Origin: Novosphingobium flavum
GTDB taxonomy: Bacteria; Pseudomonadota; Alphaproteobacteria; Sphingomonadales; Sphingomonadaceae
Assembly: GCF_014230315.1 (NCBI RefSeq)
Contig: NZ_JACLAW010000005.1
Coordinates: forward strand, 1 to 64,000
Length of the DNA: 64,000 nucleotides
Direction: 5' to 3'
Shown here: positions 1 through 64,000 of the stretch, piece by piece
How positions within the stretch are numbered: position 1 is the first letter of the stretch
How the letters are laid out: every line of letters begins with the position of its first letter
Position numbers and translations under genes: made by a program
The notes under the pieces: model-generated
What the model saw: only the letters and a program-made list of their open reading frames with translations
Databases searched by the model: none
What the model was told of the DNA's origin: nothing

Positions 1-319
1 GGGCTCTTTCAGCAACTTCGGCGGGGGCGCGTCCGCCGGGACGCGCTCGGCTTGGCCGGGGCTTGGCGCCGGAATGTCGCGGGATGAGCGCCACTTCGTC
101 TTAGCCGCCACGAATTGCGGCGGCAGGACGACAGTTCACGGCGATATCCCCGGCTTCCGGTCTGCTTCGCGGCCGGTGCCACAAGAGCGTGATCGCTCGT
201 GTCAGTACAATTCGATCCGCTCGGCGAGGTATTCGAACATTTGCCAGCTGACGCGAGGGCTTTGACAGACCAAGTGCACCGCTTGGCGGCGAAGGGCGCT
301 GAAGTGAAGGGCCGTTGTC
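1..319. other. No gene supported; region upstream of IS6 relic
   Basis: Open frames exist here on both strands, but none has a convincing start, Shine-Dalgarno sequence or recognisable family. The longest minus-strand frame (202-576) runs antisense through the transposase relic that follows, so it is probably a shadow. The left part may be the flank of a degraded element or the end of a gene outside the window. I see nothing further. Confidence 0.4.
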
Positions 320-500
320 ATGCCCCGTCCTCGCAAGCCCTCCAGCCCGTTCAAATACTTCAACTCGTCACCGGAGGTGATCCGCCCTGCGGTCTTGATG
401 TATGTCCGTTTCCGCTGTCGCGACGAAACGTCGAGGACCTGTTGTTCGAGCGCGGCGTCGATATCTGCCACGAGGAGCGTGGGAGGTGGGCGAACAACTG
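320..500 (+). pseudogene. IS6-family transposase N-terminal relic, frameshifted
   Basis: From the ATG at 320 the translation begins MPRPRKPSSPFKYFNSSPEV and continues to VRF, which matches the usual N-terminus of IS6-family DDE transposases as I know them. At about 407-413 one C appears to be missing. After it the match continues in another frame with NVEDLLFERGVDICHE. Beyond about position 480 the similarity is lost, so the helix-turn-helix end and the whole DDE catalytic domain are absent. This is a non-functional relic. A second relic of the same part of the protein lies at 46933-47070. Confidence 0.8.
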
Positions 501-624
501 CTGTGAGAGCAGACATTTGCCCGTGCGGAGAAGGGAAGGTCTGACCAACGGAAACGAGTTCGCATCCGACTGACACCTCCCCCTACACGTTCGCGCACTG
601 CCATGCTTCAACGTGGTCGCGCGC

Positions 625-984
625 TCATTGATAGCGCAATGTGTTCTCGAACCCCTCATTGGCCTTGGTCATCTTGGTGAGTTTTCTCAGGTTGGCACGA
701 ACATATCGTTCGAAACGCCGATCGTCGTAGATGCCCGTGACCCGATACTCATCCTGGCCAAGCAATTGCTTGAGGCGATCCGCGAAAGCGGCCTGATCGT
801 CCTTGTCTGCAACAGTTCTCAGGCCTCTGCAGACCCCTTCTTCGGCGGCGGCCTTGTCGTAGTCGTCCTGCGCTTCATACCCCCGCTTGTCCGCCGCTGC
901 CTGATCGAGGCCCGCGGCGGCAATGCGGCATTCCAGCCATTTGCGGATCTGTTCGCCGTCCCATGGTTTTGTCGCAACGCTCAT
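625..984 (-). CDS. Hypothetical protein, second gene of a two-gene unit
   Basis: A protein of about 119 residues that I do not recognise. It is charged and probably helical, beginning MSVATKPWDGEQ and ending in a basic segment followed by ENTLRYQ. There is no signal peptide or membrane segment, so it is probably cytoplasmic. Two ATG codons are adjacent (987 and 984). The Shine-Dalgarno AGGAG lies 6 nt from the second but only 3 nt from the first, so 984 is preferred. The gene follows 1040-1360 on the same strand by about 55 nt, and that gap holds a perfect 22-nt tandem repeat carrying the ribosome-binding segment. A shared transcript is likely. Function unknown. Confidence 0.7.
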   Translation of the reverse strand: MSVATKPWDGEQIRKWLECRIAAAGLDQAAADKRGYEAQDDYDKAAAEEGVCRGLRTVADKDDQAAFADRLKQLLGQDEYRVTGIYDDRRFERYVRANLRKLTKMTKANEGFENTLRYQ

Positions 985-985
985 C

Positions 986-1029
986 ATGCTCTCCTGATCC
1001 GGTGGGGATGCTCTCCTGATCCGGTGGGG
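986..1029. repeat. Perfect 22-nt tandem repeat duplicating a ribosome-binding segment
   Basis: Two identical 22-nt units abut at 986-1007 and 1008-1029. Read on the minus strand, each unit carries GGATCAGGAGAGCAT. Only the copy next to the downstream gene is followed by the real start (ATGATG at 987/984). The other copy reads AGGAGAGCATC and gives no start codon. The repeat fills nearly all of the gap between two minus-strand genes, as expected of a small slippage duplication. Confidence 0.9.
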
Positions 1030-1039
1030 CGGCCTGTGC

Positions 1040-1360
1040 CTAGTTGCCGTCGGCATCGACTATGAACACCATGGGCTTGCCGCGCGATTCAGGCTCCCAC
1101 CCGGCCTGCAACGCCGCCCGAATTCCCCGGGATACCGTCGCGTCGCTGATCTGGAGACGGCCCCGTTGCATTCCTTTCAGCAAACGTTTCGGCGGAGGGA
1201 ATTCCAGCAGGGCGCCGCGCTGGGTGTGTTTCCGCAGCAACGCGATGGTCATGCCTTTCCAGCCTTCGGACTCGCCCCATTGCGGCTCGCTCCGCAGTTC
1301 CCATTCATATTGAAGCCCGTCGACGTCGACAATACCGGCAAGCCTGTGGAGGTTGGTCAT
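1040..1360 (-). CDS. Hypothetical protein, first gene of a two-gene unit
   Basis: A protein of about 106 residues starting MTNLHRLAGIVDVDGLQYEW; an upstream in-frame ATG at 1393 would add 11 residues. It has alternating hydrophobic and charged stretches typical of a small globular alpha/beta protein, a PPPKRLLKG segment in the middle, and ends in KPMVFIVDADGN. No signal peptide, membrane segment or cysteine cluster is visible. It is transcribed away from the DUF6481 gene at 1707 and probably together with 625-984. I do not recognise the family and assign no function. Confidence 0.65.
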   Translation of the reverse strand: MTNLHRLAGIVDVDGLQYEWELRSEPQWGESEGWKGMTIALLRKHTQRGALLEFPPPKRLLKGMQRGRLQISDATVSRGIRAALQAGWEPESRGKPMVFIVDADGN

Positions 1361-1706
1361 GCTGACCCGCCTAGCAGATCCATCACCGCACACCCGTCGG
1401 CAGCGGTCTGGCAGACATCTGAGCGACAGTCCGCTTCCGGCCTTGCGAAATCAGTGCTCAATGACGGGTATGTCGAGGGGATCGAACTCGTGCTTCCTGG
1501 GCGCTTCTGGGCGAGGCATTCTGTCGCTGCCGGGCATCCTTGGCTGTGCTGCCAACCGGACTTCATTGACGGGCAGGGAGAATCTCGTGCAAAGGGCGCG
1601 CTGGCTGGTGTGCGCTGGGCTCAGGTAATTTTGTCCGTTTTTGGCGCCCATACCTTGTTTTACAATGGCGGATTCGGTCCGCCCTCTCAGGATTCAGGCG
1701 AATTTG
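1361..1706. other. Intergenic region between divergent genes
   Basis: This 346-base gap separates the minus-strand pair (start 1360) from the plus-strand DUF6481 gene (start 1707). It must hold promoters for both directions. A TACAAT hexamer at 1661-1666 could be a -10 element for the plus-strand gene, but no convincing -35 element sits at the right distance. No gene is supported. Confidence 0.4.
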
Positions 1707-2033
1707 ATGGCAGGATATAAGGCTCCGAGTTTTGCGGAAAGGGCAGCTGCGGCAAACGCAGCGCGGAATGCGTCCTTGGCCAAACTGAAGGCGAAGGCGG
1801 CTCCGAGCCCGGAAGAGCAGGCCGCTCGTGCTCAAAAGGCGGCGGAGCGCGAGGCCTTGCAGGCGCAAAAGCGGGAAGCCGCGCGTGCCGAGCGTGATGC
1901 CAAAAAGGCGGCCGAGCTGAAAAGGAAGCAGGACGCCGCCGAGGCAGCCCAGCCCCAGGCGCAGCTTACCGAGGAAGAGCGCAAGGCAGCCCGTGATGCA
2001 CGGTATGCCGCGCGCAAGGCCCGCAAGAAGTAG
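1707..2033 (+). CDS. DUF6481 family protein
   Basis: A 108-residue, highly charged Ala/Lys/Glu/Arg-rich protein starting MAGYKAPSFAERAAAANAAR and ending RDARYAARKARKK. The conserved N-terminal GYKAPSFxER and the basic C-terminal ARYAARKARK tail are what I associate with DUF6481, a family common in sphingomonads and of unknown function. The composition predicts one long helix, possibly a coiled coil, with nucleic-acid-binding potential from the basic tail; that is inference. In-frame ATGs upstream (1641, 1665) would add residues unlike the family. The end overlaps the next gene by about 38 nt, which suggests translational coupling. Confidence 0.8.
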   Translation: MAGYKAPSFAERAAAANAARNASLAKLKAKAAPSPEEQAARAQKAAEREALQAQKREAARAERDAKKAAELKRKQDAAEAAQPQAQLTEEERKAARDARYAARKARKK

Positions 2034-2730
2034 CGCCAGCATCAACGATCCTGATTTTCTGGCCGGTTATGACTGGATCGGGACGGCCCACGTGCCCGAT
2101 GGAGTCGAAATGCGCCTGATGCAGCGCGGCGATGACTTCATGATATTGCTCGAACGCGACGACCTCATGAGCACGCACGTCAGTGCATCGGAGGAAGCAC
2201 TTGCCACCATGACGCGGGATCGTCTTGGCATGGCCACCGGGCAGGAATGGTTGATCGGCGGCTATGGCCTGGGTTTCACCCTCCGGGCCGCCCTTGCTGT
2301 TGTCAGGGCGGACGCGACCCTGACTGTCGCCGAGATAGTTCCCGAAATCATCGAATGGGCGCGCGGCCCGATGGAACGGCTTACCGCCGGCTGCCTCGAC
2401 GACCCTCGGGTTGTGGTGGTGAAGGACGATGTCGCCATGCTTATCGATGCCGCTTCGGAGGCCTATGATGCAATCCTGCTCGATGTGGACAATGGGCCCG
2501 ACGGACTGACGCGGCGTGTCAACGATGACCTTTATGGTCGTGATGGACTTGTCGCTGCGAGGGCGGCGCTGCGGCCGGGCGGCATCCTGGCGATCTGGTC
2601 AGCACATCCTGACCGCCATTTCGTGAACCGGCTGCGCGATGTTGGCTTTCTGGTCGACGAGGTGGATGTGAGCGAAGGCCCGGATGATCAGGGGAACCGG
2701 CACGTCATCTGGTTTGCGAAAAAGCCCTGA
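1996..2730 (+). CDS. Spermidine-synthase-like SAM-dependent methyltransferase
   Basis: A protein of about 244 residues with a Rossmann methyltransferase core. Motif I reads WLIGGYGLGFTLRAAL, followed by an acidic residue closing the next strand (TVAEIVPEIIEWA); then comes RVVVVKDDV, the motif IV strand YDAILLDVDNGPDG, and a late LRPGGILAIWSA segment. This order matches spermidine-synthase-like proteins, many of which are not polyamine synthases. I therefore call only the fold and a probable SAM-type ligand. The start is uncertain: GTG at 1993 and ATGs at 1996 and 2005 are in frame, all overlapping the end of the DUF6481 gene. The two genes are probably cotranscribed. Confidence 0.8.
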   Translation: MHGMPRARPARSSASINDPDFLAGYDWIGTAHVPDGVEMRLMQRGDDFMILLERDDLMSTHVSASEEALATMTRDRLGMATGQEWLIGGYGLGFTLRAALAVVRADATLTVAEIVPEIIEWARGPMERLTAGCLDDPRVVVVKDDVAMLIDAASEAYDAILLDVDNGPDGLTRRVNDDLYGRDGLVAARAALRPGGILAIWSAHPDRHFVNRLRDVGFLVDEVDVSEGPDDQGNRHVIWFAKKP

Positions 2731-2918
2731 AGGTCTGGGCAGGAGTTGAATGGCGACGGGGTTCGGGGCGAATACTTGCGCGGAAAGCTCAGGCGCTTGC
2801 GCATGATATCCCGACATGCAGGAGCCCGCGGGCAGCACGCGGTGGGCTATCCCGCGGAGTGGGGCCGGTGCCTGTCGGCCGCCGCCGCCATTTGGAGCGA
2901 TGCTCTTCCGGGTTCTGA

Positions 2919-3329
2919 CTAATCCTTGTCATCCAGCCGCTTAAGTAAAGCGTCCAGCAAGGGGCGCAGCCGCCGGACCTCCTCGCGATGAGTGACGCTG
3001 AGCTGCCGCAGAACCGTGCGCGCCTCCCCGGTGAGGGCGAGGATTGCCTGGCGCTTGTCCTTTGAAGAGGCCTGCCGTTCGATCAGGCCGAGGGCGACAA
3101 GACGATCGATGAGCCCTGTCGCGCTGTGGGGCTTCAGGATCAGCCGTTCAGCGACGTAACCCACCGTGGGTTCGTCCCTGGCGGCGCGGATGACCAGCAG
3201 GGCTTGATGTTGCTGCGGGGTCAGGCCGCACTCGGCTGCGCGTTTTTCACTGAATGCCTGGAAGTTGCGCAGTGCGAAACGGAATTCGGCAAGGGCTGCG
3301 TAATCGGCATCGGTCGGTTCGGCGGGCAT
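2919..3329 (-). CDS. MarR-family winged-helix repressor
   Basis: A 136-residue protein with the MarR layout: an N-terminal dimerisation helix (FRFALRNFQAFSEKRAAECGL), LTPQQHQALLVIRAA leading into the winged helix, a recognition region LKPHSATGLIDRLVALGLIERQ, the wing around SSKDKRQAILALTGEA, and a C-terminal helix. MarR proteins are usually dimeric repressors of a divergent gene, released by a small ligand. Here the divergent gene is the ClC channel at 3426, and a perfect 9-bp palindrome lies between them (3372-3390), 43 nt upstream of this start. Autoregulation together with control of the channel is the likely arrangement. Confidence 0.9.
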   Translation of the reverse strand: MPAEPTDADYAALAEFRFALRNFQAFSEKRAAECGLTPQQHQALLVIRAARDEPTVGYVAERLILKPHSATGLIDRLVALGLIERQASSKDKRQAILALTGEARTVLRQLSVTHREEVRRLRPLLDALLKRLDDKD

Positions 3330-3371
3330 CGCTCCAGTTTCCCTTCACGGTCATTCGCGTCAACCTTGAAC

Positions 3372-3390
3372 TATATCGCAATGCGATATA
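3372..3390. promoter_or_regulatory. Probable MarR operator palindrome
   Basis: TATATCGCA-A-TGCGATATA is a perfect inverted repeat with 9-bp arms and a 1-nt centre. It sits between the divergent marR-type gene (start 3329) and the ClC gene (start 3426). MarR dimers typically bind palindromes of this length and AT content. An in-frame ATG at 3381 lies inside the palindrome, which is one reason to prefer the downstream start for the channel. Confidence 0.75.
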
Positions 3391-3425
3391 AGTGGCTACC
3401 TCCCGTGTCGCCGCGAGTCCTGCCG

Positions 3426-5189
3426 ATGTCCTCTTCCGAATTGTTCCCCGGTCGTCCGCTGTCCGATCACAGTGCCGATTTGCGCATGGTGATGCTGGCC
3501 TTGGCCGCCCTGATGGTAGGCAGTGGCGGGGCGCTCGGCGCTTGGGTGCTGCTGAAGGCCATAGCGATTTCCACCAACCTGTTCTGGTTTGGACGGCTTT
3601 CCGATGCCCCCGCCGAGATCATCGACAACACGCTGGGTCTCGGCATCGTGCTGGTGCCGGTGCTGGGCAGTCTCATCATCGGGATTATGGCACGGTTTGG
3701 GTCGGACAAGATCCGGGGCCACGGCATTCCGGAGGCGATCGAAGCCATTCTTTACGGCGAGAGCCGGTTGTCGCTGAAGGTCGCGGTGCTCAAGCCTCTG
3801 TCTTCCGCCATCTCCATCGGCAGCGGCGGGCCGTTCGGCGCCGAGGGCCCGATTATCATGACAGGCGGCGCGATCGGGTCACTGTTTGCGCAGCTGTTCC
3901 ATCTGAGCGCGGCGGAACGCAAGACGTTGCTTGTCGCGGGTGCGGCGGCGGGCATGACGGCGATCTTCGGCACTCCTGTGGCGGCCATCCTGCTCGCTGT
4001 CGAAGTCCTGCTTTTCGAATGGAAGCCGCGCAGCTTCGTGCCGGTTGCAGTCGCGGCTTTGGTCGCTGCGGCGTGGCGGCCTGTGCTGTTCGAGGCGGGG
4101 CCGATGTTCCCGATGATGCATGCCGTCGGGGTCACGCCGGCCCTGTTGGGGCTGGCCATGCTGATGGGGGTTGTCTCGGGGCTTCAGGCGACGCTGCTGT
4201 CGGGTTTGCTCTACCGGATCGAGGATCTGTTCCACCGCCTTCCGTTCCATTGGATGTGGTGGCCCGCCGTGGGTGGATGTGCGGTGGGCATTGGGGGACT
4301 GATCGACGCCCACGTGCTGGGCGCGGGCTACGCCAGCATCCAGAGTCTGCTCGACGGGTCGCTGACCTTGCGGGCAGCCCTGGCGCTGCTCGTTGTCAAG
4401 GCGGCGGTCTGGCTGGTGGCGCTCGGATCCGGTACTTCCGGCGGCGTTTTGGCACCTCTGCTGCTGGTCGGCGGGGCGCTCGGCTATCTCGCGGGTATGG
4501 TCCTGCCCGGCGGAAACGGGCTGTGGGCCCTGATCGGCATGGGCGGAGTGCTAAGCGGGGCCATGCGTGCGCCGCTGATGGCCGCGCTGTTTACCGTCGA
4601 GCTGACGGGCAACTACGGCTTGCTGCCTTTGACCCTGGCCGCTTCTGCCGGTGGCTACGCGATCAGCGTATTGATCATGCGCCGTTCTATACTGACCGAG
4701 AAAATTGCCCGGCGCGGACGCCATATTCTGCAGGAATATACCGTGGACCCGTTCGATTTCCTCCAGGCGGAGCACGTGATGACTCCCCGGCCGGTTTGCC
4801 TCAAGGGAACGATGTCGATTGCCGCGGTCACCGCCTTTTTCAGTTCCGAGGCGCGGCACCGGACCTATCCGGTAATCGATAGCCAAGGCAGGCTTGAGGG
4901 GATGGTTTCCCGTTCGGACGTGCTCCGTTGGAACACGATGGGGCCGCCTCCGGAGGCTACGCTGTCCGAGGCGGTCAGCGACGCTTCGACGCCCTTCCGT
5001 TTTCCGGGTGATCCGCTGAGCCGGGTGGCGGACCTGATGATCGAGACGGGCCAAGGTCGCATTCCGATAGTCGAGCCTGCTTCAAAGCGGGTCGTCGGCA
5101 TGCTGAGCCGCCACGACTTGTTAAAGGTGCGTCATGCCCGGCGGAGCGCGGAAATGGAACGAAGCGGGCTCCTCGCGTCGGCGAGATAG
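3426..5189 (+). CDS. ClC-family chloride channel/transporter with C-terminal CBS pair
   Basis: A protein of about 587 residues with a ClC membrane domain followed by two CBS domains. Signature segments are GHGIPEAIEAI (selectivity-filter region), GSGGPFGAEGPII near residues 132-144 (the GxEGP motif, with E140 at the gating-glutamate position), GSGTSGGVLAPLLLVGG near residue 335, and a CBS pair from about residue 450 (HVMTPRPVC...GMVSRSDVLRW; GRIPIVEPASKRVVGMLSRHDLL). It should move chloride, alone or in exchange for protons, across the inner membrane. The frame is open from 3126, but that stretch is antisense to marR and the ATG at 3381 sits in the operator, so ATG 3426 is chosen. No clear Shine-Dalgarno is visible. 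Probably repressed by the adjacent MarR. Confidence 0.88.
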   Translation: MSSSELFPGRPLSDHSADLRMVMLALAALMVGSGGALGAWVLLKAIAISTNLFWFGRLSDAPAEIIDNTLGLGIVLVPVLGSLIIGIMARFGSDKIRGHGIPEAIEAILYGESRLSLKVAVLKPLSSAISIGSGGPFGAEGPIIMTGGAIGSLFAQLFHLSAAERKTLLVAGAAAGMTAIFGTPVAAILLAVEVLLFEWKPRSFVPVAVAALVAAAWRPVLFEAGPMFPMMHAVGVTPALLGLAMLMGVVSGLQATLLSGLLYRIEDLFHRLPFHWMWWPAVGGCAVGIGGLIDAHVLGAGYASIQSLLDGSLTLRAALALLVVKAAVWLVALGSGTSGGVLAPLLLVGGALGYLAGMVLPGGNGLWALIGMGGVLSGAMRAPLMAALFTVELTGNYGLLPLTLAASAGGYAISVLIMRRSILTEKIARRGRHILQEYTVDPFDFLQAEHVMTPRPVCLKGTMSIAAVTAFFSSEARHRTYPVIDSQGRLEGMVSRSDVLRWNTMGPPPEATLSEAVSDASTPFRFPGDPLSRVADLMIETGQGRIPIVEPASKRVVGMLSRHDLLKVRHARRSAEMERSGLLASAR

Positions 5190-5295
5190 GCCTGCTTTCT
5201 CAGTCTGGATCCGAATAAACGAACGGCAACTTACGGCGAGCTCCTTCGCGCGCGGTTATGGCGGCTTCGTCGAGGGATGCCGCCGCCCGGCCTGA

Positions 5296-5634
5296 TCAGC
5301 GTTTCTTCTTTGCCGTGGTTGCCGTGAAATCGGGGTCCTTGTTTGCCACCCAATCGACAAATTTGCGGACGGTGGGGTTGGCCAGCAGGCCCTCCACCTC
5401 CATCCCGTGGCGTTGCAGTTCGGAATTGGTGAAATTGGCGATCAGCGTCTGCTGGCAAATGGGGTGCATGGGTACAACATCGCGCCCGCCGCGGCTCTTG
5501 GGGACGGGATGGTGCCAGACAATAGTCTCGCCAGTAGGTCTGCCGCACAGCCAGCAAGGGACCGCCGGTGCCGGTGCCTCCTCCTCGCGGTGCAAGTCGC
5601 CATAGGGGTCGTGCTTCGAATGTTTGCGGGCCAT
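5296..5634 (-). CDS. Small HNH-type protein
   Basis: A 112-residue protein with CWLCGRP near residues 27-33, WHHPVPKSRGGRD in the middle and HPICQQTLIANFTN after it. This is the order expected of an HNH nuclease fold: zinc-binding cysteines, the His-His active segment and a later His/Asn. The second zinc-ligand pair is incomplete, with only one later Cys (HPIC), so activity is uncertain. It begins MARKHSKHDPYGD and ends in a basic KKKR tail that could contact nucleic acid. It stands alone, convergent with the ClC gene. Similar stand-alone small HNH proteins are common in sphingomonads and their role is not known to me. Confidence 0.75.
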   Translation of the reverse strand: MARKHSKHDPYGDLHREEEAPAPAVPCWLCGRPTGETIVWHHPVPKSRGGRDVVPMHPICQQTLIANFTNSELQRHGMEVEGLLANPTVRKFVDWVANKDPDFTATTAKKKR

Positions 5635-5745
5635 GTGTCTGCCTGAATTGTCTAAACTTTGCGCTCCCCGAGCCTAATAGTGGGTGCGGACAGCATTACC
5701 ATACCGGCTTGTCCAATCGGGCAGTTAGCCAAGTCATTGGCCGTT

Positions 5746-5761
5746 CTGCCGCCAGCGGCAG
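5746..5761. terminator. Short GC-rich hairpin downstream of the GH43 gene
   Basis: CTGCCGCCAGCGGCAG forms 7-bp complementary arms around a CA centre, about 30 nt downstream of the GH43 stop on the minus strand. There is no following T-run, so it is at best a weak or Rho-assisted terminator, or a 3' end stabiliser. Confidence 0.4.
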
Positions 5762-5789
5762 TCCCGATGCAGCCAATTCGTGGCCTAAA

Positions 5790-6971
5790 TCAATGGAACT
5801 CGTCGAGGCTCCATTTGCTGCGCCATTCGATGTACGGGCGATCGCCGGTGAAGCGGATCGGTAGCCAAACGTATGTGCCGCGCGAGGTGTTGATCTTGCT
5901 GGCCTGGTCCTTGAGCAGTGCGTCCTCCTGCTTTGTAAGTGGCGCACCTGACTGAGCGAACATCTTGCTGAACATTGCCTCGAAGCGCCGGTAGGCATCG
6001 CCGCTGGCGAAGTCGCTGCCTTCGATCCGGGGCAGGTCCGGGATCCACCGGTCCGCCAGCGCAATATACAGGTCTTTCTTGCCCGGATGCTTGAAGACCG
6101 CGCTGACCTGCGAGTTGAACGAGGTGCGGGAGCGATCGCCCGGATGGAGGTCGCCGAGCACGGTCCATGGCCCGTGAAGCGCGTTAGCCATCGCCACTTC
6201 CGACGGATTGGGATGATACCCCGTCGTGCCCGAGGTAATCAGGTAATGTTTGCCGCCGCGCTCGAAATAGGCCGGCCCCTCGCGCACCTGCGGGGGCGCT
6301 GGATGGGGGAAATGGGCGGTGTAGCTGCCGGTCACGTCCGTGTAGTCGGGCGTGAGGTCGGCACAGATCACTTCGCTGTGAACCCGTTCGAAATAGATGA
6401 CGGCCTTGCCGTCGGCCGGTGAAACAACAAGGTCGAAATCCCCAGCGCTCATGCCAAGCGGCAACATGTCCTGGCGAATGATCGTGTAAGGGCCGGTCAT
6501 GCGGTCGGCGGTCAGAACGGTACGGGTCTGGCGTCCATCGGCTTCCATGATCTTGACCCAGCATACGAACTTGCGGGTGACCGGATTGTACAGGATGTGG
6601 GGCCGATCCAGTTGCCGCGAAGGGTGCAAGGGTGACTTGGGGTCGTCGGTGACCGGGGGAATGATCAGTCCCTGATCGGTCCAGTTGACCAGATCGCGCG
6701 ATGCATAGGCCCGGACGCCCCAGTGCCAGATTCCGGAGCCCGGAAGGGTGCGCTCCTTGTTTTCTCCGTACCAGTAGAAGACGTCTCCGACCTGGATGAT
6801 CGAGGCTCCGTGGGCCTGGATCGGCTTTCCCGCCGTATCCCGCCAAACTTGGCCGGGGTGAATGGTGCGCGGACGTCCGCCCGCCAGCAACGGCGATGGG
6901 CCGAGCAAGGTCGCGGCGGCGGCACTGCCGCCGGCAAGTACGGCGCGGCGGGCTAGGCTGCTTTCTCTCAC
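5790..6971 (-). CDS. Family 43-like glycoside hydrolase, Tat-type leader
   Basis: A 393-residue exported protein. It starts at GTG 6971 in a 4-nt GTGA overlap with the tannase stop and opens with SLARRAVLAGGSAAAATLLG, a twin-arginine-like leader. The mature part has five-bladed-propeller GH43 features: HPGQVWRDTAGKPIQAHGAS, GDVFYWYGENKE, YASRDLVNWTDQGLI, and later EGPAYFERGGKHYLITSGTTGY. The AHG segment where most GH43 enzymes carry the catalytic-base Asp resembles, from memory, the exo-beta-1,3-galactanase-type subgroup that lacks that base. A galactan or arabinogalactan side-chain substrate is possible but unproven. It is the last gene of a GH1, tannase, GH43 unit. Confidence 0.8.
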   Translation of the reverse strand: MRESSLARRAVLAGGSAAAATLLGPSPLLAGGRPRTIHPGQVWRDTAGKPIQAHGASIIQVGDVFYWYGENKERTLPGSGIWHWGVRAYASRDLVNWTDQGLIIPPVTDDPKSPLHPSRQLDRPHILYNPVTRKFVCWVKIMEADGRQTRTVLTADRMTGPYTIIRQDMLPLGMSAGDFDLVVSPADGKAVIYFERVHSEVICADLTPDYTDVTGSYTAHFPHPAPPQVREGPAYFERGGKHYLITSGTTGYHPNPSEVAMANALHGPWTVLGDLHPGDRSRTSFNSQVSAVFKHPGKKDLYIALADRWIPDLPRIEGSDFASGDAYRRFEAMFSKMFAQSGAPLTKQEDALLKDQASKINTSRGTYVWLPIRFTGDRPYIEWRSKWSLDEFH

Positions 6972-8620
6972 GAGGTCTTGCCCTTGCTGGCCGCGGCTGG
7001 CGCTGGCGTGGCACAGGCAAAGCTTCCAGCCTGGTCTAGCGGCCCTTTGCCGATATACCGGGCCACTTGGGGATAGGCGCAAATCGGGCGTTCGACGCCG
7101 GGGAAGGCCTTGCCTTTCGCCGTGATCGCGTTGGGTGCATCGCCGTTTTCCACCCACCTGACCAGCGAGGTCAGTGCATCGAAATTGTCGAGCGAGCGGC
7201 CGCCGCCGCAATGCGCCATGCCGGGCACGAGGAACAGCCGTTCGAACAGGCCGGCCTCGCCGCCCTGCGCCTTGGTGTCGGCCGTCAGCCGCTCCTGGTA
7301 GGCGATGAGATCGCTGGCGGAGAAGATCGGATCGGACCACCCGGTCACGATCATCAGTTTGCCGCCGCGCGCGGCAAAGGTGCTGTACTGGGTCGATGTC
7401 GCGTTGGTGTAGGCCGCGGTTTCGGCGCTCGCCGCGAGCAGACGGGCCGCTTCGGCATCGCCGCCGGCCAGCGGGGCCTTGTACTGCGGGTAGGCGAAAT
7501 AGTCCGTCAGCGATTTGCGCACGAGGTTGGGCAGGACCATCATCGGTCCCTGCGGCGTGGGAATTCCGGTCTGCCAGATAAGCCAGTCCGGCATGAAGTT
7601 GGCGGCATCGAAGGTCCACGAGCCGGCGATCGGTTCGCCGGCGGCGTTGACCGGGCCGCGATAAGCCCGAACGATCGCGGCGACCTTGACCGGATCGAGA
7701 CAGCCCGTTTTCGCGCCCTTGGCGCAGGCGAGGGCGCGAACGTCGAACCGGCATGACTGGTGATCGAAGATCATGCCGTCGGCTGCTCCGTCGAGGCCGT
7801 CGCAGGCCTTGAGCAGAGCGGACTGGATCAGCCCGGCATCGGCAGGCGAAAACAGCAGCGAGGAATTGGTCCCCAGCTTGGCGGCGGCATCGGCATAGGC
7901 CCAGCCGGAAAAGTTGGCGAGCACGGCCGCCGCGTTGAGGTGGAATGCCGGGTTGCCGGCGAGCACGCCGTCGAACTCGGCCGGAAAACGCTGGGCCGCG
8001 ATCATCGCCTCGCGCCCACCGTTGGAGCAACCGACGAAATAGCTGTGGTCGGGCGCGCGGCCCTTGACCTTGGCGATCAACTGCTTGGCCGCCTGCGTGA
8101 CCTTGCCGATGGCGGCATAGCCATAGTCCAGCTTCGCCTGCTGGTCGGCGGCAAAGCCGGTGTCGTCGAAGTTGCGGCCCTGGTGCCCGCTATCGGTCGA
8201 AACCACGGCAAAGCCCTGGACAAGCGCCAGCGGCGCGGTGGCGCCATTGGTGATTGGCTTGCCGAGAGCGGGGACGATCATGCCGTCCATCCCGCCGCCA
8301 CCCTGATAGAACAGCCGGCCGTTCCACTGCGCGGGAATGCGCAGCTCCATGCCGATATGATAAGGCTCGCCGCCAGCGCCGGTGCGCTGGTCGATCCGCG
8401 CGGTGATCTGGCAGTGTTCCGGGAGGATGGGCTGGGGGTCGGTCGACTCGCCGTTCGGCCCGGCCGGGCCGCGCGGGGCAGGGCCTTCGGGCACGTCGCG
8501 CGCATCGGTAATCGCCACCGTGCCTTCGTCCGCATTGCGCAGGACCGTGCAGGCTTCGGCGAAAGTTGGGGCTGCGGTGGCTGCCGCGGCGGCGTTGGCG
8601 GCCATTGCCATGAGGATCAT
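6968..8620 (-). CDS. Tannase/feruloyl esterase family protein
   Basis: A 550-residue secreted esterase; the first 17 or so residues (MILMAMAANAAAAATAA) act as a leader. It has the family's CS-D-HC catalytic arrangement: VGCSNGGREAM with C198-S199, GWSDPIFS with D430, and GMAHCGGG with H470-C471. The adjacent cysteines are expected to form the disulfide that brings Ser and His together. Family members hydrolyse gallate, ferulate and other aromatic esters; the exact ester cannot be read from sequence. It lies 24 nt after the GH1 stop and overlaps the GH43 start by 4 nt, so the three are very probably one transcript acting on an acylated plant glycoside. Confidence 0.9.
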   Translation of the reverse strand: MILMAMAANAAAAATAAPTFAEACTVLRNADEGTVAITDARDVPEGPAPRGPAGPNGESTDPQPILPEHCQITARIDQRTGAGGEPYHIGMELRIPAQWNGRLFYQGGGGMDGMIVPALGKPITNGATAPLALVQGFAVVSTDSGHQGRNFDDTGFAADQQAKLDYGYAAIGKVTQAAKQLIAKVKGRAPDHSYFVGCSNGGREAMIAAQRFPAEFDGVLAGNPAFHLNAAAVLANFSGWAYADAAAKLGTNSSLLFSPADAGLIQSALLKACDGLDGAADGMIFDHQSCRFDVRALACAKGAKTGCLDPVKVAAIVRAYRGPVNAAGEPIAGSWTFDAANFMPDWLIWQTGIPTPQGPMMVLPNLVRKSLTDYFAYPQYKAPLAGGDAEAARLLAASAETAAYTNATSTQYSTFAARGGKLMIVTGWSDPIFSASDLIAYQERLTADTKAQGGEAGLFERLFLVPGMAHCGGGRSLDNFDALTSLVRWVENGDAPNAITAKGKAFPGVERPICAYPQVARYIGKGPLDQAGSFACATPAPAAASKGKTS

Positions 8621-8644
8621 CGAACCACTCCCGATGTTTAGCGA

Positions 8645-9949
8645 TTATAGACTGTTGCGCCGGGCGATCGCGCCGAGCACGGCGGCGCTTGGCCTTGGCT
8701 TGCGAACGAAGGTTTCCCGATCGATGGCGGCAAGGCCGTAGTGCGGCTTGTAGCCGAAGGTCCATTCGAAGTTGTCGACCAGCGACCAGTGCAGATAGCC
8801 AAGCACCGGCGTCCCGGCATCTATCCGCCGCTTGAGTTCGGCCAGGGCCGCGGTGATCAGGTCTGATCGCCAGGCGTCGTTGTCGGTGTTGAGCCCGTGT
8901 TCGGTGACCAGGATCGGACATCCGGTCTCGGCGTGGACATAGTCCACTGCGTTGGCGAGCGAGGACGGGTAGATTTCCCAACCTTCGCCGCCCGTGCGCG
9001 CGCCGGCGGGCACGGGCACGATGCCCTTGGCGTCCCAGACGATCCGGCTGTAGTTCTGCACGCCGACGAAGTCGTCGCCGCGAAGGGCGGTCAGCCAAGC
9101 CGCGTAGAAGTCGCGGCGGCGCGCATCGCGCAGGTTGTTCGGGCCAACTCCCTGGAGGTCGACCAGCGCGAGCGAGGCGCCCACCGGCAGGCCTGGCCGC
9201 GCCGCCTTGATCGCTGCCCGGCCTTGCCGGTGCGCGGCGATCAGGTTGGGCTGCATCTCCATGGCGAGACTGATCGGCGCGCCACCGACGAAATGCTCCC
9301 TTCCGGTGGCGCGGGCAGCGGCGGCCAGCATGGCGCGCTCGGCGCCATGGGCCTGCGGCGGGGCCATGTGATAGCCCAGCAAAGTGCCATTGGCTTCGTT
9401 GAGGGTCACGGCATAGGCCATCCCGTCAGCCAGATGCCGCGCGGCGCGGTCGCAATAGCGGGCGAAGAGGGAAGCGCTGTCTGGCGCGGTCCAGCCCCCG
9501 CGCATGGCGAACCAGCGCGGCACCGCCCAATGGCTGAAGGTGACTACCGGGGCGAGGCCGCGCGCGTGGCAGCCCGCGATGATGGCCTTGTAATGGTCGA
9601 GCATCGCCTGCGAGAACAGGCCGGGCTCGGGCTCGATCCGGGACCATTCGATCGAGAAGCGATAGGCGTTGAGGCCGATGGCCCGGGCAAGGTCCAGATC
9701 GGCCGACCACAGCTCGAAACTGTTGTTGGCATCGCCCGAAGGCTCGGTAAACAGCGTCGGCCTGACGTTTTCCAATACCCAATAGTCGCTGTTGGTATCG
9801 TTGCCCTCAATCTGGTGACCGGCCGTGGCGGCGCCCCACAGGAAGCCCGCCGGAAAGGCGGGACTGGCTTTCCCGGCGGCCGCCCGGCCAAAAGCTGGTG
9901 CGGCCAGGCTTGCGGCGGTGCCGGCCACGAAGAACCGTCGATCGATCAC
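8645..9949 (-). CDS. GH1 beta-glucosidase-like enzyme, exported
   Basis: About 434 residues with GH1 features: FPAGFLWGAATAGHQIEG near the mature N-terminus, RFSIEWSRIEP, TLNEANG with the acid/base Glu at about residue 185, and LVTEHGLN with the nucleophile Glu at about 350. The GTG at 9949 is preceded by AGAGGA at good spacing and gives MIDRRFFVAGTAASLAAPAF, a twin-arginine leader. In-frame ATGs further upstream (9973, 10000, 10105) are less well placed. Retaining GH1 enzymes remove terminal beta-linked glucose or related sugars. With the tannase and GH43 downstream, phenolic beta-glycosides are a plausible substrate class. Confidence 0.88.
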   Translation of the reverse strand: MIDRRFFVAGTAASLAAPAFGRAAAGKASPAFPAGFLWGAATAGHQIEGNDTNSDYWVLENVRPTLFTEPSGDANNSFELWSADLDLARAIGLNAYRFSIEWSRIEPEPGLFSQAMLDHYKAIIAGCHARGLAPVVTFSHWAVPRWFAMRGGWTAPDSASLFARYCDRAARHLADGMAYAVTLNEANGTLLGYHMAPPQAHGAERAMLAAAARATGREHFVGGAPISLAMEMQPNLIAAHRQGRAAIKAARPGLPVGASLALVDLQGVGPNNLRDARRRDFYAAWLTALRGDDFVGVQNYSRIVWDAKGIVPVPAGARTGGEGWEIYPSSLANAVDYVHAETGCPILVTEHGLNTDNDAWRSDLITAALAELKRRIDAGTPVLGYLHWSLVDNFEWTFGYKPHYGLAAIDRETFVRKPRPSAAVLGAIARRNSL

Positions 9950-10140
9950 GGATAGGTCCTCTCGTCCAGCCATCGTCCCCGGAGGACGTTTTGCGCCCAT
10001 CGCGCCATTTGCGTGGTCCGCAAGCGGCAGCGAAGGTCCGCACTGATAGGCGCCAATCCGCCCGGTATGAAGGCGACCGCGCGAAACTGAGTAAAGCGGA
10101 TACAAATCGGCCGCGCACGCGGCGCCTGCCGTGTTTCGCC

Positions 10141-11520
10141 CTACCGGCGCGGCACCGCGATCGTGGCGACAAGGCCGCCATCCGGCCTGTTGGCGAGTTG
10201 CACCCGTCCGCCGAAGGTTTCGGCCTGGGCCCGCGCGATGGTCAGGCCTATGCCGGTGCCTCCGGTCTGCCGCGACCGGCTCCCTTCAGCGCGGACGAAA
10301 GGCTTGAATACGTCGCCTAGCAGGTGTTCTGGAATGCCGGGGCCATTATCGCTCACCGCGATTTGCACCTCATCGGCCGTTGTCGTGCAGTCCAGCCTCG
10401 CAGAGCCGCCATAGCGCAAGGCATTATCGACCAGGTTCTGCAGGCAGCGTTGCAGCGCTTCGGGCTTGACCCGGATTTCCAAGGGTTCGACCCGGCCAAG
10501 CGTGATGGAAGGCTGGCCGGCATCGGCCGCGTCCTCGACAACGCTGGCGAGCAGGGATTCCACATCGACAAGCGCCCAGTCATCGGAGGCCTCGCCGGAG
10601 CGCGCCAGCACCAGTCCTTCCGTGACCAGCCGTTGCATCGCCGCAATGTCGGCCACCAGGCGATTGCGCAAGCCTTCTTCGGGCACGAGTTCGAGGCGCA
10701 GGCGCAGCCGGGTCAGTGGGGTCTGGAGGTCGTGCGTGATGGCCGCCAGTATCTGCGTGCGGTCGCGGACCGCGTCACGAATCCGCTGCTGCATGTGGTT
10801 GAAGGCGGCAAAGGTTGTCCGCACGTCGCGGGGGCCGGTCTCGGCTACCGGCGGGGCCTCGATGTCGTTGGCAAAGGCCTGTGCCGCTTTCGTCAGGCGG
10901 CGCATGAAGCCAAGGGTCACCTGCGCCACGAGGAACGAGAGAACCAAGGACGCGGCAGCCACGATCAGGATGAACCCGGGGGACAGGCCGAGGGTCGCCG
11001 GCCGCGGCAAGGCGGCCAGATCAAGGGCAAGAACCAGTTCGGATTCGCCGCCGACCGGCCGCGCGAAGGTCAGGGTGACGATCCAGCATTCGGTATCGGC
11101 GCCAAGATACCCGGCCGCACGCCGGGCAAATGTCGTAACCGGGCGGGCAAGGCATACCTGCGGATCGGTGCTGAATGCACCGGCGCGGACATCTGGTGCG
11201 AAAGCACGCGACAGCGCGGCGCTGACCGCGGGATCGGATTCCCGCACCGGCGCGCGAGAATTTTCGAGAAGGTGCGCGCCCTGCACGCGATTGCCGGCCA
11301 ATTCCGCCCGCGTGCGCTGAGGTGCAACGGTGAGGAGGCCAACAAGCCCCCTGGCGCTCTGGGTGATCCGCTCGGCACGGTAGAGCCGCATCTGATTCTG
11401 GCGATATCGTTCGGCCAAGGTCAGGGAGGTGATGGCTGCCAGCGTGGCGCCGAGCGCGAGAAACAGGGTCATGCGCGTGGCAAGACTATCGAACCGCGCC
11501 CAGAAAGACCGGAGTTTCAT
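10141..11520 (-). CDS. Sensor histidine kinase, EnvZ/CpxA-like
   Basis: About 459 residues: a short cytoplasmic start (MKLRSFWARFDSLATRM), a first membrane helix, a periplasmic domain of roughly 130 residues, a second helix (SPGFILIVAAASLVLSFLVA), HAMP, then an H-box with HDLQTPLTRLR, NLVDNALRYGG, DNGPGIP and GGTGIGLTIARA. It starts at ATG 11520 in an ATGA overlap with the stop of the response regulator, so the pair is translationally coupled. The periplasmic domain has a few Cys residues and no recognised ligand-binding motif. The neighbouring hydrolase operon on the same strand, 190 nt downstream, is a candidate target. Confidence 0.92.
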   Translation of the reverse strand: MKLRSFWARFDSLATRMTLFLALGATLAAITSLTLAERYRQNQMRLYRAERITQSARGLVGLLTVAPQRTRAELAGNRVQGAHLLENSRAPVRESDPAVSAALSRAFAPDVRAGAFSTDPQVCLARPVTTFARRAAGYLGADTECWIVTLTFARPVGGESELVLALDLAALPRPATLGLSPGFILIVAAASLVLSFLVAQVTLGFMRRLTKAAQAFANDIEAPPVAETGPRDVRTTFAAFNHMQQRIRDAVRDRTQILAAITHDLQTPLTRLRLRLELVPEEGLRNRLVADIAAMQRLVTEGLVLARSGEASDDWALVDVESLLASVVEDAADAGQPSITLGRVEPLEIRVKPEALQRCLQNLVDNALRYGGSARLDCTTTADEVQIAVSDNGPGIPEHLLGDVFKPFVRAEGSRSRQTGGTGIGLTIARAQAETFGGRVQLANRPDGGLVATIAVPRR

Positions 11521-12233
11521 ACGTAGGTCACGTCGCAAGCGAGCAGGAAGCCCTTGTTGCGCACGGTGACGATAAGGCCGTCGCCCCCTTCGGCCCTGGC
11601 CAGCTTTGCGCGCAGGCGGGCGATCCGATTGTCGAGCGAGCGATCAAACCACACGGTCTCCTTGCGCTCCGGCAGGAGTTCCTCTCGTCCCAGTTCGAGC
11701 CGTGGCGATTCCAGCAGGCGGCGGAGTATAGCGAATTCGGTAGTTGAGAGGATGACCACGCGTTCATCCGGGCCGCTGAGCCGCCGCCGCGCCAGATCCA
11801 GCCGCCAGGGCCCGAAGCTGGCGAAACGCCCGGTCAACTCGTCGCGGTGCTGGCCCCGGCGCAGCAGGTTGCGAATGCGGGCAATCAATTCCCGAGGCTC
11901 GAACGGTTTGGTGAGATAGTCGTCCGCGCCCCCTTCCAGACCCTCAACCCGGTCGGCCGCGCGGTCCCGCGCGGTCAGCATCATGATGGTGACGCTATAG
12001 CCTTCCGCCCGCAGGTCACGGCAAAACGCCATGCCGTCGCCATCGGCCAGGCTCAGATCCAGCAGCATCACGCGGACGGGGTGGCAATCGAGCGCCGAAC
12101 GCGCCTCGTCCAAGCTCGCGGCCCCGATCGTGGCAAACCCCGCGCGACCCAATTGGGCAGAGAGCAGGTCCCGGATGTCGTCGTCGTCGTCAACGATGAG
12201 GACGAGTTGGTTGGACTGGTCAGGAGGCGTCAT
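11517..12233 (-). CDS. OmpR-family response regulator
   Basis: A 238-residue two-domain regulator. The receiver starts QLVLIVDDDDDIRD, carries the phospho-acceptor D59 in VMLLDLSLADGDG, a conserved Thr in MMLTARDRAADR and the KPFEPRELIARI lysine. The C-terminal OmpR/PhoB winged helix ends in VTVRNKGFLLACDVTYV, where the last strand is slightly atypical (RNKGF rather than RGxGY). The start ATG at 12233 is chosen because the frame above it has no domain homology and the family normally begins within 10-15 residues of the receiver. It overlaps the kinase gene by 4 nt. Confidence 0.92.
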   Translation of the reverse strand: MTPPDQSNQLVLIVDDDDDIRDLLSAQLGRAGFATIGAASLDEARSALDCHPVRVMLLDLSLADGDGMAFCRDLRAEGYSVTIMMLTARDRAADRVEGLEGGADDYLTKPFEPRELIARIRNLLRRGQHRDELTGRFASFGPWRLDLARRRLSGPDERVVILSTTEFAILRRLLESPRLELGREELLPERKETVWFDRSLDNRIARLRAKLARAEGGDGLIVTVRNKGFLLACDVTYV

Positions 12234-12903
12234 CACACGATCACTTATAGCCGCATTTCGGCCGAGCGGGCGCGGCGATGCAATCCGATACATTTTAGCG
12301 AGGGGGCTTGCGCGAAAGGGGGCGAGGGAGCTGCCGGCGGGATTAACCCCCAACCCGGCAATGTCTGGAGGATTGCACCGGACGGCGATGAGGCGGCGTC
12401 GGAAGTATGGCCTCGACTCTCAAAAATATTTTGATGTGACCACAAAAAATTATCGCTTTTCCCCGAAGCGAACAGTGATAGGTCTGTCATGTGCTCGATC
12501 ACATCGGGACGCAATAATATAAGTCGGTCAATCTCAAGTGACTCGGAAAGGGATGAGGTAAAAGGTGGCGGATAATTTTCCGCCACTGCCGAATGCATCG
12601 CAACTTCTGCGAGGCGGATGACGCAATTCTTGTGTTCGATTGCGCAGACTTGCTGGACGACATGTTCGGCGAGTGGTGAGGGATTTACGCCGTTTTATGT
12701 CGATGACGCGTTCCGCCGGGCTGGGGTGGCGCGTGCCATGACGGCCATGCCTGCCAAGCGGCGCGTCGCCCGGGCGCGTGAATGACGCCGGGCCACTACG
12801 TGACAATTCTTAAATAAATCATTGATTTTACGTATAATAGGCCAGTCGCTTTTCGTCTGATCCAGGCGGCGGGGCGTTTGTGCCCGCGCTTGGAGAGATG
12901 CAG
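12234..12903. other. Long intergenic region between a two-component operon and a TBDR operon
   Basis: About 670 nt with divergent promoters expected. It contains one copy of a 46-nt dispersed repeat (12357-12402), a 6-bp inverted repeat TCGCTT...AAGCGA at 12453-12471 in an AT-rich patch, and a second AT-rich patch just before the TBDR with TATAAT at 12833-12838. The minus-strand frame covering 12245-12598 shows no family features. No gene is supported. Confidence 0.5.
12357..12402 (+). repeat. 46-nt dispersed repeat, copy A
   Basis: Aligned without gaps to 18818-18863, 39 of 46 positions are identical by eye. The shared core reads GGAGGATTGC, then CCGG, GCGATGAG and CGGCGTCGG. Both copies are intergenic and in the same orientation. 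The element does not match any RNA or IS terminus that I recognise. Confidence 0.7.
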
Positions 12904-15900
12904 ATGAACAGGACTTTGGCTTTCGTTCTCTTGGGCGGCGCCAGCTTCGTCGCGGCGGCGCCGGCATTGGCCCAGGCTGGCCCAGCGCCGGTGGATGACG
13001 CGGCGGCTGCCGACATCGTCGTGACCGGATCGCGGGTGGTGCGTAACGGCGACGAGGCACCGACCCCGGTAACCGCGATGCGCACCGACGAACTGCTCAA
13101 GGCCCAGCCGACGACGTTGGCCGACGGGCTCAATGCTCTGCCGGTGTTCACCGGCTCGCGCGGCCCTTCGACGACGACAGTGCAGACGACCGGCAACGGC
13201 AGCGGCGGCAACGGCGCGGCCAACCAGCTCAACTTGCGCGGGCTCGGCTCCAACCGCAACCTCATCCTGCTGGACGGTCAGCGCCTGCCGACCGCGCTCT
13301 ATAACGGCGTGGTCGACGTCGACATCGTGCCAGACATGCTGATGGAGCGGGTCGACGTGGTCACTGGCGGCGTGTCCTCGGTCTATGGCTCCGATGCCAT
13401 TTCGGGCGTGGTCAACTTCGTCACCAATCACCGCTTCAACGGTTTCAAGGCCGAAGCGGATTACGGGATCACCCAGCGCGGCGATGCGCCCAACTGGAAG
13501 GCCAGCGTAGCGGTCGGCACCAAGCTGGGAGACCGGGGCCACATCGAGGCCAGCTTCCAGCACTTCTCGGCCGAGCCGATCTTCCGGGTCGATCGGCCCT
13601 TCGGTTATGACTATGCCTATTCGGGCCTGCTCGCTCCCAATGCGGCGAACGGGATCGGCGCGGCCGGCACGGTGAACAATCCCTATGTGCTGATCTCGGG
13701 CACGCGCACCAGCACGGCGAGCTTCGGCGGGCGCATCACCTCCGGACTCTACAACAACAAGACCTTCAATACCGATGGCGTGCTGACCACGTTCAATGCG
13801 GGCACGCCCACCTACACGACCAGCGCGACGCCATCGGCGCTGTCCATCGGCGGCGACGGGACCTACAACAACGGCACTATCGGTTCGAGCCAGGACAACA
13901 ACCAGGGCTTCGCGCGGCTCGATTACGAGCTGGGCGACAATGTGAACTTCCACGCCCAGGGGATTGTCTCGCTCAAGGACAACGGCGGCTATTCGAGCTA
14001 CGGGCAGGTGAGCGGCTTCACCATCCGGGCCGACAATCCCTACCTGCCGCAGGATGTGCGCACCGCGCTCGCCGCGGCGAACCAGTCCACTTTCACCTTC
14101 GCCAAGGTGTTCCAGAACGCGCCGCGGCTGCGCGACGATGCCCATACCGAGCAGTTCTACGTCAACGGCGGGCTGGACGGGAAATTCGGCCAGTTTGACT
14201 GGGGGCTCGATCTCAACTGGGGCCGTGCCACGCTGCGCAACACGATCAGCGGCAACATGAACAACCAGCACATGGCGGCAGCGGCCGACGCGGTTGACGC
14301 AGGCGCCTTTAACCCGGCGACTGGCCTCCAGACCGGCACCCCCAACGGCAACATCGTGTGCCGGATCAACGTGGACAACATCGCCACCAACAATGATCCG
14401 GGCTGCGTGCCGATCAACATGTTCGGCCCGACCGCGGCGAGCCAGGCGGCCTACAACTACGTGTTCGGCACGACCAACATGTCGTCGCTCAGCCAGAGCT
14501 TCGACATCAACGCCCATGTCGGCGGGGCTCTGTTCGACCTGTTCGGTGCAGGCGACGCGCGCTTCGCCCTCTCGGGCCAGTATCGCACCAATTCGCTGAC
14601 CCAGACGGTGGATGTCAGCTCGTCCGACCTCGCCAACTGTTCGGGCCTGGTCATCAACCCGATCAATACCGCGACCCAGCTGACCTATGCCAGCAACTGC
14701 ATCCCATCGGGCGCGGTCCAGAAGAACTCTAACGGCACGACCCAGCCGCTGACCGCGACCTCGCTGTTCGTCAACGCCTTCTCGCCGCTCAACAAGGTGA
14801 CGCAGAAGGTCAAGGAAGCGGCGCTCGAAGTGCTGGTGCCGGTGCTCAAGGACTCGGCGGTCGCGCGCCAGTTCGACGTCACCGGTGCGGTGCGCTATGC
14901 GGACTACAATACCACGGGCAGCACCTGGGTGTGGAAGGCCGGGGTCAACTGGCAGGTGGTCAACGACCTGCGCATTCGCGGTACGATCTCGCGTGATTTC
15001 CGCGCGCCGACGCTGAACGACCTCTACCAGGCCCCGACGGTGACGATCGCCGCCAACCAGGATCTCCTGACCGGCGCGACCTTCATCAAGGCGCAAACCC
15101 AAGGCAACCCGAACCTCAAGCCGGAAGTCGGCCATACCTGGACGCTGGGCGCGGTGTGGAAACCGTCGTTCGCACCGGGCTTCAGCCTCGCGGTGGACTA
15201 CTATAACATCCGCCTCGAGAACGCGATCCAGTCGGTCAGCGGCTTCTCTCCGGCGATCCAGCAGGCCTGTATCTCCAGCGGCGGAACCTCGCCGTTCTGC
15301 GCCCTGATCCCGCGGCCGGGCCCGATCACCGATACCTCGCTCGGCAACGCGCCGACGATGTGGCTGACCCAGGTGCTCAACTTCGCCGAGATCAAGACGA
15401 ACGGCGTCGATGTCGATGCGGGCTATGCGACGAGCCTGTTCGGCAATCCTCTCCGGCTGCGCGTGCTGGCGACCTACCAGCCGCACTTCATCTATGGCCA
15501 GCAACCCGGCGCGACCGGTACGCCGGTCTCGTTCGACGCGGCCGGGGCTGCCAATGCCAACGGCACGGTTAACGCGATCGCGGCCAAGCTGCGGATCAAT
15601 GCCAGCATCCACGTCGAACCGACCAAGTGGCTGGGCATCGACATCCGCGAGCGGTGGCGCAGCAGCCTGCGCTATGACCCGGTGGACAGCGATTACTTCG
15701 CCCAGCGCGTTCCCGCCGCGGCCTGGACTGACGTTGTCTTCACCGCACGGCTGCCGCAGGATGACCGGTTCGAGATGTTCTTCAACATCCAGAACCTCTT
15801 CGACAAGGACCCCCCGGGTTACCAGGGCGGCACCATTCCGAACGCGGCAATCCTGCCGGGTGACGACTTCCTGGGGCGCCGTTTCGTGATCGGCGCGCGG

Positions 15901-15912
15901 GTGAAGATGTGA
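12904..15912 (+). CDS. TonB-dependent outer-membrane receptor
   Basis: About 1002 residues. The ATG at 12904 lies 6 nt after GGAGAG and starts a signal peptide ending at about ALAQA. The plug begins DIVVTGSRVVRNGDEAPTPV, continues with LNLRGLGSNRNLILLDGQRL, DVVTGGVSSVYGSDAISGVV and a large 22-strand barrel, and ends in an aromatic-poor GARVKM. A TonB box-like ADIVVTG is present, with no STN domain. It is the first gene of a tight four-gene unit (gaps of 22, 43 and 21 nt) with an FGE-fold protein, a dienelactone-hydrolase-like protein and a B3 metallo-beta-lactamase-fold enzyme, suggesting uptake of a substrate these proteins process. It is paralogous to the receptor at 60651 (shared PGPxTDTS barrel segment). 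Confidence 0.93.
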   Translation: MNRTLAFVLLGGASFVAAAPALAQAGPAPVDDAAAADIVVTGSRVVRNGDEAPTPVTAMRTDELLKAQPTTLADGLNALPVFTGSRGPSTTTVQTTGNGSGGNGAANQLNLRGLGSNRNLILLDGQRLPTALYNGVVDVDIVPDMLMERVDVVTGGVSSVYGSDAISGVVNFVTNHRFNGFKAEADYGITQRGDAPNWKASVAVGTKLGDRGHIEASFQHFSAEPIFRVDRPFGYDYAYSGLLAPNAANGIGAAGTVNNPYVLISGTRTSTASFGGRITSGLYNNKTFNTDGVLTTFNAGTPTYTTSATPSALSIGGDGTYNNGTIGSSQDNNQGFARLDYELGDNVNFHAQGIVSLKDNGGYSSYGQVSGFTIRADNPYLPQDVRTALAAANQSTFTFAKVFQNAPRLRDDAHTEQFYVNGGLDGKFGQFDWGLDLNWGRATLRNTISGNMNNQHMAAAADAVDAGAFNPATGLQTGTPNGNIVCRINVDNIATNNDPGCVPINMFGPTAASQAAYNYVFGTTNMSSLSQSFDINAHVGGALFDLFGAGDARFALSGQYRTNSLTQTVDVSSSDLANCSGLVINPINTATQLTYASNCIPSGAVQKNSNGTTQPLTATSLFVNAFSPLNKVTQKVKEAALEVLVPVLKDSAVARQFDVTGAVRYADYNTTGSTWVWKAGVNWQVVNDLRIRGTISRDFRAPTLNDLYQAPTVTIAANQDLLTGATFIKAQTQGNPNLKPEVGHTWTLGAVWKPSFAPGFSLAVDYYNIRLENAIQSVSGFSPAIQQACISSGGTSPFCALIPRPGPITDTSLGNAPTMWLTQVLNFAEIKTNGVDVDAGYATSLFGNPLRLRVLATYQPHFIYGQQPGATGTPVSFDAAGAANANGTVNAIAAKLRINASIHVEPTKWLGIDIRERWRSSLRYDPVDSDYFAQRVPAAAWTDVVFTARLPQDDRFEMFFNIQNLFDKDPPGYQGGTIPNAAILPGDDFLGRRFVIGARVKM

Positions 15913-15934
15913 TCGTCTGTCGGGGAGAATGCCT

Positions 15935-16768
15935 GTGAAAGGACATCTGAAACTGACGGCGGCCCTGGTTGCCGCGATGCTTTCCGGCACGGCGGGGGCG
16001 CAGTCCCCCGCCGCTGCACCGGCTCCGGCTGGTGAGCAGTCCGGTGCCATCGACGGGGTAATCCGCGCCGCGGCCGAGGACATGACGGCAATCCCGGCCG
16101 GGACTTTCGTGATGGGCGATACAACCGGCAAGGGCTTCAATTTCGAGCATCCGGCCCACAAGGTGAGCGTACCGGCCTTCCGGCTGGCCCGCCATGATGT
16201 CACCTTCGCCCAGTATGACGTTTTCGCCCGCGCGACCGGGCGGGCCCTGCCCGAGCAGCGGCCGGGTCTGGACCGGGGTTCCTACCCCGTGGTCAACGTC
16301 AACTGGGTCGATGCCAAGGCCTTCGTCGACTGGCTGAACAAGGTGAGCGGGCGGACTTACCGCCTGCCGAGTGAGGCCGAATGGGAATATGCCGCCCGCG
16401 CCGGATCGACCACGGTCTATCCGTGGGGCGATGAGTTCGACCCGAGCAAGGCCAATTCGTCCGTCGTCGCGCCGGGCGACAAGTGGGGCGCGGCAAGTCC
16501 GGTCGGTTCGTTCCCGCCCAATGCCTTCGGGCTCTACGACATGGTTGGCAATGTCTGGCAGTGGGTCGCAGACTGCAATCACCTCGACTACGAGGGGGCC
16601 CCGACCGACGGCAGCGCCTGGACCACGGGCGACTGCATGTGGCGCAATATTCGCGGTGGTTCGTGGGTTCAGGACCCGCGCGGCCTGCGCGTCTCGCTGC
16701 GCTTGTGGGAAGACCTGCCGCGCCGCCGTTTCCAGTCGATGGGTTTCCGTCTGGCCGAGAGCAACTGA
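15935..16768 (+). CDS. FGE/SUMF1-fold protein lacking the FGE cysteines
   Basis: About 277 residues with a signal peptide ending near TAGAQS. The formylglycine-enzyme fold is clear: IPAGTFVMGD, HKVSVPAFRLARHDVTFAQYD, YPVVNVNWVDAKAFVDWL, YRLPSEAEWEYAARAG, YPWGDEFD, GLYDMVGNVWQWVAD, RNIRGGSWVQDPRG and GFRLAESN. True sulfatase-activating enzymes carry two cysteines right after the GGSW segment; here that stretch has none, so cofactor-free oxidation of sulfatase Cys is not expected. A binding or different catalytic role in the periplasm is more likely. GTG 15935 lies 7 nt after GGGGAG and is preferred to ATG 15929, which is too close. Second gene of the TBDR operon. Confidence 0.85.
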   Translation: MKGHLKLTAALVAAMLSGTAGAQSPAAAPAPAGEQSGAIDGVIRAAAEDMTAIPAGTFVMGDTTGKGFNFEHPAHKVSVPAFRLARHDVTFAQYDVFARATGRALPEQRPGLDRGSYPVVNVNWVDAKAFVDWLNKVSGRTYRLPSEAEWEYAARAGSTTVYPWGDEFDPSKANSSVVAPGDKWGAASPVGSFPPNAFGLYDMVGNVWQWVADCNHLDYEGAPTDGSAWTTGDCMWRNIRGGSWVQDPRGLRVSLRLWEDLPRRRFQSMGFRLAESN

Positions 16769-16811
16769 GGGTCGGCCCGAGGGGCCAGGCTCGATGGACA
16801 AGGAATGATCC

Positions 16812-17801
16812 ATGTCACAGGAAAAGAAGATTCCGGGCCGCACGGCCTCGCGGCGGTTGCCGTTGATCGGCGCGGCCTTGGCGTGCGCCGTGCTGACCCT
16901 GCCGGTTCCGGCCGGGGCGCAGGACGAGGGCGGCGGGCCCGCGCGAGGTAAGGATGGCAAGCCGCTCGTCGGCTATGCCCGCCAGCAGAACGCGCAGAGC
17001 TTCGCCACCGACAAGCTCAAGCGTTCACCGCGCCGCAGCGAGTGGGTCTCGTTCCAGTTCCACGGCAAGACGCTGAAGGGCTGGGCGGTCTATCCGCAGG
17101 TCACGGGCCGCAAGGTGCCGGTCGTGCTGGTCATGCACGAGGTGTTCGGGCTGACCGATTCCACTCGCAACACCGCCGACGCGATCGCCGCGATGGGCTA
17201 TATCGCGATCACCCCGGACTTCCTCTCCGGGGTGGGGCCGAATGGCGGAGGGACCGATTCCTTTCTCGACGAATCCGCCGGGACCAAGCTGGGAATGCGC
17301 GAAGATGCGGAAGTCTATCCCGAGCTGGAAGCCTGGATGGACTATGCCAATCATCTGCCGCAGTCGACCGGCACCAATGCCATCGTCGGTCTGACCTGGG
17401 GCGGGGGCGTGGCCTTCCGCTATGCCGTGGGCCAGCCGCGGCAGGACCTCAAGGCGGTCCTGATCTTCTGTGCGGCGGGGCCGCCGGTCTATAACCAGGG
17501 GCCGATCCACAATCAGAAAGTCATCAACGACTGGCCGGTGCGCAAGACCAATGTGCCCGTCTACGGTTTTTACGGCGAGTATGACATTACCACGGTGACG
17601 CCGGTCTTGCTCAGCGTCGCCGACAGCGAGCGATTGATGAAGGCGGCGGGCAATTTCTACGAACCGGTGATCTATCCCCGGGCCGAACATGCCTTCCTGC
17701 GGGTGGGCGAGGATCCGAAGGATACGAATCCCGGCAATGCGGCGGCCGACAAGGCGGCGCTGGCGCGGATCAAGTCCGTGCTGGCCAAGACCTTCCGGTG
17801 A
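16812..17801 (+). CDS. Dienelactone-hydrolase-like alpha/beta hydrolase with Thr at the nucleophile position
   Basis: A 329-residue exported alpha/beta-hydrolase-fold protein (leader ending about PAGAQD). It has the dienelactone hydrolase layout VVLVMHEVFGL (E110), AITPDFLSG, the nucleophile elbow IVGLTWGGGVAF, YGEYD (D258) and RAEHAF (H293). In dienelactone hydrolases the elbow reads G-x-C-x-G-G; here the Cys is Thr195, encoded ACC. Glu, Asp and His partners remain, so the protein is either inactive, uses Thr, or has another role. It sits 43 nt after the FGE-fold gene and 21 nt before the metallo-beta-lactamase-fold gene, and is probably cotranscribed with both. Confidence 0.85.
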   Translation: MSQEKKIPGRTASRRLPLIGAALACAVLTLPVPAGAQDEGGGPARGKDGKPLVGYARQQNAQSFATDKLKRSPRRSEWVSFQFHGKTLKGWAVYPQVTGRKVPVVLVMHEVFGLTDSTRNTADAIAAMGYIAITPDFLSGVGPNGGGTDSFLDESAGTKLGMREDAEVYPELEAWMDYANHLPQSTGTNAIVGLTWGGGVAFRYAVGQPRQDLKAVLIFCAAGPPVYNQGPIHNQKVINDWPVRKTNVPVYGFYGEYDITTVTPVLLSVADSERLMKAAGNFYEPVIYPRAEHAFLRVGEDPKDTNPGNAAADKAALARIKSVLAKTFR

Positions 17802-17822
17802 GTGCGCGATTGGAGATTGGAT

Positions 17823-18698
17823 ATGAATAGCAGAAGGATGCTCAAGGCTCTTGCTGGATTGCTTGTGCTGTCCGCACCGGGCCTGCAAGCCGCCACCACG
17901 CAGACCGATCCGCAGCTTGCCCCGTTCCGCATCGCGGGGGATCTCTACTACGTGGGTAGCCTGCACGGGGCGTTTCTGGTGAAGACGCCCAAGGGGCTGA
18001 TCCTGATCAACAGCAATTATCCGGATTCGCCGCCGCTGATCCGCCAGAGCGTGGAAAAGCTCGGGTTCAAGTGGGAGGACATCAAGATCCTGCTGATTTC
18101 CCATTCGCACATCGACCATGCCGGCGGCAGCGCGCAGATCGTCAAGGAAACCGGCGCCCGCTACATGGTGATGGACGGGGACGTGGACGTGGTGGAATCA
18201 GGCGGGAAGGCCGATCCCAATTATGGTGGCGAGGGCGGGCAGACCTATCCCGCCGCCCATGTAGACCGGGTTATCCATGACGGGGACAAGGTGGAACTGG
18301 GCGGCGTGACGCTGACCGCGCACCTGACCGCCGGGCACACCAAGGGCACGACCACCTGGACCTTCGACGGGCGCAGTGGCGGGAAGCTGCTGCATGTCGT
18401 GGTGATCGGCGGATCGACCCTCAACAAGAATGCACCGCTGGTCGGAAACGCAAAATATCCTCAAATCGCAGAGGATTACCGCAAGGGCTTCGCAGTGGTT
18501 CGCAGCTTGCCCTGCGACGTTCCGCTGGGGGCGCACGACTGGTACTTCGACCTGCAAGACAAGTACAAGCGCGTCACGGCGGGCGACACTGCCGCTTTCG
18601 TCGATCCGCAAGGATGTACCCGCTTCATGGACAAGGCCGAGGCGGCCTTTGCGAAGCAATACAACGTGGAGTTGGCGAAGGAGGGCGCCCCGAAATAA
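17823..18698 (+). CDS. Subclass B3 metallo-beta-lactamase-fold hydrolase
   Basis: A 291-residue protein with a signal peptide (about residues 1-24). Zinc ligands of subclass B3 are present in order: HSHIDH (H94, H96, D98, H99), GHTKG (H172) and GAHDWYF (H238). The segment HGAFLVKTPKGLILINSN before the site is typical of B3 enzymes, and the SGGKLLHVVVIGG strand is also conserved. B3 enzymes hydrolyse beta-lactams, but environmental members in sphingomonads may have other primary substrates, and the catabolic operon context favours a lactone- or amide-type substrate. ATG 17823 has GGAG 7 nt upstream. It is the last gene of the TBDR operon. Confidence 0.88.
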   Translation: MNSRRMLKALAGLLVLSAPGLQAATTQTDPQLAPFRIAGDLYYVGSLHGAFLVKTPKGLILINSNYPDSPPLIRQSVEKLGFKWEDIKILLISHSHIDHAGGSAQIVKETGARYMVMDGDVDVVESGGKADPNYGGEGGQTYPAAHVDRVIHDGDKVELGGVTLTAHLTAGHTKGTTTWTFDGRSGGKLLHVVVIGGSTLNKNAPLVGNAKYPQIAEDYRKGFAVVRSLPCDVPLGAHDWYFDLQDKYKRVTAGDTAAFVDPQGCTRFMDKAEAAFAKQYNVELAKEGAPK

Positions 18699-18994
18699 GC
18701 GCAGGGGGCAGTCGGCCAAGTACGTCGGTTCGGGTATGGGATGCGGGCGCCTCGGCGAGATATGCGTCAAGTGAGCGGCGCGATGGTATGCGGCACCTTT
18801 CCGTCACATGTGCGAGGGGTAATGTCAGGAGGATTGCGCCGGGTAGCGATGAGACGGCGTCGGGGGGAGGGCTGTCTCCGACCAATCTTGATTGCATCAG
18901 GCTGATACCACCGGCTGGAGCGTCTCCGCCACAGGCAGCGGTACAATTGCAGGTGCCGTGGACCGCTGCTTTTCAGCAATTCGGCATAGTGGGA
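18699..18994. other. Intergenic region with repeat copy B, between convergent genes
   Basis: About 296 nt between the end of the metallo-beta-lactamase-fold gene and the end of the minus-strand PilZ gene. It contains the second copy of the 46-nt dispersed repeat. No hairpin followed by a T-run was found, so the terminator of the TBDR operon is not obvious. Frames crossing here show no family features. Confidence 0.45.
18818..18863 (+). repeat. 46-nt dispersed repeat, copy B
   Basis: Same orientation as copy A at 12357-12402, with 39 of 46 positions identical by eye and no gaps. The two copies bracket the four-gene TBDR operon, copy A upstream and copy B downstream. Confidence 0.7.
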
Positions 18995-19513
18995 TCAGTC
19001 GCGCACGGATTCGATTTGAGACGAGACGCGCCGGAGGGGGTGGTCCAGGATCGAGGCGACGGAGTTGATGGCCACTGCGCCCAGCGCGGCGCAGGCGAGC
19101 ATGACCAGGGCAAGTTCGATCAACCGCCCGGCATTCGTCCGCCTCGCATTCGTCAAAACGGGCGGCAGACGTGTTATTCTTTTCGTTCGCGCCGTCTGCG
19201 GGGCTACCTTGCCGGCGATGAACGGGGCGCCGCCCGGAGCACCGATCTCACCGGTCATCATTCTGATGTCCATCGCTTTGCCAAGGCGCAGGCCGCAGCG
19301 ATCGCCGCTGCGCCATCGGATCTGGCCGCTTGTCACGGCGGCCGAACTGCGAATCTCAACCTGGCTGCCTTTCTCCGGTAGACAGTCGCCACGAAGCATC
19401 ATGCCGTGCTGCGAAATGTTGCAGATCAGAACCTCGGCCCAGCCGCCCTGATGGCGGATTTCGGCTTCTATGAAGGTCCGCTTTCGGGGTTCTCGGTCGT
19501 CTCGTGTCACCAT
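18995..19513 (-). CDS. PilZ-domain protein with C-terminal membrane helix
   Basis: A 172-residue protein. Residues 3-12 contain REPRKR, the arginine motif of PilZ domains, followed by AEVLICNISQHGMML, the N/DxSxxG part. A beta-rich stretch (VEIRSSAAVTSGQIRWR, GLRLGK) completes the domain. PilZ proteins bind cyclic di-GMP. A single hydrophobic helix (LIELALVMLACAALGAVAINSV) lies near the C-terminus. ATG 19513 is chosen because the frame above it has no homology and the 51-aa membrane protein upstream ends at 19507, overlapping this start (ATGGTGA). The pair is probably translationally coupled; it could link cyclic di-GMP to a membrane function, which is inference. Confidence 0.82.
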   Translation of the reverse strand: MVTRDDREPRKRTFIEAEIRHQGGWAEVLICNISQHGMMLRGDCLPEKGSQVEIRSSAAVTSGQIRWRSGDRCGLRLGKAMDIRMMTGEIGAPGGAPFIAGKVAPQTARTKRITRLPPVLTNARRTNAGRLIELALVMLACAALGAVAINSVASILDHPLRRVSSQIESVRD

Positions 19514-19662
19514 AGCCACTTCGGCCTGATGCCACGGTTCTGCTTGCCCCAGCGCCGATGGAAATCGTCGCATGCCCGCCGCCAGGCGAGAAAACTCCCG
19601 ATCCCCACCGTCAGGACGAAGGCAAGGAGCAGCCCGTATCCGATGAGCAATCGCGGTTCCAT
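19507..19662 (-). CDS. Small membrane protein (51 aa) overlapping the PilZ gene
   Basis: Translated by hand, 51 residues: MEPRLLIGYGLLLAFVLTVG begins the protein, one hydrophobic helix spans about residues 5-27 (ending FLAWRR), and a basic, aromatic tail CDDFHRRWGKQNRGIRPKWLW follows. The stop overlaps the PilZ start by 7 nt, a typical coupling arrangement. The helix followed by a positive segment predicts N-out, C-in membrane insertion. I do not recognise a family. Its position before the PilZ gene suggests a shared role. The Shine-Dalgarno is weak, so the call rests on coding potential and overlap. Confidence 0.55.
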   Translation of the reverse strand: MEPRLLIGYGLLLAFVLTVGIGSFLAWRRACDDFHRRWGKQNRGIRPKWLW

Positions 19663-19743
19663 GCGCCTACTTTCAATCCAGTGTTCGGCTCCGGCGAGGC
19701 GTAAGGGCGATGCCCCGACGCGCCGCCTGCAGCATCCATGCGA

Positions 19744-19950
19744 TCACTCCGGATCGCCGTGCGCGTCCTTGCCGGCCCGGAGCAAATCGAACGCGGCCTT
19801 CGCGCGCTCGTACTTGGCCGTGCCCGGTTCAAGCTTGACCAACCTGGGCCGCGCATAGGGCGATTTTTTCAATGACCCCCAGTCCGCGGAACGGTCGGCC
19901 TTGGCCATATCGTTCAGCATCTTCCTTGGCATCCCTGGGCTTTCAAACAT
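19744..19950 (-). CDS. Small hypothetical protein
   Basis: A 68-residue, basic protein beginning MFESPGMPRKMLNDMAKADR and ending RAGKDAHGDPE. No membrane helix, signal peptide or cysteine pair is visible. ATG 19950 is preceded at close range by AGGATC, a usable Shine-Dalgarno; the frame is open further up (to 20022) but through a G-rich repeat that is not protein-like. It follows no gene closely. Function unknown. Confidence 0.5.
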   Translation of the reverse strand: MFESPGMPRKMLNDMAKADRSADWGSLKKSPYARPRLVKLEPGTAKYERAKAAFDLLRAGKDAHGDPE

Positions 19951-19967
19951 GATCCTGATCCTTAGGT

Positions 19968-19995
19968 GGGGCGCTGGGAGGTGGGGCGTTGGGGG
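19968..19995 (+). repeat. Putative G-quadruplex motif within a short tandem repeat
   Basis: Four G-tracts (GGGG, GGG, GGGG, GGGGG) separated by loops CGCT, AGGT and CGTT. The tracts belong to an imperfect 15-nt tandem duplication. It lies just upstream of the minus-strand gene starting at 19950, on the template strand for that gene. Confidence 0.6.
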
Positions 19996-20078
19996 AAGCG
20001 ATGTTCCAGGGAAGCAGCGCAACTCTTTGTTTGCACACTCATTTCGCCCGCCGGTGCGCGCCTGCTAAGTTTGAAACC

Positions 20079-20098
20079 GTATCACGGCAGCGTGATAC
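20079..20098. promoter_or_regulatory. Inverted repeat upstream of the membrane-anchored regulator
   Basis: GTATCACG-GCAG-CGTGATAC is a perfect 8-bp inverted repeat with a 4-nt spacer, about 230 nt before the regulator start. It is not followed by a T-run, so an operator is more likely than a terminator. Confidence 0.5.
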
Positions 20099-20324
20099 GC
20101 CCGGAAAACCACGGGGAGAGCCTTGGGGGGCGTACTCAATCGGCATCATCTCAGCCTCGTCAGCGGCCTATCGGCTGGAGTGCGGAATTGCCTGCCTCCC
20201 GGCGAGAGCATATCCGGCTGCTGCATCGAGCCGGCCGTACCGGACCACTCCCCGCGCCGGGACATTCTTGCCGAGGATCAGACGGCGCTAACACTTCATT
20301 AAGTTATTATAACGATTGGCAAAT

Positions 20325-22025
20325 ATGTCGCGCAGACGCGCTGTGTGCGCCAGCGTGACCGCTCCATTGATCCAGACCGAACACCGAGGTGAGACAAGAA
20401 ACGTGGCTGAGGCTGCGAAAATGAAAGCGGCGCTTGCCTTGGTTCTGGCAGACCCGGTCTTTGTCAGATCGCCTTCGCTTGCGCGCCTTCTGGAATACCT
20501 TGTCGAAGCCACAATCTGCGGTCGGGGCAAGACCCTGAAGTCCTATTCGGTGGCCGTGGACGGCCTGGGCAAGAGTCCTGATTTCGATTCCCAGGCCGAT
20601 ACCTATGCGCGGGTGCTCGTGGCCCGCCTGCGCAAGGCCCTTGACGCCTTCTATGCAACCGCCGGTGCTGAACACAATCAGCGCCTGTTGATTGAAGGCG
20701 GCTCATACGAAGTCCACCTCGTTGCCCATGGTCAGGCATCTCAGACCCCAGCCCGCATCAGGATCGGTTTGCCGGGCCGCAGGCTGATCGCCGCAGGGTG
20801 CATCGTGCTTCTGATCCTGGCGGCGGCGCTGATCATGCAGTGGCGTGCGGATTCGCTAGCGGCGACGCAAAGATGGAGGGTCAGCAATTTCCCGTTCGTA
20901 GATGTGACCGTGCATGCCGAATCCGGTAATGGCGAGGGAGCGGAGCTGGCCCGCCGGATGCGGCAATCCATAATCATGAATCTCGACAATTATGAAGGGG
21001 TCAGAACGGCCTACAATCCCTCTCCCGGCGCGGAGTATTCCATCGACGTCATGCTTCGAAGGCATGGAGAATGGTACGTCGAAAACGTGAGTGTGATTGA
21101 TAGAAAATTGAATCGCATAATTTCTTCAGAGAGTGGAAATATGACATTCAATTTATCTGACAGCGAGTTGTCTAGCGACGAGTTTTTAAGAAATTTAGTT
21201 TTCTACATAACGCATCCATCGGGAATAATTCACGCCAACGAGAGAAGGCGTAATTTTTCCGTCGATAGTCCCTACGGATGTTGGCTGTATTTTTCCGCCA
21301 TGGTCCAGAATAACCAGACCATCGGCGACAAGACGTTGTCGGAATGCGCTGGGGATTGGCATTCAGCAGCTCCCAACCACCCCCTCGCCGCCGCTCTTTA
21401 CGGCTGGGCGTTGACTGACAGGTCAATCTCCGCGTTCACGGATGGTGGCCGTCGGGCGGCGCTCCAGGACGCCGTCAGCGTGCTGGAGAGCGCGAGGTCC
21501 ATGAATCCCAATTCGCCCTTGCTGCAGGTCGCTGCCATGCGTGCCTACGCCTTTTCCGGTGACGGCGCGGCCATGCGTGCGGCTGCAGACCGGGCGCTCA
21601 AACTCAATCCAGACAGTCTCGATATTCAGGGCGTGGTCGGCGTGATGCTGTCCCTCCAGAATGACCCGCAGGGCGACGTGCTGCTGAACAAGGCCGTAGC
21701 GGAACATTTCAATTCGCCGCCGTGGTATTTCGTGGGCACGTTCGTCTCCGCGATGATGCGCGACGACCCCGCGAGCGCGGGGCGATCACTGGTCCGGCTC
21801 CGGGAACTGCAGCATTCCCTGCCTATCCTTCCGATCCTGTCGGCCGCCTACCAAGCCCGCACCGGCCATCTGGACGAGGCTCGTGCGCAGTGGGATCGCG
21901 CCAAGGCGATCCAACCCATTCTCCGGATAATGCCGGACAGATTCTTCTCGCGAATGCCAATTGCGCCAGAAGTCAAACGGCGGCTGGAACAATGGCTGGC
22001 CCCCGTGCTCGGCAAGGGCGCCTAG
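20325..22025 (+). CDS. Membrane-anchored DNA-binding/TPR regulator
   Basis: About 566 residues. The first 120 or so contain a domain (VRSPSLARLLEYLVEATICG, KTLKSYSVAVDGLGKSPDFD, YARVLVARLRKALDAFYATA) that I know from the N-terminus of putative regulators linked to adenylate-cyclase-like and TPR proteins. A membrane helix (RRLIAAGCIVLLILAAALIM) follows near residue 160. The rest carries a periplasmic-type region and TPR-like helices (AVSVLESARSMNPNSPLLQV, AADRALKLNPDSLDIQ). It may couple an envelope signal to DNA. The start is uncertain: TTG 20316, ATG 20325 and GTG 20403 (after AGGTGAG) are possible. The codon composition between about 21080 and 21260 is clearly AT-richer than the flanks. Confidence 0.7.
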   Translation: MSRRRAVCASVTAPLIQTEHRGETRNVAEAAKMKAALALVLADPVFVRSPSLARLLEYLVEATICGRGKTLKSYSVAVDGLGKSPDFDSQADTYARVLVARLRKALDAFYATAGAEHNQRLLIEGGSYEVHLVAHGQASQTPARIRIGLPGRRLIAAGCIVLLILAAALIMQWRADSLAATQRWRVSNFPFVDVTVHAESGNGEGAELARRMRQSIIMNLDNYEGVRTAYNPSPGAEYSIDVMLRRHGEWYVENVSVIDRKLNRIISSESGNMTFNLSDSELSSDEFLRNLVFYITHPSGIIHANERRRNFSVDSPYGCWLYFSAMVQNNQTIGDKTLSECAGDWHSAAPNHPLAAALYGWALTDRSISAFTDGGRRAALQDAVSVLESARSMNPNSPLLQVAAMRAYAFSGDGAAMRAAADRALKLNPDSLDIQGVVGVMLSLQNDPQGDVLLNKAVAEHFNSPPWYFVGTFVSAMMRDDPASAGRSLVRLRELQHSLPILPILSAAYQARTGHLDEARAQWDRAKAIQPILRIMPDRFFSRMPIAPEVKRRLEQWLAPVLGKGA

Positions 22026-22084
22026 CAGAACAGCCAATGAGGCTTCGGCATCGGAGAGGATGAAGACTGGCAACTATGTCGAGG

Positions 22085-22327
22085 CTACGAGCCAAGAACC
22101 GCGGTGATGTGTTCTTCCGCCGTTGCGGCCTCCGCGATCAGAACGCGCAGCGCTTTCGCGGTATCTTCGAGGAGGCCCTGGCTGACAGGCCGTTCGCCAT
22201 TGATGAAGCGGCGAATGGCGCGTTCATCAATGGCAAGGCGCCGCGAGGCAGCCGTGATACCGCCAAACACCTGGACGCAATGGGCAAAGTGGTCTCGCGG
22301 ATCATCCATTGCAAATGGGGCTGTCAT
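22085..22327 (-). CDS. Small HTH DNA-binding protein
   Basis: An 80-residue protein: MTAPFAMDDPRDHFAHCVQV then FGGITAASRRLAIDERAIRRFINGERPVSQGLLEDTAKALR. The helix-turn-helix pattern (GGITAASRRLAIDERAIRRFING) resembles Cro/YdaS-type repressors that recognise DNA as dimers. Similar small proteins are common in sphingomonads. It lies convergent with the upstream regulator and divergent from the response regulator. A 7-bp inverted repeat (22362-22382) upstream of its start could be its operator. A second start at 22309 (MDDPRD) is possible. Confidence 0.7.
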   Translation of the reverse strand: MTAPFAMDDPRDHFAHCVQVFGGITAASRRLAIDERAIRRFINGERPVSQGLLEDTAKALRVLIAEAATAEEHITAVLGS

Positions 22328-22361
22328 AATGTTTCGCTCCGTTTCTGCAGGCGATTTTGCG

Positions 22362-22382
22362 GCGCCTGTTCATCTCAGGCGC
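22362..22382. promoter_or_regulatory. Inverted repeat upstream of small HTH gene
   Basis: GCGCCTG-TTCATCT-CAGGCGC is a perfect 7-bp inverted repeat, 35 nt upstream of the HTH gene. It could be an autoregulatory operator or, as RNA on the plus strand, a hairpin with a pyrimidine-rich 3' side. Confidence 0.4.
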
Positions 22383-22519
22383 TTCCTTTCAGGAGTCAGG
22401 GGCTTAGGCAATCCCGGGGAGTTTCGGGGTAGCCAAACAGGTTGTCGCTTATGGGCAACTCCGCCTTGGACAAATGGCGCATTCTCATGCCGAAGGGAAA
22501 ACCCATGACATCCTGTCGT

Positions 22520-22536
22520 CGCATGTTTGTCATGCG
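22520..22536. promoter_or_regulatory. Inverted repeat just upstream of response regulator gene
   Basis: CGCATG-TTTGT-CATGCG is a perfect 6-bp inverted repeat ending 32 nt before the response-regulator start at 22569. It may be the binding site for autoregulation. Confidence 0.4.
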
Positions 22537-22568
22537 GCGGTGGCATGATCAGGCCCGAGGAGGCGAAC

Positions 22569-23258
22569 TTGCGGCTACTGGTTGTCGAGGATGATGAGGT
22601 GATCGCGGATTACCTCGCGAGCGGGCTGCGAGCCCTCAATTTCGACGTGGACCATGCGGCCACGGGGCAGCGCGCAATGGCCGCGCTCGCCGCTGGTGGC
22701 TATGAGGCGGTGGTGCTCGACCGCATGTTGCCGGATGTCGGCGGCATCGATCTCATCGGGAGAATGCGCGCGGCGGCGGGCGGGGTGTCGCCCCCGGTGT
22801 TGATGTTGAGCGCACTCGGCTCGGTCAAGGATCGCATCGAGGGGCTTGAGGCAGGGGCAGACGATTACCTTGCCAAGCCGTTCGACACGGGCGAACTGGC
22901 CGCCCGGCTTCATGCCATTGTCAGGCGCGCCGCATTGCAACCCGTGGCCGGAGCGGAACTCGTCGTGGGTCGGCTGCGTCTCGATCCAAGCAGTCATTCC
23001 GCCCGGTTCGGCGAAGCCGAGGCCAGGCTGAACCGCAAGCTCTTCTCGCTGCTGGCCCACCTGATGCGCCATGCCGATCGGCTGGTGACGCGCGACATGC
23101 TGCTCGAGCACGTGTGGGGCTATACCTTCGCGCCGACCGCCAACATTGTCGACGCGAACCTCAGCCGCCTTCGCTCCGGCCTGCAGGCCATCGCCTGCGA
23201 TCCGATCGAGACCTTGCGTGGCCAGGGCTACATTCTTCGCGCGGATCGCTGCACATGA
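22569..23258 (+). CDS. OmpR/PhoB-family response regulator
   Basis: About 229 residues. The receiver reads MRLLVVEDDEV at the start, D51 in VVLDRMLPDVGG, MLSALGSVKDRI and KPFDTGELAARL; the C-terminal winged helix has VTRDMLLEHVWGY and ETLRGQGYILRA. The start is taken as TTG 22569, because GAGGAGG lies 5 nt upstream and the protein then begins like its relatives (RLLVVEDD). ATG 22545 or TTG 22527 would add a non-homologous extension. The stop overlaps the kinase start (ATGA). It probably controls the downstream phosphatase-TBDR unit or itself. Confidence 0.9.
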   Translation: MRLLVVEDDEVIADYLASGLRALNFDVDHAATGQRAMAALAAGGYEAVVLDRMLPDVGGIDLIGRMRAAAGGVSPPVLMLSALGSVKDRIEGLEAGADDYLAKPFDTGELAARLHAIVRRAALQPVAGAELVVGRLRLDPSSHSARFGEAEARLNRKLFSLLAHLMRHADRLVTRDMLLEHVWGYTFAPTANIVDANLSRLRSGLQAIACDPIETLRGQGYILRADRCT

Positions 23259-24643
23259 AGCACCGACTGGCGCCTGTCGGCCGGCTTGCCATGCAATTCG
23301 GCCTGGCTTTCGCGCTCAGCATGGCTCTCGTCGGCGTGGTGGTGTTTGCGGTCGCCGAGCTTCGGATCGCCAGCCGGATCGACGCGGCGCTGGCTTATCA
23401 CAGCCACAAGTTCGTCGCGGACACCGACGAAGTCCTGCGCCCTACCGCGCTGGTCGCTGGGCGGATCGCGGATTGGCAGCGCCGCAAGGTCATGAGCGAG
23501 CGGACCTACCTGCTGTTCGACGCGAAGGGCATGCGCGTGGCTGGCCGGCTTGGCCTTCCGCCGCTGCGCGAAGGTTATTCCGACGTGCTCTACAAGGGGG
23601 GGGGGCGCAGCTGGCAGAAGGGCCGGGCGCTCACGCGGCGCCTGACGGACGGGGGGCTGTTTGTCGTCGTCCAGCAGAGCGAGGCGGCCGAAAGCCTTCG
23701 ATCCATTCTGTTTCCGCTGATCGCAGCCGTGCTGGGTTGCGCGCTCCTTGCCGGCCTTGTTGCCACGTTCCTTTTCGCACGGCTCACCGCCCGGCGGCTT
23801 CATGCGACGCAGTCCACGGCCGCGGCGATTGCGGCAGGCGACCTGAGCAAGCGGATCGCGGCCGACACACTCGACGGGATGTTCGCCGCACAGGCCCGCA
23901 CCCTGAACGCGATGCTCGACCGGATGGAACTGGTCGTCAACACCCAGCGCCAGTTCGCCAGCGCCCTCGCGCACGATCTGCGTACGCCGCTGACCCGGCT
24001 CAAGGGCATGCTGGCGCGGGCCCGTTCGGTTTCTGCCAGTTCCGGAGGCGATGCCGGCAGGACCGTCGAGCAGGCCGAGCGCGAATGCGCCGCGATCATC
24101 GCCATATTCGAGGCCCTGCTGCGCTTGTCGGAAATCGAGGCGGGCCGCCACGCGAATGCCCTGCAGGTCCATGCGCTCGACGAACTCGTGCGCGATGCGG
24201 TCGAGACCATGGAGCCGGTGGTGGCCGATGCCGGCTCGATCCTGCGCTGCGCGGTGCCGGATTCGGAACTGCCGATCTTCGGCGATGAGGCGCTGATCAC
24301 CCAACTCCTGATCAACCTGCTCGAAAACGTCGTGACGCACACCCCGGCAGGCACCCGGGCCACGGTCAGTCTGGCCGGGGACGGCGACCGCGCAGTCCTG
24401 ACGATTGCCGACGATGGCCCGGGGTTGGCACCGGGCGATCGCCAGCGCGTGCTCCGGCCGTTCGAGCGGGGCATGGCGGCTCGGGCGAACGGCAGCGGGT
24501 TGGGATTGGCGATCGCGCGTGCCATCGTGGAATTTCACGGCGGCGGACTGGAACTGGGCGAGAATTCGCCGGGGCTTGTCGTGACCATTCGCTTGCCTCT
24601 TGCAGCGGGCGGGCCTGAGCGAAGCCTGCTCCGGGCAGCCTGA
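23255..24643 (+). CDS. Sensor histidine kinase with a ten-G tract in its coding region
   Basis: 462 residues: first membrane helix near residues 15-33, a periplasmic domain of about 110 residues, a second helix (LFPLIAAVLGCALLAGLVATFLF), HAMP, H-box LAHDLRTPLTRLKG (H240), NLLENVVTHTPAG, DDGPGL and GSGLGLAIARAI. It belongs to the OmpR-partner kinases and overlaps the response regulator by 4 nt. The periplasmic domain reads ...DVLYKGGGRSWQKG..., encoded by AAG followed by nine more Gs. Ten identical bases in a coding region would allow slippage and frame loss, making the kinase potentially phase-variable. Confidence 0.92.
   Translation: MKHRLAPVGRLAMQFGLAFALSMALVGVVVFAVAELRIASRIDAALAYHSHKFVADTDEVLRPTALVAGRIADWQRRKVMSERTYLLFDAKGMRVAGRLGLPPLREGYSDVLYKGGGRSWQKGRALTRRLTDGGLFVVVQQSEAAESLRSILFPLIAAVLGCALLAGLVATFLFARLTARRLHATQSTAAAIAAGDLSKRIAADTLDGMFAAQARTLNAMLDRMELVVNTQRQFASALAHDLRTPLTRLKGMLARARSVSASSGGDAGRTVEQAERECAAIIAIFEALLRLSEIEAGRHANALQVHALDELVRDAVETMEPVVADAGSILRCAVPDSELPIFGDEALITQLLINLLENVVTHTPAGTRATVSLAGDGDRAVLTIADDGPGLAPGDRQRVLRPFERGMAARANGSGLGLAIARAIVEFHGGGLELGENSPGLVVTIRLPLAAGGPERSLLRAA
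23596..23605 (+). repeat. Ten-base poly-G tract inside the sensor kinase gene
   Basis: Ten consecutive G residues fall in the codons for Lys-Gly-Gly-Gly at residues 114-117 of the kinase. The gene is in frame at this length. A change of one base shifts the frame before the second membrane helix and kinase domain. Confidence 0.95.
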
Positions 24644-24802
24644 GCGGGATTCCGAGGGCGCAGGCGACCCCGGAAAATTCTAAATTTGCAAGGTTGGCGA
24701 AACTGCCTTCGCAAGCGCAGCAGGAGTCACGGAACCGTCATCTGCGCTGCCTAGCCGGACCCCACCGCGCAGGAACATGTCTGCGCCCAGGGAACCATAT
24801 CT

Positions 24803-25525
24803 ATGCAGCGCCTCCGGCTTGTTTCCGCCGCTTTTGCGGCCTGTCTGCTTGCGCCTTGCGCTCACGCCCAAGAGGCTGCGCCTGCCGTCGGCGGCGTGGG
24901 GGAGGACATCCGCCTGCGCTGGCTTGACCCCGTGATCTTCGCGCCGACCCATGCCTTTGCTCCGCCGCCGGCTCGCAATTCGGAGATCGAGCGGGTCGAA
25001 TTCGCCCGTCTGCGCGAGCTGATCCGCGCGGCAGGCCCGGAACGCCTGGCCCGGGCCGCCTGGGATGGCGATCATGAGGAGCCGGTCATCTACAACGAAG
25101 CGGCCGGGCGAGACTTCACGAAGCTTCCCGCCACCTCGGCCCTGCTCGCCACGATCTCCGCTGAGGTCGATCGCATGGTCCATGCCGCCAAGGCCTGGTT
25201 CAAGCGCCCGCGTCCCTATCAGGCCGACCCGACGCTGCCTCATTGCGGCAAGGGCTCCGCCGCGCCTTCGAGCTATCCCAGCGGCCATGCCGGCTATGGC
25301 TGGTCGGTTGGCTGGACCCTGGCCCGGCTCGTCCCGGAGCGCGCGCCGCAGATCCTTGCCCGCGCTCAGGACTTCGCGCTCAGCCGCGAACTGTGCGGCG
25401 TCCACTTCGCCAGCGACATCGAGGCGAGCCACGCGGCGGCAATCGCTGCCGTCGAGCAACTGCTGATCGACCCGCGGCTTGCGCCTCAGGTCGCGGCGGC
25501 TCGCGCCGAACTGGCGGGCCATTGA
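24803..25525 (+). CDS. Class A acid phosphatase / PAP2 family, exported
   Basis: A 240-residue protein with signal peptide (MQRLRLVSAAFAACLLAPCAHAQ). It carries the full PAP2/class A phosphatase signature: K-x6-RP in KAWFKRPRP, PSGH in SSYPSGHAGYG, and SR-x5-H-x3-D in SRELCGVHFASD. These residues form the vanadate/phosphate pocket of periplasmic nonspecific acid phosphatases. It is followed 41 nt later by a TBDR and preceded by a two-component pair; the unit may handle phosphate esters brought in by the receptor. Confidence 0.9.
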   Translation: MQRLRLVSAAFAACLLAPCAHAQEAAPAVGGVGEDIRLRWLDPVIFAPTHAFAPPPARNSEIERVEFARLRELIRAAGPERLARAAWDGDHEEPVIYNEAAGRDFTKLPATSALLATISAEVDRMVHAAKAWFKRPRPYQADPTLPHCGKGSAAPSSYPSGHAGYGWSVGWTLARLVPERAPQILARAQDFALSRELCGVHFASDIEASHAAAIAAVEQLLIDPRLAPQVAAARAELAGH

Positions 25526-25566
25526 TCCCGACGCGCTTTCAACACGTTCAGAACATGAGGGAAACC

Positions 25567-27972
25567 ATGACCAAGCTTCACTTCCGCGCGGCCTTGCTGG
25601 CCGCGTCCAGCCTGCTGACCGTTGCCATTCCGGTCCATGCGGCCGAGACCGCCGCCGATACTGCCACCAGCGCCGATGCCGCCGCCTCGGATGACCAGTC
25701 GACCACGGCCAACCAGGCCGGGCAGGCCAACGACAAGCAGTCGCTGACCTCGTCCGACATCATCGTCACCGGCTCGCACACCGCCGAGGTGGCGCCGGTC
25801 ACCGCGTCGCTTACGACCACCCAGCCGCAGGCCGCGGTGAGCCGCGAGTTCATCGACAATGCCAATGCCGCCTCAGACTTCAACGAACTGATCGCGATTA
25901 CCCCCAGCGTATCTATTTCGGGCACGGCGAACGGGGCGGGCTTCGGCGAGACCAAGGCGACGATCCGTGGCTTCCAGGACGGCGACTATAACGTCACCTA
26001 CGATTCCATTCCGTTTGCCGACACCAACAATCCGACGCACCACTCGACCGCCTTTTTCCCCTCGACCACGATCGAGACTGTCGTGGTCGACCGCGGTCCG
26101 GGCAATGCCAGCCAGCTCGGCCAGGCGACCTATGGCGGCAACATCAACATGTATTCGCGCGCGGCGAAGGATGAACGGGGCGGCCAGGTCGAGGCCCTGC
26201 TCGGCAACTGGAACACCTTCATCGGCCGGTTCGAGCTGCAGAGCGGCAAGATCGCCAGCCTGGGCGATGCGAAGCTGGTGGTGACCGGGCAATTCCTGCG
26301 TTCCGATGGCGCACTCACCAATTCGCCGGTCAACTCCAAGAACCTCTATGCGAAGCTGGTGGTGCCGATCGGCACGGCCAACACCCTGACGGTAATGAGC
26401 ACGTGGAACCGCAATTTCTACTACCAGTCCGACGTCAACAAGGGCGCGACCTGCGGCACCGGCGGCACTGCGCTGGCGGCCGGCACCCAGCTTTCCGCCG
26501 ATGCCTGCACGGCCGCATCCAACATTGGCATGTATGGCGGGAACTACGGCCTCGGCAACGATCCGACCAAGCAGGACTACTGGCTTTACAACCGCACCGA
26601 CAAGACCACCGACTTCTCCTACGTCCGTCTCCAGAGCGAACTGGGTTCGGGCCTGTCGATGGACAACCGTGCCTACATGTATGGCTACACCAACAACACC
26701 CTGTCGGGTAACACCGGCCAGACCGTGACAGGCTTCAGCGGATCGGGCACCTCGGCCTCGCCCTATGTCGCCACCAAGGGACCGGTGAGCGACGTGCTGG
26801 GCTATCACAAGCTCAACAAGTACCGGGTGCTCGGCTATATCGGCCAGCTCAACTACGAGTTTAGCATGGGCAAGGTGCGGCTCGGCGGCTGGTACGAAAA
26901 GGCCGACACCGACCGCCACCTGATCGACTTCGACTGGACCACGGGCCGGGCCCCCGCCTACATCGAGAAGTTCGCGCCGGTCACCGCCACGGCAACCCTG
27001 CCGGACATTTCGCTGGCCAACATCGCCTACCTCCAGCACTCGACCTGGAACCAGTACCAGCTCTTCGGCGAGTTCGAGTTCCGCCCGGTGGACAACCTCT
27101 CGATCACGCCGGGCGTGAAATATGTCCACTTCACCCGCACGATCGACGGCCCGGTCAACCAGAAGTCGCGGACCCCGATCGACACGCGCGGGACCTGGGC
27201 CAAGACCTTGCCCTTTGCCACGATCAACTGGCAACCGGTCAGCAACTGGTCGTTCTACGCGCAATATGCGCAGGGCATGTATGTGCCGGACCTGTCGAGC
27301 TTCTACACCGCTTCGGGCACGGCGACCGACCAGGCCGTCCAGACCCAGAACCTCTCGCTGCTCCAGCCGCAGACCTCGACCAACTATCAGGTCGGCACCG
27401 TCTGGCACGGCAGCAAGGTCTCGGTCGACGTCGATGCCTACATGATCGACGTCAACAACAAGATCGCCAGCGATACGTCGGTTGGCGCCCCGGCCAATGC
27501 GCTCGTGAACATCGGCCGCGTCAAATACAAGGGCGCCGAGGGGCAGGTGTCCTACATGCCGGTGCGGGGCCTGACCCTGTTTGGCAACGCGTCGTACAAC
27601 TATGCCCATACCCGTAGCGCGTCCGTCGATGCGCAGACCGCCAAGGCGCCGTTCAGCACGGCGGCAGCTGGGTTCTTCTACAACCGGGATGGCCTGCGCA
27701 TCTCTTTCAGCCAGAAGTACACCGGTCCGCAATATGCCACGGAATATGCGGGCAGCGGTCCGCGTTCCTACCGGATCCGCCCCTACAGCACGGGCGAGTT
27801 CGCGATCAGCCAGGAGATCAGCGAGCGCTTCCGCATCGGCGCGACGGTCTCGAACCTGTTCAACAGCCGGGCGATCACGGCGATTTCCAACGGCAAGACC
27901 TATGGCGTGGACGACCAGTTCAGCTTCCTCCCGCCGCGCTCGTTCATGGTTGATGCCCGCGTGAAGATCTGA
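25567..27972 (+). CDS. TonB-dependent receptor
   Basis: 801 residues. ATG 25567 lies a short way after GAGGGA. The signal peptide ends near AIPVHAA, followed by a Ser/Ala/Thr/Gln-rich linker, a TonB-box-like DIIVTGSHTAEVAP, a plug (TKATIRGFQDGDYNVTYDSI, FFPSTTIETVVVDRGPGNAS, GQATYGGNINMYSR) and a barrel ending DARVKI. The histidine-rich NNPTHHSTAFFP loop in the plug is unusual and may contribute to ligand binding. It is probably cotranscribed with the acid phosphatase upstream; a strong terminator follows. Ligand unknown. Confidence 0.92.
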   Translation: MTKLHFRAALLAASSLLTVAIPVHAAETAADTATSADAAASDDQSTTANQAGQANDKQSLTSSDIIVTGSHTAEVAPVTASLTTTQPQAAVSREFIDNANAASDFNELIAITPSVSISGTANGAGFGETKATIRGFQDGDYNVTYDSIPFADTNNPTHHSTAFFPSTTIETVVVDRGPGNASQLGQATYGGNINMYSRAAKDERGGQVEALLGNWNTFIGRFELQSGKIASLGDAKLVVTGQFLRSDGALTNSPVNSKNLYAKLVVPIGTANTLTVMSTWNRNFYYQSDVNKGATCGTGGTALAAGTQLSADACTAASNIGMYGGNYGLGNDPTKQDYWLYNRTDKTTDFSYVRLQSELGSGLSMDNRAYMYGYTNNTLSGNTGQTVTGFSGSGTSASPYVATKGPVSDVLGYHKLNKYRVLGYIGQLNYEFSMGKVRLGGWYEKADTDRHLIDFDWTTGRAPAYIEKFAPVTATATLPDISLANIAYLQHSTWNQYQLFGEFEFRPVDNLSITPGVKYVHFTRTIDGPVNQKSRTPIDTRGTWAKTLPFATINWQPVSNWSFYAQYAQGMYVPDLSSFYTASGTATDQAVQTQNLSLLQPQTSTNYQVGTVWHGSKVSVDVDAYMIDVNNKIASDTSVGAPANALVNIGRVKYKGAEGQVSYMPVRGLTLFGNASYNYAHTRSASVDAQTAKAPFSTAAAGFFYNRDGLRISFSQKYTGPQYATEYAGSGPRSYRIRPYSTGEFAISQEISERFRIGATVSNLFNSRAITAISNGKTYGVDDQFSFLPPRSFMVDARVKI

Positions 27973-27982
27973 TCGCCGAGGG

Positions 27983-28023
27983 GCCGGCGGCGGGATACTC
28001 CGGGGGTGCCCGCCGCCGGCTTT
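27983..28023 (+). terminator. Intrinsic terminator after the TBDR
   Basis: A perfect 12-bp stem, GCCGGCGGCGGG and CCCGCCGCCGGC, with a 14-nt loop is followed by TTT. It lies 11 nt after the TBDR stop and ends the phosphatase-TBDR unit. Confidence 0.85.
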
Positions 28024-28114
28024 CGCGGACAAATTACGACAATTTGTTTCACGACCCAGGCCCGCCGGTAGCCTAATCAACCACCATCAGAGGCATAAGC
28101 TCCGGGGGGATCGC

Positions 28115-28846
28115 ATGAAGACCATCCATCTGCCGCAGATGAACATTCGCTATTGGCTTGCCATCACCATGGCGAGCGTGTTCGGCACAAACCTCGGCGA
28201 CCTTTACGCACACGAAAGCGGGCTGGGGATCGTCAAGGGACTGGCCGTGCTGGCTGCCTTCGCTGCCATCGCCTTCCTGCTCGAGCGGCGGGACGATCGG
28301 GTGCATGCTGCCTGGTATTGGCTGGCGATTGTCATCATCCGCACCGGTGCCACCAATATCGCCGATTTTCTCGCCTTCCGCGTGCGCGTGCCGGGCGTTC
28401 TGCTCGGCGCAGGGCTTGTCCTTTTGCTGGCAGTGCTCGGCTGGATGACTCGCGGCCGGTGGGCCAAGCCGGTGGTCTCCGGCTCGGCAGGCACGCCCGA
28501 TACCCACGCGCTCTATTGGGCTGCCATGCTCACCGCCGGCGTCCTCGGCACGGTGCTGGGGGACGATGCCTCCCACGCCATCGGGCAGGGCTGGGCCTCG
28601 GTTCTGCTGGGCGGCGCGCTGGCGCTTGTTCTCGTCGTCGCCCGCGGTACCTTCGCCACGGCAATGGGCTACTGGGCCGCGATCGGTCTTGCCCGCACGG
28701 CGGGTACGGCCATGGGCGACTGGCTCGCGGAAAATCACCTGCTCAATATCGGCCTGCCGCTGGCAACGCTGATTACCGGCATGGTCTTCGTGATCGTCGC
28801 CGGCTGGCCGCGCCCCAGACCGGCCGCCGCTGCCGTCCCGGCCTGA
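28115..28846 (+). CDS. Membrane protein with fourfold internal repeat (COG4705-like)
   Basis: 243 residues with about eight hydrophobic segments. Four repeats are visible: RYWLAITMASVFGTNLGD, WYWLAIVIIRTGATNIAD, LYWAAMLTAGVLGTVLGD and GYWAAIGLARTAGTAMGD. Each has YW-x-A, then G-x-T and a final Asp. The repeats alternate between two versions, suggesting two rounds of duplication. It looks like the uncharacterised membrane-anchored protein group COG4705. The conserved Asp and Thr residues in four copies could form a binding or ion site. It starts a block that continues with the efflux genes 77 nt downstream. Function unknown. Confidence 0.75.
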   Translation: MKTIHLPQMNIRYWLAITMASVFGTNLGDLYAHESGLGIVKGLAVLAAFAAIAFLLERRDDRVHAAWYWLAIVIIRTGATNIADFLAFRVRVPGVLLGAGLVLLLAVLGWMTRGRWAKPVVSGSAGTPDTHALYWAAMLTAGVLGTVLGDDASHAIGQGWASVLLGGALALVLVVARGTFATAMGYWAAIGLARTAGTAMGDWLAENHLLNIGLPLATLITGMVFVIVAGWPRPRPAAAAVPA

Positions 28847-28922
28847 TGGCCTGCGGTGGAGCCAGCCAAGATTGCCGGCTTGTCACTGGCGGGAAGACCT
28901 TTGCAGGGATAAGCGTGACAGC

Positions 28923-30335
28923 GTGAACGGGCTGACTTTCGCACGAACCGCGGCGGCGGTGGCTCTGGGCGGCGCCCTGGCGCTGGGCGGGTGCATGCAT
29001 GTCGCCCCGGCACCGATCGACCTGGCCCAGCGCGCCGCCGTGCGGAGCGCGGCCAGCCTCGACCTCGCCGCAGTCCGGAAACGCGTGGAAGAGATCGCGC
29101 CCGGCGCCCGGACGACAGACAGGCTGGACCGGCTTGGGCTCTACGTCGCCATGCTGGAATACGATCCGAAGATCGCACAGGCCCGCGCCGCCGTGGCCGT
29201 GGCCGCGCGCGAAGCGGCTGCCGCCCGCAAGGCCGCCTCACCAAGCCTCACCCTGACCAGCGAATATGCCAATGACCCGAGCGCGGATTCGCCTTGGGCG
29301 CTCGGCGGGGCCCTGAACCTGCCGCTCGATTTCGGAGACCGCCGCTCGGCCCGGATCGACCGGGCCAATCTCGCGGTGGTCGCTGCCCGCTATGACTTGG
29401 CAGAGACGATCTGGGCTGAACGTACGGCGCTTCAGCGCGGTCTGGTCGACTATTTTGCCGGCTCCGCGCAAGTCGAGCGGCAAGGGCGCATCCTTGCCCT
29501 GCGTGATGCGCAACTCGCCGTGCTGGAGGCCCGCGCTCGCAGCGGCGAGATCGCCGGGCTCGACCTCTATCCCTATCGCCAGCAGCGCGCGGCGGCCGCG
29601 CGCGCCCGCGACGATGCGCAGGCTCGCAGCATTGGCGGGCTCGCTGCCGCGGCTGGTGTGCTTGGTGTGCCGGCGGCGGCGCTGGCGGGCGAGGCTGCCC
29701 CGCAGTGGAGCGATTTCGACCGGCCCACCGCGCCGCCGAGATTGACCGCAGAGGCTCGCCGCGCCGCCATGGCCGGCCGCGCCGATGTCCTGCGCGCGCT
29801 CGTCACCTATGATCAGGCCGAGGCCGATCTGCGCGGGGAACTGGCCAAGCAGGCCCCCGCGATCAGCCTCGGGCCCGGCTATACCTGGGAACGCGGGCTG
29901 GTGAAGCTGCCCTTCGCGCTCAGCCTGTCATTGCCTTCGTTCGACCTCAATCGCAGCGCGATCCGCGGCGCCGAGGCCCGCCGCGCTGCTGCCGGCGCGA
30001 CCATCGAAACCGCTGTCGCAACCGTTCAGACAGCCATTGAAAGTGCCGAGGCCGAACAGCGCGGCGCCGCTGCCGCACTTGAACGCCTGCGCATGGCGGA
30101 GCTGCCGCAGACCGAACTGGCCGCGCGCCGCGCCGATGACCGGTTGCAGCTCGGGGCAATCGGCCGGGCTGAGTGGCAGGCCGCGCAGATCGCGGCGCTC
30201 GAAGCGGGCCTGGCCGAAATCGATGCCGTCGCCCGCGCCCGGCTGGCGGAAATCGCGCTGGAAGATGCCTTGCGCCGCCCGATTGGCGGGCCGGAAACGC
30301 AGATCGTCAATGCTGCTCGGGGAGACAGGCAATGA
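28923..30335 (+). CDS. TolC/OprM-type outer-membrane efflux lipoprotein
   Basis: About 470 residues. It begins at GTG 28923 and has a leader ending LALGGC, a lipobox, so a lipoprotein attached to the outer membrane is likely. Long Ala-rich helices (AAVAVAAREAAAARKAAS, RQQRAAAARARDDAQARSI, AEQRGAAAALERLRMAELPQ) with TSEYANDPSADSPWALGGALNL and LPFALSLSLPSFD segments are typical of outer-membrane factors. It overlaps the adaptor gene by 4 nt (ATGA). Together with the adaptor and RND pump downstream it forms a tripartite efflux system. The GTG start has only a weak Shine-Dalgarno. Confidence 0.85.
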   Translation: MNGLTFARTAAAVALGGALALGGCMHVAPAPIDLAQRAAVRSAASLDLAAVRKRVEEIAPGARTTDRLDRLGLYVAMLEYDPKIAQARAAVAVAAREAAAARKAASPSLTLTSEYANDPSADSPWALGGALNLPLDFGDRRSARIDRANLAVVAARYDLAETIWAERTALQRGLVDYFAGSAQVERQGRILALRDAQLAVLEARARSGEIAGLDLYPYRQQRAAAARARDDAQARSIGGLAAAAGVLGVPAAALAGEAAPQWSDFDRPTAPPRLTAEARRAAMAGRADVLRALVTYDQAEADLRGELAKQAPAISLGPGYTWERGLVKLPFALSLSLPSFDLNRSAIRGAEARRAAAGATIETAVATVQTAIESAEAEQRGAAAALERLRMAELPQTELAARRADDRLQLGAIGRAEWQAAQIAALEAGLAEIDAVARARLAEIALEDALRRPIGGPETQIVNAARGDRQ

Positions 30336-31318
30336 ACCGGCTTCACGCCGCTGGACTGGTGCTGGCCGGTGCCTTGCTTGGTGCCATCGGCATCGAGGCC
30401 GCGCATCGCTCGGCCGCGCCTGACGCCGACGACGCGGCCAAGGCCGAAGCGCCGGAAGCCCCGCCGCCGGTAGGCACGGTCAGGCTTGAGCCCGAGGCCG
30501 CGCAGCAGGTGCAGATCCGGCTCGCGCTGCTGACCGGGGCCAGCGTCACCGGCGATCAGCCCGGCTTCGCCCGCGCGCTCGATCTTTCCGCGCTGGCCGC
30601 AATCGCATCCGAGGCGCAGGCCGCCAGCGCCGTTGCCGACGCTTCATCGCGCGAGGCCGCGCGGCTCGCGGCGCTCAACAAGGCCGACGCGGGCGCCGCG
30701 CTCAAGGACGTGGAAGCCGCCCGTGCTCAGGCCGCAGCTGACAAGGCGCGGCTGACGCTCGCTTGCCAGCGGGCCGGGCTGGAATACGGTCCGGGGCTTG
30801 CCCGCCTTGGGTGCCCGGCGCTTGGCGAACTGGCGCGCGAGGCGGCAGGCGGTGAATTGACCCTGCTTCGGCTCGATTTCTCCGGTGCGGCGCTTCGCCC
30901 CGGCGACAGCATCACCGTCGATCTCGCTCCGGGTACGGCGCAGGTCCGCGTCCTTGGCCCGGCCGCCGCCGGGGACAGCCAGCTCCAAAGCGTGGGCGTT
31001 CTGGCGCTGCTGCGCGGTCCGCTGGCGCCGCGCGCCGGGGTCGGGCGGGTGCTGGCTGCGCATCGCCGGCTCGGCGCGGCGCAAGCCGGCTTGCTGGTCC
31101 CGCGTGAGGCGATCGTGCGCACCGAGGGAGGCCTTTTCGCTTGGCGCCCGGCCGCCAAGGACACGTATGAACGGGTGCCGCTCGACGGCGCGGTCGCCTC
31201 GCCGCAGGGCTGGATCGTCCCGGCCGGACGGCTGAAGGCCGGCGACAGTGTGGTGGTCAGCGGAGCCGGAACCCTGCTCGGCCTCGAACACGCGGCCCCG
31301 GCTGCGGCGGAAGACTGA
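30332..31318 (+). CDS. Periplasmic efflux adaptor protein
   Basis: 328 residues with an N-terminal hydrophobic leader/anchor (AAGLVLAGALLGAIGIEAAH). The centre is a short Ala-rich coiled-coil hairpin (SEAQAASAVADASSREAARL; KDVEAARAQAAADKARLTLA), followed by beta-rich segments with ITVDLAPGTAQVRV and LKAGDSVVVSGAGTLL. The order fits membrane-fusion adaptors of RND pumps. Its hairpin is shorter than that of AcrA-type proteins, as in heavy-metal adaptors. The start overlaps the outer-membrane factor stop (ATGA), and the pump gene starts 3 nt after its stop, so translation is coupled. Confidence 0.85.
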   Translation: MNRLHAAGLVLAGALLGAIGIEAAHRSAAPDADDAAKAEAPEAPPPVGTVRLEPEAAQQVQIRLALLTGASVTGDQPGFARALDLSALAAIASEAQAASAVADASSREAARLAALNKADAGAALKDVEAARAQAAADKARLTLACQRAGLEYGPGLARLGCPALGELAREAAGGELTLLRLDFSGAALRPGDSITVDLAPGTAQVRVLGPAAAGDSQLQSVGVLALLRGPLAPRAGVGRVLAAHRRLGAAQAGLLVPREAIVRTEGGLFAWRPAAKDTYERVPLDGAVASPQGWIVPAGRLKAGDSVVVSGAGTLLGLEHAAPAAAED

Positions 31319-31321
31319 GCG

Positions 31322-34300
31322 ATGCTTTCGGCCGTCGTCCGCCAGTCGCTGCGCTATCCATGGCTGATCCTGCTCGCCGCCGCGATGGTCCTGGCGCTTG
31401 GCCTCGTCACCTTGCGCGATGCGGCTTACGATGTCTTTCCCGATTTCGTCCCGCCGCAGGCCAGTGTGCAGACCGAGGCGCCGGGGCTGTCGCCGCAGCA
31501 GGTCGAACTGCTCGTGACCCGCCCGCTCGAGGAAGTGATCAACGGGGCCAATGGGGTCGAGTCCGTCCGCTCGGAATCGATTCAGGGCCTGTCGGTGATC
31601 GATGTCACCTTCCGTGAGGGCAGCGATGCCTATCGCGCGCGCCAGCAGGTGTCGGAGGCATTGGCCGATGCCCTGCCGCGCCTGCCGGCCGGGGTGGATG
31701 CCCCGCGCCTCACCCCGCTGGTCTCCTCGACGATGGACCTGCTCAAGATCGGCTTTACCTCCGACCGGTTGAGCCCGATGCAGCTGCGCGATCTCGTCGA
31801 ATGGACCGTTCGTCCGCGCCTGCTCGCCGCGCAGGGCGTCGCGCGGGCCAACGTGTTCGGCGGGGAACGGCGGCGGATCGAGGTGCGGGCCGATCCCGCG
31901 AGCCTTCTGGCGCGGGGCCTGACGCTGGCCGACCTCAAGACGGCGGTTGAGCGGGCGATCAGCGTCAATGGCGGCGGTTTTGCGGATACGCCCAACCAGC
32001 GCATTCTGGTCGATCCCGGCGCCAGCGCGACCACGGCGGGCGAGATCGCCAATTCCGTACTCGCCAGCGGCAGCGGCGGCTCGGCCCGGATCGGCGACGT
32101 GGCGCAAGTCACTGACGCGGCCGCTCCGCCCTTCGGTGATGCGCTCGTCATGGGGCGGCCCGGCGTGCTGATGACCATGTCGAGCCAGTACGGCGCGAAC
32201 ACACTCGATGCCACCCGCGCGCTTGAAGCGGCGCTGGCCGAGGTAACCCCGGCGCTCAGGGCGCAAGGCGTCACGGTCTATCCGGCGCTGCACCGCCCGG
32301 CCAATTTCGTCGAACATGCGCTCGCCGGGATCACGGGCGACCTGCTGGTCGGCGCGCTGATGATCGCAATTGTGCTGGTCGTGATCCTGCGCGACCTCAG
32401 GGTCACGCTGATCGCCTTCGTCTCGATCCCGCTCTCGCTGCTCGCCGCGCTGATCGTGCTCGACCGGCTGGGGCAGGGGATCAACACCATGACGCTGGGC
32501 GGCCTTGCCGTGGCTCTGGGCGTGGTAATCGATGATGCCATCGTCGACATCGAGAACATCGTCCGCCGCCTGCGTGGGGTGACAGACATGGCCGCCCGGC
32601 GCGAGATCATCGCCGCGGCCTCGGTCGAGGTGCGCGCGCCGGTGGTCTATGCCACCTTCGTGCTGGCCCTGACGATGATCCCGGTGATCCTGCTGACCGG
32701 GCTGCAGGGCGCGTTTTTTGCGCCGCTCGGCCTTGCCTTCCTGCTGGCGACGCTGGCCTCGCTGGTCGTGGCGATGACGGTGACCCCGGCGCTCGCCCTC
32801 CTTCTCCTGCGCGGCCGCGAGCCGGCCGCCGAGCCCGCCGGATTGGTCCGATTGAAGGATCGCCATGCCCAGCTGGTGGCGCGAATATGCGCCCGCCCGC
32901 GCGCGGCTGCAATCACCGTTGCCCTGATCGGCGTTGCCGTGCTGGCCGCTGTGCCCCTGTTCGGGAGCGAGCTCCTGCCAGCCTTCCGCGAGCGGCACTA
33001 CGTGCTCCAGGTCTCCGGCCCGCCCGGTGCCTCGCTCGACTGGATGAAGCAGACGGGCACGCGCCTGTCGCACCAGTTGCTGGCCATCCCGCAGGTTTTG
33101 AGCGTGGAAGAGCAGATGGGCCGTGCGGAGGCGGGCGAAGACACCTGGCCGCCCAACAAGGGCGAACTGCACCTGCGGCTCAAGGACGTGAACGGGCAGG
33201 GCGAGGATCAGGCGCTTGCCGCGATCCGCGACGTTCTGGCCAGGACTCCCGCCCTGCAAAGCGAAGTCACCACCTTCCTTGGCGACCGGATCAGCGAGAG
33301 CCTGTCCGGTGAGACGGCAGCGATCTCCGTCAGCGTCCACGGCTCCGATCTCGACGTACTCGACCGCGTTGCCGGGCAGGTTGCCGCCGCCCTGAGCGCC
33401 ACGCCCGGTGCTGCCGATGTGCAGGAGCGCTCGGCCCCCGGAACTCCGATGCTCGGGATCACCCTCGATCCGGCGCGGATGGGCCTGCACGGGGTGACCG
33501 CCGCCGACGCAGGCGATGCCATCCGCGCGACGTTCGCCGGGCTTGATGCCGGGCAGGTGGCGCTGGCCGATCGTGCCATAGACGTCGCGATCGCCCTGCC
33601 GCCGGCGCTGCACCGCGATCCCGAAGCGCTCGGCAAGGTGCTGGTGCGCGGTGCGGGCGGAAGCGCGGTCCCGCTGGGTGACATCGCCGAAATCTCGCTC
33701 GGCCAGTCGCGCCAGTCGATCGAGCACGAGGGTGGCCAGCGTCGCCAGGTCGTCACCGCCAATGTCGCGCCCGGCTCCGATGTCACCAGTGTGGTTGCCG
33801 CCGCCCAGACCCGGATCGCCGGCTCGGTGAAGCTCCCGCCCGGCGTATTCCTGTCATGGGCCGGAGCGGCCGAGGGCACGGCCGCTGCCCAGCGCGAACT
33901 CGCGGCCCATGTCGCCATCGCCGCCGTGGCGATGATCGCCCTGCTGGTGCTCGCCTTCGGCGGACTGCGCCCGGCGCTGCTGATCCTTGCCGGCCTGCCG
34001 CTGGCACTTGCCGGCGGGATGATGGCGATGGCGCTGACCGGCGGGGTTATCTCGCTCGGCGCCCTCGTCGGCTTCATCACCCTGTTCGGAATTTCGGCCC
34101 GCAACGCGATCCTGCTGGTGTCGCACGTCGATCACCTCGTGCTCGAGGAAGGTCACGAATGGTCGCTTGCAACGCTGCTGCATGCGGTGCGCGAGCGGGT
34201 TACACCGATCCTGCTGACCGCACTTGTCACGGCCTTCGCGCTGCTGCCGATTGCGATCCAGTCCGGCCAGTCGGGCCGCGAGATCGAGGGGCCGATGGCG

Positions 34301-34420
34301 CTGGTCATCCTCGGCGGGCTGGTGAGCTCACTGGTGCTGACGCTTCTGCTGCTGCCGGCGCTGGTCTGGGGCTGGAGGTTTGGCCGGCCTGTTGATGGTG
34401 CGCGCACCGATGCGGGCTAG
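31322..34420 (+). CDS. RND-family efflux pump permease
   Basis: 1032 residues with the RND twelve-helix layout: a first helix and large periplasmic loop (DVFPDFVPPQASVQTEAPGL, SPQQVELLVTRPLEEVINGA), helices 2-6, then a second large loop and the C-terminal helices. In helix 4 the segment ALGVVIDDAIVDIENIVRRL has the Asp-Asp pair of AcrB-like pumps, while the Asp of CzcA's DFG segment is replaced by Ala. The rest looks more like heavy-metal pumps. Substrate (metal or organic) cannot be assigned. It is the third gene of a coupled efflux operon. Confidence 0.88.
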   Translation: MLSAVVRQSLRYPWLILLAAAMVLALGLVTLRDAAYDVFPDFVPPQASVQTEAPGLSPQQVELLVTRPLEEVINGANGVESVRSESIQGLSVIDVTFREGSDAYRARQQVSEALADALPRLPAGVDAPRLTPLVSSTMDLLKIGFTSDRLSPMQLRDLVEWTVRPRLLAAQGVARANVFGGERRRIEVRADPASLLARGLTLADLKTAVERAISVNGGGFADTPNQRILVDPGASATTAGEIANSVLASGSGGSARIGDVAQVTDAAAPPFGDALVMGRPGVLMTMSSQYGANTLDATRALEAALAEVTPALRAQGVTVYPALHRPANFVEHALAGITGDLLVGALMIAIVLVVILRDLRVTLIAFVSIPLSLLAALIVLDRLGQGINTMTLGGLAVALGVVIDDAIVDIENIVRRLRGVTDMAARREIIAAASVEVRAPVVYATFVLALTMIPVILLTGLQGAFFAPLGLAFLLATLASLVVAMTVTPALALLLLRGREPAAEPAGLVRLKDRHAQLVARICARPRAAAITVALIGVAVLAAVPLFGSELLPAFRERHYVLQVSGPPGASLDWMKQTGTRLSHQLLAIPQVLSVEEQMGRAEAGEDTWPPNKGELHLRLKDVNGQGEDQALAAIRDVLARTPALQSEVTTFLGDRISESLSGETAAISVSVHGSDLDVLDRVAGQVAAALSATPGAADVQERSAPGTPMLGITLDPARMGLHGVTAADAGDAIRATFAGLDAGQVALADRAIDVAIALPPALHRDPEALGKVLVRGAGGSAVPLGDIAEISLGQSRQSIEHEGGQRRQVVTANVAPGSDVTSVVAAAQTRIAGSVKLPPGVFLSWAGAAEGTAAAQRELAAHVAIAAVAMIALLVLAFGGLRPALLILAGLPLALAGGMMAMALTGGVISLGALVGFITLFGISARNAILLVSHVDHLVLEEGHEWSLATLLHAVRERVTPILLTALVTAFALLPIAIQSGQSGREIEGPMALVILGGLVSSLVLTLLLLPALVWGWRFGRPVDGARTDAG

Positions 34421-34557
34421 GGGGCGACGCGGGGCATTCTTTGCCCTCGCAAGCCAGTCCGCCTGCCGAGCATGAACAGAGCGCGCTGGATCCGGTTGCC
34501 TCGCCCGGGCAACCCCGCCATAACTGGCAGAGCACAGTAATCCGGGAAGAGAATCTC

Positions 34558-35070
34558 ATGGGCTTCAATATTTACGAAGCTTCCGCGCCGGTGTTCATCC
34601 ACTCACTCCGGAATATGAGTGCCTGGCTTGACAAGGCGTCGGCTGAAAAGGCCGAAAGCGATTTGATCGACGCCCGGCTTGCGCCTGACATGCGCCCGCT
34701 GTCGTCCCAGTTCCAGATGGCGTCGGACACTGCCAAGAACGCTATCGGTCGGCTCTGCGGCATCGATGCACCGGCCATGCCCGATACGGAAGCCAGTTTC
34801 GCGGAATTGAAGGAACGATGCGCACGTACCATCGCATTCATCGAAAGCGTGCAGCCAGGCGCGTTTGAGAATGCCGAGACGAGGGCGGTCGAGCTGAAGT
34901 TCCCGAACGGGATGGGATATCAATTCACCGGTAGCGCATACCTGACCGGTTTTGCGCTCCCCAATTTCTTTTTCCATGTGACCACCGCCTACGCGATACT
35001 TCGCGCCAATGGCGTCACCGTCGGGAAGCCTGATTTCCTGCAGCACCTCGGGATGCCGAAGTCGCTGTAA
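34558..35070 (+). CDS. DUF1993 family protein
   Basis: 170 residues starting MGFNIYEASAPVFIHSLRNM, with LIDARLAPDMRPLSSQFQMA, a middle helix pair, and ITEFFFHVTTAY-like segment LPNFFFHVTTAYAILRANG near the end. This pattern matches DUF1993, a DinB-like four-helix bundle of unknown function. ATG 34558 is chosen; the frame is open from 34441 without homology. It stands alone, 138 nt after the RND pump and convergent with the LysR gene. Confidence 0.85.
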   Translation: MGFNIYEASAPVFIHSLRNMSAWLDKASAEKAESDLIDARLAPDMRPLSSQFQMASDTAKNAIGRLCGIDAPAMPDTEASFAELKERCARTIAFIESVQPGAFENAETRAVELKFPNGMGYQFTGSAYLTGFALPNFFFHVTTAYAILRANGVTVGKPDFLQHLGMPKSL

Positions 35071-35108
35071 GTCTCGATGCATCCGGGGGTCAGGTTGGCG
35101 GAGGAGCA

Positions 35109-36005
35109 TCAGCGCCCCTTCGGGAAATGAGCGACCAGATGATCGATCAGTGCACGCACCGCCGGTGGCAGCCCGCGCCTGGTCGTAAAGACCAGATGGA
35201 CGATCCCTGTTTGCGCGCGCCATTCAGGCAGCAGCTGAACCAGCCGGCCTTGGCTTAACGCGTCCGCGCAGACATGGTCGGGCAGCAGCGCCACGCCCAG
35301 ATCGGCGATGGCGGCGGCCCGTACGGCGGCGAAATCGCTGCACGTCATGCGGGGCTCATGGCGAATGTGGTGAGCAGCGCCATCTTCCCGCTCCAGATGC
35401 CAGTCGATCTCGCCGATCTCGTCGCTGGTGCCCAGGGTCGGTTGCCCTGCGAGCGCTGCTATGTCGCCGCCGATCCGGTTCGCCATCTGCGGCGAGCCCA
35501 CCAGAATGCGCGAGGAATGGCCGAGTGAGCGCATGGTCAGCGCGGCGTCACCGCTCAGCGCCACGCGGACGCGCAAGGCCAGGTCAATGCGTTCCTCGAT
35601 CAGGTCGACCGAACGATCAATCGCCACCAGTTGGAGCCGCACCTTGGGATAGCGCGCAAGGAACGACGCGGCCAGGGGAGTGATCACCTCCACCAGCCCC
35701 GTCGGGCAACTGAAGCGTATGCGGCCGTGCGGTTCGGCATGTGTCTCCGCGACGGCCGCCTCAGCTTGTTCGACCTCTTCCAGCATTGCGCGGCAGCGTT
35801 CGTAGAAGCTCTGGCCAACCTCCGTCACGCGGAAGCGGCGGCTGGAGCGCTCGATCAGCCGCACGCCCAGCCGCGCCTCCAGCCCCGCGATGCGGCGGCT
35901 CAACTTCGACTTGGGTTCGCGCAGCGCGCGCCCTGCGGAGGCAAAGCCGCCATGCGTCACGACGGCGGCGAAATAGGCATAGTCATTGAGATCGGCGCGC
36001 ATCAT
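35109..36005 (-). CDS. LysR-family regulator
   Basis: 298 residues (or 297, as a second Met follows directly). N-terminal HTH: DYAYFAAVVTHGGFASAGRA, REPKSKLSRRIAGLEARLGV and LIERSSRRFRVTEVGQSFYE. The rest is the substrate-binding domain (IRFSCPTGLVEVITPLAASF and following). It belongs to the branch that often regulates a divergent oxidoreductase. The SDR gene at 36125 is divergent, with 119 nt between, and is the likely target. A GCAA-TT-TTGC palindrome lies between them at 36031-36040, too short to rely on. Confidence 0.92.
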   Translation of the reverse strand: MMRADLNDYAYFAAVVTHGGFASAGRALREPKSKLSRRIAGLEARLGVRLIERSSRRFRVTEVGQSFYERCRAMLEEVEQAEAAVAETHAEPHGRIRFSCPTGLVEVITPLAASFLARYPKVRLQLVAIDRSVDLIEERIDLALRVRVALSGDAALTMRSLGHSSRILVGSPQMANRIGGDIAALAGQPTLGTSDEIGEIDWHLEREDGAAHHIRHEPRMTCSDFAAVRAAAIADLGVALLPDHVCADALSQGRLVQLLPEWRAQTGIVHLVFTTRRGLPPAVRALIDHLVAHFPKGR

Positions 36006-36124
36006 CGTTCCTCTGATGGAACGCTAAGTAGCAATTTTGCCGTCTACAGCCAAGATCGTTCCGGATGCATCTCCTCGTCAGCGGCGCCGCTGGGGCGCGG
36101 CACGGATCGACAGGAGAATGAACG

Positions 36125-36871
36125 ATGGCACAGGACTTCAACAACAAGGTGGTGGTGGTCACCGGCGGTACTTCGGGCATCGGCCTGGCCACGGCCAAGG
36201 CCTTTGCCGATGCGGGTGCATCGGTCTTCATCACCGGCCGCCGTCAGCAAGCGCTGGACGGCGCGCTCAAGGCCATCGGCGGGCGCGTGACCGGTGTGCG
36301 CGGCGACATGGCCGACCTGCGCGACATCGACCGGCTTTACGACGCGGTCCAGCAGCAGCACGGCCAGATCGACGCCCTTTTTGCCAATGCGGGCGGCGGT
36401 GAGTTTGCCCCGCTCGGCGCGATCAGCGAGGAGCACTATGCAAGCACTTTCGACACCAACGTGAAGGGCGTGTTGTTCACCGTGCAAAAGGCACTTCCGC
36501 TGCTCCGCGATGGCGCCTCGGTGATCCTCACCGCATCGACGGTCAGCATTTCGGGCAACCCGGCTTTCAGCGTCTATTCGGCGAGCAAGGCCGCGGTCCG
36601 CAGCTTTGCCCGTAACTGGATCCTTGACCTCAAGGACCGCCGCATTCGCGTCAACGCCATCAGCCCGGGGCTGACCGACACGCCGGGGGTCGACCACCTG
36701 TTCGGCGAGAATGCGGAAGGGACCAAGGATTACCTTTCCAGCCTGATCCCCGCAGGCCGCGTTGCGCAGCCCGAGGAAATCGCCAAGGCAGTGCTGTTCC
36801 TCGCTTCGGACGACGCCAGCTATATCAATGGCATCGAACTCTTCGTCGATGGCGGCCAGGTGCAGATCTGA
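36125..36871 (+). CDS. Short-chain dehydrogenase/reductase (SDR)
   Basis: 248 residues. Cofactor motif TGGTSGIG at about residues 13-20, NAGGG-type NAG segment at LFANAGGGEF, catalytic Ser in TASTVSISG and YxxxK in YSASKAAVRSF, and the late PGLTDTPG segment. This is a classical SDR using NAD(P). Substrate unknown. The divergent LysR gene probably controls it. A perfect 11-bp hairpin follows 15 nt after the stop. Confidence 0.93.
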   Translation: MAQDFNNKVVVVTGGTSGIGLATAKAFADAGASVFITGRRQQALDGALKAIGGRVTGVRGDMADLRDIDRLYDAVQQQHGQIDALFANAGGGEFAPLGAISEEHYASTFDTNVKGVLFTVQKALPLLRDGASVILTASTVSISGNPAFSVYSASKAAVRSFARNWILDLKDRRIRVNAISPGLTDTPGVDHLFGENAEGTKDYLSSLIPAGRVAQPEEIAKAVLFLASDDASYINGIELFVDGGQVQI

Positions 36872-36885
36872 GCAACCGAACAGGC

Positions 36886-36919
36886 GCCCGCATCCTCGAT
36901 CACGGCGAAGGATGCGGGC
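36886..36919 (+). terminator. Strong hairpin after the SDR gene
   Basis: GCCCGCATCCT and AGGATGCGGGC form a perfect 11-bp stem with a 12-nt loop, beginning 15 nt after the SDR stop. No clear T-run follows, so the terminator may need Rho, or the hairpin may protect the 3' end. Confidence 0.65.
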
Positions 36920-37249
36920 ACTTGCTGACCAGCGCACTGCTCTCGAGCACCCATGAGCCAATGACCCCTTTCGGCGCCTGGCACCGAATGTTGGAACGGC
37001 GGGACCGTCGATGTCTGGGGATCTGCAAATTCGAGCCTCATGAAGAGCAGAACTCCGTGGGGCTCTCGCTGTTGATTGCCGCTGAGAGGTGACCCGGGGA
37101 CGGAGTGAGCTCACAGGCCGGCCGCTCAAAAATCGATCCAATTTGCGCATTGATCCATCGCGGGTTTGGTTTGGACCCGTGGCGGGCAAGATCGTAGCTA
37201 GCTCTCACCGGTGCAAGGCTGTCACCGGGTGCAGGAGAGGAGTGCTTCA
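36920..37249. other. Intergenic region upstream of the dehydratase gene
   Basis: About 330 nt with no supported gene. It contains a 32-nt motif (37139-37170) shared with the region upstream of the TBDR at 44078. The Shine-Dalgarno GAGAGGAG lies 7 nt before the ATG at 37250. Confidence 0.5.
37139..37170 (+). promoter_or_regulatory. Motif shared with the TBDR promoter, copy A
   Basis: Aligned without gaps to 43950-43981, 23 of 32 positions match by eye. The best part is TTGCGCA-TGAT-CAT, with one mismatch between TTGCGCA and TGAT and another between TGAT and CAT. It lies 80 nt before the dehydratase start. A shared regulator is the simplest explanation; the LysR at 38197 is a candidate. Confidence 0.55.
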
Positions 37250-38179
37250 ATGGATCCCGTCACGATGGCGCGCCGGCTTGGCGAAGGACTGCTGTCCTTC
37301 CCGGTCACTCATTTCGGCGCTGACGGTCAATTCGACGAAGCGCCCTATCGTGCTCATTGCGCGTGGATGCTGGAGCATGACCTTTCCGGGCTGTTTGCCG
37401 CGGGAGGCACCGGCGAGTTCTTTTCGCTAACGCCGGAAGAAGTCGGAACGGTTCTCCGCGCCGCCGTGGCTGAGCGCAAGGCCGATGTCCCGGTGATCTC
37501 CGGATGCGGATACGGTACGGCTATCGCCACGCAGATCGCCCGCGATGCTGAAAAGGCGGGGGCCGATGGCGTGCTCCTCTTGCCGCCGTATCTGGTCAAC
37601 CCTTCGCAGGAAGGCCTTGCGGCGCATATCGAAGCGGTGTGCCGTTCGACCAGCCTTGGTGTTATCGTCTACAATCGCGACAACGCCATCGTCGAGGCCG
37701 ATACGCTGGCCCGGCTATGTGAGCGCAATGCAAACCTCGTCGGCTACAAGGACGGGGTCGGCGATATCGAATTGATGACCCGAATTCACGCCCGCATGGG
37801 AGATCGCCTGACCTACATCGGCGGTCTTCCTACCGCCGAAACATTCGCAATGCCCTATCTGACGATGGGCGTGACGACCTATTCGTCGGCGATCTTCAAC
37901 TTCATGCCGGAATGGGCGCTGGCCTTCTACAAGTCGGTCCGTGCGGGCGACGGGGCGGAGGTCGTCAAGCAACTCAACGATTTCGTCCTGCCCTATATCG
38001 CCTTGCGCAACCGCGGGCGGGGCTATGCGGTTTCGATCGTGAAGGCTGGATGCAAGGTGATCGGCCGCGATGCCGGCCCGGTCCGTTCGCCGCTGACCGA
38101 TCTCTCGCAAGCCGAGCATGAGGAACTGCGCGGGCTGATCGAAAGGGTCTCGCCCAAGGCCCTCGCAACGGCCGCCTGA
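37250..38179 (+). CDS. kdgD: 5-dehydro-4-deoxyglucarate dehydratase (DHDPS superfamily)
   Basis: 309 residues. Clear family segments: [40 protein letters not shown] (residues 49-68), VIVYNRDNA with Y141, and [14 protein letters not shown] with the Schiff-base Lys167. The family converts 5-keto-4-deoxy-glucarate to alpha-ketoglutarate semialdehyde with release of water and CO2, a step in glucarate and galactarate breakdown. The next enzyme of that path, a semialdehyde dehydrogenase, is not in the window. ATG 37250 has GAGAGGAG at 7 nt. The LysR gene follows after 17 nt and is probably cotranscribed. Confidence 0.92.
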
Positions 38180-38196
38180 TGGGGTTACGCTGAGCC

Positions 38197-39087
38197 ATGT
38201 TCGAGCTCAGCCAGCTTCGCTGCTTCGTCGCCGCCGCCGAGGAACTGCACTTCGGCCGCGCGGCGCAGCGCCTCAACATGACCCAGTCGCCGCTCAGCCG
38301 GCAAATACAGCTGCTCGAGCGGATTCTGGATGTCACCTTGCTGGAGCGGACGAGCCGCAACGTCTCGCTAACCCCGGCGGGCCGGGTATTCCTGATCGAG
38401 GCGCGGCGGATCGTGCGGCTTGCGGAAAGCGCATCGCTCTCGGCGCGGCGGGTGGCCAAGGGGGATGCGGGCAAGGTTTCCATCGGGTTCACTGCCGTCT
38501 CCGGCTATATGTTGGTCCCGCAGATCGTCTCGCAGGCGCGGGCGGCCCTGCCGAATATCGATCTCGAACTTCGCGAGATGGTCAGCGGTGACCAGACCGA
38601 TGCCCTTCTCACCGGCCTGATCGACATTGGTTTCGTCCGCCCCCCGATCGTGCGCGGGGAATTCGAGACGGTCTTGATGCTGAGCGAACCGCTGGTCGTT
38701 GCGCTGCCTTCCGGCGATCACCGCCAAGCAAAATCGGCGCTGGAGCCCGCCGACCTCGATGACCAGCCGCTGATCATGTATTCGCGGCAGGGCGCCGGCT
38801 ATTTCCACGACATGCTGGTGCGCCTGTTCGACGACGCCGGCGTCACGCCGCAATATGTGCAGCATGTCACCCAGATCCATTCGATGCTCGGCCTCGTCCG
38901 GGCGGGCCTGGCAGCGGCGATCGTGCCCCAATCGGCCACCGGCCTTCACCCCGACGACGTGCAATTCCGCCAGTTGACGACAGAACCGGAAAGGCCGGTC
39001 GAGCTCTACCTGGCGTGGAAGCGCGATAATGCCAACCCGGCGCTCGACGCGATGCGCAAGCTCTGCCTGGAAACGGCGGTAGTGTGA
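38197..39087 (+). CDS. LysR-family regulator of the uronate/aldarate block
   Basis: 296 residues. HTH: LSQLRCFVAAAEELHFGRAA, QRLNMTQSPLSRQIQLLERI, LLERTSRNVSLTPAGRVFL. The effector domain follows (KVSIGFTAVSGYMLVPQIVS and LEPADLDDQPLIMYSRQG). The gene lies between the dehydratase (17 nt before) and the carboxylesterase (4-nt GTGA overlap after), so it is in the operon it may control. Its effector is probably a sugar acid. It may act at the motif shared by 37139 and 43950. Confidence 0.92.
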   Translation: MFELSQLRCFVAAAEELHFGRAAQRLNMTQSPLSRQIQLLERILDVTLLERTSRNVSLTPAGRVFLIEARRIVRLAESASLSARRVAKGDAGKVSIGFTAVSGYMLVPQIVSQARAALPNIDLELREMVSGDQTDALLTGLIDIGFVRPPIVRGEFETVLMLSEPLVVALPSGDHRQAKSALEPADLDDQPLIMYSRQGAGYFHDMLVRLFDDAGVTPQYVQHVTQIHSMLGLVRAGLAAAIVPQSATGLHPDDVQFRQLTTEPERPVELYLAWKRDNANPALDAMRKLCLETAVV

Positions 39088-40637
39088 CGTCCCGGCGCGA
39101 CCTGATGGTGGGAATGCTCGCGGCGCCGCTGGTGATGCCGCATTCCGCCTTCGCGCTGCGCGGCGATCCGGTTGCGGTTTCCCGACATGGGCCGGTGCGC
39201 GGAGTGCGCCGCGACGGCATATCGGCGTTTCGCGGCATCCGCTATGGCGCAGATACCCGCCTGAACCGATTTGCCGTTGCCGCGCCCCCGATGCCGTGGC
39301 GCGATGTGGCCGATGCCACGCGCCATGGCGCCGCCGCTCCGCAGACCGGCGCGGGCGAGCCGACCAGCGAGGATTGCCTGTTCCTCAACGTCTGGACGCC
39401 GGGCCTTGATGCCGGGCGCCGTCCGGTGATGGTCTATCTCCATGGCGGGGCGCACAGCCACGGGTCCGGGTCCGACCCGGTGACCGATGGCGCGAACCTT
39501 GCGCGGCGGGGCGACGTCGTCGTGGTGACGCTCAATCACCGGCTCGCCGCATTGGGCTATGCCTATCTGGCGCGCCTTGGCGGCCCGGCTGAATCGGGCA
39601 ACGTCGGCAATCTCGACATCGTGCTCGCGCTGCGCTGGGTGCGGGACAATATTGCCGGGTTCGGGGGCGATCCGGGCCGGGTGATGATCTTCGGCCAGTC
39701 CGGCGGCGGGGCGAAGGTCGTGACATTGATGGCCATGCCCGAAGCGCGGCCGCTGTTTCATGCCGCCGCGACGATGAGCGGGCAGCACGTTACCGCTGCC
39801 GGTCCCAATCATGCGACCGAGCGCGCGAAAGCCTGGATGACCAAGGCCGGAGCGGCGAATTTCGCGGAACTTGCGTCACTGCCGGTCGAACGCCTGGTCG
39901 ATGCGATGGGCATGACCGACCCGCTGGAGGGGAAGGGCGAAATCAGCTTTACCTCGACGCTCGATCATCACGTTCTCCCGCGTCACCCGTTCTACCCGGA
40001 CGCCCCGCGCGAGGCGGCGCATATTCCGCTGATCATCGGCAACACGCATGACGAAACCGGCTATTGGCTGCAGAAGACCCTGATTGCCGGGGATACGACC
40101 TGGGACAACCTTCCCGCGCGGCTGGCGCGCGAGATCGTGAAGGACGTCGATCCCGTGTGGTTGATCGCGCGTTACCGCGATCTTTATCCCGGCCGCTCAC
40201 CGGGACAGATCCTGCTTGCCGCGTCCACTGCCGCGCGTTCATGGCCGGGGCATCTGATCCAGGCGGAGGAGCGCGCCCGGATCGGGGCGCCGACATGGAT
40301 GTACCAGCTTGATTTTGCGGCGCCGGAGGCAGGCGGCGCTCTGGGGGCCTTTCATACGCTCGACATCGGGCTGGTCTTTGCGAACACGCATCTGGCCGCT
40401 GCCCGCACCGGCAACAGCCCTGAGGCTCGGCTGCTGGCGGATTGCATGGCCGATGCTTTCGTGCGCCTCGCCCGCACCGGAGATCCGGGCGGCGGCGACC
40501 TGCCGCGCTGGCCGATTTTCGACCTTTCCACCCGTGCGACCATGATCTTCGACCGGGACGTGCGGGTGGAAAACGATCCGCGTTCCGCAGAGCGCAGGCT
40601 GCTGGCGGTCGCGCCCTATAACAAACCGGGCGGCTGA
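39084..40637 (+). CDS. Type B carboxylesterase, exported
   Basis: 517 residues starting at GTG 39084 in a 4-nt overlap with LysR, with a twin-arginine-type leader SRRDLMVGMLAAPLVMPHSA. Carboxylesterase B features: GVRRDGISAFRGIRYG, SEDCLFLNVWTP, YLHGGAHSHGSG (oxyanion hole), GQSGGGAK with S206, HDETGYW with E324 and GAFHTLDIG with H424. It hydrolyses carboxylic esters in the periplasm. In this cluster the substrate may be an esterified uronic acid; this is inference. Convergent with the Tat-exported protein gene 4 nt later. Confidence 0.9.
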   Translation: MTSRRDLMVGMLAAPLVMPHSAFALRGDPVAVSRHGPVRGVRRDGISAFRGIRYGADTRLNRFAVAAPPMPWRDVADATRHGAAAPQTGAGEPTSEDCLFLNVWTPGLDAGRRPVMVYLHGGAHSHGSGSDPVTDGANLARRGDVVVVTLNHRLAALGYAYLARLGGPAESGNVGNLDIVLALRWVRDNIAGFGGDPGRVMIFGQSGGGAKVVTLMAMPEARPLFHAAATMSGQHVTAAGPNHATERAKAWMTKAGAANFAELASLPVERLVDAMGMTDPLEGKGEISFTSTLDHHVLPRHPFYPDAPREAAHIPLIIGNTHDETGYWLQKTLIAGDTTWDNLPARLAREIVKDVDPVWLIARYRDLYPGRSPGQILLAASTAARSWPGHLIQAEERARIGAPTWMYQLDFAAPEAGGALGAFHTLDIGLVFANTHLAAARTGNSPEARLLADCMADAFVRLARTGDPGGGDLPRWPIFDLSTRATMIFDRDVRVENDPRSAERRLLAVAPYNKPGG

Positions 40638-40641
40638 CGGC

Positions 40642-42468
40642 TTACCGATTCCACGGGAAGGCCAGCGTTGGCCGGTTGGCATAGCGGGTCATGGCGAGCG
40701 TCAGGCGCGCCCCGCAGCCCGGTTCCAGCCGCACGGGGAAATGGCGGCCGCCCACGGCGCGCTGTTCGCTGCCGATCCGCACGCTGTCGATCCGGTGCTC
40801 GGCATAGGCGCCGCCTTGCACGATCACCTCGCGCGAGGACGGGCCGAGGTTGATCAAGGTAACCTCCGTTTGCCTGTCGCCGAGCGAATGGACCAGTGCG
40901 GCGACATCGTCGGGCACACCGGCGCGGCGCTTTGCCGGGTCAAAATAGCGCAGGCGGCAATGAAGCGGCACGCCGCCTTGCGGCGGAGACGTCGCGGACC
41001 AGGACGGGCGGGCAATGTGCAGGCCGCCGGTCATCGTCTGGACCAGCGCGGAGGCGCTGGCGGGGTTGTAGTCCAGCGTCCAGTCAGCGAGCCGGGTGGC
41101 CGGTGTGGTCGTGTCGGCCTTGCGCGCTTCGACCCGTGCGGCGACATGCGCCAGATCGGCTTCCAGCGCCTTCTCGGCGTAGCCCGGGTTACGCCCTTCG
41201 AGGAACGCGATCCACGGATGATCGCCTGCGGCAACGCGGTCCTCGGCTTGCTGGGTGGCGTACCAGATCTCGAACGTGCTGGTGCGATAGGGGCCGGTTT
41301 GCCAACCGTGCCAGCCATCGGGGCCGAAAAGAGTGGGGGTCTGGAGCTTGCCGTCGATCTGCCGTGCCGCGTTGTTGATCCGCGCGGTCTGGCGGCGCCA
41401 GAGGCGCAGGTATTCCATGTCGCCGGTCAGCAGCAGCGCATTGTAGAACGCGGTGATCGCGCGCGGCACGCGGTTGCGGCCCTCCCGTTCTCCGGTCTGC
41501 GGCACGATGGGAGCAAAATTCCAGCCGTAAGTGCCGCCCCACCAGTCGGGCGCGGTCTTGCCGTCGAGCCCGACCTTGCTCGGCAGGATGTCGCCATTGG
41601 CCCGTGCCCGGTCCATCCATGCATCGAAGTAATCGACCGCCCAGCGCCGGAACCGCTCGCCCGCGCCAAGGGCATAGGCGTTGAGCCCGAGCGTGGTGGA
41701 TTGCAGGTTCAGCGGATTGTCGCCGATGACATCGGTATATTCGACGTAGTGCCGGAGAAACTGCGCATATCCCTCCTCGCCGTGTTCCAGGTGGAACGGG
41801 CGGGCGTCGAACGGATCGCCTGCCCAGTCGAGAGGGGTGGGCTTGCGCAACAACGGCCCGCGGCTGCCGTTGAGCACGCTGCGGATAATGCGATGCCGGC
41901 GGTCGTAGTTGCGAACCGTGGGGTCGGCACCGGTGTAGAAATCGGCATAGCGCCGGGTCCGCATGACCAATCGCGGATCGGTCGGCGCGGACAAGCCCAT
42001 GACGTTGAACGTCGTCAGCCCTTCGGCATTGTGCTGCCAGTCCATCTGCACCGGGAACTCGCGGAAATACATGCCCTGCCGCGCAATCGGCACGTCCTTG
42101 GTCCGCGCCCGGGAATATTGCCGCAGGTGCCCTTCCCAGAAGCGCTGCGACAGCGTGAGCAGCCGGTCCGACCCGCCGAGTGCGTGAAGGAGGACCCAAT
42201 CGTTGGTGAACTCCGCCGCGTCGTCCGGCCCGTCGTTCGCGCCCCAGCGGGGGAAGCAGAGCAACTCGTCGTCAGTGCTGACATACTTCGCAAAGTGGTC
42301 TTCGCAAGCCGCGGCATTCGCGGCAAGCAAGTCGCGCTGCAACCGGGCCCAGCGCGGCGCGGCCATCGCGCTTGCGATCAGGAAGGGAGCCGGACTGCCG
42401 CGGGCAAGGGCAGGGGCCGCGGCAAGGGCACCGCCGCCGACCAGGACTGCACGCCGGGTAAGGCTCAT
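40642..42468 (-). CDS. Tat-exported protein of unknown function, probable (alpha/alpha) toroid
   Basis: 608 residues with leader LTRRAVLVGGGALAAAPALA, a twin-arginine motif. The mature part is rich in Trp, Tyr and Arg, with segments such as YGWNFAPIV, FYNALLLTGDMEYLRLWRRQ, NAEGLTTFNVMGLSAPTDPR, DRRHRIIRSVLNGSRGPLLR and VEYTDVIGDNPLNLQST, and a late beta-rich region (IARPSWSATSPP, EVTLINLGPSSREVIVQGGA). The pattern suggests a helical toroid catalytic domain plus beta domain, as in polysaccharide lyases or glycosidases, but I cannot name a family. It begins at ATG 42468 in a 4-nt overlap with the MFS transporter stop, so the two are coupled. Probably acts on the transporter's substrate precursor. 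Confidence 0.7.
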   Translation of the reverse strand: MSLTRRAVLVGGGALAAAPALARGSPAPFLIASAMAAPRWARLQRDLLAANAAACEDHFAKYVSTDDELLCFPRWGANDGPDDAAEFTNDWVLLHALGGSDRLLTLSQRFWEGHLRQYSRARTKDVPIARQGMYFREFPVQMDWQHNAEGLTTFNVMGLSAPTDPRLVMRTRRYADFYTGADPTVRNYDRRHRIIRSVLNGSRGPLLRKPTPLDWAGDPFDARPFHLEHGEEGYAQFLRHYVEYTDVIGDNPLNLQSTTLGLNAYALGAGERFRRWAVDYFDAWMDRARANGDILPSKVGLDGKTAPDWWGGTYGWNFAPIVPQTGEREGRNRVPRAITAFYNALLLTGDMEYLRLWRRQTARINNAARQIDGKLQTPTLFGPDGWHGWQTGPYRTSTFEIWYATQQAEDRVAAGDHPWIAFLEGRNPGYAEKALEADLAHVAARVEARKADTTTPATRLADWTLDYNPASASALVQTMTGGLHIARPSWSATSPPQGGVPLHCRLRYFDPAKRRAGVPDDVAALVHSLGDRQTEVTLINLGPSSREVIVQGGAYAEHRIDSVRIGSEQRAVGGRHFPVRLEPGCGARLTLAMTRYANRPTLAFPWNR

Positions 42469-43793
42469 TCGCCCAGTTCCAGCCGCCGGATCGGGCCGAC
42501 AACCATGGTGTAGGCCACGATGGTGAGCAGGCAGTGAGCGGCGACGAATGCCAGCGCGAGATCGAACGATCCGGTCACCGCGACGATATAGCCCACGACC
42601 ACCGGGGTCACGATCCCGGCCATGTTCCCGAACATGTTGAACACGCCGCCCGAAAGCCCTGCCAGCTTGCGCGGGGCAACGTCGGCCATCACCGCCCACC
42701 CGAGCGAGGCGATGCCCTTGCCGAAGAAGGCAAGGCTCATCAGCACGATTACCAGCCAGCCCGTATCGACCCAGACGCAGGCGAGGATCAACGTCGCCAG
42801 CAGCATTCCGGCGACCAGCGGCACCTTGCGCGCGCGATCAAGGTTGCCGGTGCGCTTGAGGATGCGGTCGGAACAGATGCCACCGGCAAGGCCGCCCGCG
42901 AACCCGCAGAGCGCCGGGAGTGCCGCGGCGAACCCGGCCTCGAGGATGTTCATCCCGCGCTCCTTGACGAGGTAGATCGGAAACCAGGTGACAAAGAAAT
43001 AGGTCAGCACATTGATACAATATTGGCCGAGATAGATGCCGATCATCATCCGGTTGGTCAGCAGCACGCGGACGTTGGGCCAGGTGAAGGTTGCCGAGCC
43101 ATTGCCACGCTGCTCCATGCCGATCTGGCCGCCGCCCTCGCGGATGAGGTCCAGTTCGGCCGCATTGATCGCCGGATGGCGATCCGGTCCGTGGATGAAG
43201 CGCACGAACACCAGCGCGGCGATCACGCCGAGGCCGCCCATCGTCCAGAAGACCGAGCGCCAGCCGTGGCTGTGGACCAGCCAGCCCATCAGCGGGGCGA
43301 AGGCAACCAGCGAGAAATATTGGGCGCTGTTGAAGATCGCCGAGGCCGTGCCGCGCTCGGGGCCGGGGAACCATGCCGCGACGAGCCGCGCGTTGCCGGG
43401 AAACGATGGGGCTTCCGCCAGCCCGACAAGGAATCTCAGCGTGAACAGGGTCGTTACGGCCGTGAGGCCGGGGACCAGTCCGATCATAGCCTGAGCCGCG
43501 GTGAACAGCGACCAGATCGCGATGGCCCCCGCGTAGATGCGCTTGGTCCCGAACCGGTCGAGCAGCGCGCCGCCGGGGATCTGTGCCAGCGCATAGGCCC
43601 AGGCGAACGCGCTGAGGATGAAGCCGGTCTGTATCGGCGACAGGCCCAGTTCGGTTGATGCGGCGGACCCGGCGATGGAGAAGGTGGCCCGATCCGCATA
43701 GTTCAGCGAGGTGATGATGAAGATCAGCGCGATGATCTTGTAGCGCACCCGCGTCGGGCGACTAGCGACGTGCCGATCGGCAGTCATATGCAT
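42465..43793 (-). CDS. MFS sugar-acid transporter (glucarate/galactarate type)
   Basis: About 442 residues with twelve membrane helices. Segments KIIALIFIITSLNYADRATF, SIAGSAASTELGLSPIQTGF, FAWAYALAQIPGGALLDRFG and RFLVGLAEAPSFPGNARLVA are diagnostic of the anion:cation symporters that take up glucarate, galactarate, glucuronate or galactonate. This fits the dehydratase at 37250. ATG 43793 is chosen: GAGGAG lies 6 nt upstream. It is divergent from the TBDR at 44078, and the shared motif (43950) lies between them. It is followed by the Tat-exported protein. Confidence 0.9.
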   Translation of the reverse strand: MHMTADRHVASRPTRVRYKIIALIFIITSLNYADRATFSIAGSAASTELGLSPIQTGFILSAFAWAYALAQIPGGALLDRFGTKRIYAGAIAIWSLFTAAQAMIGLVPGLTAVTTLFTLRFLVGLAEAPSFPGNARLVAAWFPGPERGTASAIFNSAQYFSLVAFAPLMGWLVHSHGWRSVFWTMGGLGVIAALVFVRFIHGPDRHPAINAAELDLIREGGGQIGMEQRGNGSATFTWPNVRVLLTNRMMIGIYLGQYCINVLTYFFVTWFPIYLVKERGMNILEAGFAAALPALCGFAGGLAGGICSDRILKRTGNLDRARKVPLVAGMLLATLILACVWVDTGWLVIVLMSLAFFGKGIASLGWAVMADVAPRKLAGLSGGVFNMFGNMAGIVTPVVVGYIVAVTGSFDLALAFVAAHCLLTIVAYTMVVGPIRRLELGE

Positions 43794-43949
43794 CCTACTC
43801 TCCTCGTCCGGCGTCATCGATGGTGCGCCGGCTTGCATGTCGCAGGGTACCGAAGGCAGATCGCGCGGTCCAAGCCGAATAGCAGCACGATCAAGCCAAG
43901 GGGTGGCATGATCGACAGGTCCTGAGCGCCGCCTGGGTAGGATCAGTGC

Positions 43950-43981
43950 AAGTTGCGCAATGATTCATGCCGGATTGAGGT
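43950..43981 (+). promoter_or_regulatory. Motif shared with the dehydratase promoter, copy B
   Basis: Matches 37139-37170 at 23 of 32 positions without gaps. It contains ATGA-T-TCAT, a small palindrome with a 1-nt centre. It sits between the MFS transporter (divergent, start 43793) and the TBDR (start 44078), so it could serve either or both. Confidence 0.55.
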
Positions 43982-44077
43982 TGGCATCTGGCCGCTCTTG
44001 CGCGCTAGTCAAACGATCGGTCCGGACAGTCAACGATCCGGTTCACGGAAGCAATACCGATCTTGAGGGGATTACCG

Positions 44078-46930
44078 ATGGCCAATTCCGCATTCCGCGG
44101 TTTCAAGTTCGCGCTGGTGGCAGGCGTTGCCGCAGCGGCGATGACCGCCTCAGTCGCCCGCGCACAGCAGGCACCGGCCGCCGATGGGCAGGCTGCGGGC
44201 GAGGCGGCCCAGGTGCCGTCCGAAGCGGACGAGCCGGCCATCGTCGTCACCGGCTTTCGCGAAAGCCTGAGCAGCGCGATCGGCATGAAGCGCCGTGAAA
44301 TCGCCTCGATCGACGCGATCAAGGCAGAGGATATCGCGGAATTCCCCGATCTCAACCTCGCTGAATCGCTCCAGCGCATTCCCGGCGTGGCGATCAGCCG
44401 GGTGAACGGCGAGGGGCGGAACATCTCGGTTCGCGGCCTCGGCCCGGAATATACCCGGGTCCGCATCAACGGCATGGAGGCCATCGGCACCACTGGCGGT
44501 ACCGACAATTCGGGCGGTGTGAACCGTGGTCGCGGGTTCGATTTCAACATCTTCTCGTCGGACCTGTTCAACAGCCTCGCCGTGCGCAAGACCGCCACGG
44601 CGGACGTCGAGGAAGGCTCGCTGGGCGCGACCGTCGACCTCACCATCGCGCGCCCGTTCGACTACAAGAAGTCGACCGCCACGTTCTCGGTGCAAGGCAG
44701 CTACAACGACCTTTCAAGGAAGGTGAAGCCGCGCCTGTCCGGCCTGCTTACGACAACGAACGATGCCGGCACCTTCGGCGTCCTTATGTCGCTTGCCTAT
44801 GAGGAGCGCAGCCTCAAGGAAGAGGGCGCGAACATCACGCGGTGGACCTATGGCGGGTTCGGAATCACCAAGGACACAGCCGGCAACCCCATCGCCAGTT
44901 CGGGCGGGTTCAACGCCGCCTCGACCCTGCCGGGCTACACCATCGCCCAGATCAACAACACCGACGCCAATACCGGGCTGTTCCACCCGCGCATTCCGGG
45001 TCTCGTGTCCTACGATATCAACCAGAAGCGTCTCGGCGGGGCGCTCTCTCTCCAGTTTCGCCCGGCCGACAGTACGCTGATTTCCATCGACGGCCTTTAC
45101 TCGCGCCTTGATGGCACCCGTTCGGAAGCGCAGTTCCAGGCGATCAGCTTCAGTCGTTCGGGCGCAGGCAAGCCGCAGACGATCATCCGCAGCGGTACGG
45201 TCGATGCGAACAACAACATCATCAGCGGAACCTTCGACGCGGTTGATCTGCGCGTCCAGTCGCGCTTCGACAAGCTTGTCACCGATTTCTACGAAGTGAC
45301 CGGCAACCTCGAACAGAAGTTCGGCGACCGCCTGAAGTTCACTGGCCTTGTCGGCTATTCCAAGTCCGCCTTCCGCAATCCCATCCAGACGACGGTCACG
45401 CTGGACGCGGCCAATACGAACAACTTCTACTACGACTTCTCGACCCGCTTCCCGACGATCAAGCCGGGGGTCGATATCTCCAACCCGGCAACCTTCACGT
45501 TCACCAACGGCACCTCGGAAGTCCGCATCCGCCCGCAGACGGTGGACAATGCCTTCACCACCGCGAAGGGCGCGCTGGAGTGGACCGCGACCGACCAGTT
45601 CAAGGTCAAGGCCGGGGTGGACTGGCGCCGGTTCACCTACGATTCCACCGAGCAGCGCCGCCTGCAGGCTGAAACGGTTGTCCAGACCCTGACCGCCGAC
45701 CAGATCGCGGCCGCGACCACGCTGTTCTCGGGCTTCGGCCGCGGGCTCAACCTGCCGGGCGGAACGCCGAGCGCGTGGATCGTTCCCGATCTCGACAAGT
45801 TCCTCGGCCTCTACGTCCAGGGCAACCCGCTCTATGCGATCGGCGGTATCGAGAACGCCACGGCGCGCGGCTCGTTCATCACCGTCAAGGAAGAGGACGT
45901 CGGGGCCTGGGGCATGGCCGAGTTCAATCTTGCGGATTCGGGCCTGCCGGTGCGGGGCGACGCGGGTGTGCGCTATGTGAAGACCAAGCAGTTCTCGACC
46001 GGCTATGCGAGCCAGGGCAGCACGATCAGCCTGGTCGGGGCCGATCGGTCATACACCCGCTGGCTCCCTTCGGCGAACCTCGTGATCGACCTCAACGACA
46101 AGCTGATGCTCCGTCTCGCGGCGGCCAAGACCTTGGCGCGTGCCGGCATCGCTTCGCTCACGCCGGGCGGCAATCTCAGCATCTCGGGCGGAAACCGCAC
46201 TTTCAGTTCGGGCAATCCGGACCTGAAGCCGACCGAATCCACCAACTTCGATGTCGCGATCGAGTTCTACCCGGCCAAGGGGGCGATCTATTCGCTGGCG
46301 CTGTTCCAGAAGAACATCGGGACCTTCGTCCAGACCCTGAGCGTGGGCTTGCCGTTTTCCTCGCTCGGCCTGCCGGAATCGCTGCTGACCGGCACCGGTG
46401 TACTGCCGACCGATACCTTCATCGTGAGCCAGCCGGTCAATTCGAGCGGGGGCAAGCTCAAGGGCTTCGAGGTCAACGTCCAGCAGCCCTTCAGCTTCCT
46501 GCCCGGCGTGCTGTCGCACTTTGGCATGCTGGCGAATTTCACCTACGTGGGCTCGAACATCCAGTATCTGACCTCTGCCAATGGCAGCACTTTCGTTACC
46601 GCGCCGCTGGTTGGCCTGTCGAAGTATGCCGCGAACGCCACGCTGTACTACGAAGACAGCAAGTTCTCCGTCCGTGGCTCGATGGCCTATCGCTCGAAGT
46701 ACCTGACCGCCGTGCCCGGCACGGAAGGCAATGCCTGGAACGGCACCAACAAGACGGTGAATTTCGACGCCCAGGTTTCCTACACCATCAACGATCACCT
46801 CAAGCTGAGCCTGGAAGGGATCAACCTGACGGACACGAAGAACGACCAGTTCGTGGACGAGACCAACCGCCTGAACGTGCTGACGCACAGCGGGCGGCAG
46901 ATCAATTTCGGGGCCAAGTACACCTTCTGA
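44078..46930 (+). CDS. TonB-dependent receptor of the uronate/aldarate block
   Basis: 950 residues. ATG 44078 is preceded by GAGGGGA. Signal peptide ends about ARAQQ. Plug and barrel follow the subgroup known from Xanthomonas and sphingomonads: IVVTGFRESLSSAIGMKRRE, FPDLNLAESLQRIPGVAISR, EYTRVRINGMEAIGTTGGTD, FNIFSSDLFNSLAVRKTATA, VEEGSLGATVDLTIARPFDY. The C-terminus is GAKYTF. Members of this group often take up oligosaccharides; a uronate oligomer fits the neighbourhood. No STN domain. An IS6-transposase relic begins 2 nt after its stop. Confidence 0.92.
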   Translation: MANSAFRGFKFALVAGVAAAAMTASVARAQQAPAADGQAAGEAAQVPSEADEPAIVVTGFRESLSSAIGMKRREIASIDAIKAEDIAEFPDLNLAESLQRIPGVAISRVNGEGRNISVRGLGPEYTRVRINGMEAIGTTGGTDNSGGVNRGRGFDFNIFSSDLFNSLAVRKTATADVEEGSLGATVDLTIARPFDYKKSTATFSVQGSYNDLSRKVKPRLSGLLTTTNDAGTFGVLMSLAYEERSLKEEGANITRWTYGGFGITKDTAGNPIASSGGFNAASTLPGYTIAQINNTDANTGLFHPRIPGLVSYDINQKRLGGALSLQFRPADSTLISIDGLYSRLDGTRSEAQFQAISFSRSGAGKPQTIIRSGTVDANNNIISGTFDAVDLRVQSRFDKLVTDFYEVTGNLEQKFGDRLKFTGLVGYSKSAFRNPIQTTVTLDAANTNNFYYDFSTRFPTIKPGVDISNPATFTFTNGTSEVRIRPQTVDNAFTTAKGALEWTATDQFKVKAGVDWRRFTYDSTEQRRLQAETVVQTLTADQIAAATTLFSGFGRGLNLPGGTPSAWIVPDLDKFLGLYVQGNPLYAIGGIENATARGSFITVKEEDVGAWGMAEFNLADSGLPVRGDAGVRYVKTKQFSTGYASQGSTISLVGADRSYTRWLPSANLVIDLNDKLMLRLAAAKTLARAGIASLTPGGNLSISGGNRTFSSGNPDLKPTESTNFDVAIEFYPAKGAIYSLALFQKNIGTFVQTLSVGLPFSSLGLPESLLTGTGVLPTDTFIVSQPVNSSGGKLKGFEVNVQQPFSFLPGVLSHFGMLANFTYVGSNIQYLTSANGSTFVTAPLVGLSKYAANATLYYEDSKFSVRGSMAYRSKYLTAVPGTEGNAWNGTNKTVNFDAQVSYTINDHLKLSLEGINLTDTKNDQFVDETNRLNVLTHSGRQINFGAKYTF

Positions 46931-46932
46931 AC

Positions 46933-47070
46933 ATGATCCGGCCCGTGGTCATGATGCATGTGCGGTTTCCGCCGAGCTTGCGGAACGCCCAGGACCTGTT
47001 GTTCGAGCGTGGCATTGTTCGGTGTCACGAGCCGGTGCGGTCAGATCCGGCCGGGCGGGGCATTCGCTAA
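46933..47070 (+). pseudogene. IS6-family transposase N-terminal relic, second copy
   Basis: Translates as MIRPVVMMHVRFPPSLRNAQ, then DLLFERGIVRCHEPVR and a short unrelated end before a stop at 47070. It corresponds to the N-terminal residues of the IS6-family transposase, the same piece as the relic at 320-500. The catalytic DDE domain is absent. It abuts the TBDR stop, so it may have been inserted and deleted there, or captured with the flanking gene. Confidence 0.78.
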
Positions 47071-47104
47071 CCCGGTGGACCATCGCCGGACAAGATCGAT
47101 CGTC

Positions 47105-47140
47105 CAGGAAGGGACGAGCCTTGCGGCCCGTCCCTTCCTG
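47105..47140. terminator. Perfect hairpin between TBDR/IS6 relic and autotransporter
   Basis: CAGGAAGGGACG and CGTCCCTTCCTG form a perfect 12-bp stem with a 12-nt loop. It lies 21 nt downstream of the autotransporter stop (minus strand) and after the IS6 relic (plus strand), so it can serve as a shared terminator. T-runs are weak on both sides. Confidence 0.65.
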
Positions 47141-47160
47141 TCCGCCAACTTCTCCGCCTT

Positions 47161-50100
47161 TCAGAAGGCGAAGCCGATCCGGCCGCCGAACGACTTGGTC
47201 GATCCCAGGTCGCCCCAGACCGTCAGCTCGACGCCCTTCCGGGCAATGCCCATCAGGCCGCCTTCCAGCCGCACCCAGGTGCCGCGCTGTGCCATGTCGA
47301 TGTCCGCCACGGTCGCCGTGTTGGCGACATGGAGGTAACCGTCATCCTTGAACTCGTGCATGACCTTGGCGCCAAGGAACGCGCCCCAAGCCGAGGGGAA
47401 GAGCACCCGGGCGCCGAGGCGGCCGCGCATGGACTCGTCATGCTGCCAGTCGAAATTCAGGCCATACTGGTTCCAGGCATCGATGCTCGTCTTGACGTAG
47501 GACAGGCCGGCATTGAGATCGAAGGCGATCGAACCTGTGGAACCGGTCTTCAGCCCGATCTCGCCGTCGACACCGGTCGAGTGCGCATCGCTGCGGAAGC
47601 CGACAGCCCGCGCATCGTTGGCGAAGTCGATGTGGTAGTCGTCACGCTTGAGCAGCACCCCGGCGTAAAGCCCCGAGGCCATGCCGAAATGGGCATAGGC
47701 GCCGTAGTTGTAGCCCTCCGCCTTGATCCGCGCGGTCACCGGTTGCTCTTCGCTGCGCGCCCATTCGTAGCCGCCGGTGGCCCCGATCACGAAACCGGTG
47801 CCGCGGAATTCCAGACCGACCTGTGCCCCGCGCCGATGGGTGCGCAGCTTGTCGGAATAGGTGATCGTGGTGCCGTTCACCACGGCGGTGCGGTTATCGT
47901 CGCCGTAGCGATCCTTGGACTCATAGAGCTGGCCCCAGATGCCGACATTGCTGCCGGTCACCAGAGATCCGGCATGACGGCCCATGATCGCGTCGTGGTA
48001 AGCGTCGAATGACTGGTACCACAGGTCCTGTCCCATCGAGCCCACGGCCGCCAAGGCGGTGAACGAGGGGTCGAGGGTGGACGCGATGAACGTGTCGTTG
48101 CCGACCTGCCGCAGCCCGTAGTTGAGGAAGCCGATCTGGGCATCGGCCGGGGCCAGCGTGAAGGCCCCAGCGCTGACCGTTCCGGTGCTGTCGACCACGA
48201 TCACCCCGGTCGGATTGTAGAGCGGCGAGCCGACCAGGTTGACGTCGATCACCGTCGAGCCGGTGACGTTGCCGTTCACTATCAGCTTGTCCGCCGTGTT
48301 GAGCCCGCCATCGACGTCGACCGCCAGCCGCGAGGCGCCCGAACCCGCGAAAGGCCCGTTGATGGTCAGCGTGTCGTTGGCGGCCCCGTCGACCATGGTG
48401 ATCAGGCCGGTGTTGTTGAAGGCGGCAAGGCCGGCGAGGCTGGCCGTCCCGCCGACCGCGACGAGCTGCCCGGCATTGTTGACGGTGGTGCCGGTCAGGG
48501 TCGTCGTGCCGACAGCGTTGACCGTGCCCGAGGCATTGTTGTTCAGGGTCTCGAGCCCGTTCACCGTTGCCCCGGTGGTCAGGTTGAGCACGGCGTTGTT
48601 GTTCAACCCATCCGTGCCGAGGCCGAAATTGCTGGTCCCGGCGAGGGTCAGGGTGCCGCCGTTGGTCAGGCTGTCGTTATTGCCGGTCAGGTTGAAGGCG
48701 CCCGCAGCATTGCCGGTTGCGCCGATCGCAACGGTCGTGGCCCCGCCGGCGGCGTTGACGAGATAGCCGGTTGCGCCAGTGGCCATGTTCGCCGTGCCGT
48801 TGATGGTGACCGTGTTGCCCAGCGTACCGGCCAGATCGATTGCGTCATTGGCGCCTTGCCCGGTCACGGTCGCGCCCGAATTGACCGTCACCGTGTCCGC
48901 GCCCAGCGTCACCAGATGGACCGCGTCGGCCCCGGCCGAGGTCGTCGTGCCGCCGGTCAGGGTGACGTTGATCGTCCCGGCGCCGCTGTCGGCGAGGTTG
49001 ATCGCCCCCAGGGCGCCGGTCGCGCCCGCCGCATTCACCGTGAGGGTGCCGGTGGTACCGCGCGCGAAAATGCCATAGCCGGCCGTGCCGCTGACGGGCG
49101 CCGTGCCGGTCACCGTGATCGCACCGGTGCCGGTGGCGACCGCGGAAATGCCCGTCGCCGCGGACTGGACGCCGTTCACGGTCAGGAGCTGGTTGCCGCT
49201 GCCCGTGGTCGCGATCAGGCCCGGCCCGGTCGAGGTGATCAGACCGGAATTGACCGTAAGGTTTCCGCTGGTGGTCGAGGCATTGATCCCGGCGGAGGTG
49301 GTCCCGATGGTGGTTACGGTCCCGGTCGTCAACGAAACGGCACCCGCGCCGCCGATGACCAGCACGCCCGGTGCGGTTGCGCCCGTTGTGGCGATGTTGC
49401 CGGATGTCAGGGTAATGGCCCCGGGCGAATTCAGGATCACGCCGGCACCGGCCGTGTTGACCGTGCCGAGGCGCGCGATGATCGAGGAGCCGTTGATATT
49501 GACCCCGACCGAGCCGGTGCCGGTGGCGGCGACATTGCCGCCGGTCAGGTCGACCGTGCCGATGGTCGGAAGCACGCCGGTCTCGTTGAGCAGGATTGCG
49601 GTCGATCCCGCGCCATTGGCCGAGACCGCGCCGACCGTCGCGGTGAGCGAAGTGCCGCCCGCCGCTTCCAGCCCGGTCGTGCCGGTTCCGGTCGCGGTGA
49701 TGTTGCCGCAGGAAACGTTGACGACCGGCCCGCGGGCATAGACCCCGGAGGAATCGTTGCCCGTCGCGGTCACGGCGCCGCCGCAGGTCACGCTCGCCGT
49801 GCCGGTGTCAGTGATCGCCGCAAGCGCAGTGCCGCTGATGCCGGTGATGCCGGTGGCCCCGGTCACCCGCACGGTCGCGCCGGTCGAGCCGATCGCGGCC
49901 ACGCCGATCGGCGAATTGGCCGTGGTCACATTGACCCCGCCGTTGACCGTGGCGCTCGCCGCGCCCGCCGGGGCATAGGCGACCAGGCCGACCAGCGGGT
50001 TGGTGGTGCCGGCCACGCCGAGATTGCCGTTGACGGTGAGGGTCGAATTGCCGGTCGTGGCGATGCCCGCCGCGCCCGCGCCGACCGAGGCGCCAGCCGG

Positions 50101-50625
50101 GAAGACGATGCTCACCGGCAGGACGACATCTGTGGCGGTGACGTTGGTCGCGGTAATCGCGCCGGTCGTCGCCGTAACGCCGGTGCCGACGGCGAGCAGG
50201 CCATAGTCGTTCACCGTCGCAATCGAACCCAGCGTGGCGTTGACCGCTCCGGTACCGGCAACCAGTAGCGCCCCTGCGCCGATGCCGGTGTTGGCCAGGT
50301 TGAGGCCGCCGCCGCTGCCCGCGGCGATGGTCAGGTTGCCGACAGGCACGGCAATCAGGCTGGGCGCCGCCAGGCTGGTGGTGATGGCCCCGCCGAGTGT
50401 CGCGTTGAGGTCCGCCGTATCGCTCAATTGCAGGCCCTGGCCGACCACCGTTCCGACGGCAGCGGTCGCGTCGATCGTGCCGGTGGCGCCGCCGTTGGTG
50501 CAAGTCACCGCCGTGCCGCCCTGCGTGCAGACGCTCTGACCATGGGCAGGGGCGCAAAGCGCGAATATAGAGGTGGCAGCAGCAAGAATAGCGCCATTAC
50601 GGCGCGTGGAAAATACGCTGTTCAT
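47161..50625 (-). CDS. Autotransporter with a low-complexity beta-helix passenger
   Basis: 1154 residues. Signal peptide ends near APAHGQS. The passenger (about residues 30-870) is rich in Gly, Thr, Ala, Val and Asn with repeating hydrophobic-x-hydrophobic strands (ITVTGTAPVSGTAGYGIFAR, SLTNGGTLTLAGTSNFGLGT), typical of right-handed beta-helix passengers. Two Cys near the start (CTQGGTAVTC) and two in the middle are unusual for such passengers. The C-terminal 270 residues are an autotransporter barrel ending ...SKSFGGRIGFAF-like, here KSFGGRIGFAF with terminal Phe. No enzyme motif was found in the passenger; adhesion or surface attachment is a reasonable guess. Long frames on the opposite strand are composition artefacts. 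Confidence 0.88.
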   Translation of the reverse strand: MNSVFSTRRNGAILAAATSIFALCAPAHGQSVCTQGGTAVTCTNGGATGTIDATAAVGTVVGQGLQLSDTADLNATLGGAITTSLAAPSLIAVPVGNLTIAAGSGGGLNLANTGIGAGALLVAGTGAVNATLGSIATVNDYGLLAVGTGVTATTGAITATNVTATDVVLPVSIVFPAGASVGAGAAGIATTGNSTLTVNGNLGVAGTTNPLVGLVAYAPAGAASATVNGGVNVTTANSPIGVAAIGSTGATVRVTGATGITGISGTALAAITDTGTASVTCGGAVTATGNDSSGVYARGPVVNVSCGNITATGTGTTGLEAAGGTSLTATVGAVSANGAGSTAILLNETGVLPTIGTVDLTGGNVAATGTGSVGVNINGSSIIARLGTVNTAGAGVILNSPGAITLTSGNIATTGATAPGVLVIGGAGAVSLTTGTVTTIGTTSAGINASTTSGNLTVNSGLITSTGPGLIATTGSGNQLLTVNGVQSAATGISAVATGTGAITVTGTAPVSGTAGYGIFARGTTGTLTVNAAGATGALGAINLADSGAGTINVTLTGGTTTSAGADAVHLVTLGADTVTVNSGATVTGQGANDAIDLAGTLGNTVTINGTANMATGATGYLVNAAGGATTVAIGATGNAAGAFNLTGNNDSLTNGGTLTLAGTSNFGLGTDGLNNNAVLNLTTGATVNGLETLNNNASGTVNAVGTTTLTGTTVNNAGQLVAVGGTASLAGLAAFNNTGLITMVDGAANDTLTINGPFAGSGASRLAVDVDGGLNTADKLIVNGNVTGSTVIDVNLVGSPLYNPTGVIVVDSTGTVSAGAFTLAPADAQIGFLNYGLRQVGNDTFIASTLDPSFTALAAVGSMGQDLWYQSFDAYHDAIMGRHAGSLVTGSNVGIWGQLYESKDRYGDDNRTAVVNGTTITYSDKLRTHRRGAQVGLEFRGTGFVIGATGGYEWARSEEQPVTARIKAEGYNYGAYAHFGMASGLYAGVLLKRDDYHIDFANDARAVGFRSDAHSTGVDGEIGLKTGSTGSIAFDLNAGLSYVKTSIDAWNQYGLNFDWQHDESMRGRLGARVLFPSAWGAFLGAKVMHEFKDDGYLHVANTATVADIDMAQRGTWVRLEGGLMGIARKGVELTVWGDLGSTKSFGGRIGFAF

Positions 50626-51146
50626 CAGAGTTTCTCCCTCATGAGATGCGCGGCATCCTGCCGTTAACCGGCATCAAATTGTTGTTTGCAGTGAAGTGGT
50701 TGCGTGCGTGCGGTCGACCATGTCGCCCGTTTCGTCCCAACCGGCGACGGGCGGACCGGTTCCATTCCGGATCCAAAAAAATTCACTTGAGGTTCATGCA
50801 CTTGACGGTTTCGAACCGATATTGGTCGCGTCAGAGGCGGGCTCACCATCAACTGATTGAGTTGGTCGGCAGACCTGATGGATTCTTGGTCTTTTGACTG
50901 GCTGGGATCGCGAGGATTGCTTGCCCTTGATCTCCGACCATTCGTCTGAAGTGGCGCTCTGCCAATTTTTCCGTTCTTTCGCAGTTTTGGGCAATGGGCG
51001 CTGGTTAATTAAAAATTACGTCGACTTATCGAAGACTTGCTGTCGTTCCGAGGCAGTAGAAATTTTCCGCCAAACGGAACTGAACTCCATTCGGGCAGTT
51101 GCGAGGCCGGGGGATTATTGCCCTCCGCTGCATCTGGGAGGGTCGG
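50626..51146. other. Intergenic region between divergent autotransporter and hybrid kinase
   Basis: About 520 nt with promoters for both directions. A TTGACG hexamer (50802-50807) could be a -35 element toward the kinase, but I see no good -10 element at 16-18 nt. AT-rich patches occur near 50770 and 51005-51020. Frames crossing here have no family features. GGGAGGG lies 4 nt before the kinase GTG. Confidence 0.45.
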
Positions 51147-56503
<5,357 letters not shown>

Positions 56504-56504
<1 letters not shown>

Positions 56505-58537
56505 TGGGAGCGAAGGATTTCGCTCGGTCTTCCGCCGAGAGTTCGGCCGAATTCCCGGTCGTTCCCGCGCGGATCCTGTTGGTCGATGACGACGAGCGTA
56601 ACCTGCTCGCCCTGTCGCATGTGGTGAAGGACATCGCGGAGGTTGTGACGGCGGCCTCGGGGCGGGAGGCCTTGCGGCACCTCCTGCTCGGCGAATTCGC
56701 GGTGGTCCTGCTCGACGTGTTCATGCCGGGCATGGACGGCTATGAGGTCGCGCAGTTGATCCGCGAGCGCAAGCAAACCGCCCGCATCCCCATCATCTTC
56801 CTGTCGGCCGTGAACAAGGAAACCGAGCACATGATGCGCGGCTATGCGATGGGCGCGGTGGACTATGTGTTCAAGCCGGTCGACCCGGTCGTCCTCGCCT
56901 CGAAGGTCAGCGTGTTCGTGGACCTTTATAACATGCGCCAGCGCATCGAGGCGAAAAGCCGAGCGGAGCAGGCCCTGCGTGAGGAGAGCTTCCGCGCCCA
57001 ACTGGAGCGGCTCCAGATCGAAAGCGAGTTGAGCGCGTCCCGCGCCCGGCAGGCAGCGATCGTGGCCGCATTGCCGCTTGCCTTGTTCGAAGCGGTTCCC
57101 GGCGAAAACGGGATGCTGGTGCGCGAGTTCATCGCGGGGGACCTGGCGCGGCTGGCAGGGGTTGATGCGCCGGCGCTCGAAGCCGGGACGCTTCGTTGGG
57201 AAGATCGCATTTGCGTCGATGATCTGCTGGCTCTGAGCAGCGCTGCCGAGGCTTATGCCGACGAGGTCATTTCGAATGAATACCGCTGGATTGGCAGCGA
57301 CGACAGCTTGCGGCATTTCATCGAACATTGCGTGCCGATTGCCTGCCAGGACGACGGCGGCGTGCGGTGGGCGGGCACGATGTTCGACATTACCGACCGC
57401 AAGAAGCTCGAAGCGCAGTTGGTCCAGGCCGGAAAGATGGAAGTGCTCGGCCAGCTGACGGGAGGCATTGCTCATGACTTCAACAACGTTCTCGCTGCCG
57501 TGCTGGGCGGTGTGCGGCTACTCGAGCGCAAGGTAGGCCTCGACGAGAACGGGCAGCGTCTCATAGCGCAAATGCGGATTGCAGCCGAAAAGGGCGCCGA
57601 CCTTGTCAGGCGCATGATGGCCTTCGCCCGCAAGCAGGACCTTGTGCCGGTCCGGGTTTCTCCGGCCGAACTGTGCGAAACCGTTTCGGGGCTGGTCGAA
57701 CAGACGCTGGGTGCTGCGATCACGCTCGAGTGGGAATGTGCCTGCGACGATCTCGCATTTTTTGCCGATCGTTCGCAACTCGAGCTCGCCTTGGTCAATC
57801 TGGTGATCAATGCCCGGGATGCCATGCCTGACGGGGGCAAGATCGAGATCACCACCCGGCCGGCCTCTCCGGACGAGGCTGCAGAGAGGTCCATGGCTGA
57901 AGGCGCTGCTTTCCTGTGCATCGAGGTGCGCGACGACGGCATCGGCATTCCCGCTGCATTGATCAACCGGATTACCGAACCCTTCTACACGACAAAGCCG
58001 CTCGGCAAGGGGACGGGGTTGGGTCTGTCGATGGTAATGGGCTTTATCCAACAATCCGGCGGAGCCATTGACATAAGCAGTGAGGAGGGCGCGGGAACGG
58101 TGGTGCGCATTTTCCTTCCTGCGGTCCGCCACGGGCGGGCAGATAAGGCCTCGATCATGCCCGAAACCGAGCGAGGGAAGCAGGTGGTGCGCCGTGTCCT
58201 GGTCGTGGACGATGAGCCGACTGTCCGCTCGATCGTCGCGGAGCAACTGCGGGCCTTGGGCGCCGAGGTCGTTGAGGCGAGCAATGGCGCCGAGGCGCTG
58301 GAGTGCATTGCCGAGCCAAATTTTACGATTGATATGGTCATTTCCGATTATGCGATGCCAGGCCTCAATGGTCTTCAGACGATTGAACGTGCCCGACACC
58401 TGCGCCCTGATCTACGCTTCGTCTTGATGACCGGTTATTCCAATAATGCTCCTTCGACCTCTGACCGGACCATCCCGGTCCTTCAAAAGCCTGTGAGCGA
58501 AGCGGAGTTTGATGCATTGTTGCGGGAGCGGGATTAG
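56504..58537 (+). CDS. REC-kinase-REC hybrid histidine kinase
   Basis: 677 residues. N-terminal receiver (RILLVDDDERN, phospho-acceptor D71 in VVLLDVFMPGMDGYE, KPVD), a coiled coil, a PAS-like region (about 200-300), HisKA of the HDFNN type (GGIAHDFNNVLAAVLGG, H324), ATPase (NLVINARDAMPDGG, DDGIGIP, GTGLGLSMVMGF) and a C-terminal receiver (RVLVVDDEPTV, D615 in MVISDYAMPGLNG). ATG 56504 overlaps the preceding kinase stop by one base. The N-terminal receiver could accept phosphate from the upstream kinase or an HPt protein; none is encoded nearby. The two proteins are probably a single signalling pathway. Confidence 0.92.
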
Positions 58538-58596
58538 CGACCTCAGCCCCCTGGATTTCCCGACGCCTTCGATCCCGATTTTGAGGACCGGAGGCG

Positions 58597-58731
58597 ATGA
58601 TGGCTAAGCCCACTTTCAGCGATGCATTCAAGCGTGATGCCGTGGCCCGGATCACCGAGTGCGGGTGGGCTGACGTCTCTCCGAGGAGGCTGGGCGGCGG
58701 CATCAGGTTCGCGCCGCATATTTCGAAATAA
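58597..58731 (+). pseudogene. IS3-type orfA transposase relic
   Basis: Forty-four residues beginning MMAKPTFSDAFKRDAVARIT, followed by ECGWADVSPRRLG, matching the N-terminus of IS3-group OrfA (FSDEFKRDAVxxI..., then the HTH). Similarity stops after about residue 33, and a stop comes at 58731. The rest of orfA and all of orfB are absent. It marks an old insertion between the kinase pair and the ECF operon. Confidence 0.8.
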
Positions 58732-58837
58732 TTGCGCCAGCCCGTGGGTCGAGCCTGATCAGGCGTCTTGCAATCAACGTGCACAATTGATCGTCAAAAA
58801 ATTGCGAGCGCGTCCATAAGTTCGGTGCGGGAGAGTC
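58732..58837. other. Short stretch downstream of the IS3 relic
   Basis: Holds no supported gene. It probably includes the right part of the degraded element and the promoter for the downstream small ORFs and sigma factor. Nothing further is visible. Confidence 0.4.
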
Positions 58838-58951
58838 GTGGTGAAATTTGCGCCCAATGCCATGGCGACAATCATGATTGTCGCTTTCGTGCCGACGAAA
58901 GCCGCACTCGCGGCGGAATTTGAGGTCCGGGAAGGTGATCGCGCATGGTGA
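58838..58951 (+). CDS. Candidate small ORF with hydrophobic leader (37 aa)
   Basis: GTG-started frame of 37 residues: VVKFAPNAMATIMIVAFVPT then KAALAAEFEVREGDRAW. The first part looks like a signal peptide with an AxA-like site (ALA-AE). GGGAGAG lies 2-5 nt upstream of the first GTG (58838) and 5-8 nt upstream of the second (58841). Its stop overlaps the next small ORF (ATGGTGA). It could be a leader peptide, a secreted peptide or the remnant of a larger exported protein. Coding status is uncertain. Confidence 0.35.
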   Translation: MVKFAPNAMATIMIVAFVPTKAALAAEFEVREGDRAW

Positions 58952-59040
58952 TCGCGGCCTTGCAGGCCGGCGCGGCCATCGACACCGCTTTACACGACGT
59001 TGATCCAGACCCTATTCACGCTGGGGAATGGAGGGACTGA
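58945..59040 (+). CDS. Candidate small ORF abutting the ECF sigma gene (31 aa)
   Basis: ATG-started frame of 31 residues (MVIAALQAGAAIDTALHDVD, then PDPIHAGEWRD) that begins in a 7-nt overlap with the preceding small ORF and stops at 59040, immediately before the sigma-factor ATG at 59041. The chain of overlapping and abutting frames hints at translational coupling to the sigma gene, or at remnants of one frameshifted gene. Coding status is uncertain. Confidence 0.3.
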   Translation: MVIAALQAGAAIDTALHDVDPDPIHAGEWRD

Positions 59041-59577
59041 ATGGCATCGGATCCGAGCCACGAGAGCATGGATCAGGATGCCTTCGGCAAAGTATTCCTG
59101 GCAACCTGGTCCAAGCGTTACAGACGAGCGCTGCTGTCGTTCTTCCGGCGGCGCCTGCCGCCGGGGGACCATCAGGAAGATCTCGTGCAGGAGGTGTTCC
59201 TCCGCCTGGCAAGAAGGCAGAATCTGCATGAGATCGCGAACGTCGATGGATACATTTTTCAGTCGGCTTCTTCGGTCCTGATGGATTGGCGCCGCAGCCA
59301 GGCGCGCCGCGCATTCGGTCTGCACGATCCCATCGACGAGACGCTTCTGGATGTGGGAGCAACGCCGGAGCGCGTCATTCTCGGGCGCGATGCACTCAAC
59401 CGGCTGATCGTGGCGCTGGAGGATATGCCGAGCCGGACCCAAGCCATTTTCATCCTCTATCATTTCGAAGAGAAGACCCACGGCGAAATCGGTCGTGCAC
59501 TGGGGATCGCGATAAGAACGGTCGAGGATCATATCGCCCGAGCTAACAGATACCTCCGGGATGTGGTGGAGCTATGA
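59041..59577 (+). CDS. ECF sigma factor, FecI type
   Basis: 178 residues. Region 2: RRALLSFFRRRLPPGDHQED, LVQEVFLRLARR; region 4: ALEDMPSRTQAIFILYHFEE, KTHGEIGRALGIAIRTVEDH, IARANRYLRDVVEL. This is a FecI-like extracytoplasmic-function sigma factor that should transcribe the receptor operon after a surface signal. GGAGG lies 7 nt before the ATG at 59041. The next gene (FecR) overlaps by 4 nt (ATGA). No iron-box motif is evident, so the signal need not be iron. Confidence 0.92.
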   Translation: MASDPSHESMDQDAFGKVFLATWSKRYRRALLSFFRRRLPPGDHQEDLVQEVFLRLARRQNLHEIANVDGYIFQSASSVLMDWRRSQARRAFGLHDPIDETLLDVGATPERVILGRDALNRLIVALEDMPSRTQAIFILYHFEEKTHGEIGRALGIAIRTVEDHIARANRYLRDVVEL

Positions 59578-60566
59578 ATATCAGGAACTTGCAGGCCGCC
59601 GCGGAAGGCGAGCCAGTCGATGCCGAAGGATGGGACGCGCGTCTGCGCTCGCCGCTTTGCAGCGAGGAGGACCGGGCAGCCTTCGCTCGATGGTGGGCCG
59701 AGGCCCCGGAAAATGCTGGTGCGATGGAGAACCTCCACGCCAGGATCAGTCTCCTCAAGGGGGCCGCACGCTTCGACCCCCGGCTTCGCGCGCTGACGGA
59801 AAAGGCGACCGTGGCGGCGGGCGAACGGGTGAGGCGCAGGTGGAAGGTCGCCGCGGCGATCTGCATTGTCGGCGGTGTTGGCGTGCTGGCACTGAGCACC
59901 GTTTCCGGCCTGACAGGACCGGTGACCGTCTATCGTACCGCAGCCGGCAAGCAGTCGACCATCCAACTCGAGGACGGGTCGGAAGTGGTGCTCAATTCCA
60001 AGTCGGAACTTGCGGTCCAGTACGGCATTATGACGCGCTCGCTGACGCTGAAGGCCGGCGAGGCGATGTTCGAGGTGGCGCACGAGCGGCGTCCGTTCGT
60101 GGTAACCGTCGGCTCGCAGGAGGTTGTCGCGGTCGGCACGGCGTTCAACATCCGGACCGGGCCACGCGACCTCGAGGTGACCATGGTCCACGGGAAGGTG
60201 AATGTGCGGCCGGCCGTTCAGGCGCATGGCGATCAACAGGTGTTCTCGCTGGTGGCGGGGCAGCGCCTGGTTGCCGACCATGTCAATCGGTCGGTCACGG
60301 TGACGCAGTCGGACGCCAAGGTGGAGACCGCTTGGCTGGAGGGCCGGGTCCAGTTCGAGGACAAGCCGCTGGCTGAGGCTATCAGCGAGATCAACCGGTA
60401 TACCGACCATCCGATTTCGATCGCTGATCCCAGCTTGCAGTCGCTGGTGGTCAACGGATCGTTCAGGACCGCCCAGCCCGAAAATTTCGTCGCCGCGCTG
60501 ACCAGTTATTACCCGATCCGGGCGAAAATCACATCCGCGGGCGACGTGGAGCTGGTTCGCCGATAA
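59574..60566 (+). CDS. FecR-type anti-sigma/signal-transfer protein
   Basis: 330 residues. An N-terminal cytoplasmic part (SEEDRAAFARWWAEAPENAG), one membrane helix near residues 88-107 (WKVAAAICIVGGVGVLALST) and a periplasmic FecR domain (TAAGKQSTIQLEDGSEVVLN, VQYGIMTRSLTLKAGEAMFE, VAHERRPFVVTVG). The C-terminal STN-interacting part includes QFEDKPLAEAISEINRYTDH. It should receive a signal from the STN domain of the TBDR at 60651 and release the sigma factor. It overlaps the sigma gene by 4 nt and precedes the receptor by 84 nt. Confidence 0.93.
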   Translation: MNIRNLQAAAEGEPVDAEGWDARLRSPLCSEEDRAAFARWWAEAPENAGAMENLHARISLLKGAARFDPRLRALTEKATVAAGERVRRRWKVAAAICIVGGVGVLALSTVSGLTGPVTVYRTAAGKQSTIQLEDGSEVVLNSKSELAVQYGIMTRSLTLKAGEAMFEVAHERRPFVVTVGSQEVVAVGTAFNIRTGPRDLEVTMVHGKVNVRPAVQAHGDQQVFSLVAGQRLVADHVNRSVTVTQSDAKVETAWLEGRVQFEDKPLAEAISEINRYTDHPISIADPSLQSLVVNGSFRTAQPENFVAALTSYYPIRAKITSAGDVELVRR

Positions 60567-60650
60567 AGTTTTTTTGCAGGGTCCGTGGGATCTTCGATTT
60601 TATCCGTCTTGCCCCGTAACACTAACAAAAAGTTTGTGACGGGAGAATAC

Positions 60651-63600
60651 GTGACGAAATTCCTGAACGGTGTGCACAGAGGACTTTTCCTGTCTTCTTG
60701 TGCCGTTGCTATCGTGGCTGTCAGTTCCGGTGCCCATGCGCAGGAAGTCCGCCAGTACAACATTTCGCCTGGAAACCTGAAAGCGAGCCTGCAGCAATTT
60801 GCTCGCCAGAGTGATCGAGAGATCCTGTTCGATGCGCGCCTCGTCGCCAACAAGCGCACGAAGGGCTTTGCGGGGCGGGCGGATGCCGAAAAGGTGCTCG
60901 CCGACCTGCTCGAAGGTTCTCATCTCACTTTTACCAAGAACGGGGCCGGAACCCTGCTGGTGACGGCACAGGCCGCCCAGCCCGCCGCGGCCCGCCCTCA
61001 GGCACGGCCCCGCCGGCCCCAGCCCGCCGCGGTGCAACCCGTGGCGGACAGCGAGCCGGAAGCGGCTGCGCCGCTTGAACCCGAGGCCGACATCGTCGTG
61101 ACGGGATCGCGACTGACCAATGGAAACAATTCGCCGACGCCGGTGACGATCGTCAGCGTCGATCAGCTCAAGGCGGCGAAACCAGCCACTGTGTTCGAGG
61201 CTCTGCTCGACGTTCCGGCTTTTGCCGGTTCTCGCGGCGGGACATCTTCGAACCCGACGGGAAACGGTGCGAACAGCGGCCAGATCAGCGCCTTGAACCT
61301 GCGGGGCCTGGGGCCGGTCCGCACACTGATCCTCTATGATGGCCATCGTGTGCCGCCGACCCAGCAGGACGGGCTGGTCGATGCGAACACCGTGCCCGAA
61401 CTGCTCCTCTCGCGCGTTGACGTGGTGACGGGCGGCGCCTCGGCGGTCTATGGATCGGACGCGATCGGCGGCGTCGTCAACTTCATTACCGATCGCAAGT
61501 TCACCGGGCTGAAGCTTGACCTGCAGGGCGGTCTGTCGCAGCGCAGCGATGCGGGAACCTACCAGATTGGCGGCGCGGCCGGGGCAAACCTGTTCGGCGG
61601 CCGCGGCCACATCGAGGCAAGCGTCCAGAACCTCCATGACAACGGGATCCTTGACCGCAACGCGCGGGCGCAGTTCCTGGGCCGCTGGACGGTGCAGGGC
61701 AATGGCTGCCCGAACGGGGTGGGTTCGGCCAATTGCGTGCCGTTCTACCTGGTGTCGGGGGCAAACGCGACGGCGTGGACCTATGGCGGCAAGATCGTCG
61801 GCCCGAGCAATACGGCGCAGCGCACCAACCCGCTGCTGAACTACACCTTCGATGGCGTGGGCAGCCCGCTGAGGCCGTTCGTCAACGGCGCGACGGTGCC
61901 GGGTAGCAGCGCGATCCAGATCGGCGGCGACGGCATCTACGATACGGGGACGACGCTCAAGCCCGAGCAGGACATCCTGCAGGCATTTGGCCGGTTCGAC
62001 TACGACGTGGCTGACAACGTGCACTTCTACACATCGCTTGCATATACGCGCGATCACACCTTCAACCTTTACGGCGATGTCAACAGCAACTCGATCGTGT
62101 TCAGCGTGAACAACGCCTATTTCGCGCGCGATTATGCCGACGCGCGCCAGCAGTTTCTCAATGCCGGCATTACGACTTTCAACTTCTCCAAGAAGTATGG
62201 ACCGGGTGATCACATGCCCAAGTCCAACATCGATAACACCACGAAGACGATATACTGGAGCGCGGGCCTTGAGGGCAGCTTCGGTGACGGATACAAGTGG
62301 GAGCTGGGATATACCAAGAGTGATGTGGAGCTGACGACTTACAGCAACTTCACTCTTGCCAATGGCCGGTTCTTCGCCGCGACTGACGCTGTCGTCAACC
62401 CAGTGAATGGCCAGATCGTCTGCAACGTTACCCTGACCAATCCCGGCCTGTACCCGGGCTGCGTGCCGATCAACGTGTTCGGGACCGGTTCTGAATCTCA
62501 GGAGGCGATCGACTATGTGCGCCGCCAGGGCATGTTCGTCACGAAGTTGCCGATGGACGACATCAGCGGCAGCATGACCGGCAAGCCCTTCGACCTCTGG
62601 GCGGGACCAGTGGCGCTGGCCTTTTCGGGTGAGTGGCGCCGGCAAGGGCTTGAAACGGAAAGCACCAACCAGACGGTCGATTACGCTCCGCTCGATTGCA
62701 CTGGCCTGCGCTACAACTGCACGCCTGTCGCGGCGACCAACGTTGGCACGCCGCAGTACAACGGCGGCGTGGCACCGCGCCCGCCGGTGCACATCGACGT
62801 TGCCGAGGCTGCGCTCGAAGCCGACGTGCCGCTGCTGAAGGATGCATTCCTGGCGCAGTCGCTCAGCCTCAATCTTGCCGGGCGCTATGCCAAGTATTGG
62901 GCCACCGGCAATCCCGACCTGACCAAGCCCGCGCTGCACAACGAATTTGAAGCGAGGACCTGGAAGGTCGGCATCGACTGGGAGATCAACGATAGCGTGC
63001 GGTTGCGGGCGACACGCTCTCGCGACATCCGTGCGCCAAACCTGTTCGAGTTGTACCGGAGCAACGGCACGACCTTTTCCAACGCCTTCACGGATTTTCT
63101 GACCGGGCGGCAGCTTACCGGCACCAATACGCAGCCCGCGTTGGTGAACGGCGGCAACCCGAACCTCAAGCCGGAAAAGGCCGACACGCTGACGCTGGGC
63201 ATCGTGATCAAGCCGTGGTCCCAGTTCAGCTTCTCGGTCGATTACTACAACATCAAGGTGCGCGACTTTATCACGACGCTCAGCGGCGTCGATCAGGTGA
63301 CGCAGCAGACCTGCTATGACGGCAATGCCCTCTACTGCACGCTGCAGGAACGCCCGGGGCCGCTGACCGATACTTCGGCGACGAACGCGATCACCAGATA
63401 TTTCGCGCTTCCGGCAAACATCGCCGAACTCAGCACCAAGGGGATCGATTTCGAGACCAACTTCAGCACGAGGATCGCGGGCCGGCCCTTCACCTTCCGC
63501 GGATTGGTCAGCTATCAGCCGCACCTTGTCCTCAAGCAGCCCGCAACCAAGACACAGGACTTCGCCGGGGCGCTTGGCGCGCCGGCCGGGTCTCAGGCCA

Positions 63601-63962
63601 GTGCCAAGTTGCGGATGACGGCTGCCATACATTTCGAGCCGACCGATCACCTCGCGCTCGATTGGCAGACGCGGTTTCGCGGCAAGATGCACCAGAGCCC
63701 CGATCCTACGCTGCTCGAAGAAGCGAACGCGGGCGCGCCCGCCGTCACTTTCTCGGACGTGACCGTCTCCTACAAGGTGCCGGCGGTCCTGAATGGCCGC
63801 GCGACCCTGTACCTCAATGTCGCCAATGTGTTTGATCAGATGGCGCCGATCGCGGCCTCTTATCCGCTTGCGAATGCGCCTGGCCTCAATGGCGGCGGGT
63901 TCGTGCTCGGGGACAATCCGATCGGCCGCTACTTCCGCCTGGGCCTTCGGGCCCGCTGGTAA
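60651..63962 (+). CDS. TonB-dependent transducer with N-terminal STN domain
   Basis: About 1103 residues. GTG 60651 follows GGGAGA at good spacing (earlier in-frame start 60585 is less likely). Signal peptide ends at about SGAHAQ. The STN domain follows (YNISPGNLKASLQQFARQSD, REILFDARLVANKRTKGFAG, ADAEKVLADLLEGSHLTFTK), then a Pro/Ala-rich linker, plug (ADIVVTGSRLTNGNNSPTPV, LNLRGLGPVRTLILYDGHRV, DVVTGGASAVYGSDAIGGVV) and barrel ending YFRLGLRARW. With the sigma factor and FecR this is a complete cell-surface signalling system. It is a paralogue of the receptor at 12904. The 38 bases after it hold AGGAGAGA, probably the ribosome-binding site of a gene outside the window. Confidence 0.93.
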   Translation: MTKFLNGVHRGLFLSSCAVAIVAVSSGAHAQEVRQYNISPGNLKASLQQFARQSDREILFDARLVANKRTKGFAGRADAEKVLADLLEGSHLTFTKNGAGTLLVTAQAAQPAAARPQARPRRPQPAAVQPVADSEPEAAAPLEPEADIVVTGSRLTNGNNSPTPVTIVSVDQLKAAKPATVFEALLDVPAFAGSRGGTSSNPTGNGANSGQISALNLRGLGPVRTLILYDGHRVPPTQQDGLVDANTVPELLLSRVDVVTGGASAVYGSDAIGGVVNFITDRKFTGLKLDLQGGLSQRSDAGTYQIGGAAGANLFGGRGHIEASVQNLHDNGILDRNARAQFLGRWTVQGNGCPNGVGSANCVPFYLVSGANATAWTYGGKIVGPSNTAQRTNPLLNYTFDGVGSPLRPFVNGATVPGSSAIQIGGDGIYDTGTTLKPEQDILQAFGRFDYDVADNVHFYTSLAYTRDHTFNLYGDVNSNSIVFSVNNAYFARDYADARQQFLNAGITTFNFSKKYGPGDHMPKSNIDNTTKTIYWSAGLEGSFGDGYKWELGYTKSDVELTTYSNFTLANGRFFAATDAVVNPVNGQIVCNVTLTNPGLYPGCVPINVFGTGSESQEAIDYVRRQGMFVTKLPMDDISGSMTGKPFDLWAGPVALAFSGEWRRQGLETESTNQTVDYAPLDCTGLRYNCTPVAATNVGTPQYNGGVAPRPPVHIDVAEAALEADVPLLKDAFLAQSLSLNLAGRYAKYWATGNPDLTKPALHNEFEARTWKVGIDWEINDSVRLRATRSRDIRAPNLFELYRSNGTTFSNAFTDFLTGRQLTGTNTQPALVNGGNPNLKPEKADTLTLGIVIKPWSQFSFSVDYYNIKVRDFITTLSGVDQVTQQTCYDGNALYCTLQERPGPLTDTSATNAITRYFALPANIAELSTKGIDFETNFSTRIAGRPFTFRGLVSYQPHLVLKQPATKTQDFAGALGAPAGSQASAKLRMTAAIHFEPTDHLALDWQTRFRGKMHQSPDPTLLEEANAGAPAVTFSDVTVSYKVPAVLNGRATLYLNVANVFDQMAPIAASYPLANAPGLNGGGFVLGDNPIGRYFRLGLRARW

Positions 63963-64000
63963 GGCCGCGCAGACAAGCATAGAAATTCAGGAGAGACACA

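Follow-up and report, generated by a model that had tools for sequence, protein, structure and literature searches.

The closest described relatives of the proteins studied here come from several known systems. PvdO, the dihydropyoverdine dehydrogenase of Pseudomonas, has the fold of formylglycine-generating enzyme (FGE) without the FGE cysteines; it is reported as a periplasmic protein that works on an aromatic ring system, and as inactive and without detectable cofactor when purified (PMC6206403). Dienelactone hydrolase (DLH) relies on Cys123-His202-Asp171 together with Glu36 (PMC4108320), and several structures of its C123S variant are present in the PDB. Among the subclass B3 metallo-beta-lactamases, which include FEZ-1, MIM-1 of Novosphingobium pentaromativorans is described as a beta-lactamase that is also an efficient lactonase, cleaving homoserine lactones efficiently (PMC7392888).

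In a 64,000-nucleotide stretch of the Novosphingobium flavum genome (hereafter the window), relatives of these three proteins are encoded behind a TonB-dependent receptor by four open reading frames on the + strand: the receptor (12904-15912), an FGE-fold protein (15935-16768 from a GTG start, with an in-frame ATG at 15929), a DLH-fold protein (16812-17801) and a B3 metallohydrolase (17823-18698). The open reading frame coordinates give the same operon-like, one-strand layout as the initial annotation, with gaps of 22, 43 and 21 nt, the first of which is 16 nt from the ATG start. GGAG/AAGGA-like stretches lie 5' of each frame, and the N-termini of all four products, read by eye, are signal-peptide-like. 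The genes are laid out like a single transcription unit and may be co-transcribed, and their products are predicted to be exported. A sigma-70-type scan found no promoter-like match 5' of the receptor gene, and consensus scans for promoters and terminators gave about the same counts as shuffled sequence (1 versus 1.1 and 6 versus 5.3, respectively). We tentatively interpret the locus as a possible four-gene catabolic operon for an aromatic natural product, all of its products acting at the inner membrane or beyond it.

The FGE-fold protein matches the FGE-sulfatase domain PF03781 with 192 bits (cut-off 23.3), and alignment showed that the active-site cysteine pair of FGE (CxxxxC) is absent from it. 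The pair is kept in both other FGE-fold proteins of the same genome, which serve as a built-in positive control. A role as sulfatase activator was rejected, the cysteines being absent and the two CxxxxC proteins of the genome being encoded elsewhere. The top PDB match is PvdO (5hha, E 4.3e-42), with which the protein shares the Cys216/Cys236 positions and a DC-H-Y-GAP-DGSAW stretch. However, its score against the PvdO equivalog NF051459 is 177.8 bits, far under the cut-off of 500, and no pyoverdine genes were seen alongside by eye. We aligned the window protein with one protein each from loci L084-L092 (L093 and G420 were left out), and all 10 of these, like 5hha, have the Cys216/Cys236 pair and no CxxxxC; we use "PvdO-type subfamily" as our own name for this grouping. 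The protein had been called degenerate, but the FGE cysteines are missing in every aligned member, and judged from sequence it does not look like a decayed enzyme. Its predicted structure (mean pLDDT 41.1, from a two-row alignment) was set aside.

The DLH-fold protein matches PF01738 with 90.6 bits (cut-off 21). Its nucleophile position is occupied by Thr195 (codon ACC), while Asp258 and His293 of the triad and Glu110, the equivalent of Glu36, are kept. The structure model (mean pLDDT 78.6) superimposes on solved DLH-family chains with Z 22-27, including dienelactone hydrolase itself (1din; Z 23.1, 220 residues, rmsd 3.0). The best solved match, by fold (Z 26.8, 233 residues, rmsd 3.0) as well as by sequence (E 7.9e-14), is 4zv9, an uncharacterised Escherichia coli DLH-family protein whose nucleophile position, unlike that of the window protein, is a Cys (GFCYGGG). 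The sole NCBIfam model matched was the YghX family hydrolase NF041440 (58.8 bits over residues 77-297; cut-off 460).

The motif table places this threonine in a wider context. The Cys of G-x-C-x-G-G is present in 38 of 38 rows outside a 13-row clade and in none of the 13 rows inside it, the clade being a supported split combined with the midpoint root of the tree. One branch of the clade has Ser in eight of its nine rows and Thr only in the window protein; the sister branch has Ala in 4/4. The window gene, which appears twice (also as L081), was counted once, and the table left out frames shorter than 150 aa or with blastp E >1e-5 (L013, L063, L065, L066 and L067 among them), duplicate loci (L001, L002, L023, L031-L035, L038, L068 and L094-L096) and the Acidipila locus L048, whose match was broken into pieces. 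Because the other eight rows of the branch have Ser, Thr195 is most simply regarded as a Ser-to-Thr step and not as the loss of a working Cys. Unlike dienelactone hydrolase, then, the protein has a signal-like start and belongs to a clade with Ser or Ala at this position, and it does not look decayed either, contrary to the earlier view of it as a degenerate enzyme. The Thr codon may stem from a Ser codon misread at one base, and a Thr nucleophile may be inactive in an alpha/beta hydrolase. A pseudogene or sequencing error was considered and set aside: all four frames are open and the ACC codon lies inside the conserved motif. The genome has a 48% identical DLH paralogue on contig C24, which has Ser at the nucleophile position, and a class-wide search with the DLH alignment A1 at E 1e-40, in which the first 5 candidates per genome were scored, returned the organism's own genome only (1 of 385).

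The last gene encodes a FEZ-type B3 metallohydrolase that exceeds the curated equivalog cut-off (NF033105, 287.6 bits versus 240) and matches Lactamase_B with 49.9 bits (cut-off 22.7). In the alignment it retains HSHIDH (HxHxDH), the His of AGHTKG (His196) and the His of GAHDW (His263), the zinc ligands of the subclass. The motif alignments thus bear out the combination described at first, an FGE-fold protein without FGE cysteines, a DLH with Thr and an intact B3 enzyme. FEZ-1 is the nearest solved relative (1l9y, E 2.5e-77), with every zinc ligand aligned; however, the protein reaches 263.5 bits against a FEZ cut-off of 600 and sits in a receptor operon. MIM-1 is also of subclass B3, but in this genome a different gene, on contig C25, is the MIM-like one (291.6 bits, cut-off 640); the window protein is 29% identical to its product. 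A 73% identical B3 paralogue also lies on C25.

Both domains of the receptor are above their cut-offs (plug PF07715, 61.1 bits; barrel PF00593, 93.3 bits). Its nearest relatives, with the first 2 candidates per genome scored, are a 65% identical paralogue on contig C11 and a Novosphingobium umbonatum protein (64.6%). An alpha/beta-hydrolase-fold gene was found within about 3 kb of the receptor in 6/7 loci of this group: in the window (the DLH), on C24, in Sphingobium boeckii, in N. umbonatum (a COesterase 54 nt downstream), in G321 (a COesterase as the second gene downstream) and on a Blastomonas plasmid (an adjoining alpha/beta hydrolase followed by BglX, with a ring-hydroxylating dioxygenase gene nearby). 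The C11 paralogue has no hydrolase gene beside it. Four of the seven loci (window, C24, S. boeckii and N. umbonatum) were collected through their DLH, so that a free test of the link is given by C11, G321 and Blastomonas only, two of which fit.

Upstream of the receptor, and divergent from it on the - strand, lie genes for a GH43-family protein (5790-6971; PF04616, 55.7 bits), a tannase/feruloyl esterase family protein (6968-8620; PF07519, 378.8 bits), a GH1-family, beta-glucosidase-type protein (8645-9949; PF00232, 180.1 bits), a sensor histidine kinase (10141-11520) and the response regulator paired with it (11517-12233), a possible regulator of the locus. The last two were assigned by eye from their translations. 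The tannase-family gene is 8 kb from the DLH, and Acidipila has one at a distance of about 4 kb from its DLH, whose frame is broken. Neither a receptor nor a tannase close by would be unusual by chance, since the 4.1-Mb genome contains 98 PF00593 matches and 10 PF07519 matches, the latter in about 9 genes. Searches of the open-licence literature for tannase, TonB receptor and Novosphingobium, and for B3, dienelactone hydrolase and TonB receptor with or without Novosphingobium (a joint query that covered three of the four operon families, FGE being outside it), returned no paper, nor did one for FGE, ToxD and toxoflavin.

The four genes had been expected to travel together, but all four families were found together in no other locus read or genome sampled. 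This comparison consisted of separate searches per family in sampled genomes, one of them scoring the first 6 candidates per genome; across the searches the first 5, 6, 2 or 5 candidates were scored, and weaker second copies may be missed. The absence of the full set elsewhere, together with the paralogues of receptor, DLH and B3 protein in the same genome, the abundance of receptors and the lack of a hydrolase beside the closest receptor paralogue, would fit a chance or recent assembly of a receptor, a PvdO-type gene and two hydrolase paralogues that do not form one pathway. We regard this as unlikely, although it is the alternative to be taken most seriously: it sits poorly with four same-strand genes spaced 16-43 nt apart, and with the receptor-hydrolase and DLH-metallohydrolase pairings seen in other genera. 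In S. boeckii, a B3-like metallohydrolase gene lies 20 nt upstream of the DLH, and in N. umbonatum one lies about 5 kb from it; these proteins, with scores of 130.3 and 123 bits, stay under the B3 cut-off and are 28-30% identical to the window B3. The proposal of natural-product uptake with zinc-dependent cleavage therefore stands in part, being favoured by the signal-like starts, the spacing and the neighbours of the relatives, but not by conservation of the foursome.

Three other explanations appear improbable to us. The operon could serve breakdown of beta-lactam drugs, in resistance or use, with the B3 protein a true beta-lactamase, as its score and intact ligands would allow; its gene, however, stands at the end of a receptor operon alongside two partners that are not lactamases, three of the genome's four B3 genes over the cut-off are located elsewhere, and a search of 72,556 plasmid records gave no match to the protein at E 1e-40. 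With this plasmid result, and with no tRNA gene within the window, a mobile-element resistance cassette was rejected; the operon had been judged unlike such a cassette from the start, and the spacing, the signal-like N-termini, the DLH/metallohydrolase pairing and the glycosidase and tannase neighbours agree. Quenching of imported lactone signals, whether acyl-homoserine lactones or others, has a precedent in the lactonase activity of MIM-1 but is similarly hard to credit, since the B3 protein is FEZ-type and distant from the MIM-like paralogue, and the PvdO-type gene and the glycosidase and tannase neighbours would be left unexplained. Finally, it is improbable that the receptor takes up a foreign iron chelate, an ester or lactone siderophore opened by periplasmic hydrolases, with the PvdO-type protein acting on a catechol-like group. 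The FGE-fold protein does have PvdO as its top match in both the PDB and NCBIfam, and the receptor partly matches siderophore, heme and B12 receptor models, but all these receptor scores are far under cut-off (e.g. 97 versus 316.85 bits), and the genes nearby encode GH1, tannase and GH43 proteins, with no siderophore-synthesis or iron genes seen beside the operon by eye.

Our best reading remains an operon for the uptake and periplasmic hydrolysis of a plant aromatic that carries an ester or a lactone, with both substrate and activities inferred. The receptor would import an aromatic natural product bearing an ester, a lactone and probably a sugar; the DLH-fold protein, with a hydroxyl nucleophile for Cys, and the zinc-dependent B3-type enzyme would each cut ester or lactone bonds in the periplasm, where the PvdO-type protein might oxidise or otherwise tailor the aromatic part. 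The same substrate class would be served by the divergent genes, those for the two-component system as well as those for the GH1, tannase and GH43 proteins. A broader version, which we consider doubtful, is that a small, exported DLH clade that gave up its Cys, with Ser/Thr hydrolases in one branch and, in the other, Ala proteins that keep Glu/Asp/His and are probably non-hydrolytic or product-binding, works with TonB receptors, B3-type metallohydrolases and PvdO-type oxidoreductases in a periplasmic pathway, so far undescribed, for plant phenolics with lactone or ester groups, the "beta-lactamase" being a catabolic lactonase. If true, this would give B3 "beta-lactamases" a natural setting as catabolic enzymes of environmental bacteria, the laboratory Cys-to-Ser dienelactone hydrolases a natural counterpart, and the poorly understood PvdO-type proteins a testable place. 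If wrong, the locus would still be a clean case of two seemingly broken enzymes that are members of non-classical subfamilies.

Other neighbours recurred in the fetched loci, in which genes were called by a codon-usage script in place of a standard gene finder, and in which the response regulator, histidine kinase, xanthine-dehydrogenase-type, most MFS and some lactonase and RraA-like neighbours were assigned by eye without Pfam. Genes belonging to a lactonase beta-propeller protein cluster, and others belonging to an RraA-like one, were each found near the DLH family in 3 loci (Pfam was run on one member of each cluster). One of the two CxxxxC FGE genes of the genome (L029) lies, as read by eye, within a run of sulfatase-like genes. 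In some other Sphingomonadaceae, PvdO-type homologues are located amid genes for Rieske/vanillate-demethylase-type oxygenases, PQQ dehydrogenases, cytochrome c and MFS transporters.

The receptor, FGE-fold, dienelactone hydrolase (DLH)-fold and subclass B3 metallohydrolase genes follow one another as open reading frames on the + strand at 12904-18698, spaced 22, 43 and 21 nt apart if GTG 15935 is taken as the FGE-fold start (the alternative ATG 15929 leaves a first gap of 16 nt). A purine-rich, ribosome-site-like stretch precedes each of the four genes, the families of all four products exceed their Pfam cut-offs and B3 also its NCBIfam cut-off, and all four N-termini are signal-peptide-like when the sequences are read by eye. 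The coordinates and motifs in the initial annotation agreed with these reading frames, domain scores and sequences. Its reading of the set as a pathway for uptake and zinc-dependent cleavage fared less evenly: relatives of the parts do occur elsewhere in receptor-hydrolase and hydrolase-metallohydrolase contexts, but no other locus with all four was present among the loci examined, and the foursome is, as far as searched, private to the N. flavum genome.

The partial likenesses are as follows. At the DLH loci from a pattern scan, the window FGE-fold query matched L067 only, where the weak DLH match spans 62 residues and lies more than 4 kb away. Sphingobium boeckii has a B3-like metallohydrolase gene followed by a DLH gene with 20 nt between them, and N. 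umbonatum has a B3-like gene about 5 kb from a DLH gene, with a receptor gene in between. Scores of 130.3 and 123 bits put both proteins under the B3 cut-off (240), and their identity to the window B3 is 28-30%, so they are B3-like rather than the same enzyme.

The most interesting element is a group of DLH-fold proteins lacking the nucleophilic Cys, rather than the four-gene set. The model of the window DLH (16812-17801; mean pLDDT 78.6) matches the solved DLH-family structures 4zv9 (Z 26.8, 233 residues, rmsd 3.0) and 1din (Z 23.1, 220 residues, rmsd 3.0). At the nucleophile position, 51 distinct homologues carry Cys (38), Ser (8), Ala (4) or, in the window protein, Thr (1); the triad Asp is conserved in all 51 and the His in 50, the odd one out being a cut-off sequence. 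The 13 non-Cys sequences form one group in the tree (support 96/91), with the Ser sequences and the window Thr in branch A (nine sequences, 100/97) and the Ala sequences in branch B (four, 100/100). Since the non-Cys sequences group together and the window protein lies inside branch A, the Thr would most simply have arisen within the Ser branch, and the loss of Cys would, in this midpoint-rooted tree, most simply be ancestral to the group. The initial annotation had taken this hydrolase for a degenerate enzyme, a view at odds with a non-Cys state running through 13 sequences and a Thr within branch A.

The group is rare. At E 1e-40 it has strong matches in two of the 98 relatives and one of the 385 class genomes, and at E 1e-20 in two of the 397 family genomes; the N. 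flavum genome is included in each count. Two short peptide patterns, scanned against species genomes, picked out 31 loci, seven of which (L037-L043) belong to branch A at 45-50% identity. Three more members are in the N. flavum genome, one of each branch on contig C24 and one of branch B on C11. All four branch B proteins (L021:6953-7894, L022:8990-9967, L036:7655-8608 and L039:8795-9718) have Ala at the nucleophile position and nevertheless retain Glu, Asp and His; for three of the four genes a branch A gene is less than 10 kb away. The sister of the window DLH is that of Streptomyces fuscichromogenes (support 99/94; L037:9785-12781, with an esterase-like gene adjoining), and such a closest relative in an actinomycete suggests horizontal transfer.

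Divergent from the operon are a response regulator and a histidine kinase (families by eye), and beyond them on their strand lie GH1, tannase-family and GH43-family genes. Other DLH-family loci have a GH3 gene (Novosphingobium SG751A), a tannase (Acidipila) or a BD-FAE-type esterase (Streptomyces) nearby, and further neighbours are of the lactonase, RraA-like and OYE families or, by eye, of xanthine-dehydrogenase type. These contexts are mixed; we read their common theme as ester-, lactone- and glycoside-bearing aromatics, and it is this theme that would favor an aromatic uptake-and-hydrolysis operon as the best explanation. One protein family, signal-like at its N-termini and without any Pfam match at E 0.001, turns up repeatedly in the vicinity of branch A genes (L036:18658-19413 in S. 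boeckii, L043:9086-9928 in Duganella).

Among receptors related to that of the window (12904-15912), the N. umbonatum one (64.6%) lies 1.8 kb from the DLH gene with a carboxylesterase 54 nt downstream, and the one on C11 (65%) has no hydrolase adjoining. In another genome (G321) a 46% receptor is followed by a protein without Pfam match and then a carboxylesterase; on a Blastomonas plasmid the genes downstream of a 36% receptor encode an alpha/beta hydrolase, BglX, an MFS protein and then a ring-hydroxylating dioxygenase. Receptors near the branch A and B genes of C24 and S. boeckii show about 33%. An alpha/beta-hydrolase-fold gene is within about 3 kb of the receptor in six of seven loci, four of which (window, C24, S. 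boeckii, N. umbonatum) were selected via DLH; of the remaining three, which the receptor search alone turned up, two fit the link. With 98 receptor hits in 4.1 Mb, any given gene would, by arithmetic estimate, have roughly one chance in four of lying within 5 kb of a receptor.

The closest solved structure to the FGE-fold protein (15935-16768) is PvdO (5hha, E 4.3e-42), with ToxD and FGEs ranking lower; PvdO itself was ruled out as its identity, the PvdO NCBIfam model giving 177.8 bits against a cut-off of 500. The FGE Cys pair is missing in all ten aligned proteins (the window protein and nine homologues of other Sphingomonadaceae genomes), which share a different Cys pair with PvdO, and CxxxxC is present in both remaining FGE-fold genes of N. 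flavum. For these reasons the protein looks like a PvdO-type member and not the decayed FGE implied initially. Matches at E 1e-45 or better occur in 12 of 397 family genomes sampled, N. flavum included. The stretch around the gene was fetched for 10 of the 11 others; as tblastn queries, the window DLH and B3 matched none of the ten at E 1e-4, and the receptor gave a single weak match, in L091. Loci L084-L087, from other Sphingomonadaceae genera, have a common cluster of the PvdO-type gene, two Rieske oxygenases, a PQQ dehydrogenase, cytochrome c and MFS, with a receptor gene additionally in L086 and L087 (annotated by Pfam for five L084 genes and the L087 receptor, the remainder by eye); the neighbours in L088-L093 are unlike these. 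That cluster may be a better place for studying the PvdO-type protein. According to the excerpted text of the review PMC6206403, PvdO is a periplasmic protein that oxidises dihydropyoverdine, and once purified it was inactive and without detectable cofactor. By analogy with that periplasmic oxidation, the window protein could plausibly act on an aromatic ring in an oxidative or tailoring step.

The B3 protein (17823-18698) is FEZ-type (best structure 1l9y, E 2.5e-77), and its zinc ligands are complete in the alignment. Four N. flavum genes score above the B3 cut-off (the window gene on C22, two on C25, one on C21), three of them FEZ-type; two of the paralogues, on C25 and C21, are 73% and 53% identical to the window protein, and the third, also on C25, is MIM-like. 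At E 1e-60, the window B3 query matched nothing in the 147 other relatives that were searched. MIM-1 of N. pentaromativorans, a B3 beta-lactamase described in the excerpted text of PMC7392888 as also potent on homoserine lactones, gives lactone cleavage by a B3 enzyme a precedent within the genus. On contig C23 of N. flavum, a tannase-family gene directly adjoins, on the same strand, a B3-like metallohydrolase gene (L028:5258-8091; 125.7 bits, below the cut-off of 240), the genome's second neighbourhood of tannase and metallohydrolase genes.
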